A stretch of DNA of 64,000 nt from Isoetes taiwanensis (Eukaryota; Streptophyta; Lycopodiopsida; Isoetales; Isoetaceae), in contig JAJEKV010000183.1 in assembly GCA_021234155.1 (NCBI GenBank), forward strand, positions 248,001-312,000, read 5' to 3'. Each line of letters starts with the position of its first letter. Within the stretch, counting starts at the first letter, position 1. The notes under the pieces are model-generated. The model worked only from the letters and a program-made list of their open reading frames with translations. It did no database searches and was not told the origin of the DNA. This document shows positions 1 to 64,000 of this stretch, in pieces. The position numbers were made by a program, and so were the translations under genes.

Positions 1-19
1 TAAATGATTCTTCACATTG

Positions 20-430
20 TTATTCTGGGTGCATATATTCTGATGCATGAAGATGAGCTGCTTTTGAAATGGAAAATTGCGGATTTCCTTTCTGCATATG
101 GAAGAAGGAATGCCTGGTAGGACTCCAGAAGATCAACTCTTGAATCAAATTTATTCTCTGATTATTTGCTCTTGGAATATGCTGCCTCAGAGTCCAGTGG
201 AGGTTTTCCTTTTTAGCAAATGGAGAAGAAAATATGCCATGTTCAGCAAGTTGCAAGCCATAATGCCAATTACCAGAAGCGTCAAGCAGTTTCCAAACCG
301 TTAACAGTTGATTCATCATGTTAGCTTCATAAAACAAAGGCTCGGAATTGTAAAGCTCTGCAATAATCATACTAGCCACCCACATATCAATCGCCTCATT
401 GTAAGTTTGTGCTCCTAATAGAACCTCCAA
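20..430 (-). pseudogene. CDK-like (MAK/MHK-type) protein kinase fragment
   Basis: The minus-strand translation matches the C-terminal lobe of CMGC kinases. It reads EVLLGAQTYNEAIDMWVAS, then IIAELYNSEPLF, and near the end INLIQELIFWSPTR, corresponding to subdomains VIII to XI of the MAK/MOK/MHK group. Only about 136 codons are open. The first codon is TTG, not ATG. Just upstream the reading frame breaks at HYWR, where family members have a continuous YRAPE(V) segment, so a small deletion has joined HYWR to VLLG out of frame. The N-lobe, glycine loop and catalytic loop are not visible. The right side of the lobe is also degenerate, without the usual P-x-R-P-T after the tryptophan. This is a partial, non-functional copy; family assignment is fairly secure, subgroup less so. 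Confidence 0.62.
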
Positions 431-3400
431 TAATGTATATCAAAGAGTGGACACTAATTGAGACACCTAACCATGCAAGAATCCGCAATTTTAAGAACCC
501 CAATTTGCAGGAGAAAATTCTCATGTTTTATATTCCTATGGAAATATCCTTTTCGGTGGATGTACTTCAATCCTTGCAGCAGTTGAGAAGCTAGATTGTG
601 AATTGTATCTTCAGAAAGTGGTTATCTTTGGATGAGTCAAAAGAGATTGGGATCCATGTATTTAAAGACTAGATACATGCATTAATCTTATGCATGCACA
701 GAGTTAAGGGGCATGATATTTGGATGATTAAAGTTAGGCGGAGATTCCCACTCTGCCCATTCTTCATAGCTCGCATAATAATATCTCAAAACCCCTCAAC
801 GCAATTCTGTAGCTCCTTTCTCCTAAAGATTCTAGGGAGGGACGAGCACTACATAAGTATTGTCATTTTAGTTAGCCAATTATCGGCGTATCCCCATATC
901 CTGTATTGAACCGTTTCCAAAACCTAACCTTGCCTTTCAATCGATGAAGAAACTTTGTATCTCACTGTGCTTTTTAAAACTATGTACCTTGCTTCCTCTT
1001 TAATTCCCAAAAATCTTGCTTGTGCTCTTTAATCGATGACCAAACTTGCTCCTTGCTCTGCTAAAAGCCTTTTGCGCTTTCCAACTTATGTGCTTTACAA
1101 AATTAAAATGAAGAAAATTGATGAAGAACCTTGCTCTGGTCTAAAACCCTAACGCATCTACCCGAGCTATTTACAAAAAATGCCAAAGGCTTTCCATCTT
1201 CGATGTTGGGGGGATTGATCTTGTCCGTTTACCTCAAATACCTTTTTTATAGCATTGCATGGCATTTTCATGAATCCAATGCCTATGCTTAGGCTTATTT
1301 GCATTGTTAACATGCAAAAGAAAACAAAAGAGAGCAGAATGCAAGTTAGTTTTTGTAACATGCAAAAAATGTTGTTGTGGCATTTGAATCTCCAATTGAT
1401 GAAGAATAATATTATTTTCTGCTATAAATTCCTAATGCAGTTGCTTCCTCCGCCTCCTCCAATTGACATTGATGATCATGAAGAATTCGAGGTTCATAAA
1501 ATTTTGGACTCTAAGTTCGTTTGACGATGTCTGTATTACTTTGGCGTTTGAAAGGATATCCTCCAAATGATCACATAAGGGAACTTTGTAGAGAATCTGA
1601 TTAATGTTCCTAATCACCAATGTTACGTAAATAAGCAGAGTCCAAGTACTTGAGCTTCAGCCCTGACAACTCGTCGCCATTGCTGGGGGATGTTCACACA
1701 AATGCCATACATACACGATCGCCACTTATCCTAATATTTATATAGTTATTAGGATGAGGGGGGTTTCTCATGCCCCCTCATCCGCAACCCATGCATGCAT
1801 ACCCATAGATTCCCTTGAACCCCCACCATTTGCAATAAAAAAGAAGGCTTCAGATCTTGACACGTCATGGGGCACCATATATAGGTCATGGGATGGTCAT
1901 GCATGGGCATGCAGGCCCATCTTCAGACCGTTGGATGGAAGGGGGCAGCCAAAATCTTGGCCGTCCAATTTATGTGAGAAGGTGGGAGGAAGGTGTTACA
2001 TTTGGGGCATCAGATCTGAACCATTGCCGCAAGAGGGCTTTAATCTTGGCCATTCATTAGAAGAGGTTTAGGTGCAACTTTTAGGGCATTTGATCTCGGC
2101 CCTTGAAATTAAGACATTTAATCCCCACCGTTATTAAAAAAGCCAACAACATTAAAATGTATGGCATGAGCTGGCATGAGCATGAGTGTTAATGAGATGG
2201 TCATGTGTTGTTCTGGCTCATTACTCACTGTTTAGCGGGAAGATCATGGCCTCCTCCTTCTATGTTTTTTTTTATTAGGTTTAAACGGGAGATGGTTCAG
2301 GCAAATCAAAAAAATTTGAAGCAGCCGTAGAGTTTTTCAAATCGAAGCATTTGGCTGAAAGGGTTTCGGCTTATCAGAAGAAAATGACCAAGCTTTTGAT
2401 TGCACAGATGCATTATGGTGACCTCCAACCTTTTCTTCATCTTTTTCCCTACTCTGCTATTGCGCAACTCCTCTTCAATGCACATTTTTTGCTCTTCTTC
2501 GGTTCCCTCTTCCGCATAGCATCTCCCGCATGAACCTAAGGCCGGTCTGGCTTGCAGTTGTTAGAGCTCTCAGATAGCAGAAGGGCTGGAGTTTCAAAGG
2601 CTATGGCTGCTTCAGGTAAATTGATTTCTGAAGTTACGTCATCTCTTTCCAAAGCCCATTTTTTCAAGAAAAGCAGCCCAAAGACGCCTGTATTCTTATT
2701 TCTCTGCGGTCGCACTTCTCTAGGCTGATCTCGTTGCTTGCTTGCCGTGGTCATATCCCAGATAGCACGGGGCTGGAGCTTCAACGGTTGCAGAGCCACG
2801 ATTTTTTCTACAGCTTTCTTGCAAGCTAAGGTTTCTGGCAAATCTATCATTTGTATATGTTTACTTGCTCTGAATACCATGAGAAATATGAAGGAGGCAA
2901 GCCACTTGGTTTGCTTCGGCTTCAGTTGCAAAATCATGCTTCAGCGTCAGTGCAAATTCATAGTTTTGATTGCTAAGATTTAAGGTAAACACATCTACTT
3001 TCTCTAAATTTATATCTGTTTTTGGTCTGTCACATAAGCAGCAAGGTTTAACTTCAGTTGATTTGCTCCACCATGTTGCGTAGCCACGAGCAACAATGAA
3101 GCGACCATGGGAGATAATGGAAAACATCTTCCTGTCCTTTTTTTGGCATTTTTCTATGACTTTGCTTCGAAGTACAAGTGATGTCTAACTGCAGATTTGT
3201 GTTTTGCTGTTGGCTATGGCAGGAGTCTACAATTGGTTATTTAAAATCTCCTGCATTTTGTACTCTAGCCCACTCTTTTAGTTACTTCCTATGTTTTGCC
3301 ACATTTCAATCTCTAAAGAAAGCATGTTTATATACGTTGCCGTTGATAAGAACACCATGAATTTTAGGATAGCTTCAAAATGGTAGGATTAGGTTGACAT

Positions 3401-3937
3401 ATTCTCTCGTAATGTACACAAGTTTTTCTTCAAGCTACTGCATTCATAATGGAACAACTATATCCAAGCCAGTGACTGCACTTTGATCATGTAGATGCAT
3501 CAACCTACAATTTAGAAGATACTTAAAGCATATGTTTTTTAATGAGCCCAATTAGTATATTCGATTTCAAATGATGAAGCTTAGTACGTTGTGCAACATC
3601 TGGCTCTCCATTTCTCTTGATATTTAATTGCTTCTCTGAATGTTCTGCACATATTGCTTCAATAGAGTAAGGGGTGCTCGTGAAGAAATTTGCTGCTTTT
3701 AACCCCCATTAGGAGGGAAAAATCCTCGCAGCAACAAGCCTGCTGGCAGCTGTACAAATATACATATACACATGAATTTCCGGCACCTCAGGTAGGCGCC
3801 CGGGGGCAGAGGTGAGTCCGCAGATCCAAAACCTCCTGGAGGTAGGAGCCAAGGGATCGAATTGATCTACAGACGAGTAGCTCGTGTAGGGGCGCACTGT
3901 GTCGCACCAAGAGAACGAAGCTTAGCCCAGATTCTGA
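431..3937. other. Intergenic, no supported gene
   Basis: No ORF here has recognisable protein content. Positions 1750-2140 are less AT-rich and repeat a short phrase of the type GATCTGAACC / CCGTTGGAT / GCCGTCCAAT four or five times, a pattern common in plant repeats. A 41-codon ATG-initiated ORF at 2603-2728 (+) starts MAASGKLISEV and could be a first exon, but nothing supports it further. The phrase AGATAGCA..GGGCTGGAG.TTCAA occurs twice (about 2571 and 2761). Confidence 0.5.
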
Positions 3938-4920
3938 CTATAGGTCGGATAGCCGGAAGGCATGGCTTTCATCCTCAACAACCCCCGGCAACACCGACAA
4001 AGCCTCGCCCCGGGCGCTGCTCTCCAACCCAACCCAATTCGCCTCAAGCCGAAGATGGTGGGCCCCTCGCTCGAATGGATGCGATGATCCCGCTGCGATC
4101 TTCATGGGCAACTGAAAAAAAGGTAGAGTCGTGGGCCTCGAACGTGGTGGAGTTTTACCTGCTCGCAGCATGGTGGTCCCAGAGCTTCCCAGAAACAAGA
4201 GTCCAAGTACCCCTCAGCCTATCCCTACGGTACCGTGGTGCACCAACGCACCTATGTGTCTACGCTCTCAAGGCGCCCACCGGGCTCTCTTGTCCTTCCA
4301 ACAAGCCCCGAGTCGCGCGGGCTCATCGCCACAGCCAGAAGCAAAAGCCCGGAGCCGAAAGTGTCGCCCATGCCGGGCCACCTTCCGGAAATAAACAATG
4401 TGTCTATCGAGGGTCGCGATGCCGCGGGGCATGAATCCGCCTCCCCGCAACAAGATCTGATATGGAACGGAGGGCTTGACCCCAAGTGCCAGCGTCAAAA
4501 ATGCCTTCGGACTCTGCTCTAAGTCGCGTTCCAAGTCGCCAAAGACACCACTGGGCCCCACATCTCGACCCCATCTGTAAGAACCGGCTCCATCGCTCCG
4601 GAACAAATGTGATGGTGGCCCCGATCATACGGCCGCCTCAGCGGACTATTGTTTTGCATTGCGTGCATAGCCATCCAACCTCTGGCGGTCACCAAGGCTT
4701 AATGGATGCATCCCAATACATTGAGGATGGAAATTCCACACCCGTGTACTTGTAGCCGGGTGTGACTCTACCATCCGCCCTCGATAAGTGAGCACCGGAG
4801 GTGCTGGATGACGTGAGGAGGATATGAGGACCACCTTAGTCTTGGCCAGGTTGACACGCATGTCCGTCGCCTGGCAGAATGTGTCCAGGGCATCTAGGTG
4901 TGCCTGCATGCCCTCTGGTA
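3938..4920 (-). pseudogene. LINE (non-LTR retrotransposon) reverse-transcriptase remnant
   Basis: The segment is clearly GC-richer than its surroundings. Minus-strand frames contain the stretch that follows the YxDD box of LINE reverse transcriptases: HLDALDTFCQATDMRVNLAKTK (4909 downward), then GYKYTGVEF in a shifted frame (about 4750), DGVEMWGP (about 4575), and EQSPKAFLTLALGVKPSVPY with IATLDRHIVYFRK (4540-4370). These match in order the thumb and C-terminal region of plant LINE ORF2. At least two frameshifts separate the pieces. The endonuclease, RT fingers and palm are absent, so this is a 5'-truncated, decayed copy. The left boundary is uncertain. No poly(A) tail or target duplication was found. 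Confidence 0.68.
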
Positions 4921-5947
4921 ACCAGAAAACTACTATAATCTTAACAGTGTGCTAAGTTAACAGCAGTTGTGAAGGTAACCTAATAGCCAGTAATGAACAG
5001 GAGCCTCAAATTTTGCCTCTATTCAGTCTTTTTTTACCATGCCGATTTCTCTTCCGGAATTTGCGGAGCGGCACCACCTTCCTTTCCACAGACGTCGCAC
5101 AGTGTTGTTCGCACAGACTTCTTCCGAGCTGTCTATAACTTATCCAAAGCTTCTTCGGTACGGCCATAGCTCTCCATTTTGCTTGATTTGTCGATTTTGC
5201 TTACTGATTTAGGTTTTTGGGCTTGTCTTGGGCCTATTTTATTGCCAGATTTGAGGAATAGAGTAAAATTTTCATCATTTTTTCACGATTGTGCTTTTGG
5301 CATTCTTTGGCTGCAATCTTCACTCTGGAACTCCATCTTTTAAAAAACATGTTGCATCTTCCGCAGGTTGTTCTAACAGACATGCAAGAAGCTCAGATCT
5401 GACGAAGAGCCTAATTTTTTTTTTCATGGCGAAATTTGAGACTCCTATTCATTATGTTTGATATTTTCCGGCCGTCGGATTCTGGTTGGAAAAATTTCTC
5501 GGTGGAGCCGTCAGCCTCGGCGGCGCACTCGCAGCTCCGCCGCTCGTGCGCCGCGTGGCACGACCTCGAACTTTTACCGACCGGAATCTCTCTGGCGGGA
5601 AAATTATCTAGTACTTAAAAACTCATGCCATTTTGACCGAATTGGATGGACACAAATGGGTCGACCATCTGGCGAGATCAGGTCTGTTATTCGGTCAAAG
5701 TGACAGAAAAAGGAACCTCGTGCAATTCAAAGAATTCTCCGAGTCAAAGATTGAGGAGGGTCGTCTGCAAGTTGGGGAATTTCGGAAAAATGAAAATATT
5801 GCAACCTAAAATGAAAAAATTGCAACCTATTGCATTGCGTTCTCATTCTTCAATTTAGCGGGTTGTCACTTGAGCCTCTAAGGAAGCTCTTCTCCTTGAT
5901 TAAGCAAGTAAGAGCTTTCCATGACGGATTATTGTGGCATTGGGAAA
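4921..5947. other. Intergenic with a short GC-rich patch
   Basis: Positions 5465-5610 are GC-rich and open in two plus-strand frames (for example 5436-5618), but neither translation is recognisable. The 5050-5165 stretch is CT/GC-rich, like a 5' leader. No gene is supported. Confidence 0.4.
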
Positions 5948-6091
5948 ATGTCCCGCGCCAGTTTTCTGAAGAAAAACAGAAACACATGTAAGTTTCCGCC
6001 CAGAAGAGGAAGAATCAAAGCTGCCATTTTCGCAGGCATGCTCCAAGCATGTGGATTGATTTCTTCGCACGCCAGAACACGAAAAGCTTGA
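5948..6091 (+). CDS. Tiny PPRRG-motif protein (plant family of unknown function)
   Basis: An ATG-initiated ORF of 47 codons contains FPPRRGRIKAAIFAGML. The PPRRG(x)IK(A) core is shared with short plant proteins of unknown function, and with the minus-strand ORF at 20854-21063 in this window, which reads IPPRRGKIKAAVFARLW. The two loci lie about 15 kb apart in opposite orientation. The 5' half (MSRASFLKKNRNTC) is basic and may be a targeting or linker segment. The ORF is intact but shorter than its partner. Because the codon after ACA (TGTAAG) also resembles a splice donor, the first 14 codons may be mis-assigned and this could be a 3' exon. Confidence 0.45.
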   Translation: MSRASFLKKNRNTCKFPPRRGRIKAAIFAGMLQACGLISSHARTRKA

Positions 6092-7734
6092 TCCTGAAAG
6101 AGGACAGAGAAAACTTTTCTGTGCCCTGCAACCTGAGAAGTGGAAAGCGTTGTTGCCTGCTTGGTTTTGTTTTCAGATGATCAAGGCAAATTTTATTTCT
6201 TATTTCTCGAGGCCATATTTTTCAGATGATCAGGTAGATTCATATTTCCATTTGATATTTGTTGAAAGAGATGTATGATGTAAAGACATAAAATGTTTGA
6301 TTTCTGTTGAAGTTTCAGAGTGATTGTATTGTAATAATCAATTTGAAGATTTTTTGACTGAGCCCCTTGATGAATCGTGAAATTTAATACTTATCACTTG
6401 TGGTTTATATTGTCTTTTTCTATCATCAAGTTTATATTAAACCGACGTCAGCCGTGGAAATCTAATACTTGTCTTGAAGGGCCTTGGTTTAATATGAAAT
6501 ATATCTGACGCTGGTGTTTGTAGCAGAAGATGCCACCATGAAAATCCCTTATCCCTCAAGCAATCATCCGAAAACAAAGAAAATGTTTGGCAAAGATGCC
6601 TTCCGGTGCTCACACAACCGTAATGTGGTAACCGTTTATATCAATGTTGATAATCTTGCGGTTAACCCGACATGACTAAAAACATAAAGGCCTAACTGTT
6701 GTGTTGGAAATTAGAGGACGCCGAGCTGCGATCTTTGCACATGACCGACACCATTGGCCAATTCCAACAAGATGCTAAAGTATGCTTTGCATTTCTTCTT
6801 TTCGAAACTTCTTTGTAAGGTCCTTGGCATCACCCTCTTGGTTCTTTGTTTTGTTTACTTAAACTTGCTTTGGATAGTAGAGGATACAGATGCAAAGCTG
6901 GAAATTACATACTCAAGGGACTGGGCGATTAGTAATCCAAGGTAGAGACCTGTCCATAGATTGTCTAGTTTAAACCGAAACAATGGGGTATCTACCGAGA
7001 ATAAATACAAGTTGAATCGACACCACGGGGAACTAGAAGATAAATTCCTCAAATTGATCTTGCATTACAGAAGAAAACTGATGCCTACTAAAAACATTAT
7101 GAGAAAATATTCCATTATCATAAGGTAGGTTTTTGTTTTCTGTTCTTCTATAATATGGGGACATTATATAGTGGAATTAATCTTTCCGTTGAAAACTGGA
7201 ATAGGAAATCTATCGAGAAAAAGTCTGAGAAAAGCCTAAAAGCCAAGACGCGGGCTTCCTCTCTTTCTTTCTACTCAAACACATGCACTTGGCCAAAAAT
7301 ATGTGCTGGATTGCACCTTGAGCTGCCGATGAAACATTGTAATCTCGTTTTAAGGAAAAGCAGAACGACAGCACCAACTTCAATGGACCAAATTTGGCAG
7401 CAATCCACCAAGCTCAGCTGTACCAATGTTGAAGGTAGAAGAGAACTAAGAATCAGAATAATGTATTTATATGGTAAATTCTCCTAGTTGCGTATTTTGA
7501 CTTTCTAACTCAGATGAAGAAAGTTAGCACTGCCAATGCTAAAGTGATTGTGCAGAAATAACCAACATACCAAGCCACCATGGAAAATACATACCTGCAG
7601 GATTATTCAAGTTAGACTAACGAGGCCATATGCAATCACATGGTATCATTCTTTCCTCAGGTACGAAGGACTATGATGTCTTCGTTCCAGCCAGACAAGC
7701 TTTGTTAGGCCAAGATCAAGCTAGCAGATGGTTT
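6092..7734. other. Intergenic, no supported gene
   Basis: AT-rich sequence with short plus-strand ORFs (6754-6945, 7155-7487) that have no recognisable domain or coding pattern. No repeat structure was noticed. Confidence 0.4.
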
Positions 7735-7996
7735 GTCCAGTATATACATTCAACAACCCCACGTAGTGTTGCTTAAGATCACCCACTATGAACAACACCA
7801 GCTCCAAGAAAGATCATCCACAACATAGGTGTAGCTTGAAGGGGCAAGCTTTCAATAATGTTAAAGGCCTTAGCGAGTTCCCCTGCACTTCCCCCGCACG
7901 TCCAAGTAAATCAATTGCATGCCCATAATGCTCTATGGTTGGAGTACTGTCATACACATAGATAACGTTTCTAAATATATGCATGCAAAGTAACAA
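7735..7996 (-). pseudogene. Pentatricopeptide-repeat (PPR) protein fragment, E-domain side
   Basis: The minus strand reads STPTIEHYGHAIDLLGRAGE and then, after a frameshift, ELAKAFNIIESLPLQATPM followed by LWMIFLGAG. It then continues with HYVGLLNVYTGQ in a third frame. This order is the end of the last PPR repeats and the start of the E motif of plant PLS-class PPR proteins, which act in organellar RNA processing or editing. Frames are broken at least twice within 260 bp and no upstream repeats are visible, so this is a decayed fragment. Confidence 0.6.
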
Positions 7997-10880
7997 TGTT
8001 CGATGAAAGCGGATTAATGGCTGGTTATCTCCTTACCAAACTAAAGAACTCTAATGACAATGAGCTTTGATAATGTACACGTTCAATCCAAGGAAATTGC
8101 AAATATAACCAAGAATGATTGCAACTCCAATCTAGCAACCCCATCGATGGTTTCACCCATCTCTTTGCAGGTTGAAGCTCATCACATGGACAGGTGGAAG
8201 AAAGAATTTATTGCCTGCTAAAAACCTATTAGATGTCAAAAAAGAATTTATTAACGTCTACTAAGAATTCATGGTACCTATGCGACCAGGTAAATACAAC
8301 ATTTTAGATCCCCTTCGATATTTAGTATAACTATAATATGTAGAAAAATAACAGGGGGATCTGATATGGATATAAAAAAAAAACAAATCCTGAAACCGTA
8401 GATAGTATGTCCCTAAAATAATTGAATGGGTTATAAAAAAAAACATAGATTCAAGATAAAAAAAATAATCACATTAGCTCACTGGATATATTGGTTAAAA
8501 TTGTTTTATTAGGACATTGAGTTATTTTGATAGAGGTTCGAATCCCCGTATTTCATATTCTAAAATTTTAGGCAAAGCCGTATAGAGGTTCGATATTCCC
8601 TCAAAACCTTAGGCAAAATCGTATTTCATATTTTAAAATCATAGGCGCCTCCAACCATAAATGACTATAAGCAAAACGAGAGGTGCCGAGAGGCCACAAC
8701 ATACGATCTGGGTCGTAGGATCGACGAATCCGACGACTGTGGTAGTCCAGGTTGCAACTGGTTTAGAATATGTAGCAACAAATAAACACGTTAGCCACAC
8801 AAAATTAGTTCAAATGCTATTTAGTCGCTCTAAGCAAGGCTTTGATGCCACCTTTCATTATGTTGCTATCATGCCTCTCTTTTGAAATGATTTCAAGGCA
8901 CTTTCTTTTTTTTTCTTTTCTCCTCCCCCCCCCCTTTTTTTTGTCTTCGTTCTCATCTATGGGGAAAGCAAAGCGAACACAAAATTAACTTAGGAAACAA
9001 ATGAATTTGGATGTTCCTTTGTTCAGAACATTGTTACATCAAGAAGTTCCAAGCAAATCATACTTATATACGTCAATACACCTTAATTTAGCAATGCAAT
9101 ATTCATTGTACACTTAAACAAATAAATGAACTATTGGAATGTTTTTATTATAGCATTGTGATTGATTCAAACATTGCAGCTCCATTGACCAAAATTTACT
9201 CAACAAAAAACTCGAGCAAATGGAGGACTTCCTCCTCAAATGTGCATTCTGATCTGAGTTAATGCTAGGTTTAATGTCTGTTTATATGTTCTTGGTCTTC
9301 ATGGACTTAAAAATATATATTAATGTTGTATTATAATTCCAGCAATGTAGTAGTCGGTTTAGCAAATCGGTTTGCTGAGAGGGAATTGCCTTTTATATCT
9401 ACAGTTTCGTTCTAAGATATCTCAAAAAATTTCGATTATAAATAAAATAATATCGACCACTGCCCTTAAAAATATAATACAAGCATATCAATCATTGAAC
9501 TTTAACCTAATTCTCAATCTATGTTTAACCTTTGAATGATGCTTTAGATTTAAATTTGAATTAACGCTTTTGTATATGATTGCTTAAGCATGTGTGTTTA
9601 ATTTCTTTTTAATTTCTTTGTGATCAAATAATTATTTAAACTACTCTCTAATGGAAAACCGGGGGGGAGGGGGGGCTTTCTTGTTCAAATTCAACTCGAA
9701 GGATCAGAAAGGGGGCCTTTCTTTTTCAAGTTAAATTTAAATAATCTACTTGAAGGGTCAGAGATGTTTGACTCATTAACAAGGATATATCTCCATGCTT
9801 CTTATCTTGATACCTCACAATATAAGAGAAGTATTGAAAACAATGATAATACTAAAATGATATAGACATGGGTATAGCTGAGACCAGCTGAGACCACCAT
9901 TACCAGATGGAAGAATGATACAACCAAATGCTTATCTTCTTGAATTAATAGCTGCAGCTGCCTTATTTGTTGCAACGCGTGATGTTTTCTTCCGCACTAC
10001 TAAACCCAATTGTAACTCAACAAGTTTACGCTTCCAGAAATGCTTTCAAAGCTCTAAAATCCCCAAAACAATTTGCTTACATGAAAATAACACTTGAAAT
10101 AATTATTAGCAGGTCAAGATTTATGCATACATGAGCTGTAGCTGTGCTTTTAACTTTAGTTCCATAAAGAGATGCAATCGGATAGTAATAGCTTGAGCCA
10201 TTGCAGCCTCAGACCCCATGGAAAAGAACTTAGGACCTAAAAAAATGGAAAACAAAATTGTCATAATCCTATCCTATTTTATAACATAACTAGCACTACA
10301 AACAACATGATCGTTCAAGAGTGTTACAATCTCGAATAATCATAAATGTGACGATTGGACTCAAAAAAGAAATCTAAAAAATGTTTTATAAGGGGCACAC
10401 ATGCACTGATTTAAGGCAAGATACCATAAAATAAAGAGCACTGACTAAAGGCAAGATATCAAATATTGGTGAATTTAACAAATATAGGCAAGAATATTTT
10501 CTATTGGAGTGCTGCTCTTTAACTTGAATTTTTTTGCATGGAAGACAAGCAGATATGACTGGTCCACCACTTTTTAGCTTAGCAAGGTTCTTAATGAATT
10601 AATCCAATTGAAGTACTTCACATTGCTTGAAAAACTTTCATATGTTTGCATGATATATTGTCATATGTTCGTACAGTCTCAGGCATCATATTTAGAGGCA
10701 TCATAATTAGAAGCAAGAAGAGAGTTAAAACACAAGATAGATCCTAACCAAAATTTAACTGAAGGATTGTTGGACATGCAATACATCAAGCAGACAATTA
10801 ACTAAGGATTACTATCCAAAACCATTAGAAATTAGTACATAATACCTAGCATTGACTAATATTAACAAGAACACATTTTC
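7997..10880. other. AT-rich intergenic, low-complexity tracts
   Basis: Apart from the tRNA-like repeat at about 8470-8640, no feature is supported. There is a pyrimidine/poly-C tract at about 8905-8942 and a poly-G tract at 9660-9677. A degenerate ~75-bp duplication lies at 9675-9765, with CTTTCTT(G/T)TTCAA and GAAGG(A/G)TCAGA in both halves. Short ORFs are unrecognisable. Confidence 0.4.
8470..8640 (+). repeat. tRNA-derived SINE-like repeat (candidate)
   Basis: Pol III-like internal promoter elements are visible: an A-box-like TAGCTCACTGG at about 8474 and a perfect B box GGTTCGAATCC at about 8534. A second, degenerate copy of the B-box half and its 3' flank (GAGGTTCGATATTCC, then TTAGGCAAA) follows at about 8585-8640. 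Stems of a functional tRNA cannot be formed around these boxes, so a tRNA-derived SINE head or decayed tRNA is more likely than a tRNA gene. Ends and target duplication were not found. Confidence 0.33.
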
Positions 10881-12055
10881 CTAATAAAGATTTGCTGTCA
10901 ACATTTTAAGTTGCCTTAAGCATTTTCCTGGAAAGCCAGAAAGAAAGAAACTCTTTGTTTCAGATATAAAGCAATGGTGGCTTAGAGCTTCTCGAGAGTA
11001 GTCCAAAAGCTGCAAGCTGTTGATGGAGGTATGATAAATTAATAATCCTTTCATTCCAGTTACCAGCAAGAGATCGTCTACAGGCATAAAAGAATCAACC
11101 CACATTGGATTAAACCATGGACTAGTACGTAGTTTCATTGAGGAGAGCATTGTGAGACCATATGTTCCATTCCTCTCATGAGCAATCCACACAAACAAAT
11201 CACCCCCAACCTCTCCAACCAATAGAAGCTTGCCCTTACTTTGTGCCAACTGCCCATAATAAATCCTTTTTCCTTATGTGCAAACCTTTTTCTTGGACCA
11301 GGAGTCTTTACCAAAGTTGTACTCACATATGCAAAGGCTGTCTTCTAGAAAATACATAGAATCTCCCATGCAAGTTTGGCCCCATTTAGCAAACACATCT
11401 TCTACAGGTTTGCTTCTACTCCATCTACCAGTTTTTGACTGATAAATGGCAAGATGACATAGCTCCAGATGTTCAAGATATCCAACAACAAGGATGACAA
11501 TGTAGCTATTGGTAAACATGTCAAAATAGAAAGAATGACCTGCAACATGGGAGCCGGAATCCATCACGTGTTTGGGAGCAACTAGGACATCCTTAGGGCC
11601 TTAGATTTGAATGGATTAAAAATACGAATGCAGCGCTTCCCCTTACCGAAGAACTTAGTAATGCACAAAAGACCATTGGAAAATCTAATGCGAATAGGTT
11701 GTATGCATTCTTCCTTTTGGAGTGTCCTCAAATATTTCCATGAACACTCTGCATTATAATACGTAGGAAGATTGGGATTATGGTATGTAGGAAGATCCGC
11801 CCAACTGAAGTGGAAATTATCAAGATCCAAACAACATAAGATGCGATGAGAGCAAGCAGGTTGCATATCCCAGAAGGAGTGGGAGTGAATAGTTTTGTAC
11901 CAATCTCTGGAGACCATAGAAAATCGAGCAAGATCGGCTATGTCGTCCAACAAAAGAATCACTTCTATCAAAATATCATCCGGCAGCAAAGGCAAATCAA
12001 CAACCCCATTTTGTCTCCTATTACTCAGCCTCAATTTTTGTCTGGGCATCATCAT
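10881..12055 (-). pseudogene. F-box (F-box-associated/kelch-like) protein, frameshifted
   Basis: Starting at three consecutive ATG codons (12055-12047), the minus strand encodes an N-terminal F-box: LPLLPDDILIEVILLLDD, then LARFSMVSRDWYKTIHSHSFW. It continues as an F-box-associated region (SNGLLCITKF, IFNPFKSK) until TAG at 11582. The homologous reading resumes in another frame (VLVAPKHVMDSGSHVAGHSF, then YIVILVVGY) without an intron-like gap, so a 1-nt shift near 11585-11615 is likely. A TAA at 11276-11274 then interrupts the same frame before LLLVGEVGGDLFVWI and LLLVTGMKGLLIYH, ending at 10881. F-box proteins are substrate receptors of SCF ubiquitin ligases. With one shift and one stop this copy is a single-exon pseudogene, unless sequencing error explains both. 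Confidence 0.72.
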
Positions 12056-15000
12056 CGTGCTCTTGGCTACGCCGCCCAGCTCAGGTATTTACTTATATGC
12101 ACCTTTCCCTTTAGCAACACAGCCTTTATATATGAAAGCCTTTATATGAAGGTGAACATGTAGTACCGTTGGCGCCCTTTTTGAAAGTGAGATAACCGGA
12201 TTTTTCAGCAATAGCTTCGGGCTCTTAGCTACATCTTAGTCACGCTGCCTCAAGTCGAACCCACTTTCGTTAGTTCAAGTTTCTATGCCTCAAGTTTTCG
12301 TTGGTTACAAACCTGTGGGTTTTGAACCCATTATTAACTTCCAGCATTTGATAATGCAATCCTTGCTAAGGAAGATGCTTATGAACATTCGGGATTTGGG
12401 CCCGTGTTTTTGCCTTGTGTTTCTATGATCATTTTATCACGGTTAAATCATCATATCAAGTGGGTTTGCTTGTTACATAAAAGACCGCCTTGCTTCTGTT
12501 TGATCAAGGCAATAGAGATTTCTCATATCAATGGCAAAAAAACATAGATCTGTGCTATTGGTTGAACTGAAGCAACATGCTAAAAACGACTTCCAAGATG
12601 CAAATAACTTGTTTTTGTGTCAATGTTACCACCATGGTAACCCACCACAATTTTGTTGCTATCAACAGTAATCCAAAAGCTCCAAATGCAACACAACTTT
12701 GGACTTCCCTGTTATGTAATATATCTTTGCATTATAGTGATGGCAAAATACCCACTGCCAATAGGACATTCTAACCTTAACAGGGTAGCCTTTGTTGTTC
12801 AAGGTTTAGAGGTAGAACGGGCTGCATCTTTGGCCATAAGCATCTTCCTGCCTGTGTTAAAACCAGTGTTACCCTTCTTCACAACGTCGAGAAATGTCAG
12901 CAATCTCAAAGGCACACCTACATTTACAAAAAAATTAAAAAGAAATGTGACTACATCTATAAAATAAAAGCCTAGTAACAAACAGGTCCAAAATGCAGTA
13001 TCTTCGTGATCATGTACACAACATAAACTTACAGAGTAAGAAGATCCATGTGAGAAGAGCCTGGGTTTAAGTGAGACCCGAAGAAGGCACATGTAGACAA
13101 AGATGAAACCTTTGGGCAGAATCAGGCATAATGTACTTTATCTAACTGGTTAAATCTGCGGTCTCTAGTCCTGATCAATAATTACAAATATAACATTGAC
13201 CTGCAAATGGCCGGGCTTGCATCATAATGATGCTGCAGTACCTGCCTGAACCATATTGAATTTCAATAGAGCCCTGTTATGAGACACAAAATCTATTCTG
13301 AATATTGATGATTTGGACGGTAACTATGTAAAAATAACTATGTAAAAATTGGCAAGATGTCATGCCAATATAGTGAATCTGAGACTTGGTTGTTTTGTAT
13401 ATACTAAATTGACATTGCAGGCAGATCATAAGCAGCACACTCATCCCAAGACCAATTACTGTAGTCCTGTACTAATAGAGTCCTATGTTTGCAAAGATCC
13501 ATCTTCTGCCGCCTAGGTTACCAATCCAGACATTATATCCATTTATATACTTAATCTGCCACTAGGATGAATCCCAAATAATTATCTGGTGAACTTTATA
13601 CCCAGTTATCTCCATCCTGCTTAAAAAAAAGAGCTATACTTATATTTCTATGAAATTGATTTGCAACTTGGAGCAAATTGGCTCCAACGATTTCCCATGC
13701 ACTCTTGTAGCCGTGGAGGACTTTGCCCTAAATTAAACCTACTACTATCACTAGAAAGCACTCAGGGGAAGTAAAAGTTTTGGATGGTGTCCAAGATGAG
13801 ATCCAGGTGCTAATAACATTATTGTTGCATACTGCTCCATTTCTAAAGTACATTACCTCTTGTGTACGTTCTTGGATGCTTCTGAAAGATTGCTTGAGTG
13901 AAAAACGACCCAGAAAGATTTCTCCTATGGAAAACAACCATAGTGCTTTTGAGAAAACATGAAGATTCTAATTTTGGACTTGCAGCCAACATGAAACCCT
14001 TACTGTGAACCCAATGCAACAATGTATAATAAAAATAAAAGAATAAAATAAGGAAAATATCAGTTCTAAACAGATGTCATACGAACTGCACTTGTTATCA
14101 TGTAGATAGCACCTAGATGTTCTAACACGATTATGGTAGCTGCTTGGAGACTGCTTTTTGCAGCACTTTTCCAGCATATTTATGCAAATTTAGGACAGAT
14201 GCTGCAGCAAGAAAGATTCACTTTCAGCTTCATCCTTCACGTCAACTTTGGAGAAGGGAGGCCGATGCACAGGAATATCCTTGATATCCAGTCATGTTGT
14301 TGGAACTTTCAATATATGCGAGCTTCTGACATTTCTGGAGCTTTCTGAAGGTATAGAAGAGAGGAACATGGTTTTATGGAATTTTATGGATGCAACATAA
14401 CAGGCATTGCAGCATCTTTATCATATCATATGCGTGCATGAGGACTAAGGCCAAAATTACTCATGTCAGCTGAAACTTTTTCCAGCTTGATAGATTTTAC
14501 AAAAGGTGGGCGACAGTGGACGTGAGTTAAATTCTATTAATGTGGAAACATGAAGGAAGAACACATTGACCTATCATAAGTGCCGCCTATGGGGATTATG
14601 GTCATAAGTAAAGGTTTTTGAGTGCGTAGCATGAATTATTATGTTTTTAACAAAAAACTGTCTATGAGATACTCCAACCAGCAGCAATATGATGTGTGAT
14701 TACTGTTGGACATGGAGGATTGATTAATTAGAAACGTGCTATATCAAATTACACCTATATTGTTTGTGAACATTGTTGAGCTGGTCATAATGATCTTGAG
14801 CAAAGCAGTTGCATTTCATGCCAGGCCAGCCATTTGCTATCTCAGATGAATATTGTTCAAATGGTTATTGGCCAAACTGTGTCCCCAAACATCTACATAG
14901 ACATCGACAAGAGCTGAAGGACTAGAGGAGACGGATCCACGAACCTGAGGAGAGGTTGATACTATCGGCGATACTATCTAATTGCGGATGAAACTTGAAT

Positions 15001-15445
15001 GATTAATTATGCACATTCATACATCTTAAGTATTTGTTCCCTGTAACACATCAGTCCAGATATTAGCATTAAAAATCCGCCACACCCATGTGATAATAGA
15101 AGTTAGTTCTATCCACTTCTACCAGTGCCACCATGTCTGTACTTTGCCCCTTTCGAGCAACTTTAATGCTCCCCTATTCTTTACCGTCACTATTTCTGTT
15201 GTCTTATTTTTCTTGTACTTTCTAAGAAGGCAAACGTAAAACCTATCAGCCCAAAAAAAATGCATGGTGCTATAATGACACATATTCTTGGACTGCCTAA
15301 CTGGAAAGTGAGGACCTCTCAGCAGCTATAAGGTTTGATCAAGAGAAGATAATACCACTTTATTTTGGTGTTGAAGGTCCAACTGCATGTAAGGGTAACC
15401 TATACATGTTCTTTCTAAAACTGTCAGTGCTACCAAGGAAAGAGC
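12056..15445. other. Intergenic upstream of the copia element
   Basis: No supported gene. The 12705-12970 segment is repeated at 38547-38790 (annotated separately). A small direct repeat (AACTATGTAAAAAT twice) lies at about 13322-13346. The last 25 bases before 15446 belong to a short tandem repeat that continues at 20120, confirming the copia insertion site. Confidence 0.45.
12705..12970. repeat. Dispersed duplicated segment, copy 1
   Basis: About 250 bp, starting at TGTAATATATCTTTGCATTA, are nearly identical to 38547-38790 in the same orientation. Differences are a few substitutions, a 9-12 bp indel in the middle and smaller indels near the right end. On the minus strand both copies can be read as LRLLTFLDVVKKGN followed by GRKMLMAKDAARSTSKP, so the duplicated piece may derive from a coding exon. 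I do not recognise the protein. No terminal repeats or target duplications are visible. Confidence 0.65.
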
Positions 15446-15704
15446 TGTTGAGGATGTCGTTGCCTGACACGTGGAACCCCTGATCGTGATCCTCTCTGAT
15501 AGCAGCACGTGGCCAAGAACTAGCGGCCACCAGCTCGGTGCCAGAATTCCAGGAGAAATTCCTGGAGAAATTCATGTCTTGATTTCTGTCTTTCTCATTT
15601 AAAAGGATCACTCGATCCTTGCTTTGTATTCAAGTTCTTTCAATGAATTGAAGAGTTCCTGCTTTGTCTCATTATTTCTCTTATGATTCTGCCTTAGCTT
15701 TACA
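15446..15704 (+). repeat. 5' LTR of copia element
   Basis: 259 bp, TGTTG...TTACA, identical by eye to 19861-20119. It contains the pol II promoter and start of the genomic RNA by family analogy; a TTTAAAAGG stretch at about 15599 is a possible TATA element. The preceding AGAGC is the left target-site duplication. Confidence 0.96.
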
Positions 15705-15716
15705 TGGTATCAGAGC
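15705..15716 (+). other. Primer-binding site (initiator tRNA-Met)
   Basis: TGGTATCAGAGC, the classical plant copia primer-binding site, complementary to the 3' end of initiator tRNA-Met. It follows the 5' LTR with no gap. Confidence 0.93.
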
Positions 15717-15753
15717 AAGGTTGTAATCTCTGAGGAATAATCAAAGACTCAAA

Positions 15754-18700
15754 ATGGCTTCAAGCTCCACCACATCAGCAACATCTGCAACAGCCGCACC
15801 TGAGCCCTCTTCTCCTGAGCTTCTCGACCCCACCAAGGGTCTTGAAAAATATGGCATTGAGAGGTTCAGAGGAGAAGGCTTCCACATGTGGAAGTATCAA
15901 ATCTCCACTTATTTCTTAGCAGCTGGTCTCTGGGATGTTGTGAATGGGAAAGCTGCGCAACCGGCTAGCGACAATACGAGCTCTGATGCACTCAAAAAAT
16001 GGATTGCAAAGGATTCTAGGGCTCACTCAGTCCTGATTAGCAGCATCCATCCATCTATCTTGCACAGACTCAAGATTTCCAATTCCGCCCATGAATGCTG
16101 GAGCAAACTCCTGCGAATGTGCGAAGAGAAGTCTCTTGCTGCCCAAGTGATGCTTCGGCAAAAGCTCTATGTCACCAGACTTCAGGAGGGTGAATCTATG
16201 AGCAGTCATATCACAAAATTGCGAAGTATCATGGACCAACTTGATGAAGCTGGTCCAATAAGAATGTGTTCTCAATGCTCAGCGTATTCTGAGCAACACA
16301 ATTACTTGGCTCTTTTGTCAAGTCTTACTCCTGCTTACAGTAATCTCGTAACTGTATTGTCTCAGCATCAAGGCACCCTCAGTTGGGAGGAAGTAAGCGC
16401 ACGTCTCCTTCAAGAAGAGACCCGCATCCTGCAAGTAGAAGGTGCACCAAATTCTCAACTAGCTTTGTTCTCTGGAACTCGCCCCAAGGCACAGGATGCC
16501 AAGCAGCATGAAGCCAAGCAGTCCCGTCCCAAATGTGAGTACTGCGGGCGCCGTGGTCATGTCAAAACTGACTGTTGGAAATTGATTGCAGATGAAGCAA
16601 GAGGCAAATTTGCTCCTCCTCAATCCAGTAAAGCTCCAGCCCTTGCTCAAGCAAATTGCACCACTGCTGTTGCAAAAGGATTTGTTCAGGCCAGTGCCTT
16701 CATGACCATCACCCAGACCCAATCTTCTCCTGACCTCCACATTTGGTGTCTTGATTCTGCAGCCTCACAACACATGACAGGAACTTATTCTACCTTCAGC
16801 AAATTGGCCAGGCTTCCCACTGAGATTTTGATCAAAGCCAGCAACGGTGGACACCTTCAAGCCTCTCAAATCGGCACTGTGCACATCCCTTTACCAAATA
16901 AGCAAAGTCTTGAGCTCTCAAATGTCCTTTTTGTGCCCGGGCTCAACCAAAATCTGATTTGCATCGCTCAGTTGATTGACCTTGGTTTTGGAATTTCCTT
17001 TTACAAAGATCGTGCCACCATTTCACAACACTCTCAGCTTGTTGCCACGGGCCTTCGTTTTGGTAATCTCTACAAGCTTCATTCTGCATTCTCTGGTCTT
17101 GCTATGCACACTTACACTTTTCAGATGGGCTCCCTGTGGCACCAGCGCCTTGGCCATCTAGGCAACAAAAGCCTTCAACACACTGCAAAAACAAGAGCAG
17201 CCAAAGGCTTTCCCATAGGATTTGCCAATGAGCCACCATGCAAAATCTGTTTCCTTGGCAAACAACACAAATTGCCGTTTGCCTCCTTTGAAAATCGTGC
17301 TTCTGCACCTGCTGCCCGCATCCACTCTGATGTCTCAGGCCCCCATCATCTCACTCTTGGAGGATCCCAGTATTTCCTCACCTTCATTGATGATTTCTCA
17401 CGTTTTGTTTCAGTATATTTTCTCAGGAACAAGAGTGAAGTCTTGGGTCTTTTTCAACAATTTGTTGCAGCAGTCCATACTCAACTAGGCATTCCAATCA
17501 AATGTCTCATGAGTGATAACGATGGTGAATATTGATCACATGCTTTTGCTGCGTTCTGTGCCCACCATGGGATTGAACATCGGACTATTATACCAGGGAC
17601 CTTTGAACAGAATGGTTTGGCTGAGAGGATGAACAGAACCTTGAAAGATAAAGCTCGTTGCCTCCTTGTTCAAGCTCAACTTCCTACCTCTTTTTGGGCC
17701 GAAGCATTGCACACGACTGCCTACTTGAAGAACCGCCTTGTTTCTAGCCATGCTCAGAAGACACCTTTTGAATTATGGAGTGGATCTCAGCCAGATTTCA
17801 GCCACATCAAAGTTTTTGGTTGTCTAGCATTAGTCCTTCAGTCAAAGCAACGTCCCAAGGGGGCCTTCGATCCTCGCAGCCATCATGCCATCTTTGTGGG
17901 CTACTCCAACACCCAAAAAGGCTACAAGCTGTTTGATCCTCACACCCGCAAATTTTTCATGAGCAGAGACGTCCATTTTCTTGAAAATCAGCTTGGGTAC
18001 TCTCTCTTGTCTCCTGCACCTGCCCGTTCATCCTCCTTGCCTCGTGTTGTTGCCCCCATTGGGCATCCAAATGAGCTTCCTGTTCCAGCATCTATGGACT
18101 CTTTTGCTCCAGACGCCTCTGCTCCAGATGCCCCTGACATCCCACCCTCAGTTGCCCCATTACGCACGTCCTCCCGCACTTGGAAACCCACCTCTAAACT
18201 CTTGCTCTATCATCAGGCAGCAGCCAATGTCCATGACCTCACCATACCAGCCACTTATGAACAAGCATGCGCTGATCCTCACTCTGCCCAATGGCAAGCT
18301 GCTATGCAAGAAGAATTTGATGCTCTCCAGCGCAATAACGTGTGGACTCTCTGCTCTCTGCCACCAGATCGTCACCCCATAAGCTCCAAATGGGTATACA
18401 AAATCAAGGTGCGCTCTGATGGCCTGCTCGACCGTTTTAAGGCTCGCTTTGTCGCTCGTGGTTTCTCTCAAGTTGAAGGTCTTGACTTCCACGACACTTT
18501 CTCTCCTGTTGTTAAGATGGCCTCCATCCGGATTCTTCTCGCTCTTGCTGCTGTTCATGACTGGGAGATCCACCAAATGGATGTTCAGTCCGCCTTCTTG
18601 TACGGGGATCTTGCCGAAGAAGTGTACCTTGAGCAACCCTTGGGCTTTATTCAACCTGGTGAAGAATCCTTAGTCTGCAAGCTGCACAAAGCTCTCTATG

Positions 18701-19866
18701 GCCTCAAGCAAGCCCCACGCGCCTGGTATGCCAAAATGCATGCTTTTCTTCTGTCTCTAGGTTTCAGCAGTGGCTACTCTGATACTAACCTGTATCTTCG
18801 CAAGCATGACCACATCTTCACCCTTTTGGGCCTTTATATTGATGATATGATCATCGTCTGCAACTCCATTTCAGCCCTGCAAGAACTCAAACAGTCCTTG
18901 GCTGCCCAATTTCTCATGCATGACCTTCATGAAATCCGCAGTTGTCTTGGACTCAGGATCACCAGGGACCGTGCAAACCACCTTCTTTGGCTTGACCAGG
19001 AGCAATACTCTCTGGATATTCTCAGTAAATTCTCCATGCTTGATTGTCACGGGGTCTCCACTCCCTGGGAAGTTGGCCTCCATCTTTCCATAGCCCACTG
19101 CCCTCAAACTCCAGCAGAGAAAGAAGCCATGGCCACCTTGCCTTACCGCAACATCCTTGGCTGTCTAAATTATCTCATGGTCTCTACACGCCCGGATCTT
19201 GGCTTTGCAGTTAGCTTCCTCAGCCGCTTCATGTCCAACCCTGGATCTGCTCACTGGCTTGCTCTCAAACGAGTCCTGCGCTATCTCCGAGCCACAACTT
19301 CTTTTTGCCTCCAATTTGTTCAGCCTGTCACTTCTGATATTTTTGAAGGCTTCAGTGATGCAGACTATGCTGGTGATGGAGACACCAAATCCACCTCTGG
19401 TTACTGTTTTCTGTTTAATGGTGGCACTATCACCTGGAGTTCCAAAAAACAGGAGGTTACTGCTCAGTCCACAATGGAAGCTGAATATATTGCTGCTTGC
19501 GAAGCCGCCAAGGAAGCAGAATGGCTCCACAAAGTTGCTGCTGATCTTGAGCTTCAGCAGGAGCTGCCCATTACTGTCAATTGTGACAATCAAAGTGCCA
19601 TTGCACTTGCCAAGGACTCCAAGTTTCATCCAAAATCCAAGCACATGAAGGTTCGATTTTACTTTCTTCGAGAGAAGGTTCAGGAACACCGCATTATCAT
19701 GCCTTACTGTCATACTTCGGCCATGGTTGCTGACATTTTCACAAAACCACTTGCTGCTGCCAAGTTCCTTCATCACCGTGCTCAGCTTCATGTCATTGAC
19801 CGAGGCTTAAGCAGGAGTAGTTCATGTGAGCTCCACCTCTCAGACAACTCCAAGCAGGAGTGTTGA
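15754..19866 (+). pseudogene. Copia Gag-Pol polyprotein with one internal stop
   Basis: One reading frame runs from ATG 15754 to TGA 19864-19866, interrupted only by TGA at 17533-17535. Domains in order: Gag (UBN2-like, residues about 30-220); CCHC zinc knuckle CEYCGRRGHVKTDCW (about residue 261); aspartic protease signature LDSAAS (about 332); pre-integrase HHCC segment (LWHQRLGHLG to CKICFLGK); integrase core with HSDVSG and SDND before the stop and NGLAERMN after it; RT with YGLKQAPRAWY and the catalytic YIDDM at 18835-18849; and RNase H (DADYAGD, then MEAEYIAA). The stop falls between the second and third catalytic acidic residues of integrase. The natural stop codon lies inside the 3' LTR. 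Codon use is GC-richer than the flanks. Confidence 0.93.
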
Positions 19867-20119
19867 GGATGTCGTTGCCTGACACGTGGAACCCCTGATC
19901 GTGATCCTCTCTGATAGCAGCACGTGGCCAAGAACTAGCGGCCACCAGCTCGGTGCCAGAATTCCAGGAGAAATTCCTGGAGAAATTCATGTCTTGATTT
20001 CTGTCTTTCTCATTTAAAAGGATCACTCGATCCTTGCTTTGTATTCAAGTTCTTTCAATGAATTGAAGAGTTCCTGCTTTGTCTCATTATTTCTCTTATG
20101 ATTCTGCCTTAGCTTTACA
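19861..20119 (+). repeat. 3' LTR of copia element
   Basis: Identical by eye to the 5' LTR. It is preceded by a purine-rich AAGCAGGAG (19852-19860), the likely polypurine tract, and followed by AGAGC, the right target duplication. The Pol frame ends six bases into it. Confidence 0.95.
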
Positions 20120-20853
20120 AGAGCGCATTATCTCTTCAGGAAAGCTGAAAGGGAAGGCCAGTGCTACCATAGGGAAGAGCGCATTCTCTCTTTGGGAAAG
20201 GAAAGCTGAAAGGGAAGAGTTGCTTTTAAAACTCCTTTAGCCATTGATTGTTTAATTTTGATTTAGACCAGAAACTGTCGAATTGGAAAACGTCAACAGG
20301 AAAATTTATCTATCCTATGCTTTGTCGATTATGTTGCCCCTATTGTTATCTCCATCTCCTGGTTCTTGATTATTTACGTTCTGGCAAGGACCCCATAAGT
20401 AACCAAGCACTCAGGTTGTCATGTACAGCATCTGTCTTATAGAAGGTTTCAAAAGTAAAATAAAAGATTAGTTCTAGATGATAGCTGGCTTAAGTGATTG
20501 TTAGTTGACTAAACACAAACGACGGCCGCAAGATCATATTCAAGCAGAAGCAAATAAACTGATTCTGATGTAAACTAGTACCCCTTGTAACACAAACATT
20601 TAATTTCTTAGTCCTGAATACAAACTTGGGAATCAAAAAGTTCAATTACTATCAAGCAACAAATTTCACTTATTAATGACAAAAATACAAGAGAATAGAA
20701 ATGGGTATGCAGATCTTTTGTAGAAAGCACAGTTCGAAACTTCAGAACTTACTGAAAAGTCTTCTATGGAAGAGCACAACCTTAATACGATACTGTTATT
20801 TGCTAGCAAATATAACTTAGTGAAACCCAGCGAAATACAGGCCCAAAGGCTCG
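20120..20853. other. Intergenic with short tandem repeat at the insertion site
   Basis: Positions 20124-20222 hold an imperfect tandem duplication of about 55-60 bp (GGAAAGCTGAAAGGGAAG and CAGTGCTACCA..GG(A)AAGAGCGCATT repeated). It is the unit into which the copia element inserted. The remainder is AT-rich with no supported gene. Confidence 0.55.
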
Positions 20854-21063
20854 TCATTTGGAAACAGGCAATAACCATTTTGCAACCTTTAGGATGTAAG
20901 AAGCAGAAGCATTCCATAGGCGTGCAAAAACGGCAGCTTTAATCTTGCCTCTTCGAGGCGGAATCTCACATGGGATTCTCATTTTCTTCTTAACATTTGT
21001 AGATGGCAGTTTCAGAATCATTTGAGGACTATTTTCTGGCATAGGCACTTCCAGGATCTCCAT
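20854..21063 (-). CDS. Small PPRRG-motif protein (plant family of unknown function)
   Basis: An intact 69-codon ATG ORF reads MEILEVPMPENSPQ, then VKKKMRIPCEIPPRRGKIKAAVFARLW. The PPRRG(x)IKA core is the hallmark of a family of short plant proteins without known function, and also occurs in the ORF at 5948-6091. Upstream on the same strand, an ATG at about 21207 encodes MADEEHSLFLLPR and is followed by GTATGC, a plausible donor, so this locus might have a 5' exon. I chose the ATG at 21063 because it gives the whole open frame. No membrane segment or signal peptide is evident. Confidence 0.5.
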   Translation of the reverse strand: MEILEVPMPENSPQMILKLPSTNVKKKMRIPCEIPPRRGKIKAAVFARLWNASASYILKVAKWLLPVSK

Positions 21064-24000
21064 GATCAGAGAAACAAAGCCGTAGCCAGAAGCTTAAGAG
21101 GCGAAAACAAGACGAGTAGCACTAATATTGAGTGAAAGGAATGCGAGATTTTAGAACAATGAAGAGCATACCGAGGTAGAAGAAACAGAGAGTGTTCCTC
21201 GTCGGCCATATCCTGTTTGATACCCAAAGAATGTAGAATCTTAGGGTTTGGAATTTCAACGACATGACCACCCGTCGGCACGCAACATATCATAAAGTAA
21301 GACAAGGGTAAAATCTTTGTTATAAGTGTTTTTATTGTGTGCAAAGTGTTTTTCTTGCTTGGCAAAATCATACAATAGTGGAAGAGAACCTACCCTCTAC
21401 CTTCAATGATCAGCTGGCGTAGCTTGTCCCAAAACCACTTATTGTATTGTACTGCAAACTTTACCATATTTTGCACATTTTGCAACTTCACAATTAATTG
21501 TGTTGACCCCATTACCATTAAGTCGTTTGTTCACTTATATATAGCACAAGAAAATCATGAACATCTAAAGGCATAAGGTGTTGTACCCAGAACACTGTTC
21601 CAAGACAAGACCAACAACTTGGGAACTCAAAGAGCTTAGTATGGCAATTTTGATGTTACTCGATGCAAAACCTCTAGAGAAAATCAAGGTTGCCATTATT
21701 CAGTTATAGAGAAAAATACGACACTTTAGAAAACACTCAATAAGCACCCTATTTTCAAATGTAATCTGCTCAATAAAGTTGAACAAAATAGCTTGCATTC
21801 CAACTTCCTCTACTGGAGCCTAGGGCGTTGTTTTACACTTGTCTTGCATTTCTCGGTTTCACAGTTACTCCCTGAATATAAAAAATATACCAAATATTAC
21901 TTAGAAATATTATCCTAAGTATTGCCCGAAAAATCTTTGTTATCCCTATCTTCAATATTGATGATAAATATCGAATTTTCAGCTTATATTATCACTTCCC
22001 GATCTCGGTGTTTTATCTTCACTTTCCCCAAGCTATACATCGATCCTAAGAGTGAAGAAAACGCTAGATTATCCCTTGTGTTTGAAGAAGAGCGGGAACC
22101 GAAAATACAACAGGTAAAGCCCTACGTTAAACCTGCGGCTAAAGTCATTGGAAGTGTTGAAGTAAAGCACATGAATACATTGCGCACTCAAATAGAAGCA
22201 CATGAATAGGTCTTAGTTTCGCAATTTGTGTGCCCAAATGAAGTCGATTCCCTGTGTTTTTCCTGTTTTATAGGACGGGAGGATCAATCCGGTTCAGCAG
22301 GCTGCAATTCCGATTTGGTGGAGCATTCCTTGATGGTGTTGTTTTGAAACCAAGCCAGTGGGGACCCCATATCACTGTAGCTAAGGAAAAACACTGTAGC
22401 AATTGAAGAAAGCACTGTAGCTATAAATCATAACCACCTTTGTTCTATCCTTTCTTTAATTCTTTCTTGCAGGATAACGATCTAAAGAGGACTGTATATG
22501 CCCCATGGCAAATATCAGGGTAGATAAACCATAGATGCACCCTACATCTAGTAGCTTCTTCCATAGATGATCATCCGTGTGTAGACAACTTCGCCATCAT
22601 GCACTGAAGATTCAAACAAACTTCCGCAGAGATGTTATATGTACTTCATTTTCCTTTCAAAACTGGGGAAGATAACTCCACGATGCTAAGAAAAACCTTA
22701 CTGAATCGATGGTAGAACAACTTCATAAATCTGGATGACAAACTTACTAATGACAAGACCTGCTCAACAATTGTCTGTCTCTTTTCTCCATGTGCAATTA
22801 AAGTCCCTATTTCCAGCTGAAGATGCAAACACGGGACAAGGAGAAGCACTGAATAACAGTAACATGTAAGCTCATCTTAACAGAATGAATGGATACTTAT
22901 TGAAAGAAAGATAAAGCAGATCACTGATGGGTCTTTTTAACATTTAACTTTGAATGACGACATAATCGTTCCTACACACAGCAGAAAACAAACTACACAG
23001 CAGAAACAAACTACACAGCATATTCAGCTGTAACTTTGCCAGATTCAGCATAAAACAAACACACACATGGCAGAAAACTCCAGCGATGCAACACCTGAAG
23101 ATCAAAAGCAACTACTTGTTCCAGAAGATCAGAGATTTATCTGTACTTCACATCATTTCTTATTTTCTCGTGATATCTATGGTAAATCGGGTGATCTCAC
23201 TATCGTAACAAAATACTTGCACATCGAAAATACTTGCTTATAAACCATTTTTGCGGACATTATGCGGATGATATTTACCAAAGTCTATATCACAAGTTGA
23301 ATCATAGCCATGCTTAACAAGTAGACAAACTATCCACAAAAGGACCAGCCAAGTGGCCTTGTTTATTTAAGTAAGCACAAATTGTATTGAACTATGAGAA
23401 AAACAAATACTCTTGCTTGACAAAACTAAAAATCCGAAAGTAGGATAATCTGATTCACGGTAAAATTCGGGTCCGAGGCATTTTAATGCCAACATAAAAT
23501 CTTGGTTGCACATAACAATTGCTCCAATCTACCACGCCTTCCTACAAAAAGTCTTACGCCTCATCATCTACATAGCAACATGATTTATACTTGGTCGTTT
23601 GCAAAATTGGAGAATGGCAGGAGGCCATGATTGATGCCAATTGTTGCACAGAGCAGTGCAAACAACTACCAAGATTATTTGTTAGTCATTTACATTAAAA
23701 TAATGGACATGAATTTCTCAATAAGTGCAAAGAAAGTTTTGTTACCCACTAGTCCTCTGGTTCCACCGAGGGACCTCTGTTCTGATACTCGCAATTCCAT
23801 GACAATCGACATAACGCTTTGTCCTTCTCTATTCCAAAGTAATTAGCACCCCAAATACCAATTTGCCTCCATCATGGAGCCAATACCAAACAAATAGATC
23901 CAACACAAATCCATTTGGGACACAAAATGAGTGCAATAAAAATTGCATGAAAGCAATACTCTTTTGAAGATTATATCGCAACCTCCATAACCATCGATAT

Positions 24001-24092
24001 CAGCTTCTCGATTGTTTACTTTCATGCTTTAGAATGCTTGACATGTGATCTAGTTTTCCTTCCATAAAAGCCATAGGATGAACTAAATTGCC
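21064..24092. other. AT-rich intergenic, no supported gene
   Basis: Apart from the possible MADEEHSLFLLPR exon (about 21170-21207, -), only short unrecognisable ORFs occur (for example 21922-22209). Around 22375-22430 the phrase CACTGTAGC(T/A) is repeated three times. Around 22975-23010 ACAAACTACACAGCAGAAA is repeated twice. Confidence 0.4.
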
Positions 24093-25567
24093 CTAGTAAC
24101 CAATTTCGCCATACAACATCACACACAAACCGCTTGTATCAATAAAACCTAACATATCTTTTCCATAAAAGAAAGGGACATCATTGATCGGCATGTATGT
24201 TCTTCTCCGTTCCATGTTCCTTTTCTTTGCAATTACTTCAACACTTTTAAACATATCAATTGTGCACATACAAACAAGATAGCCTTTATCATCCAAGCAA
24301 AGGTTACCAATAGAGAAGCAATCATCTATGAGTCGGGTTGTTACACCGGGTTCCAATCGGGGATATGTGGGTGACCAATAGTAGGATATTGGTTGTTGGG
24401 AAGATCAATCAGCAAAAGATCAACACCCCAATCTCTCGGCTTCACCATTTACGATACATCTTTTTGATGAAAGCTTAACCGACTTACGAACTCACGAATC
24501 ACCTTAAATGGTGTATCAACATTCTTGGATGTCAAAGTAGCGAGAAACAGTTCTAACATCTTACGTTAATAGCTTCAAAGCCACATTTTTGTAAACACGA
24601 CCAGCTTCCATATCAATATTAAGAGGCATTTGTCGCTTATTTCTTTGCGTGTCTTGCAAGGTCTTTGAATGAAATTTATGCATTGTAGGTGTTTGCACGG
24701 GATCTGATTCATCGGACAATTGAATGTATCTTCTCTTCCTTTTACATTTCTTGTATCCACATCTAGGTAATCATCCTTTGTCAATTTGTTTTTCATAGAA
24801 GTAGCACTAGCGATCTTTTAGATCTTTAGAATCGTTTTGTATCTAGCAAGCCCAAATTTGCTTCTCTTCCTCAGGCATACATCCTTATTTAAAGTTGAGC
24901 CACCAAGGGCAATTCTCTACCTCCCATTTTTTCATGGGTGGTTCACGATCTAACTGTCCCGGTATAGAATACATGCATGATTCACCACTAGTAACTGTCC
25001 ATGACTTCAAGACTGTTGGAAATTTCAATATGTATTTCCTTGCAAGTGCATACTTGAAGTACCTGATATACATTTTAATGAGTTAAGAATATAAGTAGAT
25101 GAAAACCAGAATATAAGTAGTTAATGAGTGATGTTGCAACCAAAATTCTCTAAACCAAGAGTCCAAATCATCATCATTGTGGCTAATAGCAATCTCGCTT
25201 GCCAGACATACTGATTCCATTTGCTGAGTAGCCTTCTTCAACATGTGCTCCATCCATGTCTCCTTTTTAACCCATTCACGAAATTGTTTGTCATTGTTTG
25301 GTATCCCATATGTGTCTATCATTGCTATGCCAGATGCCATAATATTGAGCCACTTATTCCTTTGCTGGTTACTTATAGTGGATTTAGATAAGGCAAACAG
25401 CTTCTCTAATGTGAGTGCCATTTTCTTATTATCCAAATCTCTATTTGTAACATTCTTCAGCCAATCGGATTCTAGTACAGGATTTACAACTGCCAAATAT
25501 TTTTGAAATTTGTTTTGCCATTTTCGTCTTACCTCCTTTTCAGCTTTAGCAACCCTGTCCTCTTTAA

Positions 25568-25763
25568 CACTACTACAAAAATAGGTAGAAATGACACAAA
25601 AGTGACATTTATCCTCCGCCTTTTTGCCGGGCATAAACGTCACTTTTGTGCCATTTGGGGAGCACAAACGTCATAAATGGCACAAAAGTGACGTTTATGC
25701 CCCGTAAAAAGGCGGAGGATAAATGTCACTTTTGTGCCATTTCTACCTATTTTTATAGTAGTG
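25568..25763. mobile_element. 196-bp foldback MITE in a TTAA site
   Basis: Near-perfect inverted repeat: arms of about 89 bp begin CACTACTACAAAAATAGGTA (left) and, reverse-complemented, CACTACTATAAAAATAGGTA (right), with a loop of about 18 bp near 25660. It is flanked by TTAA at 25564-25567 and 25764-25767. Because TTAA is palindromic, a TA duplication with ends starting ACACTA is equally possible. The inner arms repeat (G/A)TGACACAAAAGTGAC-like phrases. Removing the element plus one TTAA rejoins the host frame (EEPLL to KEDRVAKAEKE). The CACTA-like start suggests CACTA, but that superfamily makes 3-bp duplications, so the superfamily is unresolved. Confidence 0.85.
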
Positions 25764-26179
25764 TTAAGCAGTGGCTCTTCCATCAAGTTTGCAGCCTCCG
25801 CAATTTCAGCCTCTATAGTGGACTGGTATGAAAACAAATCAGCAAAGCAATAATTATTTACTTGGTACTAATTGATTGAAACAAGTTTATAAAAAGTTTG
25901 AAATTTATCTGCAAGTACAGTTTCAATGAACTGTGGTACCTGGTACATAATTTTTGCGAGCAAATATCTAGTAAGAGGAAACCATGGCTCTTCGCCAAGA
26001 ACATGTTTCTCGCGATCTATACTCAACCTGAGCTCTTCGGCAGATAAATGTGAAGTATATGTTGTAAGATCTAAAGTAGTTAATCTGTGTACACCATACA
26101 ATATATCTTTCAACTTGATCCGCACCACACACAATCTCATTTAACTGAAGGCCAAATAAATATGCAAGTTATAAACCTC

Positions 26180-26903
26180 ACATAAAGTGGAAGTACAAAA
26201 AGCAACTAGCACTCATCGATTGATCTTTTGCATAGTTTGCAATAAGTTGTGTCTCATGTTGATCATCTACTTCCACAAAAGTGGCATGCACGGAGAAATG
26301 CATCGACCGAACATGTTGATGCCTCTCCCTTATCTCCTGCATCCAAGCATCTGTGCGATGGTTGCCGTCCCAACACAAGAACATCCTGCCACTAAGATCT
26401 TGCCAATCTAGGTTGCTGACTAGTTCATCTTCAAATCTATCATTCTCTTTGACCCACAAAGGATCCCATGAAGACTTGATATTATCAGTTACTGGTATAC
26501 AATTGCCTCTTGCGCCTGACAAAGACAATATGAAACTTCCCTTTTCTTGCACGTACCCATCATTTCTCAAGGTATCTCTCATTGCTTGAGAGCCCTTGGA
26601 TACTAGACGAACCGCTTCATTTATCAAAATCCTGCAAAAAGGAACAGAAGGTGGAGGGCTCAATCTAACTACTCTGATCTCTTGCAAAATTTCAGAAATT
26701 TGCTGAACTGTGAACTTTCTAGAAAATTCATCTGTCTCAGTATCCTCGCTTTCTTTTTTCTTCTTTCTTCCTTTTGCAAGAATTGCATTCTTTGAAGGAC
26801 TACCTCCCAAAACCTCTTTCTGATCTGATTGAATATCTTCTCCTTCTACAGACACATCTGGCTCAACATATTCAATAATTTGTTCTATGTCTTCTTGTGC
26901 CAT
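26180..26903 (-). pseudogene. N-terminal exon with DGNHR motif (possible ParB/sulfiredoxin-like fold)
   Basis: Open from ATG 26903 to a likely donor near 26200; the acceptor CTTCAG lies at about 26146-26151. The segment WQDLSGRMFLCWDGNHRTDAW, followed by hydrophobic strands and ETQLIANYAKDQ, resembles the G-x-(H/R)-R-x-x-A turn of ParB/Srx-type nucleotide-binding domains (iDGHHRl.A in ParB, GCHRYEA in sulfiredoxin). The resemblance is short and read by eye. The frame stays open upstream of ATG 26903 for about 35 codons, including a basic PPRRSRKSKP, so the true start may lie in an earlier exon. The other copy at 49-51 kb lacks this exon. Confidence 0.35.
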
Positions 26904-27871
26904 ATCTATTTGCAACTCTGTATGAAAAGGCTTAGACTTCCTTGATCTTCTAGGTGGGGTCCGAAGAAGAGTGTATACAAACTCCTCTTTATGTTGGCGA
27001 AGTTACAACCATGCCCTTCCTAGCGGAAGCATATAAACACACAATTTCATCAAAGCGGCCCGAACAAGAGACTTGCATCACAAAAATACTATAAAATACG
27101 TTGAAAAAAGGTCACCACCATGCCCTATCGCTTCATACAAATCGGATGCTCATTTGATTAAACGGCGCCCAAACAGAAAAACCGCACTTGATCACCAAAA
27201 CAAATATGTGCTCATATTATATTCTTGTTGCCTATCAAGAAAAACTACAACCAATGAAGAAGCCCAAATGCAGCAAATAGATTTTATGCCTCTAACAATT
27301 CTGTAAATGAAAGAAATCAAAGCATGTGAATTTTCTAAACGGCGCCGTTCAGAAAAGTTCAGAAAAATGAGGAGCCCAAATAACCAATGTTTTTTATGAA
27401 ATTGAAAGGGACATACAAGAAGAGAACAAGAACATATGAAATCTGTAAACGGCGCCATTCAAACATAGAGAGCCCAAAATCTACAAATCTACAAAGAGAA
27501 AGGGACATACCAGATAGGCAAACGGCGCCGAACATGAGGTCGCTTATGGTTCGTTTTGATGGAAAATTTGCAGCTCACGAATCTGTCGTTTGATCTTGGT
27601 TTGATCTTGATTGCCGTTCGATGTTGGAAGAGATTACCATTTTTAGAATTGTTTTAGAATGTGGAGAGATTACCGTTTAATCAATTTTTTAATTTTTCCT
27701 TCATTAAAGAAAACGTTATAGGTTGGTAGGGTATAATACAAAATTAAAGCACTAATTTCAATGATTATTTAAACGTTCACCCACCAAAACGTTTTTCGTA
27801 ATTATAGTACTTAGCACCTCTGCTTAGCACCAAAATGTTCAATGTATCGTTCTTGAACTCTCACCTTGCTA
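26904..27871. promoter_or_regulatory. Divergent intergenic region with four AAACGGCGCC boxes
   Basis: Between two divergently oriented decayed genes, AAACGGCGCC occurs at 27160-27169, 27337-27346, 27447-27456 and 27520-27529, always in the same orientation, in otherwise AT-rich DNA. The second is part of the palindrome AACGGCGCCGTT. Neighbouring phrases (GAGCCCAAA, AAGGGACATAC) recur with the boxes, so the units are degenerate ~75-180 bp repeats. They could be transposase-binding repeats or a bidirectional promoter. No TATA assignment is made. Confidence 0.5.
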
Positions 27872-30800
27872 ATGGCGACTTTCTTGACTATTAGAGGATT
27901 TCTGAAGGAGCAGTACATTAATATTCCTTTCCAAAATGGCATTGCACTTGTAAAACAGAGCTATCTTTGCCAAATCTTTGGATTTACTAATAGTTCCATC
28001 TTTGTTGTTCAGAGGGATGGAGAGGATGAAGATGTGCAGAGGACACAAAATTTGTTGCCCAATGTTGATGAGGTTGGAGAGCCAACGTTTCAAGTGGAAG
28101 AAAAAAATGGACATTCAATAACAGTGTATGGCACAACATTGTTAGGAAGTTCCCCTCAATTTCCAATATCTGTTGAGTCCTCCACATCCCCAACTTTCGT
28201 AAGGAGGAGTAACAATTCCACGTTCTACAACATTCTAAAAAATCCCAACAAGAACAAGATCCAGAAGATACTGCAATATGTTGGAGAGGCTCGAAAGGTA
28301 AAATGTCTTCCCCCATTTTACAATGATACTATCGTATTTGAATTGCCATCTCAAGCAGAGGCTGGTAGTAGTATGGAAGGAATGCAGCAAAACATGGATC
28401 CCCATGTTTGGACCCATCCCAACAATAGCACATACACCCATTTCTCCTGGAGCAAATTTCTTGCATCGCAGATTGTTGGTCATTTGCAATGTCAAAATAT
28501 GGTGTGTGATCATTTATTAGCCAAGAGGGTTCCTAATGAGTTGCAGTGGCGTGGAACACTCCATGAAAGACCTAGGCTTGGAGAAATAAGTGATGATATT
28601 GGTTCTTTGATGTGTGATTACTGCAAGGAACAACCAAAATGTATATCCAGTTGTGAAGCTATTTTATATTATGTACTTCCAGACAATATTCATGACACAA
28701 GGTTAGCTGTTCATCATGGTGTGCACAAACATCCGATAAGAATGGCTGAAAGCAGAGAAGAAATAGCTAAGTATAAGCAGTTGATAAGTGTGTCAGCTAG
28801 GAAAGGATCAACTTCTAATGGCACAAGAGAATCTCAACATCTGCTTGCCATGGATGCTATTTGCAATGATTTGTTGGATAGTAATACTTTTGATAATGTT
28901 CAAATGCTTAATACTGAACAATTGGATGAGCTTCTCAAGAGACTTGAGCCATTATGCAATCAAAGAAGGTAATGAAGCTTCTTTGTAAATGTTTTTCATT
29001 CATTGTTTAACAAGGTTGTTTGTGCACATAGATTGAGAAAATGGTTGGATGATTGTCGGAAGAGGAATAAGCAATGTATTGATGACCAATCTAGTATTCT
29101 ACATTTGAAGAGACGTTTGAAATATGAGTATTTTCATGGTTCGAGATTCCCTTATCAAAACCATACAGAAAAGGATAAGTGCTTTGTGTTTAAGATGTCA
29201 ACTGTAGGACCAGGATCAGGTGTTGATTTGGTGAATAGAATGCGACCTGGAGGTGATCTTGATAAATCTTGGATCCACTTCGATCATGTTAAAAGGATTA
29301 GTGATTGGACAACCATTTGCGCCAATGTAACGACCCAAGGTATGTGCTGTTTTCAATTGTATCTATCTAGACTACCTAATTATTGACATTCTATGGTCTG
29401 TCTATTATTTCCAGCCTACAAGCCTTACTCACAATAGCTATATGTGATATGAAGACAGAAGACCTAGATTCTCAAAGACTCTTTTGGGAATTGCTAAATG
29501 AGGTCATGATTTCCAAGAATTACCCTCCTGCCAACTTTCATGGATTTATGGCCGATGAGGCCCAAGCAAATTGGAATGCCATAAGGGAGGTCTTCTTCAA
29601 CAGGAAACATTTACCTGAGAAGGAACGTTCTTGTGTCTTTCACTTTGAACAGTGCATGCAAAGGCACACAAAGAAATATATATATACCAACAACACAGAG
29701 AAGAGCACAAGGAATTATGTAGACAATGGCAAAGAGGCCGCACAAAAGAGGATGCAGATAAATGCTATTACAAAATTATGAGTTGGTGGGAGGGTAAAGC
29801 AGCTCCCAATGACATCAAAGCTCTCACAACCTGGTTGTCATGGTGGCACCATCGTGCTAGCCGGTGGGGTAATTTCATGCTAAATAATAGAGGGTTAGAA
29901 GCAGTTATACATGTTCCCAACACAAATTTGTCTGAATCAAGACATGGCAGTTGGCTAGCTGCAGCTGGTTACAAAAAAACAATGAGCTTGTATCTTTGCT
30001 TGCATTTTTATCTTCATCAATTTGTTCTTCAAAGTACAAAGTCTGAGATCACATTTGGACCACAATTATGTTGGAGCAGGACGGCATCAGCTCTTTTATC
30101 TGAGAGATTTGAACAAAGAATGTCCAGTTACGCGGAAGCCTACTGAAGCCGATCAATATTATAAACTGCAGACCATTAGCAAGATGGGTTTGCGGTTCAT
30201 ACGATTGGAGCAGAGGCAATGAACAATTTGTCTATAAAAGAGCTAGAATGACAGAAACTATAGATCTGACAGATGAGAATGGTTCACATAGATCCGACAA
30301 GCAAATGAGAAATACATCTAGGATTCCAAATTCAGATCCTGTTATTAGGAACCTATTCAAGAACACAACAGACATCCTTGTGCAAGAGAAGGTCCTACAT
30401 GACTCGTTTTGGGCTCTAAGGAGGACAGAACCAGGTAGCAAAGTTAGGTGCCAGGGACAAACTAAACCTGGAGCACGAAAATGTGACAAGCTTATAAACA
30501 AAGGTACTTCCTCTACTGTAGCCCCTTGTTACTATGGTGTCCGGCAGTATTCTGGAGGCACTCAAGCTCAGTTCTTTTGGTTTTGTTCTGATGATGTTAA
30601 GCATACTTGGTTTCCTTCTAAAATGCTATTATCCCCGCCTGTGCGCTCTGTTATGTGGCCTGTAGCGAAAGGGGTGAACTTAACACAATCTAAAATCAGC
30701 AAGTTACAGGATGCAGGTTTCAGCATTGAGGGCTTGGGTAGACATGTAGAAGAGGTTGTCCCAACAACTTTGGCTGGCGGCCAAAGGGCTAGAGATAGTG

Positions 30801-31171
30801 CTAAATCTCAGCTAAAAAGAGGTGGAAGAGTGGTGCATATGAGGAATAAACTAAATAAAGATAGTGAGATCCGTTTAAATTCAAGCTACCAGATGCAAGG
30901 CTATGTTGTGACTCAGTAGGTTGTGCTAAATAAAAGCCATGTGGACTTCTTTATTGGAAAAGACAACAATAGCTATAAAGTCTCTATCAGAAGAGAGCCT
31001 AGTTGTACTTGTGAAGACTTCATGAACAGTGAAAGGAAACATAGGTACATTCCTTGCAAACACTTGTTCTACATCATGCATAAAGAGCTTGGTGTGGATC
31101 CTACGACAGATGTTGCTATGATACAACCAATATTGTTCGAGGATGTTTTATTTAGAATCTTGCCCGATTAA
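27872..31171 (+). pseudogene. Mutator-like transposase with N-terminal zinc motif, DDE core and SWIM zinc finger
   Basis: From ATG 27872 the first exon (to about 28968, donor AG|GTAATG) includes CDYCKEQPKCISSC followed by HHGVHKHP, a WRKY/GCM or FLYWCH-like zinc-binding pattern. The next exon starts near 29032 (LRKWLDDCRKRNK). The DDE core is recognisable: AICDMKTEDLDSQRLFWELLN (first D), GFMADEAQANWNAIREVF (second D), CVFHFEQCMQRHTKK, and NLSESRHGSW (E). A Cys-rich module (GARKCDKLINK) and a SWIM finger CTCEDFMNSE...IPCKH (about 31006-31062) end the protein. Damage: a shift near 29420, a shift in an ATATATATATA run near 29675, another near 30040, and TAG at 30917-30919. The gene is non-autonomous now. 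No terminal inverted repeats or target duplication were found. Confidence 0.75.
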
Positions 31172-33046
31172 TTATTGGCTGAGAATTGATGATTTCTAGT
31201 TGATCATCATCAATTTCTAGTTGTGACCTTCATTTCATATATTAATGAAAATATGTTCTCATTGTATTGTAGGTAATTCTCTCCATAGGTAGCCAAAGGG
31301 TTGAAATCTCTTTTTCTTTGTTATATACAACTTAACAAATAAAGAAAAACACTTTGCATATGTTGAAATTACACGCAAACATTTTACACTCTAAGACAAG
31401 GTACTTTAAATTCTGCCTTGGCTTCCAATAAGCTCCCGCCATGCGAATTGTTTTATCCCTGAATGTCACGCTCTTTTTGGGTTGCCCGTAGGGCAACCCT
31501 TGGGGAGTATGGGGCAATACGGATAGAGGGCCGCGATTGATGAATGTTGTAGCATATTCGTCATCGACGGCTGTGGACTTTTGGGATTTGAGGGACCCCT
31601 CGATACACTTAGACGGCGTGGATTTTACATGAGCTTGGCGGAGGGTGAGGATGTGGTCGGCAGATCTCTCAGGGTCCAAGCCCGTCGTCCGCTGATGCCT
31701 GTACCAGGGACGGATTTCGGGTAAGCTGCTATGGTCATAGGATTTCTTGTTGGATCTGTTGTGCTGTTATTCTCTGGATTGGATTCGGGAAGGAGAAGGG
31801 CGTCATTCGTACTTTCGCCGACCAATTGAAAATAAAGCTTCATCTTCTTCTCGAGATATTACCTCTTTCTTTCTTTATTTCCATCCTAGACTCTGGCATG
31901 ATTTGCGTTTCTGACACTCGTTCTTCCTTTCACATTTTGGCTATGGCAAGCAAGAAGAATATATTTCATTCTTCGCTCTCTGATCCGATGCCTTTGCTCT
32001 GCCATCGCCCGCATTTGGTATTAAAAGTAATCGGTTTTAATTAAGCCTTGCACTTCTTTTCGAGGCAATATAAGCTCCAGTAATGGCTTTGGGTCGAATT
32101 CACGGATTGTGCAGTTGCTAAGCATATGCAAGGCTTTATTTTTGCAGATTGCATTCCGACTTCAGTGACCAGGTGAGACGTAGATTGCCATATTCGAGGT
32201 TTGCTCTTTGTTACAGTAAAGGTGCGGTCAGTAGAGGTTTGGTCTCCATGGAGGATAAACGCAATTTTGTGAGTTTAGTTTGTATGCTTGGGTCCTGTAT
32301 AGATTGCAAGCTGCATTCTAATTTGCATGCTCTCACATATAAAACATTATGTGAAGCAAATTGTGGGCGCGTGTTTTTCTGTGCACCAATGACAGGCATT
32401 TGTGGACTATAGACATAAATTTAGTTAATCAACAGGTCTTCATCATCATCTGCCATTATGTCTAAGCACCATACCTTATTTCTGAGATGCACTCTATGTG
32501 TCTACTTTAAAATTGTTTGCACAGGTTACGCATGTTAGTGCATGTTGTTGCAGGCACAAATAACAGACAGTTTTGTTGGTCTATCTGCATACTTTGGTTT
32601 CGCATATATGCACATAGAAACTTTCCCATATGATATTAAGTGGGATCATATTTATTTTGCTCTTCCTTTTTAAACTATGGCTATGTTCGGCCTATATTCA
32701 AATCTGGTTGTCATCTCCATGGCTTTGTATCACTACACAAGGCCGCTAACACATTCTCATAGATGCTATATACTGCAAAATGCTTGTAGGTTTGAAAAAG
32801 CTGTGTTCTAATATTTTCCTTCAATTCTTTTATCAGACTGTGGTCCAGGTTGTAATAATATGGTTTAACCCATAAAAGAACAATTGGGATTGCAAGAAGT
32901 TGTCTGAGTTTACTGCTATATGAAATTATTAAATTCACCAGGCATGTTGCCTCGGTTTGTCTCACTACTTTGATTGTTGTTTGGCTGCTTTATGTTGAGT
33001 CTTAGGACGATCTAGTGCTCATACTGTTTGTGCTAATTTGTTTGCA
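31172..33046. other. Intergenic, unassigned ORFs and a short hairpin
   Basis: A 9-bp stem hairpin GGGTTGCCC-GTA-GGGCAACCC lies at 31479-31499, preceded by CTCTTTTT; a near copy is at 40348-40370. Overlapping minus-strand ORFs (31843-31625 and 31679-31332) sit in a GC-richer patch but are unrecognised. The rest may include introns or upstream parts of the signal-peptidase fragment that follows, but no exon can be assigned. Confidence 0.4.
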
Positions 33047-33625
33047 GGTTTCCTACTTCTTTAGAAGCCCAAATGTTAACGAAATTGTTATTTTCAAAGC
33101 TCCAACATGCACGTAGTGTCCCAAACCTCCAGAATGTTGTGTTGACACTTCCAATGTCCTACAGAAAGAGGGCTTCACGATCATTTTAGTCAATGTTGAT
33201 TATTATTTGAGGCCTTAATTCTGTCTATGCATCAACATATGTAGGTGCACAATGTTAAACTTTTGATCAATGGAACTCCAAAGGATGAGAAGTTTATTGC
33301 TGAGCCTCCAACTTATGATATGGATACGACAGTAAGTTCTGTTAACTTCTACTCCTTAATGATTAGAGGCCCAATTTAAATTTTGTCTTTGGATTATGTG
33401 CAGTATGTGCCCAATGGGAATGTATTTGTAATGGGAGATAATAGGAACAACAGCTGTGATTCTCATGCTTGGTGAGAAACTTTCAAATTATTTTCAGACG
33501 ATTTCTTAGGGTGGAAAAGTGTACTCATTAAGCTATTTAATATGGTTTTAGGGGTCCATTACCTGTCAAAAACATTATTGAAAGATTCATTTATGCGGTA
33601 TTGGCCTCCCAAGCTAAAAAGGGAG
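33047..33625 (+). pseudogene. Plastid type I signal peptidase (thylakoidal processing peptidase-like) fragment
   Basis: Four exon-like pieces in order on the plus strand match plant plastidic type I signal peptidase: VSYFFRSPNVNEIVIFKAP (after an acceptor at 33046); VKLLINGTPKDEKFIAEPP followed by TYDMDTT (to donor 33332); YVPNGNVFVMGDNRNNSCDSHAW (33404-33471); and GPLPVKNIIERFIYAV (from 33552). The GDNRNNSxDSH box is a family hallmark. Introns are retained, with GT/AG ends. The segment carrying the catalytic lysine (FIKRIVAKEGD in the family) is missing between pieces 1 and 2, where a shifted VLQKEGFT is seen. The exon with the catalytic serine was not found either. It is a truncated genomic copy, not a retrocopy. 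Confidence 0.78.
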
Positions 33626-34548
33626 CTCAATTTCAGCGCAGGAGCAATGTGCTTTATATACCTTGCTTGAGAAGGACAGTCAATTACTGACAAGTTCTGT
33701 AGAGGGAGATCATGAAGTTGCATTGCTGACATGACAACGTAAGTGATCATCAGCAGATTTTCTTAATCTGCAAAGTATGAATACGAAGCATGGCATGCAA
33801 ATCTGCAAATTATGAAAGCCCAACATGGTACTCAAATATGGTTACAATTGAACTGATGCCATTCATCTTGTGGGCATTAGTTTTTGGATCTTGTGGGCAT
33901 TAGTTTTTGGATCTTTGTGGGCATTAGTTTTTTGGAGAAGGTACTCAACCGAAGGAAGGCAAGAACTTGTCTGTTTGCCATGTTTATCATATTCAATGCT
34001 ATCTGGTTCCCGGACAAATGTGGTTCTTTTGTGACTGAAGCAACAGTGCCAACACAACCTAGTTGTATGGAGGAAATGATCAGAGTTGTGCTGCTTCATG
34101 TGCCAGCTCTACCATTGTAGATTTCTTTTCCTCACGGGAACCGGAGAGGAGGTACATAATATACAAGAGCCTTTGGATTGTTGGCAATAAGCGTTTGTTC
34201 GTTTCTAGAATTGTGTATTAACACTATCGCTTGGATATAGGGGCGGGGCAAACGTATCCATTTTTCTAGAACGAGATGCATTTCTTCTTTGGGTGGGACT
34301 GGTGACTTAAAAGCGAAATGTAAATCTTGAGTTTCCTTTATGGGTTTTTTTGGTCATATGTGATGCTTGATAAGTCTGCTTAAGATGGTTGAAGCCTCGG
34401 ATAATAAGGTACATTCTACTTGCTTGTTCAATAGGTGCTTGTTACAAAGAATAATGGAGCCCTAAATAAGTGATTGCTCTCTTGGGTTTAGAGCTCCACG
34501 GTTGATTAAGTGGATTACGCATTGAAATTCTAATTTTTGAAATTAGGG
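33626..34548. other. Intergenic spacer with a 25-bp triplication
   Basis: Positions 33868-33943 hold three tandem copies of about 24-25 bp (ATCTTGTGGGCATTAGTTTT TGG). No gene is seen between the signal-peptidase and Aurora fragments. Confidence 0.5.
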
Positions 34549-35297
34549 TCAACGAAATGGCCTTGGAACTAATAATTCAAAGAGAAATTGAAATACTGAG
34601 CCATTTAAGGCACCCCAACATCCTTAGGGTTTGTATGCAAAGTTTTTAGTGAGAAGCGTGGCCGCAAACTGTAAGACATGAGTAATTTTTATTGTATTGT
34701 ATATCGTAACATTATTCTAATGCTTAACGTGTTAGATTTGAAGACATTGCTTCTCCGGCACGCAATCTTCTTTGTATTGTCACGAGAAACATGTTATTCA
34801 TCGGGATATTAAACCCGAGAATTTGCTTATTGGAATAAAGGTAAGTTTAGTGTTTATCCCCCTATTGTAATGTGTTTTTCGAGGCTCACCATTTCCTATT
34901 TGTAGCAGGGGGAACTTAAGATATCAGATTTTGGGTGGTCTGTTCACACTTTCAACAGGAGGCGTACAATGTGTGGAACACTTGATTACCTACCATCCGA
35001 AATGTTCGCAAAACAGTCGCAAAACAGCCTACATGATTTCCACATTATTACAGTGGAAAGCAAGGAACACGATGCTGGTGTAGATATTTGGAGCTTGGGT
35101 ATATTGTGTTATGAATTCCTTTTTGGTTCTCCTAGCTTGAAATTGCTCAGGAACCAACTCTTCCAAGAATTGATCGAAAACCACCAATTCCAGTTGCCAG
35201 ATACTCGAATCCTTTATATAAGGAACAGTGACAGTGTCAAGTGCCAGTACCGACTTCAAATTAACACAAGGGTCAGATCCATTTCCAAAACGAACTA
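34549..35297 (+). pseudogene. Aurora kinase fragment with introns
   Basis: The plus strand gives IQREIEILSHLRHPNILR (about 34579-34629), then [17 protein letters not shown] (34790-34840, donor GTAAGT). It resumes at 34906 with [32 protein letters not shown] and [18 protein letters not shown]. The DFGWSVH and the [20 protein letters not shown] activation loop are diagnostic for Aurora kinases, which are mitotic Ser/Thr kinases. The glycine loop, the beta-3 lysine and the helix alpha-D segment are missing. About 20 extra codons separate the activation loop from VDIWSLG, and the C-lobe degenerates after about 35190. A partial, intron-bearing genomic copy. Confidence 0.78.
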
Positions 35298-36089
35298 AAC
35301 TAAACTAAATAGTACCCACCGACTGAAAATCACACATCTGCCTTGTCGTGTCCTTGTCGTGGTCATACTGTGCCACCATTCCATCCTTACTTTGAGTTAT
35401 TTTCCCCTACTAACGAAACCAAGATCTTTTATAGAAGCACAACCTTTGTAAACTTCCAAAATTATGCTATTACACAAAAACCAAGGCCCGCAAAAGACCC
35501 TACGTAGTGATTTTTAATGGTGTAATGTCGTTTTGATTTTTGATTTTTGATTTATTTTTTTTTTTTTATTTTTTTTGTTTTAAAGTTAACGGCCCTTCTT
35601 TAACTAGGCGTGAACGCGCAAACGTGTTGGCTTGAGTGTTCATACATGCTTGGCATGGAAAATTGTTTAGAGGGCTACGTGCCAAGCGCGAATGGCTCGA
35701 AATTCATGCCGGACTCCGGACTTCTGAAGTACTCATGCCAAGCATATATGCATATAGACATGACATCATGATTTAGATTAAATGTGTCCAAACAAAGTAT
35801 CTGAATGCAGACTGTGAACTTGCTCTTATAGAAACTTGTGCTTCAACATTATACTACTCCATCTTATCCCCTACCTACATAATTTGTCAGTCTGTCATCT
35901 AAATTCCAGTGGTAATTATGATTCCAAAATGTAGAAGTTCTTATGCTTCTTATTAAGTGAGAATGCAAAGACAAAAAATGCACACTAAATATCAGATGAG
36001 ATGCACAACAAAGCAGTATGTTTGCGCACTCCTTTCATTTACAAAAACATAATTCTAAGGCTAAACTCTAACTGTGCAGAACAATTTAG
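35298..36089. other. AT-rich intergenic
   Basis: A long T tract lies at about 35535-35580. No ORF or repeat is supported before the minisatellite. Confidence 0.4.
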
Positions 36090-37355
36090 CCTAGGTAGCG
36101 TGTTGGAGCCCACGTGGCATGTTAGAGCCTAATTGGCATGTTCGAGCCCATGTGGTGGCATGTTTGAGCCACCTTGGCATGTTTGAGCCTAGGTGGCATG
36201 TTGGAGCCCACATGACATGTTTGAGTCACCTTACCATATTCTAGCCTAGGTAGTGTGTTGGAGCCCACGTGGCATGTCAGAGCCTAATTGGTATGTTGGA
36301 GCCCAAGTGCCATGGTTGAGCCATCTTGGCATGTTGGAGCCTAAGTGGCATGCTTGAGCCACCTTGGCATGTTGGAGCCTAGGTGGCATGTTTGAGCCAC
36401 CTTGGCATGTTGGAGCCTATGTGGTATGTTTGACCCACCTTGGCATGTTGGAGCCTAGGTGGCATGTTTAAGCCACCTTATTGAGCCACCTTGCCATGTT
36501 CGATTGAGCCTCCTTGACATGTTGGAAGCCTAGGTGACATGTCCGCACCCACGTGGCATGTTTGAGCCACCTTGGCACCTAGGTGGCATGTTTGAGCCAC
36601 CTTAGCATGTTGGAGCCTAGGTGGCATGTTATTGGCATATTGGAGCCTACGTGGCATGTTGTGGGCCACCTTAGCATGTTTGAGCCTAGGTGGCATGTTG
36701 GAGCCTAGGTGGCATAGTAGAGCCTAGGTGGCATGTTAGAGCTTAACTGGCATGTTAGAGCCATGACGGTGTTGGAGGGTAGGTGGCATGTTTGAGCCAC
36801 GTTGTCATGCTTGAACCTAGGTGGCATGTTCGAGCCCACGTGGCATGTTCGAGCCTATGTGGCATGTTGGAGCCCATGTGGCATGTTTGCGCCCGGTGGC
36901 ATGTTGAGCCACCTTAGTATGTTATCGGAGCCTAGGTGGCCTGTTGGAGCCCATGTGGCATGTTTGAGCCACCTTGGCATGCTCTAGCATGTTGGAGCCT
37001 AGGTAGCATGTTTGAGCCACCTTGGCATGTTGGAGCCTAGGTGGCATGTTGGAGACCACGTGGCATGTTTGAGACACCTTGGCATGTTAGAGCCTAGGTG
37101 GTATGTTGGAGGCTGCATGTCATGCTTGAGCCACTTTGGCATATTTGAGCCACCTTCGCATGTTGGAGCCTAAATGACACGTTGGAGCCCGCGTGGATGA
37201 ACCACCTTGGCATGTTGGAGCCTTGGTGAGCCTAGGCCACCTTGGCATGTAGGAGCCTAGGTGGCATGTTGGAGCCCACGTGGCATATTTAAGCCACCTT
37301 GGCAAGTTGGAAGATAGGTGGCATGTTAGAGCCCACGTGGCATGTTTGAGCACAT
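36090..37355. repeat. 19-bp minisatellite array
   Basis: About 1.26 kb of degenerate tandem repeats with unit AGCC(T/C)A(G/C)GTGGCATGTT(G/T)G. Three variants alternate (AGCCTAGGTGGCATG, AGCCCACGTGGCATG, AGCCACCTTGGCATG), so a higher-order unit of two or three monomers may exist. Monomers are 19 bp where well preserved; indels of a few bases occur throughout. Open frames within the array are by-products of the repeat. The CACGTGG monomers contain an E-box/G-box-like CACGTG core. Confidence 0.92.
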
Positions 37356-39398
37356 TATTATGCCTAGAGAGAGAACCAATATGCATTTTGTTTTCTGTCT
37401 TTAAACATTCATGCCTAAAATATTGTTTTGCATTTGACTGTTTACCTTTCCATGATATCGTTACCTCTGCACGAATAATCTATGTATTCTAACTGTGTAA
37501 GTTGTGAACTTAAGGTGGAATACAAGATTAGAAGACCAAAAGATCAAAACCAATGTAATGTAAAGGGTAAAGTGATTCCGTTGTAGTCTTTACTTGTGGC
37601 ATTTGATAAATAGGCATTATAAGATACTTCAATGCATTTTCTAGGTAGTTTTGTTATGTCATTGCAATACCAAGAATATATTTGGATGCGTTAGAAGCAT
37701 AAGTATGAAAGTTGTACACTGTAAAGTAAGTTAAATAAGCCAAACAATTGATTATGGCAAAGTATGGGACTTTGCAATAAACATCTTGTGCATTATTATG
37801 TGAACCCAACATTTCTTAATGGGCATAGATGATTATAATGATGCCTAGTTGTGGATGCATCATTGGGTCTTTCAACGGGCAACCCATTGATGCGTTAGCA
37901 TCTTGTTTACCCACATAGGTTGGCAAATTATCTCTTACCACGATTTTGTTAATGGTTTGGCAGAAAATAGGGGTTAGGGTTTTGGTAAAAAAAAAATTGG
38001 ACCTTAGCTATGTTGGCAGTTGCAAACTCGTGGCGGCCGCCGTCCGAGCATGGCGGCTGGCTGATACCAACATCGGTTTGAAAAGGATTTGAGAAACCAG
38101 GGATTAGGCCTAAGAAGCGGGAAGCAGAGGAGCTCATGGATTGGGAAGTCAGGGATGCAGAAGAAGCGGGATGCAGAGGAGCTTGCAAAACTGGGAATTA
38201 TTTCTTGTTTTCTTCTTCCATCTGCAAGACAAAGCTTACGTCATGTCCTTGTATAATAGAGGAGAAAATTGACAAAAGACGTAGCATCAATAGGGGAAGT
38301 ACAGACCAGACCATCTAACATCCCATAATTGTTGCCAATACAAAGTCCGTACCCCTTGCTAATGTACCACCAAGCAATGATGTTGCAAACTTCAAAGGGC
38401 AATGGTAACCATGTACTCTAGACAGACCTTCATCAAAGTTTGCAACTAGTGCACTGCTAGAAAACGGTCTGGTAAATTTTTTGTTCCACCAAAAGAATGC
38501 ACGCTATCAATGACAATGTCAACCAAATTAGATGAATTCTTTCATGTAATATATCTTTGCATTATAGTGATGGCAAAATATCCACTGCCAATAGGACATT
38601 CTAACCTTAACAGGGTAGCCTTTGTTGTTCGAGGTTTAGAGGTAGAACGGGCTGCATCTTTGGCCATAAGCATCTTCCTGCCTGTGCCAATGTTACCCTT
38701 CTTCACAACGTCGAGAAATGTCAGCAGTCTCAAGACACACATACATTTACAAAAAATTAAAAAGAGATGTGACTACATCTAAAAAGAACCAACAAACTTA
38801 TCAAGTAAGCCACCAATGATCAAGTCACGAGACCAATTAGCAGAGCATATGAAGAGGCACACTCATATCTAGCGAATTCTCTACAACCTCTGCACATCCA
38901 TTATAGAGAAGAATTCTCTTTACTGCTTTCCTGATCTCTTGCCTAATTATGGATGAATAATATGTACTTCATTGGCCACCATCTGCTCTAGGATGAGTTT
39001 AGTCAAGAAAAGCTTTGCACTATATCATCCTGAAAGTCTTCATAGCGAAGTTTGTCTTAGAGGAAGCTTAATCTAGAATGTCCTTCCACCATGATTAACT
39101 TGCTCTACATTGACATATAGTCTCCAGGCTGCAAGCAATGTCTTCTCGGATCTCTCAGATGACTGAACTGAAATAACAAAAATAAATTGCTCAGATTCAT
39201 CTAGAAATGATGTTCGCTCAAGTAAGCCAATACCACAGTAAAAAATTTACAACACTTAAGGTGATGCATGGCTGCAGGCATATAGTATCCCTACAAACTC
39301 GACAATGTCTGGGAACACACCTTCTAGCATCATCTGCCAAAAAATCTGGAGCACTTTATTAGACTGCCCTGCCCAACAAAGGCGATGATAATGGCAGT
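37356..39398. other. Intergenic with duplicated segment and a possible first exon
   Basis: A minus-strand ORF from about 38188 contains MSSSASRFLGLIPGFSNPF and ends at a plausible donor (CTAAG|GTCCAA, about 38006); it might be a transit-peptide-like first exon but has no visible partner. The duplicated segment at 38547-38790 is listed separately. Otherwise nothing is supported. Confidence 0.4.
38547..38790. repeat. Dispersed duplicated segment, copy 2
   Basis: Same orientation as 12705-12970 and nearly identical, from GTAATATATCTTTGCATTA to TGTGACTACATCTA. It lacks the ~9-12 bp AAAACCAGTGTT stretch of copy 1. Minus-strand reading includes LRLLTFLDVVKKGN and KMLMAKDAARSTSKPRTTKA, without recognised homology. 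Confidence 0.65.
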
Positions 39399-39590
39399 TT
39401 AAGAATTCGAATCTCTATTAGGAATAGTATCAAAGACAGTTGTTGCACGTCTCATATTTCCATACTTCCCATACATATCAACAAGCGCACTTCCTATCAT
39501 GGTATCAGAATCAAATCCATTGGTAATAGGAGTTATTCGCCTTAGAATGCTTAGAGAGTACAAATCCCGATAGATGGTGCTGTTCGTCAT
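39399..39590 (-). pseudogene. PPR repeat fragment
   Basis: Minus-strand reading ITNGFDSDTMIGSALVDMYG, then KYGNMRRATTVFDTIPNRDS, matches the P/L/S repeat consensus of PLS-class PPR proteins (G(F/Y)..D..(I/V)G.ALVDMY.KCG....A..VFD..P.RD). Only about one and a half repeats remain, with no in-frame neighbours, so it is a fragment. It is unrelated in position to the PPR fragment at 7.7-8.0 kb. Confidence 0.6.
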
Positions 39591-40539
39591 AGCTGGGAAA
39601 AGGAGAAATAGATTATAAACAGGGTACTAAAAATAACAAGATAAGGAGCCACTATCATTTACCAGATCACTGCTCCCATGTTTAATTTGTAGCATCCACA
39701 CTGTCTATAGCCGGCATGTATATCAGTTCAATATAAGAAAGTTTCTCAAGCTGGAAGTTATAGCTGGCATATTCTACCATAACTATTAGTGGAGAAGTCT
39801 GAGCATTATATAATTACATCTCTGCTAGATTAGAACTTGAAAACTCTTAGAAGAAATCAAGAAATAAATCCTGTTTGCCTGGACAGGCCCAAAGATTAGG
39901 CTTTCAGTTTTGCTTCTTTTCGAAAAGCTCATATTTTTTAGTTGAAATCTTTCTTTGAAGTCTGATAACCTGTGAATCCGCAGTTGCTAAAGCCTGCCGA
40001 GATATTCTTTTCTAAATCGTTATAACCGAACCTAGGCTTCCCATACAGATGATTCGACTGATCCAACCATCTGCTGCCATAGCAAAATCAGAAATTCTGA
40101 AACCCTAAAGGCATGACTTCGTTTTGCTGCTGAGGTTGACTATGAAGTAGGAATTCTCCATGCAACGGTTTTTTCAGGGCTGTGATCAGCGATCTGGGAT
40201 CAACTCTGAAGTCAAGAAGAGGAAAGAACTCATTTGCAAATTGCAATACTCGATATGAGACTTCTGTTAGTGGACATTCTCTCTGCATATCCGAGAGATA
40301 AGACCATACGATCCTTCTCTGAATCACATGAGCATTTTTCTCTTTTTGGGTTGCCGGTAGGGGGCAACCCTCTTGTTGGAGGGTGGAGTGACATATAGAA
40401 GGCCTGGTATTTTATTTGATTGCCCACATACCTACAATATCTACAGTGATTGCAGCATATCGAAGGCGTAGGATATGTTTGTGGCTCCCCAAAGGATACG
40501 TTTGTGGTTCTCCACACCCAGATTATCCCATCTTCTACA
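39591..40539. other. Intergenic upstream of cysteine-rich gene, with hairpin
   Basis: A hairpin GGGTTGCC...GGCAACCC (40348-40370, after CTCTTTTT) repeats the one at 31479-31499. Minus-strand ORFs 40574-40230 and 40327-40088 have no recognisable content and overlap the promoter of the next gene. Confidence 0.4.
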
Positions 40540-40546
40540 TATAAAA
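40538..40546 (+). promoter_or_regulatory. TATA box of the cysteine-rich gene
   Basis: CATATAAAA about 45 bp upstream of the ATG at 40588, which leaves room for a transcription start near 40570 and a short leader. Confidence 0.5.
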
Positions 40547-40587
40547 GACGACATGGGGCTTCAGTTTGTAGCAAGCATTATAAGCAA

Positions 40588-41145
40588 ATGGCTTCATTTC
40601 GAATGCTCCTTGCGTTGTTCTGCCTCCTCTATGTTGTTGTCCAATTTGCGCAGCCTTTAAATATAAATGCCACCACTGTGCTGGAGTACCATCCTACTTC
40701 CAACAAATGTGGGTTTTTGTTTCTTCTTTCTTGTATTGAAAGTGTGTCTATTTTATTCTGTTCTATCATTTCATCTTGTTTATCTTCGTTGACGTTAAAA
40801 ATTTCTATTCTATTCTGTTTGTTGATATTAACTTAACTTGCGCCATGGAATGTATGTAATGTAGCAGGAGATACTTACTGCTGCCTAGAGGATGGGTTCG
40901 GCTGCCAGCAGGAATCCGATTCTGGACTTAAATACTTTTGTTGCCACTCGAACCCCTTCAACTGCCTAGAGCTATGCGAGAGCACATTTGAGTATGAATG
41001 TTGTCTCAAAAATGGCTTTGGATCATGCACATACATGTGCAAAAAAGGTATTCCTCGCTATTGCTGCTTGAAAAATGGATTCGGTACTTGCGTAAAGATG
41101 TGCCCAACATCAAACTTGAATATTGCTTTGCCAGATGCTGAATGA
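40588..41145 (+). CDS. Secreted cysteine-rich protein with three CCLxxGFG repeats
   Basis: Two exons: 40588-40708 and 40865-41145, joined in phase (T|CA) with a 156-nt intron (GTGGGT...ATGTAG), giving 133 residues. Exon 1 encodes a clear signal peptide (MASFRMLLALFCLLYVVVQF). Exon 2 holds 15 cysteines in about 92 residues, including three repeats of the form CCL(E/K)(D/N)GFG(x)C: CCLEDGFGC, CCLKNGFGSC and CCLKNGFGTC. The product should be an extracellular disulfide-rich protein. I do not recognise the family; the paired cysteines recall granulin or hevein-like domains, but the spacing fits neither. No stop or frameshift is present, making it one of the best candidates for a functional gene here. 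The donor is weak, so the exact junction may differ. Confidence 0.68.
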
Positions 41146-41929
41146 TTGGCAATGGATGTCTGCCACTACTTTGTATTAACATATAAGTAATGTCTGGAAT
41201 AATATCCAGTGTCTCTCTCTTTGTTGGCTTTAACAACCACATTTTTTCTAGCATTGGTTTATTTAGAATACAATCAGCAGCACATGCACCAATTGTTATG
41301 GCTGCAATATATTTGCAAAACAACACTCTATCTCTAATTGATATCAGAACCTGCGCTTGAGGTTCAAAGCCCCACAGACCGACTATGTTGTAAAGGAAAC
41401 AATAGGAACTCAAAATATTACATGTGCCAAGGTAAAGTAAATGCAAATAAAGCCCAATAGGCCGCCTAACTTATGCCATTAATCTTGGCCACAGGGATCA
41501 AACGTCCCAGTTTCCAATGGTTTGCAAACCATATGGAAAGGAAAGTTGCTATAAATGGGTTTTTTTTTTTTGCAAGGAACCATTGGGTTTTATGTGTTTT
41601 TTTAGGTCAAAATTATATGTCTGGTATTTTTTTGTTGGATGGGCTTTCTTATCTCTATCTCTATCTCTAGCTTATGGCATATGAGAGCAGGGTTTGGTCG
41701 ACCGTACCATGCATCTATGGAGTCTGCGCTCTTGTCCCATCCATTTTGCTGGTATCGGTATCCTTTTTTCATTTGTTTGGTCTGTGGTATATGCCTTAGT
41801 CCGGAAGAACGCATTTGGATTGTGATGGAATGTGCTTTGATATCGTTAGCTGCTGTGTATCTTGCGTGTGTGCTTTGTATTGTGGTTCTTGCTTCTCTTA
41901 TTGCTCTTGTGGGTATGAGGAATATTGCA
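41146..41929. other. Spacer upstream of Rep-like locus
   Basis: A plus-strand frame is open from 41639 into the following gene, with a hydrophobic stretch (41830-41910), but recognisable family sequence begins only near 41920. The true start is uncertain. The T10/G tract at about 41560 is simple sequence. Confidence 0.35.
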
Positions 41930-43480
41930 AGAGCAGCATTAGCTGCATGCTCCAAGAAAAACGGGAAGGCAAAATCGTTCCAACCTGGTGATGGCAGGTG
42001 GATTGATGTGTCTGTGACGCTATCCTGTAATGGAGTGGACATTGATTTGGTATTCTTTGAGAAGCTTACAGGCTTCCTGAGATCGATGTGCGTGGCTGGT
42101 GTTCTTAGCGTGGAAAGAGGAGTAGAGAATGACTACCTGCATTTGCAAGGTGTTTTTTGTATTGCAGCTCAGAACGATGCTACTGTGAACATATTAATTA
42201 AACAATATCTGGGGTGGAAAGATGCGAAGCCAATTGGGTATATGTTAATTTGCAAAGTTTTGCATTGTTTTAAAGGGGATGGTGGGTTACTATCAAGGAT
42301 ATAGGAAATTGCATCATAAATATGCTTTCCTTAACATAACGCTGAGCATATTGAGGAGGGAAAGCGGCTCATGCTATGTACTTGATCACAGAAACTTGAT
42401 TAGGAGAGCAATCCACTTTGGAAATTATAACATAAGTGGTAGGATGAACCCTGATTTAATTTCTGTTGTTAAAAAAATGATTAGAACAGGTAACTTCTGC
42501 TTCTCTACTGCTTGGGTGATTCCGCATAATTCTGCTTATATCCAGTAGAACTGTGTCCATGTTGCATGAACAGTTGCTTGCAAGCCCCCTGTTGCTTCTG
42601 CCAAAGATGTGGCCTTTGAGTGCATCAAGACAATTTACAGGATTGAAAAGAGAAGACACAGGTATTGGGATGACATGCACATTGAATATGAGACAGACAT
42701 CTCATTTGAACGTGAGGATCTTGCTGATATCTTTAGGCCGCCATATGCAGCTAAACTTGTGGGCATGAATTTCATACTGCTTAATCTGGATGGCTATACT
42801 CTTGTTCCCAGATGCTACTGTGAACATATAATTAAACAATATCTGGGGTGGAAAGATGCCAAGCCAATTGGGTATATGTTAATTTGCAAGGTTTTGAAGG
42901 ATTCTAAATTGCATTGTTTTAAAGGGGATGGTGGATTACAATCAAGGATATAGGAAAACCGCATCATAAATATGCTTTCTATAACATAACCGCTGAGCAT
43001 GCTGAGGAGGCAAAGCGGCTCTATGCTATGTATGGTGCAAGGGAGCTGATGAAAAATGTTGTTCTTGATCACAGAAACTTGATTAGGAGAGCAATCCACT
43101 TTGGAAATTATAAGATAAGTGGTAGGATGAACCCTGATTTAATTTATGTTGTGACAAAAATGATTAGAACAGGTAACTTCTGCTTCTCCACTGCTTGGGT
43201 GATCCCGGATAATTCTGCTTATATCTAGAAGAACCGTGTCCATGCTGCATGGACATTTTCTTGCAAGCCCCATGTTGCTTCTGCCAAGGATGTGGCCTAT
43301 ATGATTTTTGACTCAAGTGAGTGCATCAAGCCAATTGACAGGATTGAGAAGAGAAGACACAGGTATTGGGATGATGTGCACACCGAATATGAGACAGACA
43401 TCTCATTTTAATGTGAGGATCTTACTGATATCTTTAGGCCGTCATATGCACCTAAACCTATGGGCATGGATTTCATACTG
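41930..43480 (+). pseudogene. Tandemly duplicated, decayed Rep-like (possible HUH endonuclease) gene
   Basis: Copy 1 reads VERGVENDYLHLQGVF, IKQYLGWKDAKPIGYMLICK, then (shifted frame) GYYQGYRKLHHKYAF, LDHRNLIRRAIHFGNYNISG, TGNFCFSTAWVIP and RYWDDMHIEYETDISF, and fuses directly to copy 2 at about 42811. Copy 2 lacks the first block but retains EEAKRLYAMYGARELM, which copy 1 has lost. HLQG followed by a tyrosine-rich GYYQGYRK resembles HUH Rep motifs II and III, as in CRESS-type Reps and eukaryotic Rep transposons. The resemblance is by eye. Both copies share the same frameshift at a GGGG run (about 42276 and 42920), so it predates the duplication. An in-frame TAG follows WVIP(H/D)NSAYI. Confidence 0.5.
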
Positions 43481-43500
43481 CTTAATCTACTCTTGTTCCC
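42176..43500 (+). repeat. Tandem duplication of the Rep-like gene, two units of ~635-690 bp
   Basis: Unit 1 (42176-42810) and unit 2 (42811 to about 43500) both start GATGCTACTGTGAACATAT and continue in parallel through the Rep-like C-terminal half. Unit 1 lacks two internal segments (about 13 bp near 42260, about 60 bp near 42385) present in unit 2. Unit 2 ends in a short hairpin (CTCTTGTTCCCAG..CTGGGAACAAGAG, about 43491-43519). Confidence 0.8.
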
Positions 43501-43519
43501 AGCTGCTGGGAACAAGAGC

Positions 43520-46118
43520 ACCGCTACTCTTCAGTTTATCCATTGTCAGATGATCTTGCTATAAACCACATAGGAAACATTGGAGCATCATACACCAAAA
43601 GCCCACAAGTATCATGGAGAATAGGAAAACGTGATTACTTCTTCATCAATTAAAACCTTTGCTTATTCATGAGGTGGTATGTTGTCTTATCCAGTATAAG
43701 GTGTAGGCTCATATGCGAAAGCAATTAGCTGCCATTTTGGTTTATCCGTTTGTTACCACAATAATAACCACACTATCCTATATTATAATGTTATAGGGTA
43801 TGTCCGTTTTGCATCACGCCCTAGATCCAATGGCCCAGATTTGACTTATAATTACAAGAAATTTATCGCGGCGGCCAAGGCCGCCGTGCACATTTTTTTT
43901 TTTTTTTTTTTTGAGGCGTTTTATCGAGGAATACGTTTGATCCTCAAGCATTATCTAAGGGTATGAAGTTTTGATGTCCATTGTTAATAGAGATGTAAGG
44001 AGTTATGCTATGCACAGTTGTAATATAGGAAGTGAGTTCAAGCAGCAAACCAACTCAATGACATGTGCCCTCATTTTTACATCCACATATGTAGATCGTA
44101 AGCACCATGTCTATGTCTCTTCTGAATTTGTTTGCACCAGAGCAGATGGTTCCTCAAACCATAACAATAGAGCAAGAATAACTCACAGCTAGGCAACATA
44201 GTATTGCATACGTGGTTATTATCTTTGCATGACTCACCGAAATAGCAGACAAAATTAGAAGATTTCACTGTCTTTAGGGAAGGTTTCATTTGGTCCTTAT
44301 TTGAGATGACCTGCAAAGCACAATAAGATCTTAGTTTTATACAAAAAGATCCTATGTATTTCCACCAGGCCGATAATTCTTATAATGTCCTGTAGAACTT
44401 TCTGTCCCTTACTTACAGGATGCTTATAAAAGGAAAATTGAGGCATTAAACAGCTATCCAAATATCTGGGAAGCCATACTTCTGCTCTCGATTTATGGAA
44501 AAGCTTGAATTGCTTTTAGACAGATTTGCAGTCATTTATTGCTCCAAGTGTTCTCTAGTCTTCCATTGTTAGATTCCGATTTCTTACAGCCCGTGTTCTT
44601 TCCATCGAAATTACTTGCACATGGAAAAACATTAAGTTATTCAAATGCTCCCGATTAACTTACCATAAATTTGGCAATAGAAATTTCATTGTTCTAACTC
44701 AGTACAATTTTCCTTTCAATAATTTAATTCAGAATAGAACAGCTTTATTTCCAATCTGAGTTCATCTAACTCATAATAGAACAACTTTGTTTTCAAACAT
44801 CAAACTCATAATATTTCTACTCAAGCCCAACGTAGTAGAACTTAGAGGTTTTGCAAAGCTTAGAGCTTTTCCTTTCTCTGTTCTACCCCAGAACAGTTTC
44901 TTTTCAATTATGTAATTCAGAATAGAATAGCTTTATTTTCAATCATTCAACTCAGGATATTTCTACTCACAGCTTAAACCTTCCATAGAACTTAAGCTTC
45001 ACGGCAACGTAGCAGAGTTTAGAGCTTCGACTATTTCCGTTTATTCAATGCCCAGTTTTAGCAGAGTTAAAAGCCTCTAATCAACGACCCAATTTACCAG
45101 AGTTGAAACCCAGTTTAGCAGAGTTAAAATCTTCTGAGTCCGCTTCACAAATCAATCACAATCTGCTATAGTCTCCGACTCTTTTCAAAAGAAGAGCAAA
45201 ATTCGATTCTGTTGATTGTGCCCAGCGCACAAGTTCCAGACAAAAACTTTTTCAGAGATCTGTCATGCCGTTTTGATAAAGGGAGGTGCCGTTTTAATAA
45301 AGGCGAATGCACCCAGACCTGTATGTACGATTCCAGAAGAGTCTAATAGCTCTCTTACCCTACATCACAACTCCTTGCCTTCTAGCCACAAATTGACTCT
45401 TCTAGAATCTTCCACCAAATATCGACCTTCACAAAGCTTCTAGAAAAAGCAAAACATTCCAGCGGAACAGCCAAGTGTTTCCCTAAATTAGTCCTCCACA
45501 CAGATTCGATGCTGGGCGAATTCGCCTGGCCAGGCCTTTTCAGCTACAATCGATGCCTGCTATGAATCAAAGTTTCTGAGTTCAAAAAACGATGTTGTCC
45601 CCACGTTCCTGTGCCTTCTGCACCATCAGCAAGCCTACGCACCTCCCTCTCACAAATCTGAAACGCAAGGCTTGATTTAAGCCAAACACAGCTTTCACAA
45701 ATCTGAAACGCAAGGTTTGATTCAACCCAAACACAGTGTGCTTCGCCACTCTCTACAGACTCCCTTACCTAGTCGCTATGGGTTAAACTGGCCGGCTCCT
45801 CCTCCCTTTTATACCAAGACAAAGGCTTCTCGGGATCATTCGAGAAGCCTCCATGAAGCCCCCATGCATTCTGCTTAGCTTTTGGAAAGGCCCCGATGCC
45901 TTGCTTCTAGAAACGTCAAGCAAAGTAGGTGTGCATTCTTGGCTACGATCCAATGCGAAGCTGCCATGTGGCTGCCATTCTTTTCAAGAATAGCAAATCA
46001 CTCGTCATTCTTGAGGCAACCTGCTAGATCCGGTTGTCGCTCTACCTTCATCGCTCTACCTTCATCCCTGTTCATCCCTGTTCTTTGCTTGACGCCGTGG
46101 AAGGCGAACAAGTCGCCA
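43520..46118. other. Long intergenic region, repeats only
   Basis: No gene is supported. Features: a T22 tract with a GC palindrome GGCGGCCAAGGCCGCC (43870-43912); an imperfect duplication (ATAGAACA(A/G)CTTT...TTTCAA, AACTCA(T/G)(A/G)ATATTTCTACTCA) at about 44690-44830 versus 44880-44970; and a 44-bp tandem duplication at 45648-45737 (TCACAAATCTGAAACGCAAG twice). The plus-strand ORF 45882-46292 runs through the hairpin below and is unrecognisable. Confidence 0.45.
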
Positions 46119-46211
46119 ATTCCTGGCCTGGCAGGGGAGCAGGCTACCTGCAGCAGCCAGGAGCGCCTACTGGCTGCTGCAGGTAGCCTGCTCCCCTGCC
46201 AGGCCAGGAAT
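46119..46211. repeat. Perfect 42-bp inverted repeat with 9-nt loop
   Basis: Positions 46119-46160 (ATTCCTGGCCTGGCAGGGGA...) are the exact reverse complement of 46170-46211, separated by GAGCGCCTA. The 42-bp stem has no mismatch and is GC-rich within AT-rich DNA. It could be a recent foldback duplication, a hairpin RNA source or an assembly artefact. Confidence 0.95.
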
Positions 46212-49200
46212 AGGCTCCTTGTTAGCCTTCCACATAACGCCTCGTCCTCTTCCCCTTCACGCACCATTGAAATATCTGGCCTTAATGTCTAATTATGGAA
46301 CATTCTAGAATCTGTCCCTTTATAATTATATGTTAGAGATTAAACGTCCGAGATAGCCTATGGTCTTACCTTTTTCGAGGGCTGGGAAGCCACTGTATTG
46401 ACGTCTATAATAGTTCTTCATTTGATGTCGTGGAGTAGGAGCAGAGCTCCTTTTGGTGTGTGGAGACCAGAAGGAGAGCTTGGGTTTGTAGTGTTGATTC
46501 ATTCCAGCTAAATTTCAAAGTTTGATTTTTGAATAGGCTTTGCCTCTCTCTATAACCCAAATACGAATTGCCCAGATTTCACTTAAAATTTTGGACGGTG
46601 GTTGATGCGTGAATTTCGTTAGGGTTGCTGCGTAGGGTTTAATACATCAACGGATTGATCGATTCTTTCCCTCCAGTAAAGCTATAACGGCCTGTGTTTT
46701 CTATAAAATTTGTGATCCAATATATTGCCAGATGAGCTTCTTTGGAAGCAAAAGGACGGCGCCGCATTTGTGTTGTTACCATCTGATCAGTTCAAAGAAC
46801 ATAAAAAGGCAACGATTTTGTTGCCCTATGGAACGCCGAATCACAACCAACCATGTTCTAGGAATCTTTCCCGTTGTTCAAGGGCGGCCATTGAATGAAG
46901 CCTGGCGAAGCACAATTCATTCGGTGAAAGAGTTGCAGAGAAAAACGAAGACAGTGCTTGATGACATCAAAGGAATGGAGGGGTGTAAGCTCCTTGAAAA
47001 ATTCCCATCTTCCCAAAGTATTGGGATCTGTCTGATATTGGAGATGTTCTGGAACACTTAGAATATAAAACGTCATTGGTAAGCAAACTTGCGGTTTGCT
47101 TTTTTTTTTTTTTCCTCGATTGTATTAGTATATGACTCATTTCTCTTTATTTCTGAACAGGCTTTGCCTCTTGGTATGACCTACTCAGATTCTGTGCAGA
47201 GGTATGGAGAGTCCCCAAATCAGCTTTTGGACTCTAGCCAGGCATCTCTTCTAAAGGGTGCATCTACTCCCGAACAACCTGTTGGGTCTGTTGTTTTGTC
47301 TTTTTCCCTTTTGCTTAACAATTAGTTGTATTAAATATAGAAGTCATCACGGTTAACACATGGGTTTTGCTTTTAGAACTCTGCTTCATAATGCTCCGAA
47401 CAACTCTACACCAGGATTACAATAGGTTCAAAACCGCGCACAACAACTTGCTGCAACTTCTCAGGTAGTATTAATATTCTCAGAAATGTTGTTCTCTACT
47501 TTTCTTTGATGAATGCTTTATAGGTTATTGACTGCTATAATGAAGTAGTATGCGTTCATTTGAAGGACAATTTTCTTTGAGGGTCATGATTACAGAACAA
47601 TATACCTATTATTCTATTGACTCATGCATAGATAGTTTGACTGATAGATATTTCAAACTAAGGCTGTTCTTATTGACCTTGCTCAGGACAGCAAAGCTGA
47701 CGTGAATGTTGTGCTCAATCAAAGGTCACCTGCTCCAGACCCATCAATGTTTGGCATTCCAGACAGTATGGGACACATAAAAACTAATCTTTTAAGTCGG
47801 GGTAATGTTCCTCTGGAACATGCTCTAAATTAATCTACAATTTGCTTGAAAAGATGCATAAATCAAGAGGGAAGTTCCTTGCCATTGAAGGATTGGTCTT
47901 TGACGGTATATTGAAACCTGTAGCACACTCAAGTTGATTATTAAAAATGAGATATTCAACTAATTTGTAATATCCTCTTGGGCAGGGCAAGCTTTTTTAA
48001 TTTAATGACAGATAGTTGCTACATGTAATTATTTTACTATGAACCAAGAAAATGGCACAGATTGATGGTGCACGCCCATGGCCCGGAACAGACGTGTTGA
48101 ATCCATAAGATGTGATATTCTATAGACACGAAAAGGGGGATCTGGAATAGGAGGAAAAATGCGCCATATGACTTTTGATGTTGCAGATGAGAGCAAGAAT
48201 ACTGCATTTAGTTTTTCTGGCGCCTGGCAACAGTGTAATGAGATTTGTTATGGTAGTCAAAGGAGATGTTTTGGATGCTTTGCTACCTGTCTCGGAGAAA
48301 GCTATTGAGGTTAGACTCATTATATGCCATTATAGTTCATTGCTTTTGGAGTTATCAAACCTTAACTTAGGTTGCAAAGGGGGAATTTTTTTTTAGGTTT
48401 TTTTGAAACATGTTTTTTTAGTTTTTATGGAATATTCTTAATATTCCAAGAATCGTCAGGATACAATGTTTGCCTAATCAACCTAAACATAGAACAATGT
48501 TGGTATCTAGATAATAACAACATTTAATAATATAAACAAGAAGAATTGGAGAATTACACCTAGAAAGTAGACAGGTCGATTACAGTATAAGAAAATCCGA
48601 ATAGCATAGTAATTTATGTCACTGCAATAATTGCAGAGATTACACAGAAATATTTTATGTCAGATAATAATATTTTATGTACGTATAAATAATGAGAGAT
48701 ATTTTATATTTTTCAGATCAAGTATCTTCTTGTGCCTCGTCATCGATGTAAAGACATCGTTTGCGTTGTTCTTTACTTTTTGTTCAATACTTGACATTGA
48801 GGACAACACTGTGGCATGTTGCTCGGCATAGACGGGCAAGAAACTGCAATATATGTCAAAGATAGTTAGTTGTGGTTTAGATAGTTAATGTAAGCAAAAA
48901 ATAGAAATTTTAGCTCACTAACTAATCAGCCGGTTCTTCAATCACGTCTGTGATTATCTCATCCTCTTCCTCCAAATCCAGCTGCATAGAAGGAGCCCCA
49001 TACGCTAATGGTTTTTGAATGTAGACATTCGAAGTGTTACGACCACATCACAAATATCAACATCAAAATCCATTGCATAGCAATGCGGACCCTCGAAGTG
49101 CGCGAGGCCTCAACCATAGACCACGTACTTGTCAATAAATCCACGACATAATCACCACAATCACATAGCGGTTGGAGTAAGAACTTCGTTAAAGCGGTGC

Positions 49201-49329
49201 TCTTCTCCAAATTATGCCGCGATGAATGATGTTATTACGTCACCCCGCCCTAAGTAATGCCTCAAAAGTTCCTTTGCTATAATCCAACTCATGTTGACTA
49301 AATACCTCCTTGGATTTAAATATCGGTTG
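46212..49329. other. Unidentified exon-like pieces on the plus strand
   Basis: Several coding-like stretches bounded by splice-like sites occur, for example KYWDLSDIGDVLEHLEYKTSL (to a GTAAGC donor near 47079), then ALPLGMTYSDSVQRYGESPN after TGAACAG (47161), DSKADVNVVLNQRSPAPD (about 47690) and GDVLDALLPVSEKAIE (about 48262-48309). They suggest a decayed multi-exon gene, which I cannot identify. Positions 48400-49329 are AT-rich with nothing supported apart from the degenerate tail of the next minus-strand gene. Confidence 0.35.
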
Positions 49330-51120
49330 TGCGACTCTTTTGTAGAGAGATACTATCATCACATTTCTTGATAGAATAAAGTATTTATCTTTATGGCCGA
49401 ATGGTTGCGTCCCCAATCAATTTGTATGATCTTCCTAGTTCAAGGTTCTTTTTTCTGGCTGCCATGTCTACCATCTTTTGAAACTCAAAGCTGCTAATGC
49501 ACACTAACCATCCACTATCATCCAAACAGAGTTCACCTAAACTGAAACATCCATCTACTAGTTGTGTGTCAAGTTTGTTCCAGTATGGTGTTTCGTTTGA
49601 GTCACTTCTTGTAGGCTCATTTGTTGGCAGATCAACAAGAACCAAGTTAGCACCCCAATCTCGGACTTTTCCATTCCTGTAGTACATGGATGATTTCTTG
49701 ACTTCCTTTCCTAAATTTCTCAACGATGTGAACACTTCATGGCCGCCTAATGTTACAGCCCTAGAGACCACATATATATCTGCTTGGACAACTCGAAATT
49801 CGGTATGGCATTCTTTTTGAACTTGTACAACATCAGGCATATGCTTTCGTGGAGGTGTTTGATAATCGACAATAAGATCCTCTTCCTCATTTTCTTCATT
49901 AGTTGCATCAGATACCTTTGACTTGTCTTTCCTGCTCCTCTTTCTTTTGTCAACATCCACTTTTTCCTCATTTGGATCCACCTTAATTTTCTGCCCTCCA
50001 CGGATCCGATTGTAATCTGACTCTTCTTCTTCTGGATAAGACCCTAAAGGGAAATCAATCCACCAGGGACAATTTTCTCTTTTCCATTTATGCATTCCAC
50101 CTCCCTGTCTAGATTACCTTTTGAATTTTGTAAAGAATGATCAACACTGTAATGAGACACCCATATCTGTATCTGTGGATGCATTGATTCCATGCACTTA
50201 ATATGAACCAAATATTTGAAATACGTATGCAACTTCATGCATTTTGTCCTTTGAACTTCAAAAGCTTGAAACATTAGCGTAGATTGCATATGTCTCTCCC
50301 AATGCTTAAACATTTCAACTCGATTTCTAGCTTTGAATGTTCTGTACCAAGTCTCCACATCACGGTCGGGGGTATTAACAAGCGCAAATTATGTTGTTCA
50401 ATTGCTCCCTTCACCAAGTCACATGATGCGTCGATAAAATGCTCTACCCATGTTTCTTTCTTTACCCAAGAATTGAAGCTCTTGTCATTAGTTGGTATCT
50501 TCTGATAATTACCAAACTGAGATGTGCTAGTCATTGTCTTAATCCAATTATCTCTCACACTGTTCTGCACCTTTGATCTGACCATAAACAAAAGCTTTTC
50601 CACTGTCACATTAACTCCTTTAGATTCTAAATCTTTGGTTGTGACATGGCGTAACCAAACATTCCCAAGACTAGGATTCACAATGGCTAGATATTTTTGC
50701 ATTTTAGTTGTCCACTTTCGCCTCACTTCCCTTTCAGCATTTGCCTTCAAGACATCAACTTCTGAAATGTTTTCATGATTTGATTTTATGTAATCCTCAA
50801 TGTCCTTAACCATTGAAGCCTGCATCAACGGATTCTTAGTAATTAGTTTATTGAATCTTAAACAGCAAAAGAAATATAACAGCAGAAACAACATTAAACT
50901 TACGTTATATAATATCTTTGCATAGGCCAATCTTGTGAGAGGATACCAAGGCTCGTTTGACCCTATCATTTCCCTTGTCCTCTGTGCTTTTAACTCAGTG
51001 GGAGATAATTCCTTCATATACTTATCTGGTTTAGCAGTAGCAACTCTGTGCACAATCATTAGTGTATCTTGTAGACTTGTACGAACAACACCAATCTCGT
51101 TCAGTCTACAACAAGCAATT
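49330..51120 (-). pseudogene. Second, truncated copy of the 24-26 kb minus-strand gene family
   Basis: Reading leftward: LNEIGVVRTSLQDTLMIVHR, NEPWYPLTRLAYAKILYNV, EREVRRKWTTKMQKYLAIVNP, WVKKETWVEHFIDA, TYFKYLVHIK, NLDRE, KWKRENCPWWIDF, a Lys/Glu-rich linker with KRKRSRKDKSK, KVRDWGANLVLVDLPTNEP and DGCFSLGELCLDDSGWLVC. Each block has a counterpart in copy 1 in the same order, though clearly diverged, so the copies are old. Frameshifts occur near 50400, 50100 and 49400, and one intron (about 50830-50905) is retained. The DGNHR-type N-terminal exon is absent; sequence upstream of 51120 has no similarity to it. The function of the conserved part is unknown. Confidence 0.6.
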
Positions 51121-51270
51121 TCTAGAAATGATCAAGAATTATCTTTCCTACATATATGATTAGTAGCAAAAAAAAAAGTGATTTTCAGGCAAAAAAAAAT
51201 CCAAAAATAAATATTTCAGGCAAGAAAAATTACGTTTTGGCATGTCGGAAGTCAGTTCCGGCGGAGACGT

Positions 51271-51606
51271 GTGAGGGTTAGCTGGGAGCTTCAAATTGCG
51301 GCCTGCGCATGTCTGCGAGGAGATCCGGCTCAGGGCTTTGTGGCGGGTAGTTGGCCGGGGGGTTTTATTTCCAGTGAGGAGTTTGCACGAGTTTGCATGA
51401 TGGAAGGAGAAGCATGCTTAGTTGTAGGGGAACTGGCAAAATTTGTAAGGCAGAATTCGTATCTAGAGGAGGCTAAGAAGATGCGGAATGGTGTGGCTGC
51501 GCAGGAGGGTGGACCTAAGGCTCCGATTTTTATCCACGGGGTAGCTGTAACGGGCAAAAGATTTCCGCTGCATGCGATATGCCTTATAGTTTTGGATGAT
51601 CTATAG
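51271..51606 (+). CDS. Hypothetical ORF, GC-richer than surroundings
   Basis: An open frame of about 110 codons without an ATG at its start (GTG at 51271, first ATG 51310). It encodes GFISSEEFARVCMMEGEACL, VGELAKFVRQNSYLEEAKKM and GGPKAPIFIHGVAV, a plausible globular sequence that I do not recognise. It may be an exon with its start upstream. It lies divergently to the minus-strand copy 2 gene. Weakly supported. Confidence 0.28.
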   Translation: MRVSWELQIAACACLRGDPAQGFVAGSWPGGFISSEEFARVCMMEGEACLVVGELAKFVRQNSYLEEAKKMRNGVAAQEGGPKAPIFIHGVAVTGKRFPLHAICLIVLDDL

Positions 51607-52550
51607 GCTGAAAGAAGATCATAAGAAGCACAGTTAGCGAAAGTAATGTGGACACTCAAGCTATTTCGACTGAGTGTGCTTGAAACTGAATACAAAGGCC
51701 AAACAAAACGGCGGGTCACAGTCCGAGGAGTTATGGCTATAGATTGGAGAACGGAATGCAACCTGCTGTTACGAAAAATTGAATGTAAAAAGCATCATGA
51801 TGCCTAGCATATTGGTGCCTGACATACAGCATATAACCATGATCACATCGTAGCATGTATAAAGAAATGACTAAGCCATCATCGTGCGAAGCTATTGTTT
51901 AAGAAGTTCTGGACTAACGACTTTCTTTTATTAGAATGTTAACGTAATATGATTTCCAGACAAGTTAATCAATCATATGTTGTTGTATGCATAATATACA
52001 GTGAATTGATGCCTTTTATCCCAACCTACATCAAACAAACATTTAACAGTATGAAATTGATTAATACTTATGTTATGTGTGGGTTTCTGGATACAAAACC
52101 TGTACCGTTACTGTTGCCTTCAGAGTTTCATCTTCTTTTATCTCCAAGAGCAAACATTTGTTTGTTCGCCAGAAGCAACGTATGGTCTAAAACAAAAAGC
52201 TAGCATATTAATACAACTGACAAAAAATAACGTGGACTAAGGACGCAATTAGTGAATACACTTCCCTTTGTATCCGACACCTTGACAACTGTAGGTGTTA
52301 AAACACAAAAATCTACTAAATATAACTGCCAGCTCTCTGTCTTAAAATAGCAAATACTATGGGAGCCGCCCATGAACATTTCAACACAGTTATTTCCATA
52401 GTTCTCCGCTGCCCAAATTCCAACAGATGAGCGCCTCACAGAATCAATCAGATGCCTCAGGTTATAGCATTGCTAATAGCTATGACTAAAATTACATGCT
52501 CCACCCATCGATTAATGTCTATTAACATCAAGAAATTGTTTTTTTTGCAG
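51607..52550. other. AT-rich spacer or intron
   Basis: No ORF of interest. It ends with a strong polypyrimidine tract and acceptor (TTGTTTTTTTTGCAG, 52536-52550) that defines the next exon, so part of it is probably intron. Confidence 0.4.
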
Positions 52551-53199
52551 GCAGAGAAGCTCTTGCGTCTGTTTTAGGCACCAGTGCTGGAGAAAATCTT
52601 ATACCTTCGATCACAAACTCACAATTTGATATGCCTGGCGTCAATCCCACTAACGTCAATCCCACTGGTAAGCTTTATAGAAGTAATTGTTCGACATCAT
52701 CATTACTGATAGCACAAAATTCCAGAGAACAAGACCCATGAACACGAAGACGCCCATCCAGGAAAAGGTATTTAGAAATTATCTATCTATCCTGCTGTTG
52801 ATTATACACTATTACATCTATTAATATTGCCTAATTCAAATTAAAACAGCATCTTCTCCGTCCGAACTCCCATCGGCTCCGCCTAATCAGAACAAAATTT
52901 CGGTCATAGCAGAATTGCCAAACTTCGAGAAGCTGCCATTTCAAACGGCCACAACACCTGTCCAGCTTGCACGTCTCAGGGCTTCCGGTCTGGCGAGTGA
53001 ATTGGGGTATGTTTTCCTTGAGCTAACTGAAATCCTTGAGGATTCCCGAATTCAAGCTAGTGGCATAGCCACAGAGCTAGGATGCACTCTCATCAGCTTG
53101 ATTCGAGCTGCTAACAGTTTAAAAAAATTGCAAAAATGCTTGAAACTCATGGATGTTAACAGCGCAGTAAACGAAGCATGCAAAAAACGAAAACTTTAA
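52551..53199 (+). CDS. 3' three exons of an unidentified gene, in-phase splicing
   Basis: Exons 52551-52667, 52726-52767 and 52850-53199 join in phase 1 at both introns (donors GTAAGC and GTATTT; acceptors CCAG and ACAG). They give an uninterrupted product ending ACKKRKL at TAA 53197-53199. The last exon is helical and Leu-rich (SELGYVFLELTEILEDSRIQ, CTLISLIRAANSLKKLQKCL) and contains an internal near-repeat, RASGLASELGYVFLELTEIL versus QASGIATELGCTLISLIRAA. The C-terminus KKRKL could act as a nuclear localisation signal. Upstream exons are not identified and the family is unknown to me. It ends 315 bp before the Helitron start codon and could be host sequence or an extra Helitron-carried gene. 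Confidence 0.5.
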
Positions 53200-53513
53200 G
53201 AAGTTTGTATCTGTTTATTAGGTCTGACTGTTTACCATATGTACATTGTATAATTTTCGCAATGTAATAGTGCTCCAGGGTTTTCCTACATGTTTCATAT
53301 TATAGTCTTGCATGGAGTCATTTGAAAATACTGTAATAACAAATTGAGCGAGAATGTCGATGAATTATACTTCGAATTAACTAAGCTAAACAATTATGCT
53401 TTAGACTAAATAAATTGTATCTAGATCACGTTTGGGTTATTTCTCGTCCACCATGTATATTAATCGAATAAAAAAATGATAGAAATTCATCTACAACTAC
53501 GCGATGTGAATAC

Positions 53514-56500
53514 ATGCGAAACTATCGAAAAAAACGCAGTGTACGCGAACGTGGATCGAACAACAAGTATGTCAATTCACATCATTGCAATCCTAAATAG
53601 ATATGCATACTAATGACCTATAATTAATTGGTCTTTTACATCTATGACAGAGATACCACGGATGGTGAACCTGGCAATGAACTTACTACACCGAGTAAAA
53701 AAAGAGGCCGCCCAAGGTATTTATCTAATTACTTCATTCATTGTTAATTTACGCAAGGTTACATATATGATTCATACACTAATTGAAAATTTTTATATAG
53801 AAAGCATACTGTCTCTCTATCTAAACACGATAAAAGCGCTGAAGCGAAGAAAAATAAACGCCTCAAGTTAGTATCTCGTCCTCTTTTCCTATTACAACTT
53901 ACTTCTCGACTAACGAGCTGGATATAGGAAAAGCAATGAAGATTCAATCAACCAAATCCAAGGTCAACTTACGATTACTAAAAAAAAGAGAGGTCGCCCT
54001 AGGTATGTTTCTAAAACCATTGTAATTATTTCATAATTTAAGACAAAGGATACTTAGCATTTACCATCTCTATGCAGAAAGGACAATACTCATACGAATA
54101 CTGGCACTCAGCCTAAACTCGATTTATGTAAAAGAAAGCGAGGCCGTCCTAGGTATTTACATGCTTCAACATTCATACATTCACGAAAGCTATAGTATAA
54201 CGTAAAGAAATTTTATAGAAAAACCGATGGACATACATCCAAGGATAGCCAAGCTTGCATTGATGTATCAACCAATCAAAACAAACCTCCTAGGTATGCA
54301 TTTCAACATTTCAACATTTGATATACATACGCTTATCTATGAAATGCATATCTAACTAGCAGTTTATTTATTTTTTATAGTGGCGATTATGCAAACTCGA
54401 CCATTCAAAACCAGCTACACCAAACTGATCAAACAAAAAATCATCCGAGGTATTTACATACTTCTAATTTCTATATTTCTCTAAAAACTATAACTCAAAA
54501 TAACAACATGAGATCTGCATATTGCTTATACTTTATTGAATAATGATAATAGGCATATGGTCCATTGTATTGACGAGGAAACTACCAGCGTCAACAAAAG
54601 GCAACGCACAAATTCCAAGTATGTTTACATTTAATCACTATTTTCACTTAGTCTATAGTCCCTTTTTACATGCAAATGTCATGTTTTTTTATTACTTCTT
54701 TTAATAATTCTGTCTTTATGTTCATTACTAGGACACAAATAAAATTCGTGGATACTAAATTAGATAGAATATCGAGCTTAACCACTAACTATACTACGCC
54801 CTCATCCAGCGAGCTTACAGTTGCTACAGCTGTAGACCCCTCTAATGCCACAACAGCATGCGAACATTGGCTAAAACAAATTGAAACCATGAATAAAATT
54901 CTTAGACCGCCAAATCACGAATTGCTAAGCTGGAGTAAACAATGTGATATATGTCACATTGAATTGCTAAACACTGAACGGCCTACTTTTTGTTGTAACA
55001 ATGGCCATAGGTTACTTCCACCACTTCAAACACTTCCTAATAAACTGAAAGAGTTATACGACATACCTGATTTCGCTAAAAACTCACGTATCATTAACAA
55101 CCTCTTCTGCTTCACTGCACTCGGTATTAAAGGAGATTTCATAAATCTAAAAATGCCATCATCAGTAGCCATCATGGGACGAACATACCATCGTCTTTTA
55201 TCTGCAGATGAACCTACTAGCACTTTACATTGGTACATATATGATGATAGCAGACGATATGATATCGCCGCTGAGAGACAAATTCCAGCTACCTGGATCA
55301 TGCAAGTAGCTTCCATATTACAATCCACAAACCCCTATACCCAAAAACTCAAAACAATCAAGCAGCTGCATTCTTCACCTGCCACATTAACCCTCGCTGA
55401 CCCCCCAGCATCAAATGAGATTGCTGCTATTATGCACGCAAATGACACTACCACAATAACACCAAGAACTGCATTATTTTGGATGCAAGTTAACCATCCC
55501 CCGATTTTTATAAGTATTCTTGACGCCGAATACGAACCTCTGCAATATCCCCTCTTCTACCCACATGGTACATTAGGATGGCATCCAAAAAATGAATTCA
55601 AAATGTCCCAGATTGATTGGTATCGAACAAGACTGTTGCATGAACCTCGTTTTCTGCAGCTTGGCCGTTTGTGTGGCGAATATCTAGTCGATATGTATTC
55701 AAGAGTTGAGGAGGAACGTCTTAACTATATTGCAACAGAAGGATTTCGACGAAATACTTTGCAACATGAAGAAGATTTTATTGACGATGAGGATGAAGAC
55801 ATTCGTCGTGGAATATTGCCAGCCTCATTTCTAGGCTGTAAACGATGGTGCGCTGTACAAATAGCTGACGCACTTGCGCTAGCAAGAGCAAAAGGAAGAC
55901 CAACCCTGTTTATAACAATGACAACAAATCCCAATTGGCCAGAGATCAAATCCAAACTGCAGTATGGTCAAAATGCATCAGACATTCCTATGATTGTTGT
56001 TCGTGCATGTCACGAAAGAGTCCAATACACAAAAGACATCATCCGAAAATACTTAGGTCCCATATCTTACATGATGCATGTCATTGAATTCCAGAAGCGT
56101 GGATTGCCACACGCACATATCGTCGTCAAAACCCAGCACGATATTCCAATCTCTATAATTGACCAACTCATTTCTGCAGAATTGCCAACGGATCCAGCAC
56201 TCAGATCATTAGTTGAAAAATACATGATTCATAGACATTCATCAAGATGCCTTAAAGACACTGGCAAATGTTGCTATAACTATCCAAAACCCCTCAATCC
56301 CACAACATACATTGACGAAAAAGGATACACACAATACAGAAGACGAACAGAAGCTGACGTTAATGTTGTACCATATATTCCATTTCTACTAAAAGAAATG
56401 GATTGTCACATATATGCAGATATTGCTTCAACAGTACATATATTCGCATACCTTTATGGATATATCTATAAAGGATTTGACACAACACGATTTCATATTA

Positions 56501-57456
56501 ACACTATTTCACAACAGCCAGAATCTCAATCACAAACCCAACCTTATGCCATAAACCTACCCGAAACTGCTACTCACGAAAAGAAACCCCAGCCAAGGAA
56601 TGAAATCCAAGACTACATCTCCGCACGTTATCTATCGTCCATGGAGGCTACCTGGAGAATCATGTCCTATCATATAACAGAAAAACACCCATCTGTAAAA
56701 TGTCTTCCTCTTCATCTAGAAGGACAAAACAGACAACGGTTTGCAAGAATATCAACAGCCATCGGACTTTCCACACTAGATAGCTACTTTCTTCGACCTC
56801 TTGATCCTATATTTGACTCTATGACTTATATAAATTACAATGAAAGTTATACATTTACTGTGTATAAATCAGACACACCATTGCGCCCTACTGATTACCT
56901 CGAACAACCGTCTCCAAACACTACACAATATATAGTACACAAACGAGCAAGAGGAGAGCTCGTTTGCAGAATACGGTTGCTACTTCCAAAAGTTGGAGAA
57001 GCATTCTATCTAAGAACAATACTACTCCATAAATCCGTTCGTTCATGGAACGATCTAAAAACCCACGAAGGCCATCACTATGCCACTTATCAAGAAACTG
57101 CACAAGCAATCGGACTAATTGCACCAGCAACCGAATCCATTAAAACAATGGACGAAGCCATATCTTACTTCCACACACCGTCACAACTTAGATTTCTTTT
57201 CGCACTCCTCATACTTGATAACAGCCCAACATTGGAACTCTGGAATACCTTTCAGGACCACTTGACAGCCGACTTTCTAGATCAATACCACGGAGACAAA
57301 CCCACTGCAGTCAATGAGACACTCTTAGCCATCAACAACATCTTAGTTCAACATGGAACAAATATCCAAGCCTTTGGACTACCAGTATACAATGCATTAT
57401 CTAGAGAAGTCCAGAATGAACTTAAAAAATTTCCTGACCATCAAACAAGGTTTAAA
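53514..57456 (+). CDS. Helitron Rep-helicase gene, 5' part (AT-hook exons and Rep domain)
   Basis: Predicted exons: 53514-53566, 53651-53716, 53801-53866, 53928-54002, 54078-54152, 54219-54293, 54381-54449, 54553-54618, then 54732 onward. All eight introns are phase 2 and the frame closes exactly (182 codons before exon 9). Exons 2, 4 and 5 end in an AT-hook (KKRGRP, KKKRGRP, KRKRGRP). Exon 9 encodes a Cys/His zinc region (CDICHIELLNTERPTFCC), the Helitron-like N-terminal domain, the HUH motif GLPHAHIVV (56101-56127) and the two-tyrosine motif YLYGYIYKGFD (about 56450). The frame is open until 57456, where a 5.6-kb element interrupts it; the stop at 57529 belongs to the insert. Rep nicks and joins DNA in rolling-circle-like transposition. 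Start ATG 53514 was chosen by phase. Confidence 0.88.
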
Positions 57457-57540
57457 ATGAAACGCACTTATTTAAGAAGTGCGTTTGGAAGATTCCTTCT
57501 GAAATTTTATAAAATTCTAAAATCCCTCTAAAAAGGGCCC

Positions 57541-58585
57541 TTTTATTACCTTTAGTCCAAAGATTTATAAAACTGCTCGTGAAAACAGACATTTTAAGAA
57601 GACTTAATATTGAGGAAAAACACACACAAAAAAAAATCCCATTGTAGAGGGGGAAAGAACTACAATGAAATTCAAAGATTGACTATGGGGCAAATTCGTA
57701 TGAAGAAATTAGATGCTTTTGTACCTTGTCCCTGAAAGTTTTTATATTAGCTGTTTTAGAAGACAGGAAATTTGTTATTTCACAACCATTTTGGCTGAAC
57801 ATCCTAATGGACCCTAAAACACATTAAAAGGCAGTTGAACAAACTTCTTGAATGACAAATCATTGTTTTTGCATCACATAGTATTACAAATACCAATACA
57901 TCCACGATGTCTTGTAGTTAAGCTGAAGTTTTAGTTGATGATGCAGTATAAATTTATACCGAGGATACAAAAGTTGAAGTAATGAAGCCATGTGATTACA
58001 TGCCCTCCTTTTTATTCTCGGAGATGTATTTCTGAACGCACATACCAATCTACAACATGGTGATGCTCAAAAGATAGTCAACCTCCTTAGCCATATTGAG
58101 CATATTCATCACAATTACATCATCTGTAGCAATGGGCACCATGCACATTTCTCTGGCAGTGAAGTATTCGTCTGCCTTACCCTTTCCTATATATTTTCTA
58201 AATAAATAGGTAAACTTCTGAGGGGTTGCTACTCCTCGCTCTCCTCTGGATAAACCATGTGGTTTCCTTCTAGTCAAACACCTGTGTCACCATAATATTT
58301 TGGAGTTCTTTGCCTTTAGTAGCAATTTTTTAGCTGCCTGGAGTGAAGTTCGCATGTATGTAGAGAAAAAAAAGTAGAAATAACAACATGATTCGACTAC
58401 TTTATGCTCTAACATTGCATTACAAGCTCAGAAAATTTAGAACCGTTTTAGAACTTTTTAGACTAAAAAACTAAGAACAGTGTGTAAAATTATCCCTTAT
58501 GTGTGTTACTTTAGTAGTTTTCAGTTGCCAAACCCTTTGGCAAGCAAGAAAGACCCCAAAAGATTTTACACGATATATACTTTAT
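57541..58585. other. Left unique part of the nested element
   Basis: Mostly AT-rich and without recognisable genes. The minus-strand ORF 58277-58050 reads GERGVATPQKFTYLFRKYIG and then CMVPIATDDVIVMNMLNMAK; it looks like a coding fragment but is not identified. One CAGTATAAATTTATACCG copy of the palindrome lies at about 57946. Confidence 0.4.
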
Positions 58586-59985
58586 TTCTAGACTGCATAT
58601 ATATATATACATATATATACAAGAAATTTAATGCGTCCTACGGTGCATGTTCGAGTTTTAGCATGTTCCTATGCTGCAAGTTCTTGTCGTGCCCTACATT
58701 CTAAAAGAATGTCTTGAGAATACTCTAAATTCATAGGTTCTCTAAGATTCTACCAAGGTTCTCTTGGAGGTTTCGTGGAGATTCCTCTAAATTTTATAAG
58801 ATTCCCTTAGATCCCTTTAGATTTTATGAGATTGGCTTAGGTTCCCTTACATTATATGAGATTCAAGGAGATATTCCCTTAGATACTCTAAGATTTCATC
58901 AACATTTTCCTAGATTGCCTTAGATTTTATGAAGATTCCCTTAGATCCTCTAGATTTTAAGAGATTCCCTTAGGCTTGTAAATATTTTCCTAGATTCTCT
59001 CACATTTTATGAGATTTTCTTAGATTCTGTCAGATTCTCCTGGATTGCTTTACATTCTAGAACTTTTTAGAACATTCTAAGGTTTCTGGAACATTCTAAT
59101 ACTTTCTGGAATATTCTGAGACTTTCAAAATATCCTAGAACTTTCTGGAAGTATTTCCCTAGATTCTCTTACCTTCCCATGGATTCCTACATTCTCGAAC
59201 ATTCCAGAACCTATTAGAACAATTTGAAACTTTCTGGAAGAATTTTCATAGATTCCCCACTTTAGGACACTCTAGGAAATATTCATCTCCCTTCTCGAGT
59301 ATTATAAAATTGTAGCTTCAGATTATGTTCTAGAATTTTCTAGAATATTTTGGAACTTTCTAGAAGATTCTAGAACTTTCTAGAGGCTTCCAGAACATTC
59401 TAGAACTCTTTTGAACTAGTTAGAATGTTATACTGCATTTTATCTTAATTAGATTGTTACCCTTAAGTATGTTTGAAACATAAATTATTCATAGAATTAA
59501 TGCTTGGTCTAGGGGTTAGAATGGGGGGCTGGGGGGGGTCAATGACCAGGGTTCAAATCCCCCACACAACATAAAAATTTTAAAAGCCTTTCCTTAAAGG
59601 ATGAGCATTCAATGTGGGCCGTAGGATCTTGGACCCGATCAAGGGTCGAGATCATGCCATGTGGCAAAAATCTAAAGCAACATGAGCCGTAGGATCCTAG
59701 ATCGACGATCAAGATCAAGAACAACCTGGACCATAGGATCGATTACATATAATTCCCAAAGCCATGTGCACCGTAGGATGTGTCCCAAAGCAATGTGAGT
59801 AGTAGGATCTCGGACCCAGATGATCGGGATCAAATCAACACGGGACCGTAGGATCGCTTACATATATAGTCTATACACAAACTCCCAAGCCATCTAGGCC
59901 GTAGGATACGTCCCAAAGCCACGTGAGCCGTAGGATCTCGGATCAACGGTCGGATTTATGAGGACAAACATAAGAACATATATAT
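58586..59985 (+). repeat. Left arm of ~1.4-kb inverted repeat
   Basis: Order: TATATATACAAGAAA..TTAATGCGTCCTACGG, TTAGCATGTTCCTA, a long block of degenerate ATTCTAGAAC/AGATTCCCTTAG repeats (58700-59440), a tRNA-like element (59506-59562), then repeats of (C/G)CGTAGGATC(T/C) with GATCGACGATC (59600-59960), and AAACATAAGAACATATATATAT. The right arm 60085-61500 carries the same blocks in reverse order and complement. The spacer of about 100 bp contains two palindrome copies. Confidence 0.85.
59506..59562 (+). repeat. tRNA-like pol III promoter element, copy 1
   Basis: A box TGGTCTAGGGGTTAG (59506-59520) and B box GGGTTCAAATCCC (59550-59562), spaced as in tRNA genes, but acceptor and anticodon stems do not form. 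Best read as a tRNA-derived SINE-like head rather than a tRNA gene. Confidence 0.6.
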
Positions 59986-60084
59986 ATCAGATATAAAAGT
60001 CTTATATATATATGCAATTCGGTATAAATTTATACCGTTTCTCCGTATAGATTTATACCGCAAGAGTTCTCTTTTCTTGTCGAA

Positions 60085-61500
60085 TATCTAACATATATAT
60101 GTTCTTATGTTTGTCCCATTGAATCCGACCGTCGATCCGAGATCCGATGGCTCACGTGGCTTTGGGACGTATCCCTACGCCCGAGATGGCTTGGGGAGTT
60201 TACATCTGACCCATATAGACACGATCCCACGGTCGAGTTGATCCGATCCACGATCGTGGATCCGAGATCCTACGGCTCACGTGGCTTTGGGACGTATCCT
60301 AAGGCCCAGATGGGTTGGGGGTTCTTATATAGACTATATGTAACGATCCTACGGTCCATGTTGATTTGATCCTGATCGTCGATCCGAGATCCTACGGCTC
60401 AGGTGGCTTGGCACATATCCTACGGTCCACATGGCTTTGGGAATTATATGTGACAGATCCTACGGCTCATGTTGCTTTTATATGGTGAGATCTTGATCGT
60501 TGATCGAGTCTAAGATCCTAAGGCTCATGTTGAATGCTCGTCCCTTAAGGAAAGGCTTATTAAATTTTTTATGTTATTGGGGGGATTCGAACCCTGGTCA
60601 TCAATCCCCCAAACCCCCCACTCTAACCACTAGACCAAGCATTAATTCAATGAATAATTTATGTTTCAAATATACTTAAGGGTAATATTGCCATTAAGAT
60701 AAAATAGCCTATAATATTCTAGCTAGTTCAAGAAGGCTCTAGAATGTTCTGGAAGGCTCTAGAAAGTTCTAGAATCTTCTAGAAAGTTCTAGAACATAAG
60801 AGAATCTAGTGGGGATCTAAGAAAATACTTCCAGAAAGTTCTAAATTGTTCTAATAAATTTTAGAATGTTCTAGAATGTAGGGGAATCTACGGGAATGTG
60901 AGGAAATCTAGGAAAATACTTCCAGAAAGTTCTAGAATATATTGAAAGTCTTAGAATGTTCCAGAAAGTCTTAGAATGTTCTAAAAAGTTCTAGAATGTA
61001 AAGGAATCCAGAAGAATCTAATAAAATGTAAGAAAATCTTATAAAATGTAAGAGAATCTAGAAAAATATTTACAAGCCTAAGGGAATCTCTTAAAATTTG
61101 GGGGATCTAAAGGAATCTTCATAAAATCTAAGGAAATCTAAGAAAATGTTGATGAAATCTTAGAGTATGTAAGGGAATATTTATAGAATCTCTTTGAAGC
61201 TCATATAATGTAAGGGAACCTAGGGCAATCTCATAAAATCTAAATGAATCTAAGAGAATCTAAGGGGATCTTCATAAAATCTTGGAAAATCTAGGGAATC
61301 TTATAAAATTTAGAGAACCTTGGTAGAATCTTAGAGAACCTTGGTAGAATCTGAGAGAACCTTGGTAGAATGTTAGATAATCTATGAATTTAGAGTATTT
61401 TCAAGAGATTCTTTTATAAGAACTTGCACGTAGGAACATGCTAAAATTGAAACAATGCGCCGTAGGACGTATTAATTTTCTTGTATATATATGTAATTAT
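60085..61500 (-). repeat. Right arm of ~1.4-kb inverted repeat
   Basis: Reverse complement of 58586-59985, diverged by substitutions and indels. It contains GATCCTACGG(C/T) repeats (60110-60540), the tRNA-like element (60582-60637), GTTCTAGAA-rich satellite (60700-61400), and AACATGCTAAAATTGAAACAATGCGCCGTAGGACG near 61437. Confidence 0.85.
60582..60637 (-). repeat. tRNA-like pol III promoter element, copy 2
   Basis: Minus strand: A box TGGTCTAGTGGTTAG (60637-60623) and B box GGGTTCGAATCCC (60594-60582). This is a better match to the tRNA consensus than copy 1. A run of G/T (GGGGGGTTTGGGGG) replaces the anticodon arm. Confidence 0.62.
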
Positions 61501-62185
61501 GTGTATATATTATCTGATCTATATATGTTCTTATGTTTCGCGCTTATCCGACCGTCCGTTCGAGATCCGACGGCTCACTTGGGTTTGGGACGTATCCTAC
61601 GGCCCAGATGGCCTGGGAGTTTACATATATAATATGCACCATAGTCCTACGGTCCAGATTGATCTGATCCTGACCGTCGATCCGAGATCCGACGGCTCAC
61701 GTGGCTTGGGAACACATCCTACGGTCCACGTGGCTTTGGGAATTATATATAATAGATCGTACGGCTCATATTGCTTTTATATGGTGAGATCTTGATCGTT
61801 GATCAAGTCTAAGATCCTAAGGCTCATATTGAATGCTCGTTTCTTAAGGAAAGGCTTTTAAAATTTTTTATGTTATTGGGGGGATTCGAACCCTGGTCCT
61901 CAACCCCCCAAACCCCCCACTCTAACCACTAGACCAAGCATTAATTCTATGGATAATTTATGTTTCAAATATACTTAAGGGTAATGTTCTAATTAAGATA
62001 AAATAGACTATAATATTCTAGCACGTTTTGAAAGTTTCAAAATGTTCCAGAAAGTTCTAAAATGTTCTAGAAATTTGTAGAATGTAAGGGAGTTTAGGAG
62101 AATTAAAGGGAATATAAGGACATGCTAAAACTGGAACAATGCGCCGTAGGACGTATTAATTTTCTTGTATATATATACACATATA
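61501..62185 (-). repeat. Shortened direct duplicate of the right arm
   Basis: Repeats the right-arm block order in the same orientation but with the satellite block much shortened: GATCCTACGG repeats (61555-61830), tRNA-like element (61881-61936), about 100 bp of GTTCTAGAA repeat, then ACATGCTAAAACTGGAACAATG and CGCCGTAGGACG at 62119-62153. So the arm was duplicated in tandem after the foldback arose, or the element grew by unequal exchange. Confidence 0.78.
61881..61936 (-). repeat. tRNA-like pol III promoter element, copy 3
   Basis: Minus strand: A box TGGTCTAGTGGTTAG (61936-61922) and B box GGGTTCGAATCCC (61893-61881), nearly identical to copy 2, in the duplicated right arm. Confidence 0.62.
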
Positions 62186-62217
62186 TGTGTATAAATTGGT
62201 TGTCTGAAGGTTTTCTG

Positions 62218-62499
62218 CGGTATAAATTTATACCGAGAGAGCTGTCGCGGTATAAATTTATACCGAGAGAGCTCTCGTGGTATAACGAGGGAGCTCTCAC
62301 GGTATAAATTTATACCGTGAGAGCTCTCGCAGTGAATCGAGAGAGCTCTCGCGGTATAAATTTATACCGCTCGAGTCCTCTTGCAGTATAAATTTATACC
62401 GCTCAAGTCCACTTGCGGTATAAATTTATACCATCTTTAACTCTCTCGGCATGTCATATCCCGACAAAGACTACCTATTGTGGTATAAATCTATACCAC
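62218..62499. repeat. Array of perfect palindromes CGGTATAAATTTATACCG
   Basis: Seven copies of the 18-bp palindrome or one-base variants start at about 62218, 62248, 62300, 62352, 62384, 62416 and 62480. The first four are separated by a second palindrome, GAGAGCTCTC or variants. Three more copies lie at about 57946, 60015 and 60035, all inside the nested element and none elsewhere in the window. They could be binding sites for a dimeric protein or hairpin-forming DNA. Confidence 0.9.
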
Positions 62500-63045
62500 C
62501 CAGAAATTTATTTTGAAGACGTTATGTCCACGCATTGTCATCGTGGTATACATAAGTCTATAGCAAGACGGATGAGCAAATAAGAGCAAGTATATAAGAT
62601 TTAAGAGCGGCGTCTTCGACTCCAACTTGCGCTTCAAAGTGTAAGTTTGTTCAATGAGGCATACTTTCATGTGAAAATATTTGCTTCAATGAGGCAATGT
62701 CAAAATGTGTTGCATTTTTTTACTGATTTTGTTCATAGTTTTGTCTTGATTTGGAAAACTTTGAATAAAATACCTTTTGGCACTTTAGTGTGCTTCTTTG
62801 TTTTTTTCAATGTCTATTTTGTTTAGTTTTTGAAAATATTACTATTTCGCAAACCAAACTAGGGGGGCAAAAAAGGGATGTCAAATAATTTTGAATGGAA
62901 GCTAAGTTCACACCCCCCTCCAAAATGATGCCTAAAATTTTTAAATTGTCACACTTGTCACAAATATACCACAAAAAGGGACATTTTTGGGGGGATTTTA
63001 GGGAATCTTTCAAAGATTCCTTTTGAAGTGCGTTTTGAGCAAATT
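62500..63045. other. Right unique part of the nested element
   Basis: AT-rich without a gene. It contains ATTTGCTTCAATGAGGCA-type duplicates (about 62650-62700) and a subterminal GAATCTTTCAAAGATTC hairpin (63003-63019) followed by AAGTGCGTTTT, partly repeating the terminal sequence. Confidence 0.4.
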
Positions 63046-63063
63046 AGTGCGTTTCATTTTAAA

Positions 63064-64000
63064 CTTTGTTATCAGCAATATCTTGCTAAAGCCTCAGCCA
63101 TGTTCGATAGTATGAATACAAATCAGATATCTATCTACACTCATATCCGTAATCTTATCGATAATGCACAACCATATAACCCAATCTTTATCTATGGAAA
63201 AGCCGGAACCGGAAAAACTTACCTTCTCAACGCAATCTCCCTCTACATACGAGGAAAATACCAAATAGTTTTACCATGTGCAACAACAGCACTCGCATCT
63301 CTTCTATATCCTGCGGGCAGAACTGCACATTCCCTATTCCAGATACCTGTTATTGAGAACAATATCGGTATACATTCACTACTCGATCCACATTCACCAA
63401 GAGCAACACTAATTAGCCAAGCAACTGCTATCATATGGGATGAATTTCCCATGGCAAACAAAGCAGTCATAGAAGCAGTCGATATATTGTTGCAAAAAAT
63501 AACAAATACAAGCCTACCATTTGGAGGAAAGTTGTTCATAGCAGCAGGAGATTTTAGACAAATTGCTCCTATCGTCAAGAGAGCAGGCAAAACTGCAACC
63601 ATTAACGCTTCCATTAGATCATCACATCTATGGCACCACTTCCAAGTCTTGCAACTCAACGAACCGGTAAGAAATGCTAAAGACACCGACCTTATACAAT
63701 TTATTGATGCCATAGGAGAAGGAAACCTACTCACTAACATTCCATTAACACTATTCAAAACAACTTACAGCCTTGAAGACGCTGTCAGCTTCTTATACAA
63801 CACATATATCCTTTTAACACCCGAAAAATGCGAAAAGAGAGCATTCTTATCGCCTAAAAATATTACAGTTGATGCATTCAACAACATAATTTTACAAATG
63901 CTCTCAGGAATACCCAAATTATATTTTAGCGTGGACAGGCTTACAGAAAATGATCAAACTATAGAAGATCATCCAATGGCCACAACTGACTTTCTTAACG
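63064..64000 (+). CDS. Helitron helicase domain (PIF1-like), continues past the window
   Basis: Open frame continuing the Rep ORF after the nested element: LCYQQYLAKASAMFDSMN, Walker A GKAGTGKTYLLNAI (from 63196), LPCATTALASLL (motif Ia), Walker B IIWDEFPM (63430-63453), AAGDFRQIAPI (motif II/III region) and LQLNEPVRN. These are SF1B PIF1 helicase motifs with the Helitron-typical spacing. The helicase unwinds the transposing strand. No stop codon occurs before the window end; motifs IV to VI and the C-terminus lie outside. Confidence 0.9.

What the first reader, a model, noticed from the sequence alone, without database searches (positions are those of the whole stretch)
53514..54736. Ladder of symmetric phase-2 AT-hook mini-exons at the start of a Helitron Rep gene
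Eight predicted small exons (53, 66, 66, 75, 75, 75, 69, 66 nt) precede the Rep exon, all separated by ~60-105-nt phase-2 introns. The internal ones can be added or lost without breaking the frame. Three end in an AT-hook core (RGRP) and the others end in degenerate versions (…P, PP, HP before the same split Arg codon). Exon ends (CC(A/T)AG|GTAT) are alike. This suggests growth by tandem exon duplication, giving a Helitron transposase with a tunable minor-groove-binding tail. Helitron Rep genes are usually described with few or no introns in this region.
Basis: partly seen in the sequence, partly recalled or inferred. Interest (0 to 1): 0.82.

Follow-up and report, generated by a model that had tools for sequence, protein, structure and literature searches.

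The report
Jumping gene's growing DNA-grip exon ladder
A plant rolling-circle jumping gene seems to carry, at the start of its transposase gene, a row of tiny exons, several of which encode one AT-rich-DNA-binding hook each, and related copies in the same genome have gained and lost such exons in steps that keep the reading frame.

Summary
At 53514-54618 eight short exons with GT/AG sites, all joined in phase 2, read into the Helitron Rep exon (54732-57531) without a stop. The joined N-terminus scores three Pfam AT-hooks. Shuffles of the upstream DNA give almost no such chain. In exons 1-5 of four related copies, dN/dS is 0.27-0.61 over six pairs; hook codons differ in 13 of 120 amino-acid comparisons, linkers in 188 of 288. 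RGRP codons lie upstream of Rep in 16 of 21 Rep-selected ladder-clade copies (and 4 of 4 chosen by ladder DNA), and in 0 of 6 distant copies. Weak points: no transcripts, introns are about as alike as exons, exons 6-8 are poorly kept, exon 1 may start earlier, DNA binding is inferred. AT-hook transposases and multi-exon plant Helitrons are known; my searches found no paper on an exon-encoded AT-hook array in a Helitron.

The parts
52825..53199 (+). last open frame (ending in CKKRKL and a stop) of a probable accessory gene of the same Helitron; no Pfam match
   Evidence: tblastn of its last 114 aa: 78-86% identity upstream of the ladder in L001, L002, L004; weaker (35-61%) matches in L033, L005, L014; no Pfam match
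53514..53566 (+). exon 1 as proposed (MRNYRKKRSVRERGSNN); may instead be the 3' part of an internal exon starting about 53483
   Evidence: frame and donor; aligned copies L001, L002, L004; upstream codons and acceptor alike in four copies
53651..53716 (+). mini-exon 2, ends KKRGRP (AT-hook)
53801..53866 (+). mini-exon 3, ends KNKRL (KNKRP in L002)
53928..54002 (+). mini-exon 4, ends KKKRGRP (AT-hook)
54078..54152 (+). mini-exon 5, ends KRKRGRP (AT-hook); two tandem versions in L003 (75 and 81 nt)
54219..54293 (+). mini-exon 6, ends NKPP; frameshifted in L001 and L002, absent from L004
54381..54449 (+). mini-exon 7, ends KNHP; absent from L001, L002 and L004, a possible counterpart in L003
54553..54618 (+). 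mini-exon 8, ends KRQRTNS
54732..57531 (+). exon 9: zinc-finger-like Cys cluster (by eye), Rep (HUH) domain with HAH and YLYGY, and the part after it
   Evidence: PF14214; Helraiser alignment
62929..63999 (+). PIF1-type helicase frame running off the window, about 5.4 kb after the Rep frame ends; this copy looks interrupted
   Evidence: PF05970 E 1.3e-52; many relatives of the Rep lie in single frames of about 1,000-1,640 aa

Best explanation
This is the 5' part of a Helitron transposase (RepHel) gene. Its N-terminal tail is encoded by a ladder of symmetric phase-2 mini-exons. The typical unit is a fast-changing, probably disordered linker followed by one AT-hook (KKRGRP, with the next Arg codon split by the intron, AG|R). 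Because the units have phase 2 at both ends, unequal exchange or replication slippage that duplicates or deletes an exon with its intron keeps the frame, so elements gain and lose hooks. Shown by sequence: gene structure, coding constraint, hook conservation, gain and loss among copies, tandem repeats of exon-intron stretches. Inferred: that the exons are spliced as drawn, the mechanism of duplication, and that the hooks grip the minor groove of AT-rich DNA and hold the transposase at AT-rich target sites or transposon ends, adding double-strand affinity to the single-strand-cutting Rep core.
For: Nine-exon frame; null of the chain search; three AT-hook matches, PF02178 E 5e-6. Exons 1-5 alone, all six pairs of window, L001, L002, L004: dN/dS 0.27-0.61, p from 2.7e-7 to 0.068; substitutions at codon positions 1, 2, 3 are 210, 162, 250 (pairs not independent). 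L012/L019: 0.33 over five of six mini-exons, no p computed. Hook codons differ in 13 of 120 comparisons, the rest of exons 2, 4 and 5 in 188 of 288. Extra 51-nt KKIGRP exon in L002 and L004; two in-frame exon-5 versions in L003. Tandem repeats: L003 146 nt apart (128 nt, 88%), L006 333 nt apart (234 nt, 81%), L010 726 nt apart (300 nt, 92%) with an inner 286-nt spacing, L009 about 700 nt apart (146 nt 79%, 91 nt 86%). Window units 2/4, 2/5, 4/5, 5/6 and 5/7 align better than each of 400 shuffles. RGRP upstream in 16 of 21 Rep-selected ladder-clade copies and 0 of 6 distant ones (tree); on the antisense strand one search found one site in all 26 sequences. Helraiser prefers AT-rich surroundings for insertion and needs its N-terminal domain to bind DNA (PMC4778049, passages).
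Against: No RNA evidence. Introns are about as alike as exons: exons 1-5 0.66-0.71, cores of introns 1-4 0.61-0.72 over six pairs; in L012/L019 introns (0.91-0.97) are if anything more alike than mini-exons (424 of 457, 0.93). Exons 6-8 are not maintained in the aligned relatives: exon 6 frameshifted in L001 and L002, exon 7 absent from L001, L002 and L004, exon 8 with a stop in L001 and a gap that is no multiple of three in L004; exon 5 of L004 has a stop and no AG acceptor. The extra exon is frameshifted and lacks its donor in L001, and has a GC donor in L004. No RGRP upstream in L018, L039, L041, L044, L045. The chain search found nothing in L008, L014, L015, L033 and L042, which do have RGRP. 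The window copy looks interrupted.
Confidence: 0.75

Rival explanations
1. The ladder is a captured piece of a host AT-hook gene, taken up by an ancestral Helitron and later duplicated; it is cargo rather than part of the transposase.
For: Helitrons capture gene fragments (start of the abstract of PMC4778049). Of the 11 hook-plus-donor sites outside the window and L001-L004, four had extensive Rep matches in the fetched stretch (L030, L032, L033, L034), one a small Rep fragment (L038) and six none, so such sites also occur elsewhere.
Against: Ladder and Rep are in one frame joined by a phase-2 junction in the window and L002; hook-bearing copies lie in both main branches of the clade, and hooks stay while linkers change. 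Capture at the origin of the clade is not excluded; no host donor gene was sought.
Confidence: 0.12
2. The short exons are real coding sequence, but exon number is neutral: the phase-2 design only tolerates duplications, and hook number has no consequence.
For: Exons 6-8 decay in relatives; linkers are poorly conserved.
Against: Hook codons are conserved between copies 0.58-1.16 synonymous changes per site apart, so at least some hooks matter.
Confidence: 0.3
3. The mini-exons are chance open stretches upstream of a Rep gene that starts in exon 9.
For: No transcript data; intron and exon DNA are about equally alike among copies.
Against: Shuffle null, frame and hook conservation in relatives, genome-wide hook-plus-donor pattern found 21 times against 0 for the reversed pattern.
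Confidence: 0.03

Closest known systems
Helraiser (bat Helitron transposase, PDB 7lcc)
   Same: Rep homology over two stretches, HUH (LPHAHI) and two-Tyr (YLFKYIYKG against YLYGYIYKG) motifs; a DNA-binding N-terminal domain with zinc-finger-like motif before Rep (PMC4778049, passages)
   Different: The passages seen on Helraiser mention no AT-hooks; here an exon-encoded AT-hook array precedes the rest
Wheat Helitron Feng8 (FENG8 transposase)
   Same: Multi-exon plant Helitron transposase (seven exons) with 264 mostly disordered residues at its N-terminus, before a zinc-finger-like motif (PMC13286980, passages)
   Different: 'AT-hook' does not occur in the main text of that paper; no ladder of equal-phase exons is described in the passages seen
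Sleeping Beauty (Tc1/mariner) transposase
   Same: AT-hook motif (GRRR) in the DNA-binding region of a transposase (PMC7827188, passages)
   Different: One hook in a DDE transposase, not an array of exon-encoded hooks
HMGA and AHL proteins (recalled)
   Same: AT-hooks of the RGRP type in a flexible chain
   Different: Host chromatin proteins, not joined to Rep; no comparison run here

Membership tests
Helitron (RepHel) | Helitron-type Rep with HUH and two-Tyr motifs | tested here: met
   PF14214 E 1.3e-34; Helraiser E 2.2e-63 with HAH and YLYGY aligned
Helitron (RepHel) | PIF1-type helicase on the same strand downstream, in one protein with Rep | tested here: inconclusive
   PF05970 at 62929-63999, about 5.4 kb after the Rep frame ends in this copy; L030 has Rep and helicase matches adjoining
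Helitron (RepHel) | 5'-TC and CTRR-3' ends with a hairpin, insertion between A and T | not tested
   element ends were not mapped
AT-hook motif | RGRP core in a basic context, Pfam PF02178 above its cut-off | tested here: met
   26.2 bits against cut-off 17.4, three stretches
AT-hook motif | binding to the minor groove of AT-rich DNA | not testable with these tools
   needs a binding assay
Symmetric-exon repeat gene | same phase at both ends of each repeat exon and copy-number change in relatives | tested here: met
   (sequence only; no transcripts)

The most novel reading that the evidence does not exclude
A transposase that evolves by an exon accordion: Helitron lineages raise or lower their hold on AT-rich chromatin by adding and dropping exon-encoded AT-hooks, possibly with alternative splicing making several hook numbers from one element, so that target choice or replication success is adjusted by exon count.
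Probability: 0.3. Interest if true: 0.75.

Novelty: new variant of a known kind. Interest (0 to 1): 0.6.

Why it matters
It shows, in several elements of one genome, exon gain and loss inside a selfish gene, with a clear rule that lets it happen: the units are phase 2 at both ends. That makes exon number a trait that can be counted and compared with copy number, age and insertion sites of the same elements. It also gives the poorly understood N-terminal tail of Helitron transposases a likely job, gripping AT-rich DNA.

Tried and rejected
A first exon-chain search that demanded an ATG start exon gave doubtful chains for several copies and was replaced by one that allows any internal start; however the 20-nt start exons it proposed in L006, L009, L011, L012 and L019 look alike in sequence. 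A first set of hand-typed exon coordinates was shifted by one base for some exons and gave a broken frame; corrected. Homology among the window's introns alone is weak: one of 28 pairs at p = 0.02. The dN/dS included the first 159 nt of exon 9 and, where its gaps fitted, exon 8 (0.50, 0.41, 0.38 against the window); it was redone for exons 1-5 alone. Rfam had no match at gathering score. Pfam had no match for five other open frames upstream. Papers: seven hold both 'Helitron' and 'AT-hook' (listing; passages of one, PMC7827188), none with either term in the title and none seen to concern AT-hooks of Helitrons; 'Helitron' with 'AT hook' gave none; 'Helitron' with 'exon duplication', 'transposase' and 'intron' gave one paper, on spider toxins; passages on introns were also read in PMC6544945 and PMC5148889. 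The library lacks most subscription papers. The plant or alga reading rests on rbcL frames; that the AT-rich spacers look like a bryophyte plastid is recall, not a test. The tree was rooted by choice on L020-L025, its support values were not printed, and L002, whose Rep is damaged, has a very long branch. Dropped rows: L030 and L038 were left out of the chain search because their Rep match starts late; L003 and L005 had no Rep match in the fetched stretch; for L003 a Rep begins about 4 kb after its hook exon, just past the fetched stretch; one of six mini-exons was left out of the L012/L019 comparison because it is shortened in L012. The duplicate loci and 15 beyond those fetched were not examined.

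Full report
What is there. The window lies in a 1.66-Gb genome that holds full-length rbcL frames and so is taken to be a plant or alga. At 53514-54618 eight short exons lead into a large exon at 54732-57531. The large exon is a Helitron Rep: PF14214 at E 1.3e-34 and the bat transposase Helraiser at E 2.2e-63, with the HUH and two-tyrosine motifs aligned. A PIF1 helicase frame begins at 62929 on the same strand, about 5.4 kb further on, so this copy is probably interrupted. The joined N-terminus matches the AT-hook family PF02178 in three stretches, 26.2 bits against a cut-off of 17.4.

More than chance. An exon-chain search with splice-site and amino-acid models scored the window at 72.4 with eight exons, while 12 dinucleotide shuffles reached at most 1.9. 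The window was part of the training set, so the copies outside it are the fairer test: L034 48.4, L002 45.3, L009 44.1, L032 32.1, L011 31.1, L001 29.1, with null maxima of 0 except 5.4 for L001. The largest null score in any locus was 16.1 with two exons (L006, itself 61.5), so low-scoring chains such as those of L013, L017, L025, L040, L041 and L045 prove little. A genome-wide pattern for KRGRP-type codons followed at once by a GTAT donor was found 21 times, the reversed pattern never. Ten of the 21 lie in the window or in L001-L004. The other 11 were all fetched: four have extensive Rep matches downstream (L030, L032, L033, L034), one a small fragment (L038), and six none in the fetched stretch.

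Coding constraint. In the aligned copies L001, L002 and L004, exons 1 to 5 keep their frame; the only gap in them is one of 6 nt in exon 2 of L001, but exon 5 of L004 has a stop and has lost its AG acceptor. For exons 1-5 alone dN/dS against the window is 0.50, 0.27 and 0.30, and over all six pairs of the four copies 0.27-0.61 with p from 2.7e-7 to 0.068. The close pair L012/L019 gives 0.33 for five mini-exons and 0.34 for exon 9. The six pairs have 210, 162 and 250 substitutions at codon positions 1, 2 and 3; the pairs are not independent. The last seven codons of exons 2, 4 and 5, the hook, differ in 13 of 120 amino-acid comparisons, the rest of these exons in 188 of 288. The hook is what is kept; the linker is free to change. 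Against this, plain DNA identity does not set exons apart from introns: 0.66-0.71 in exons 1-5 and 0.61-0.72 in the cores of introns 1-4, and 0.93 against 0.91-0.97 in L012/L019.

Gain and loss of exons. L002 and L004 carry another exon between the window's exons 2 and 3: 51 nt, phase 2 at both ends, ending KKIGRP, with a GT donor in L002 and a GC donor in L004; L001 has a 52-nt frameshifted remnant without a donor. L003 has two adjacent versions of exon 5, of 75 and 81 nt and both open, ending RGHP and RGRP; 128 nt of exon and intron repeat at a spacing of 146 nt with 88% identity. L004 lacks exons 6 and 7. In the sister group, L006 repeats 234 nt at a spacing of 333 nt (81%), L010 300 and 223 nt at 726-727 nt (92%) with four copies of a hook-bearing 82-nt stretch, and L009 146 and 91 nt at about 700 nt (79%, 86%). 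Peptide searches show that the sister group's exons belong to a few types, some ending in a hook and one carrying a RRKYxxEYxARKKLK-like motif; exon 1 of the window, if read from the acceptor near 53483, resembles the latter type by eye. Inside the window, exon-plus-intron units 2/4, 2/5, 4/5, 5/6 and 5/7 align better than each of 400 shuffles, but introns alone do not clearly.

Distribution. Among copies chosen by Rep similarity, RGRP codons lie upstream of Rep in 13 of 14 (L006-L019, not L018) and in 3 of 7 further ones (L040, L042, L043; not L039, L041, L044, L045): 16 of 21. The four close copies L001-L004, chosen by similarity to the ladder DNA itself, all have it, which is no independent evidence. 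Copies chosen by the hook pattern (L028-L038) and L005 are not counted. On the antisense strand one RGRP run was found in the 26 sequences. In the more distant group (53-55% identity in Rep) it is found in 0 of 6 (L020-L025); in four of these the open frame runs 114-279 codons upstream of the Rep match, in L021 and L022 94 and 22 codons. The tree, rooted on that distant group, has the ladder copies in one clade with two main branches, both with hooks, so the ladder may have arisen once at its base; branch supports were not printed.

How it probably works. Helraiser needs its N-terminal domain to bind DNA and prefers AT-rich surroundings for insertion (PMC4778049, passages). The wheat transposase FENG8 has seven exons and 264 mostly disordered residues at its N-terminus (PMC13286980, passages). 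The simplest reading is that here this loose N-terminal tail has become a string of AT-hooks that holds the enzyme on AT-rich duplex DNA, at targets or at transposon ends. Phase-2 ends let exon number change by tandem duplication or deletion. The structure and the changes are shown by sequence; splicing, binding and any benefit of hook number are inferred.

Limits. There is no RNA evidence. Exons 6-8 are weakly supported by relatives. Five of 21 Rep-selected clade copies show no RGRP upstream, and the chain search missed ladders in copies that have RGRP (L008, L014, L015, L033, L042). First looks saw 4,744 Rep candidates by protein, of which 49 were scored, so the copies studied are a small, best-matching sample. 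Only this one genome could be searched for eukaryotic relatives. The statement that I found no report of such an array rests.

Noticed in passing
window 52526-53199: A probable gene just upstream (last frame 52825-53199) ends about 315 nt before the ladder; its last 114 residues are 78-86% conserved upstream of the ladder in L001, L002 and L004, so it looks like a second gene of the element.
   Followed up: partly
L006, L009, L011, L012, L019: These sister Helitrons share a predicted 20-nt first exon, ATG plus 17 nt, that ends in phase 2 before the ladder.
   Followed up: partly
L001:1138-2100: A tandem duplication with a period of about 580 nt repeats the end of the accessory gene and the start of exon 1.
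   Followed up: no
window 58600-59450: A long stretch of degenerate repeats of the kind GATTCCCTTAGA / TTCTAGAA lies between the Rep and helicase frames (seen).
   Followed up: no
L028, L029, L031, L035, L036, L037: Hook-plus-donor sites without Rep homology in the fetched stretch; L028 and L029 have the same site letters, as have L035 and L038; they may belong to other elements or host genes.
   Followed up: no
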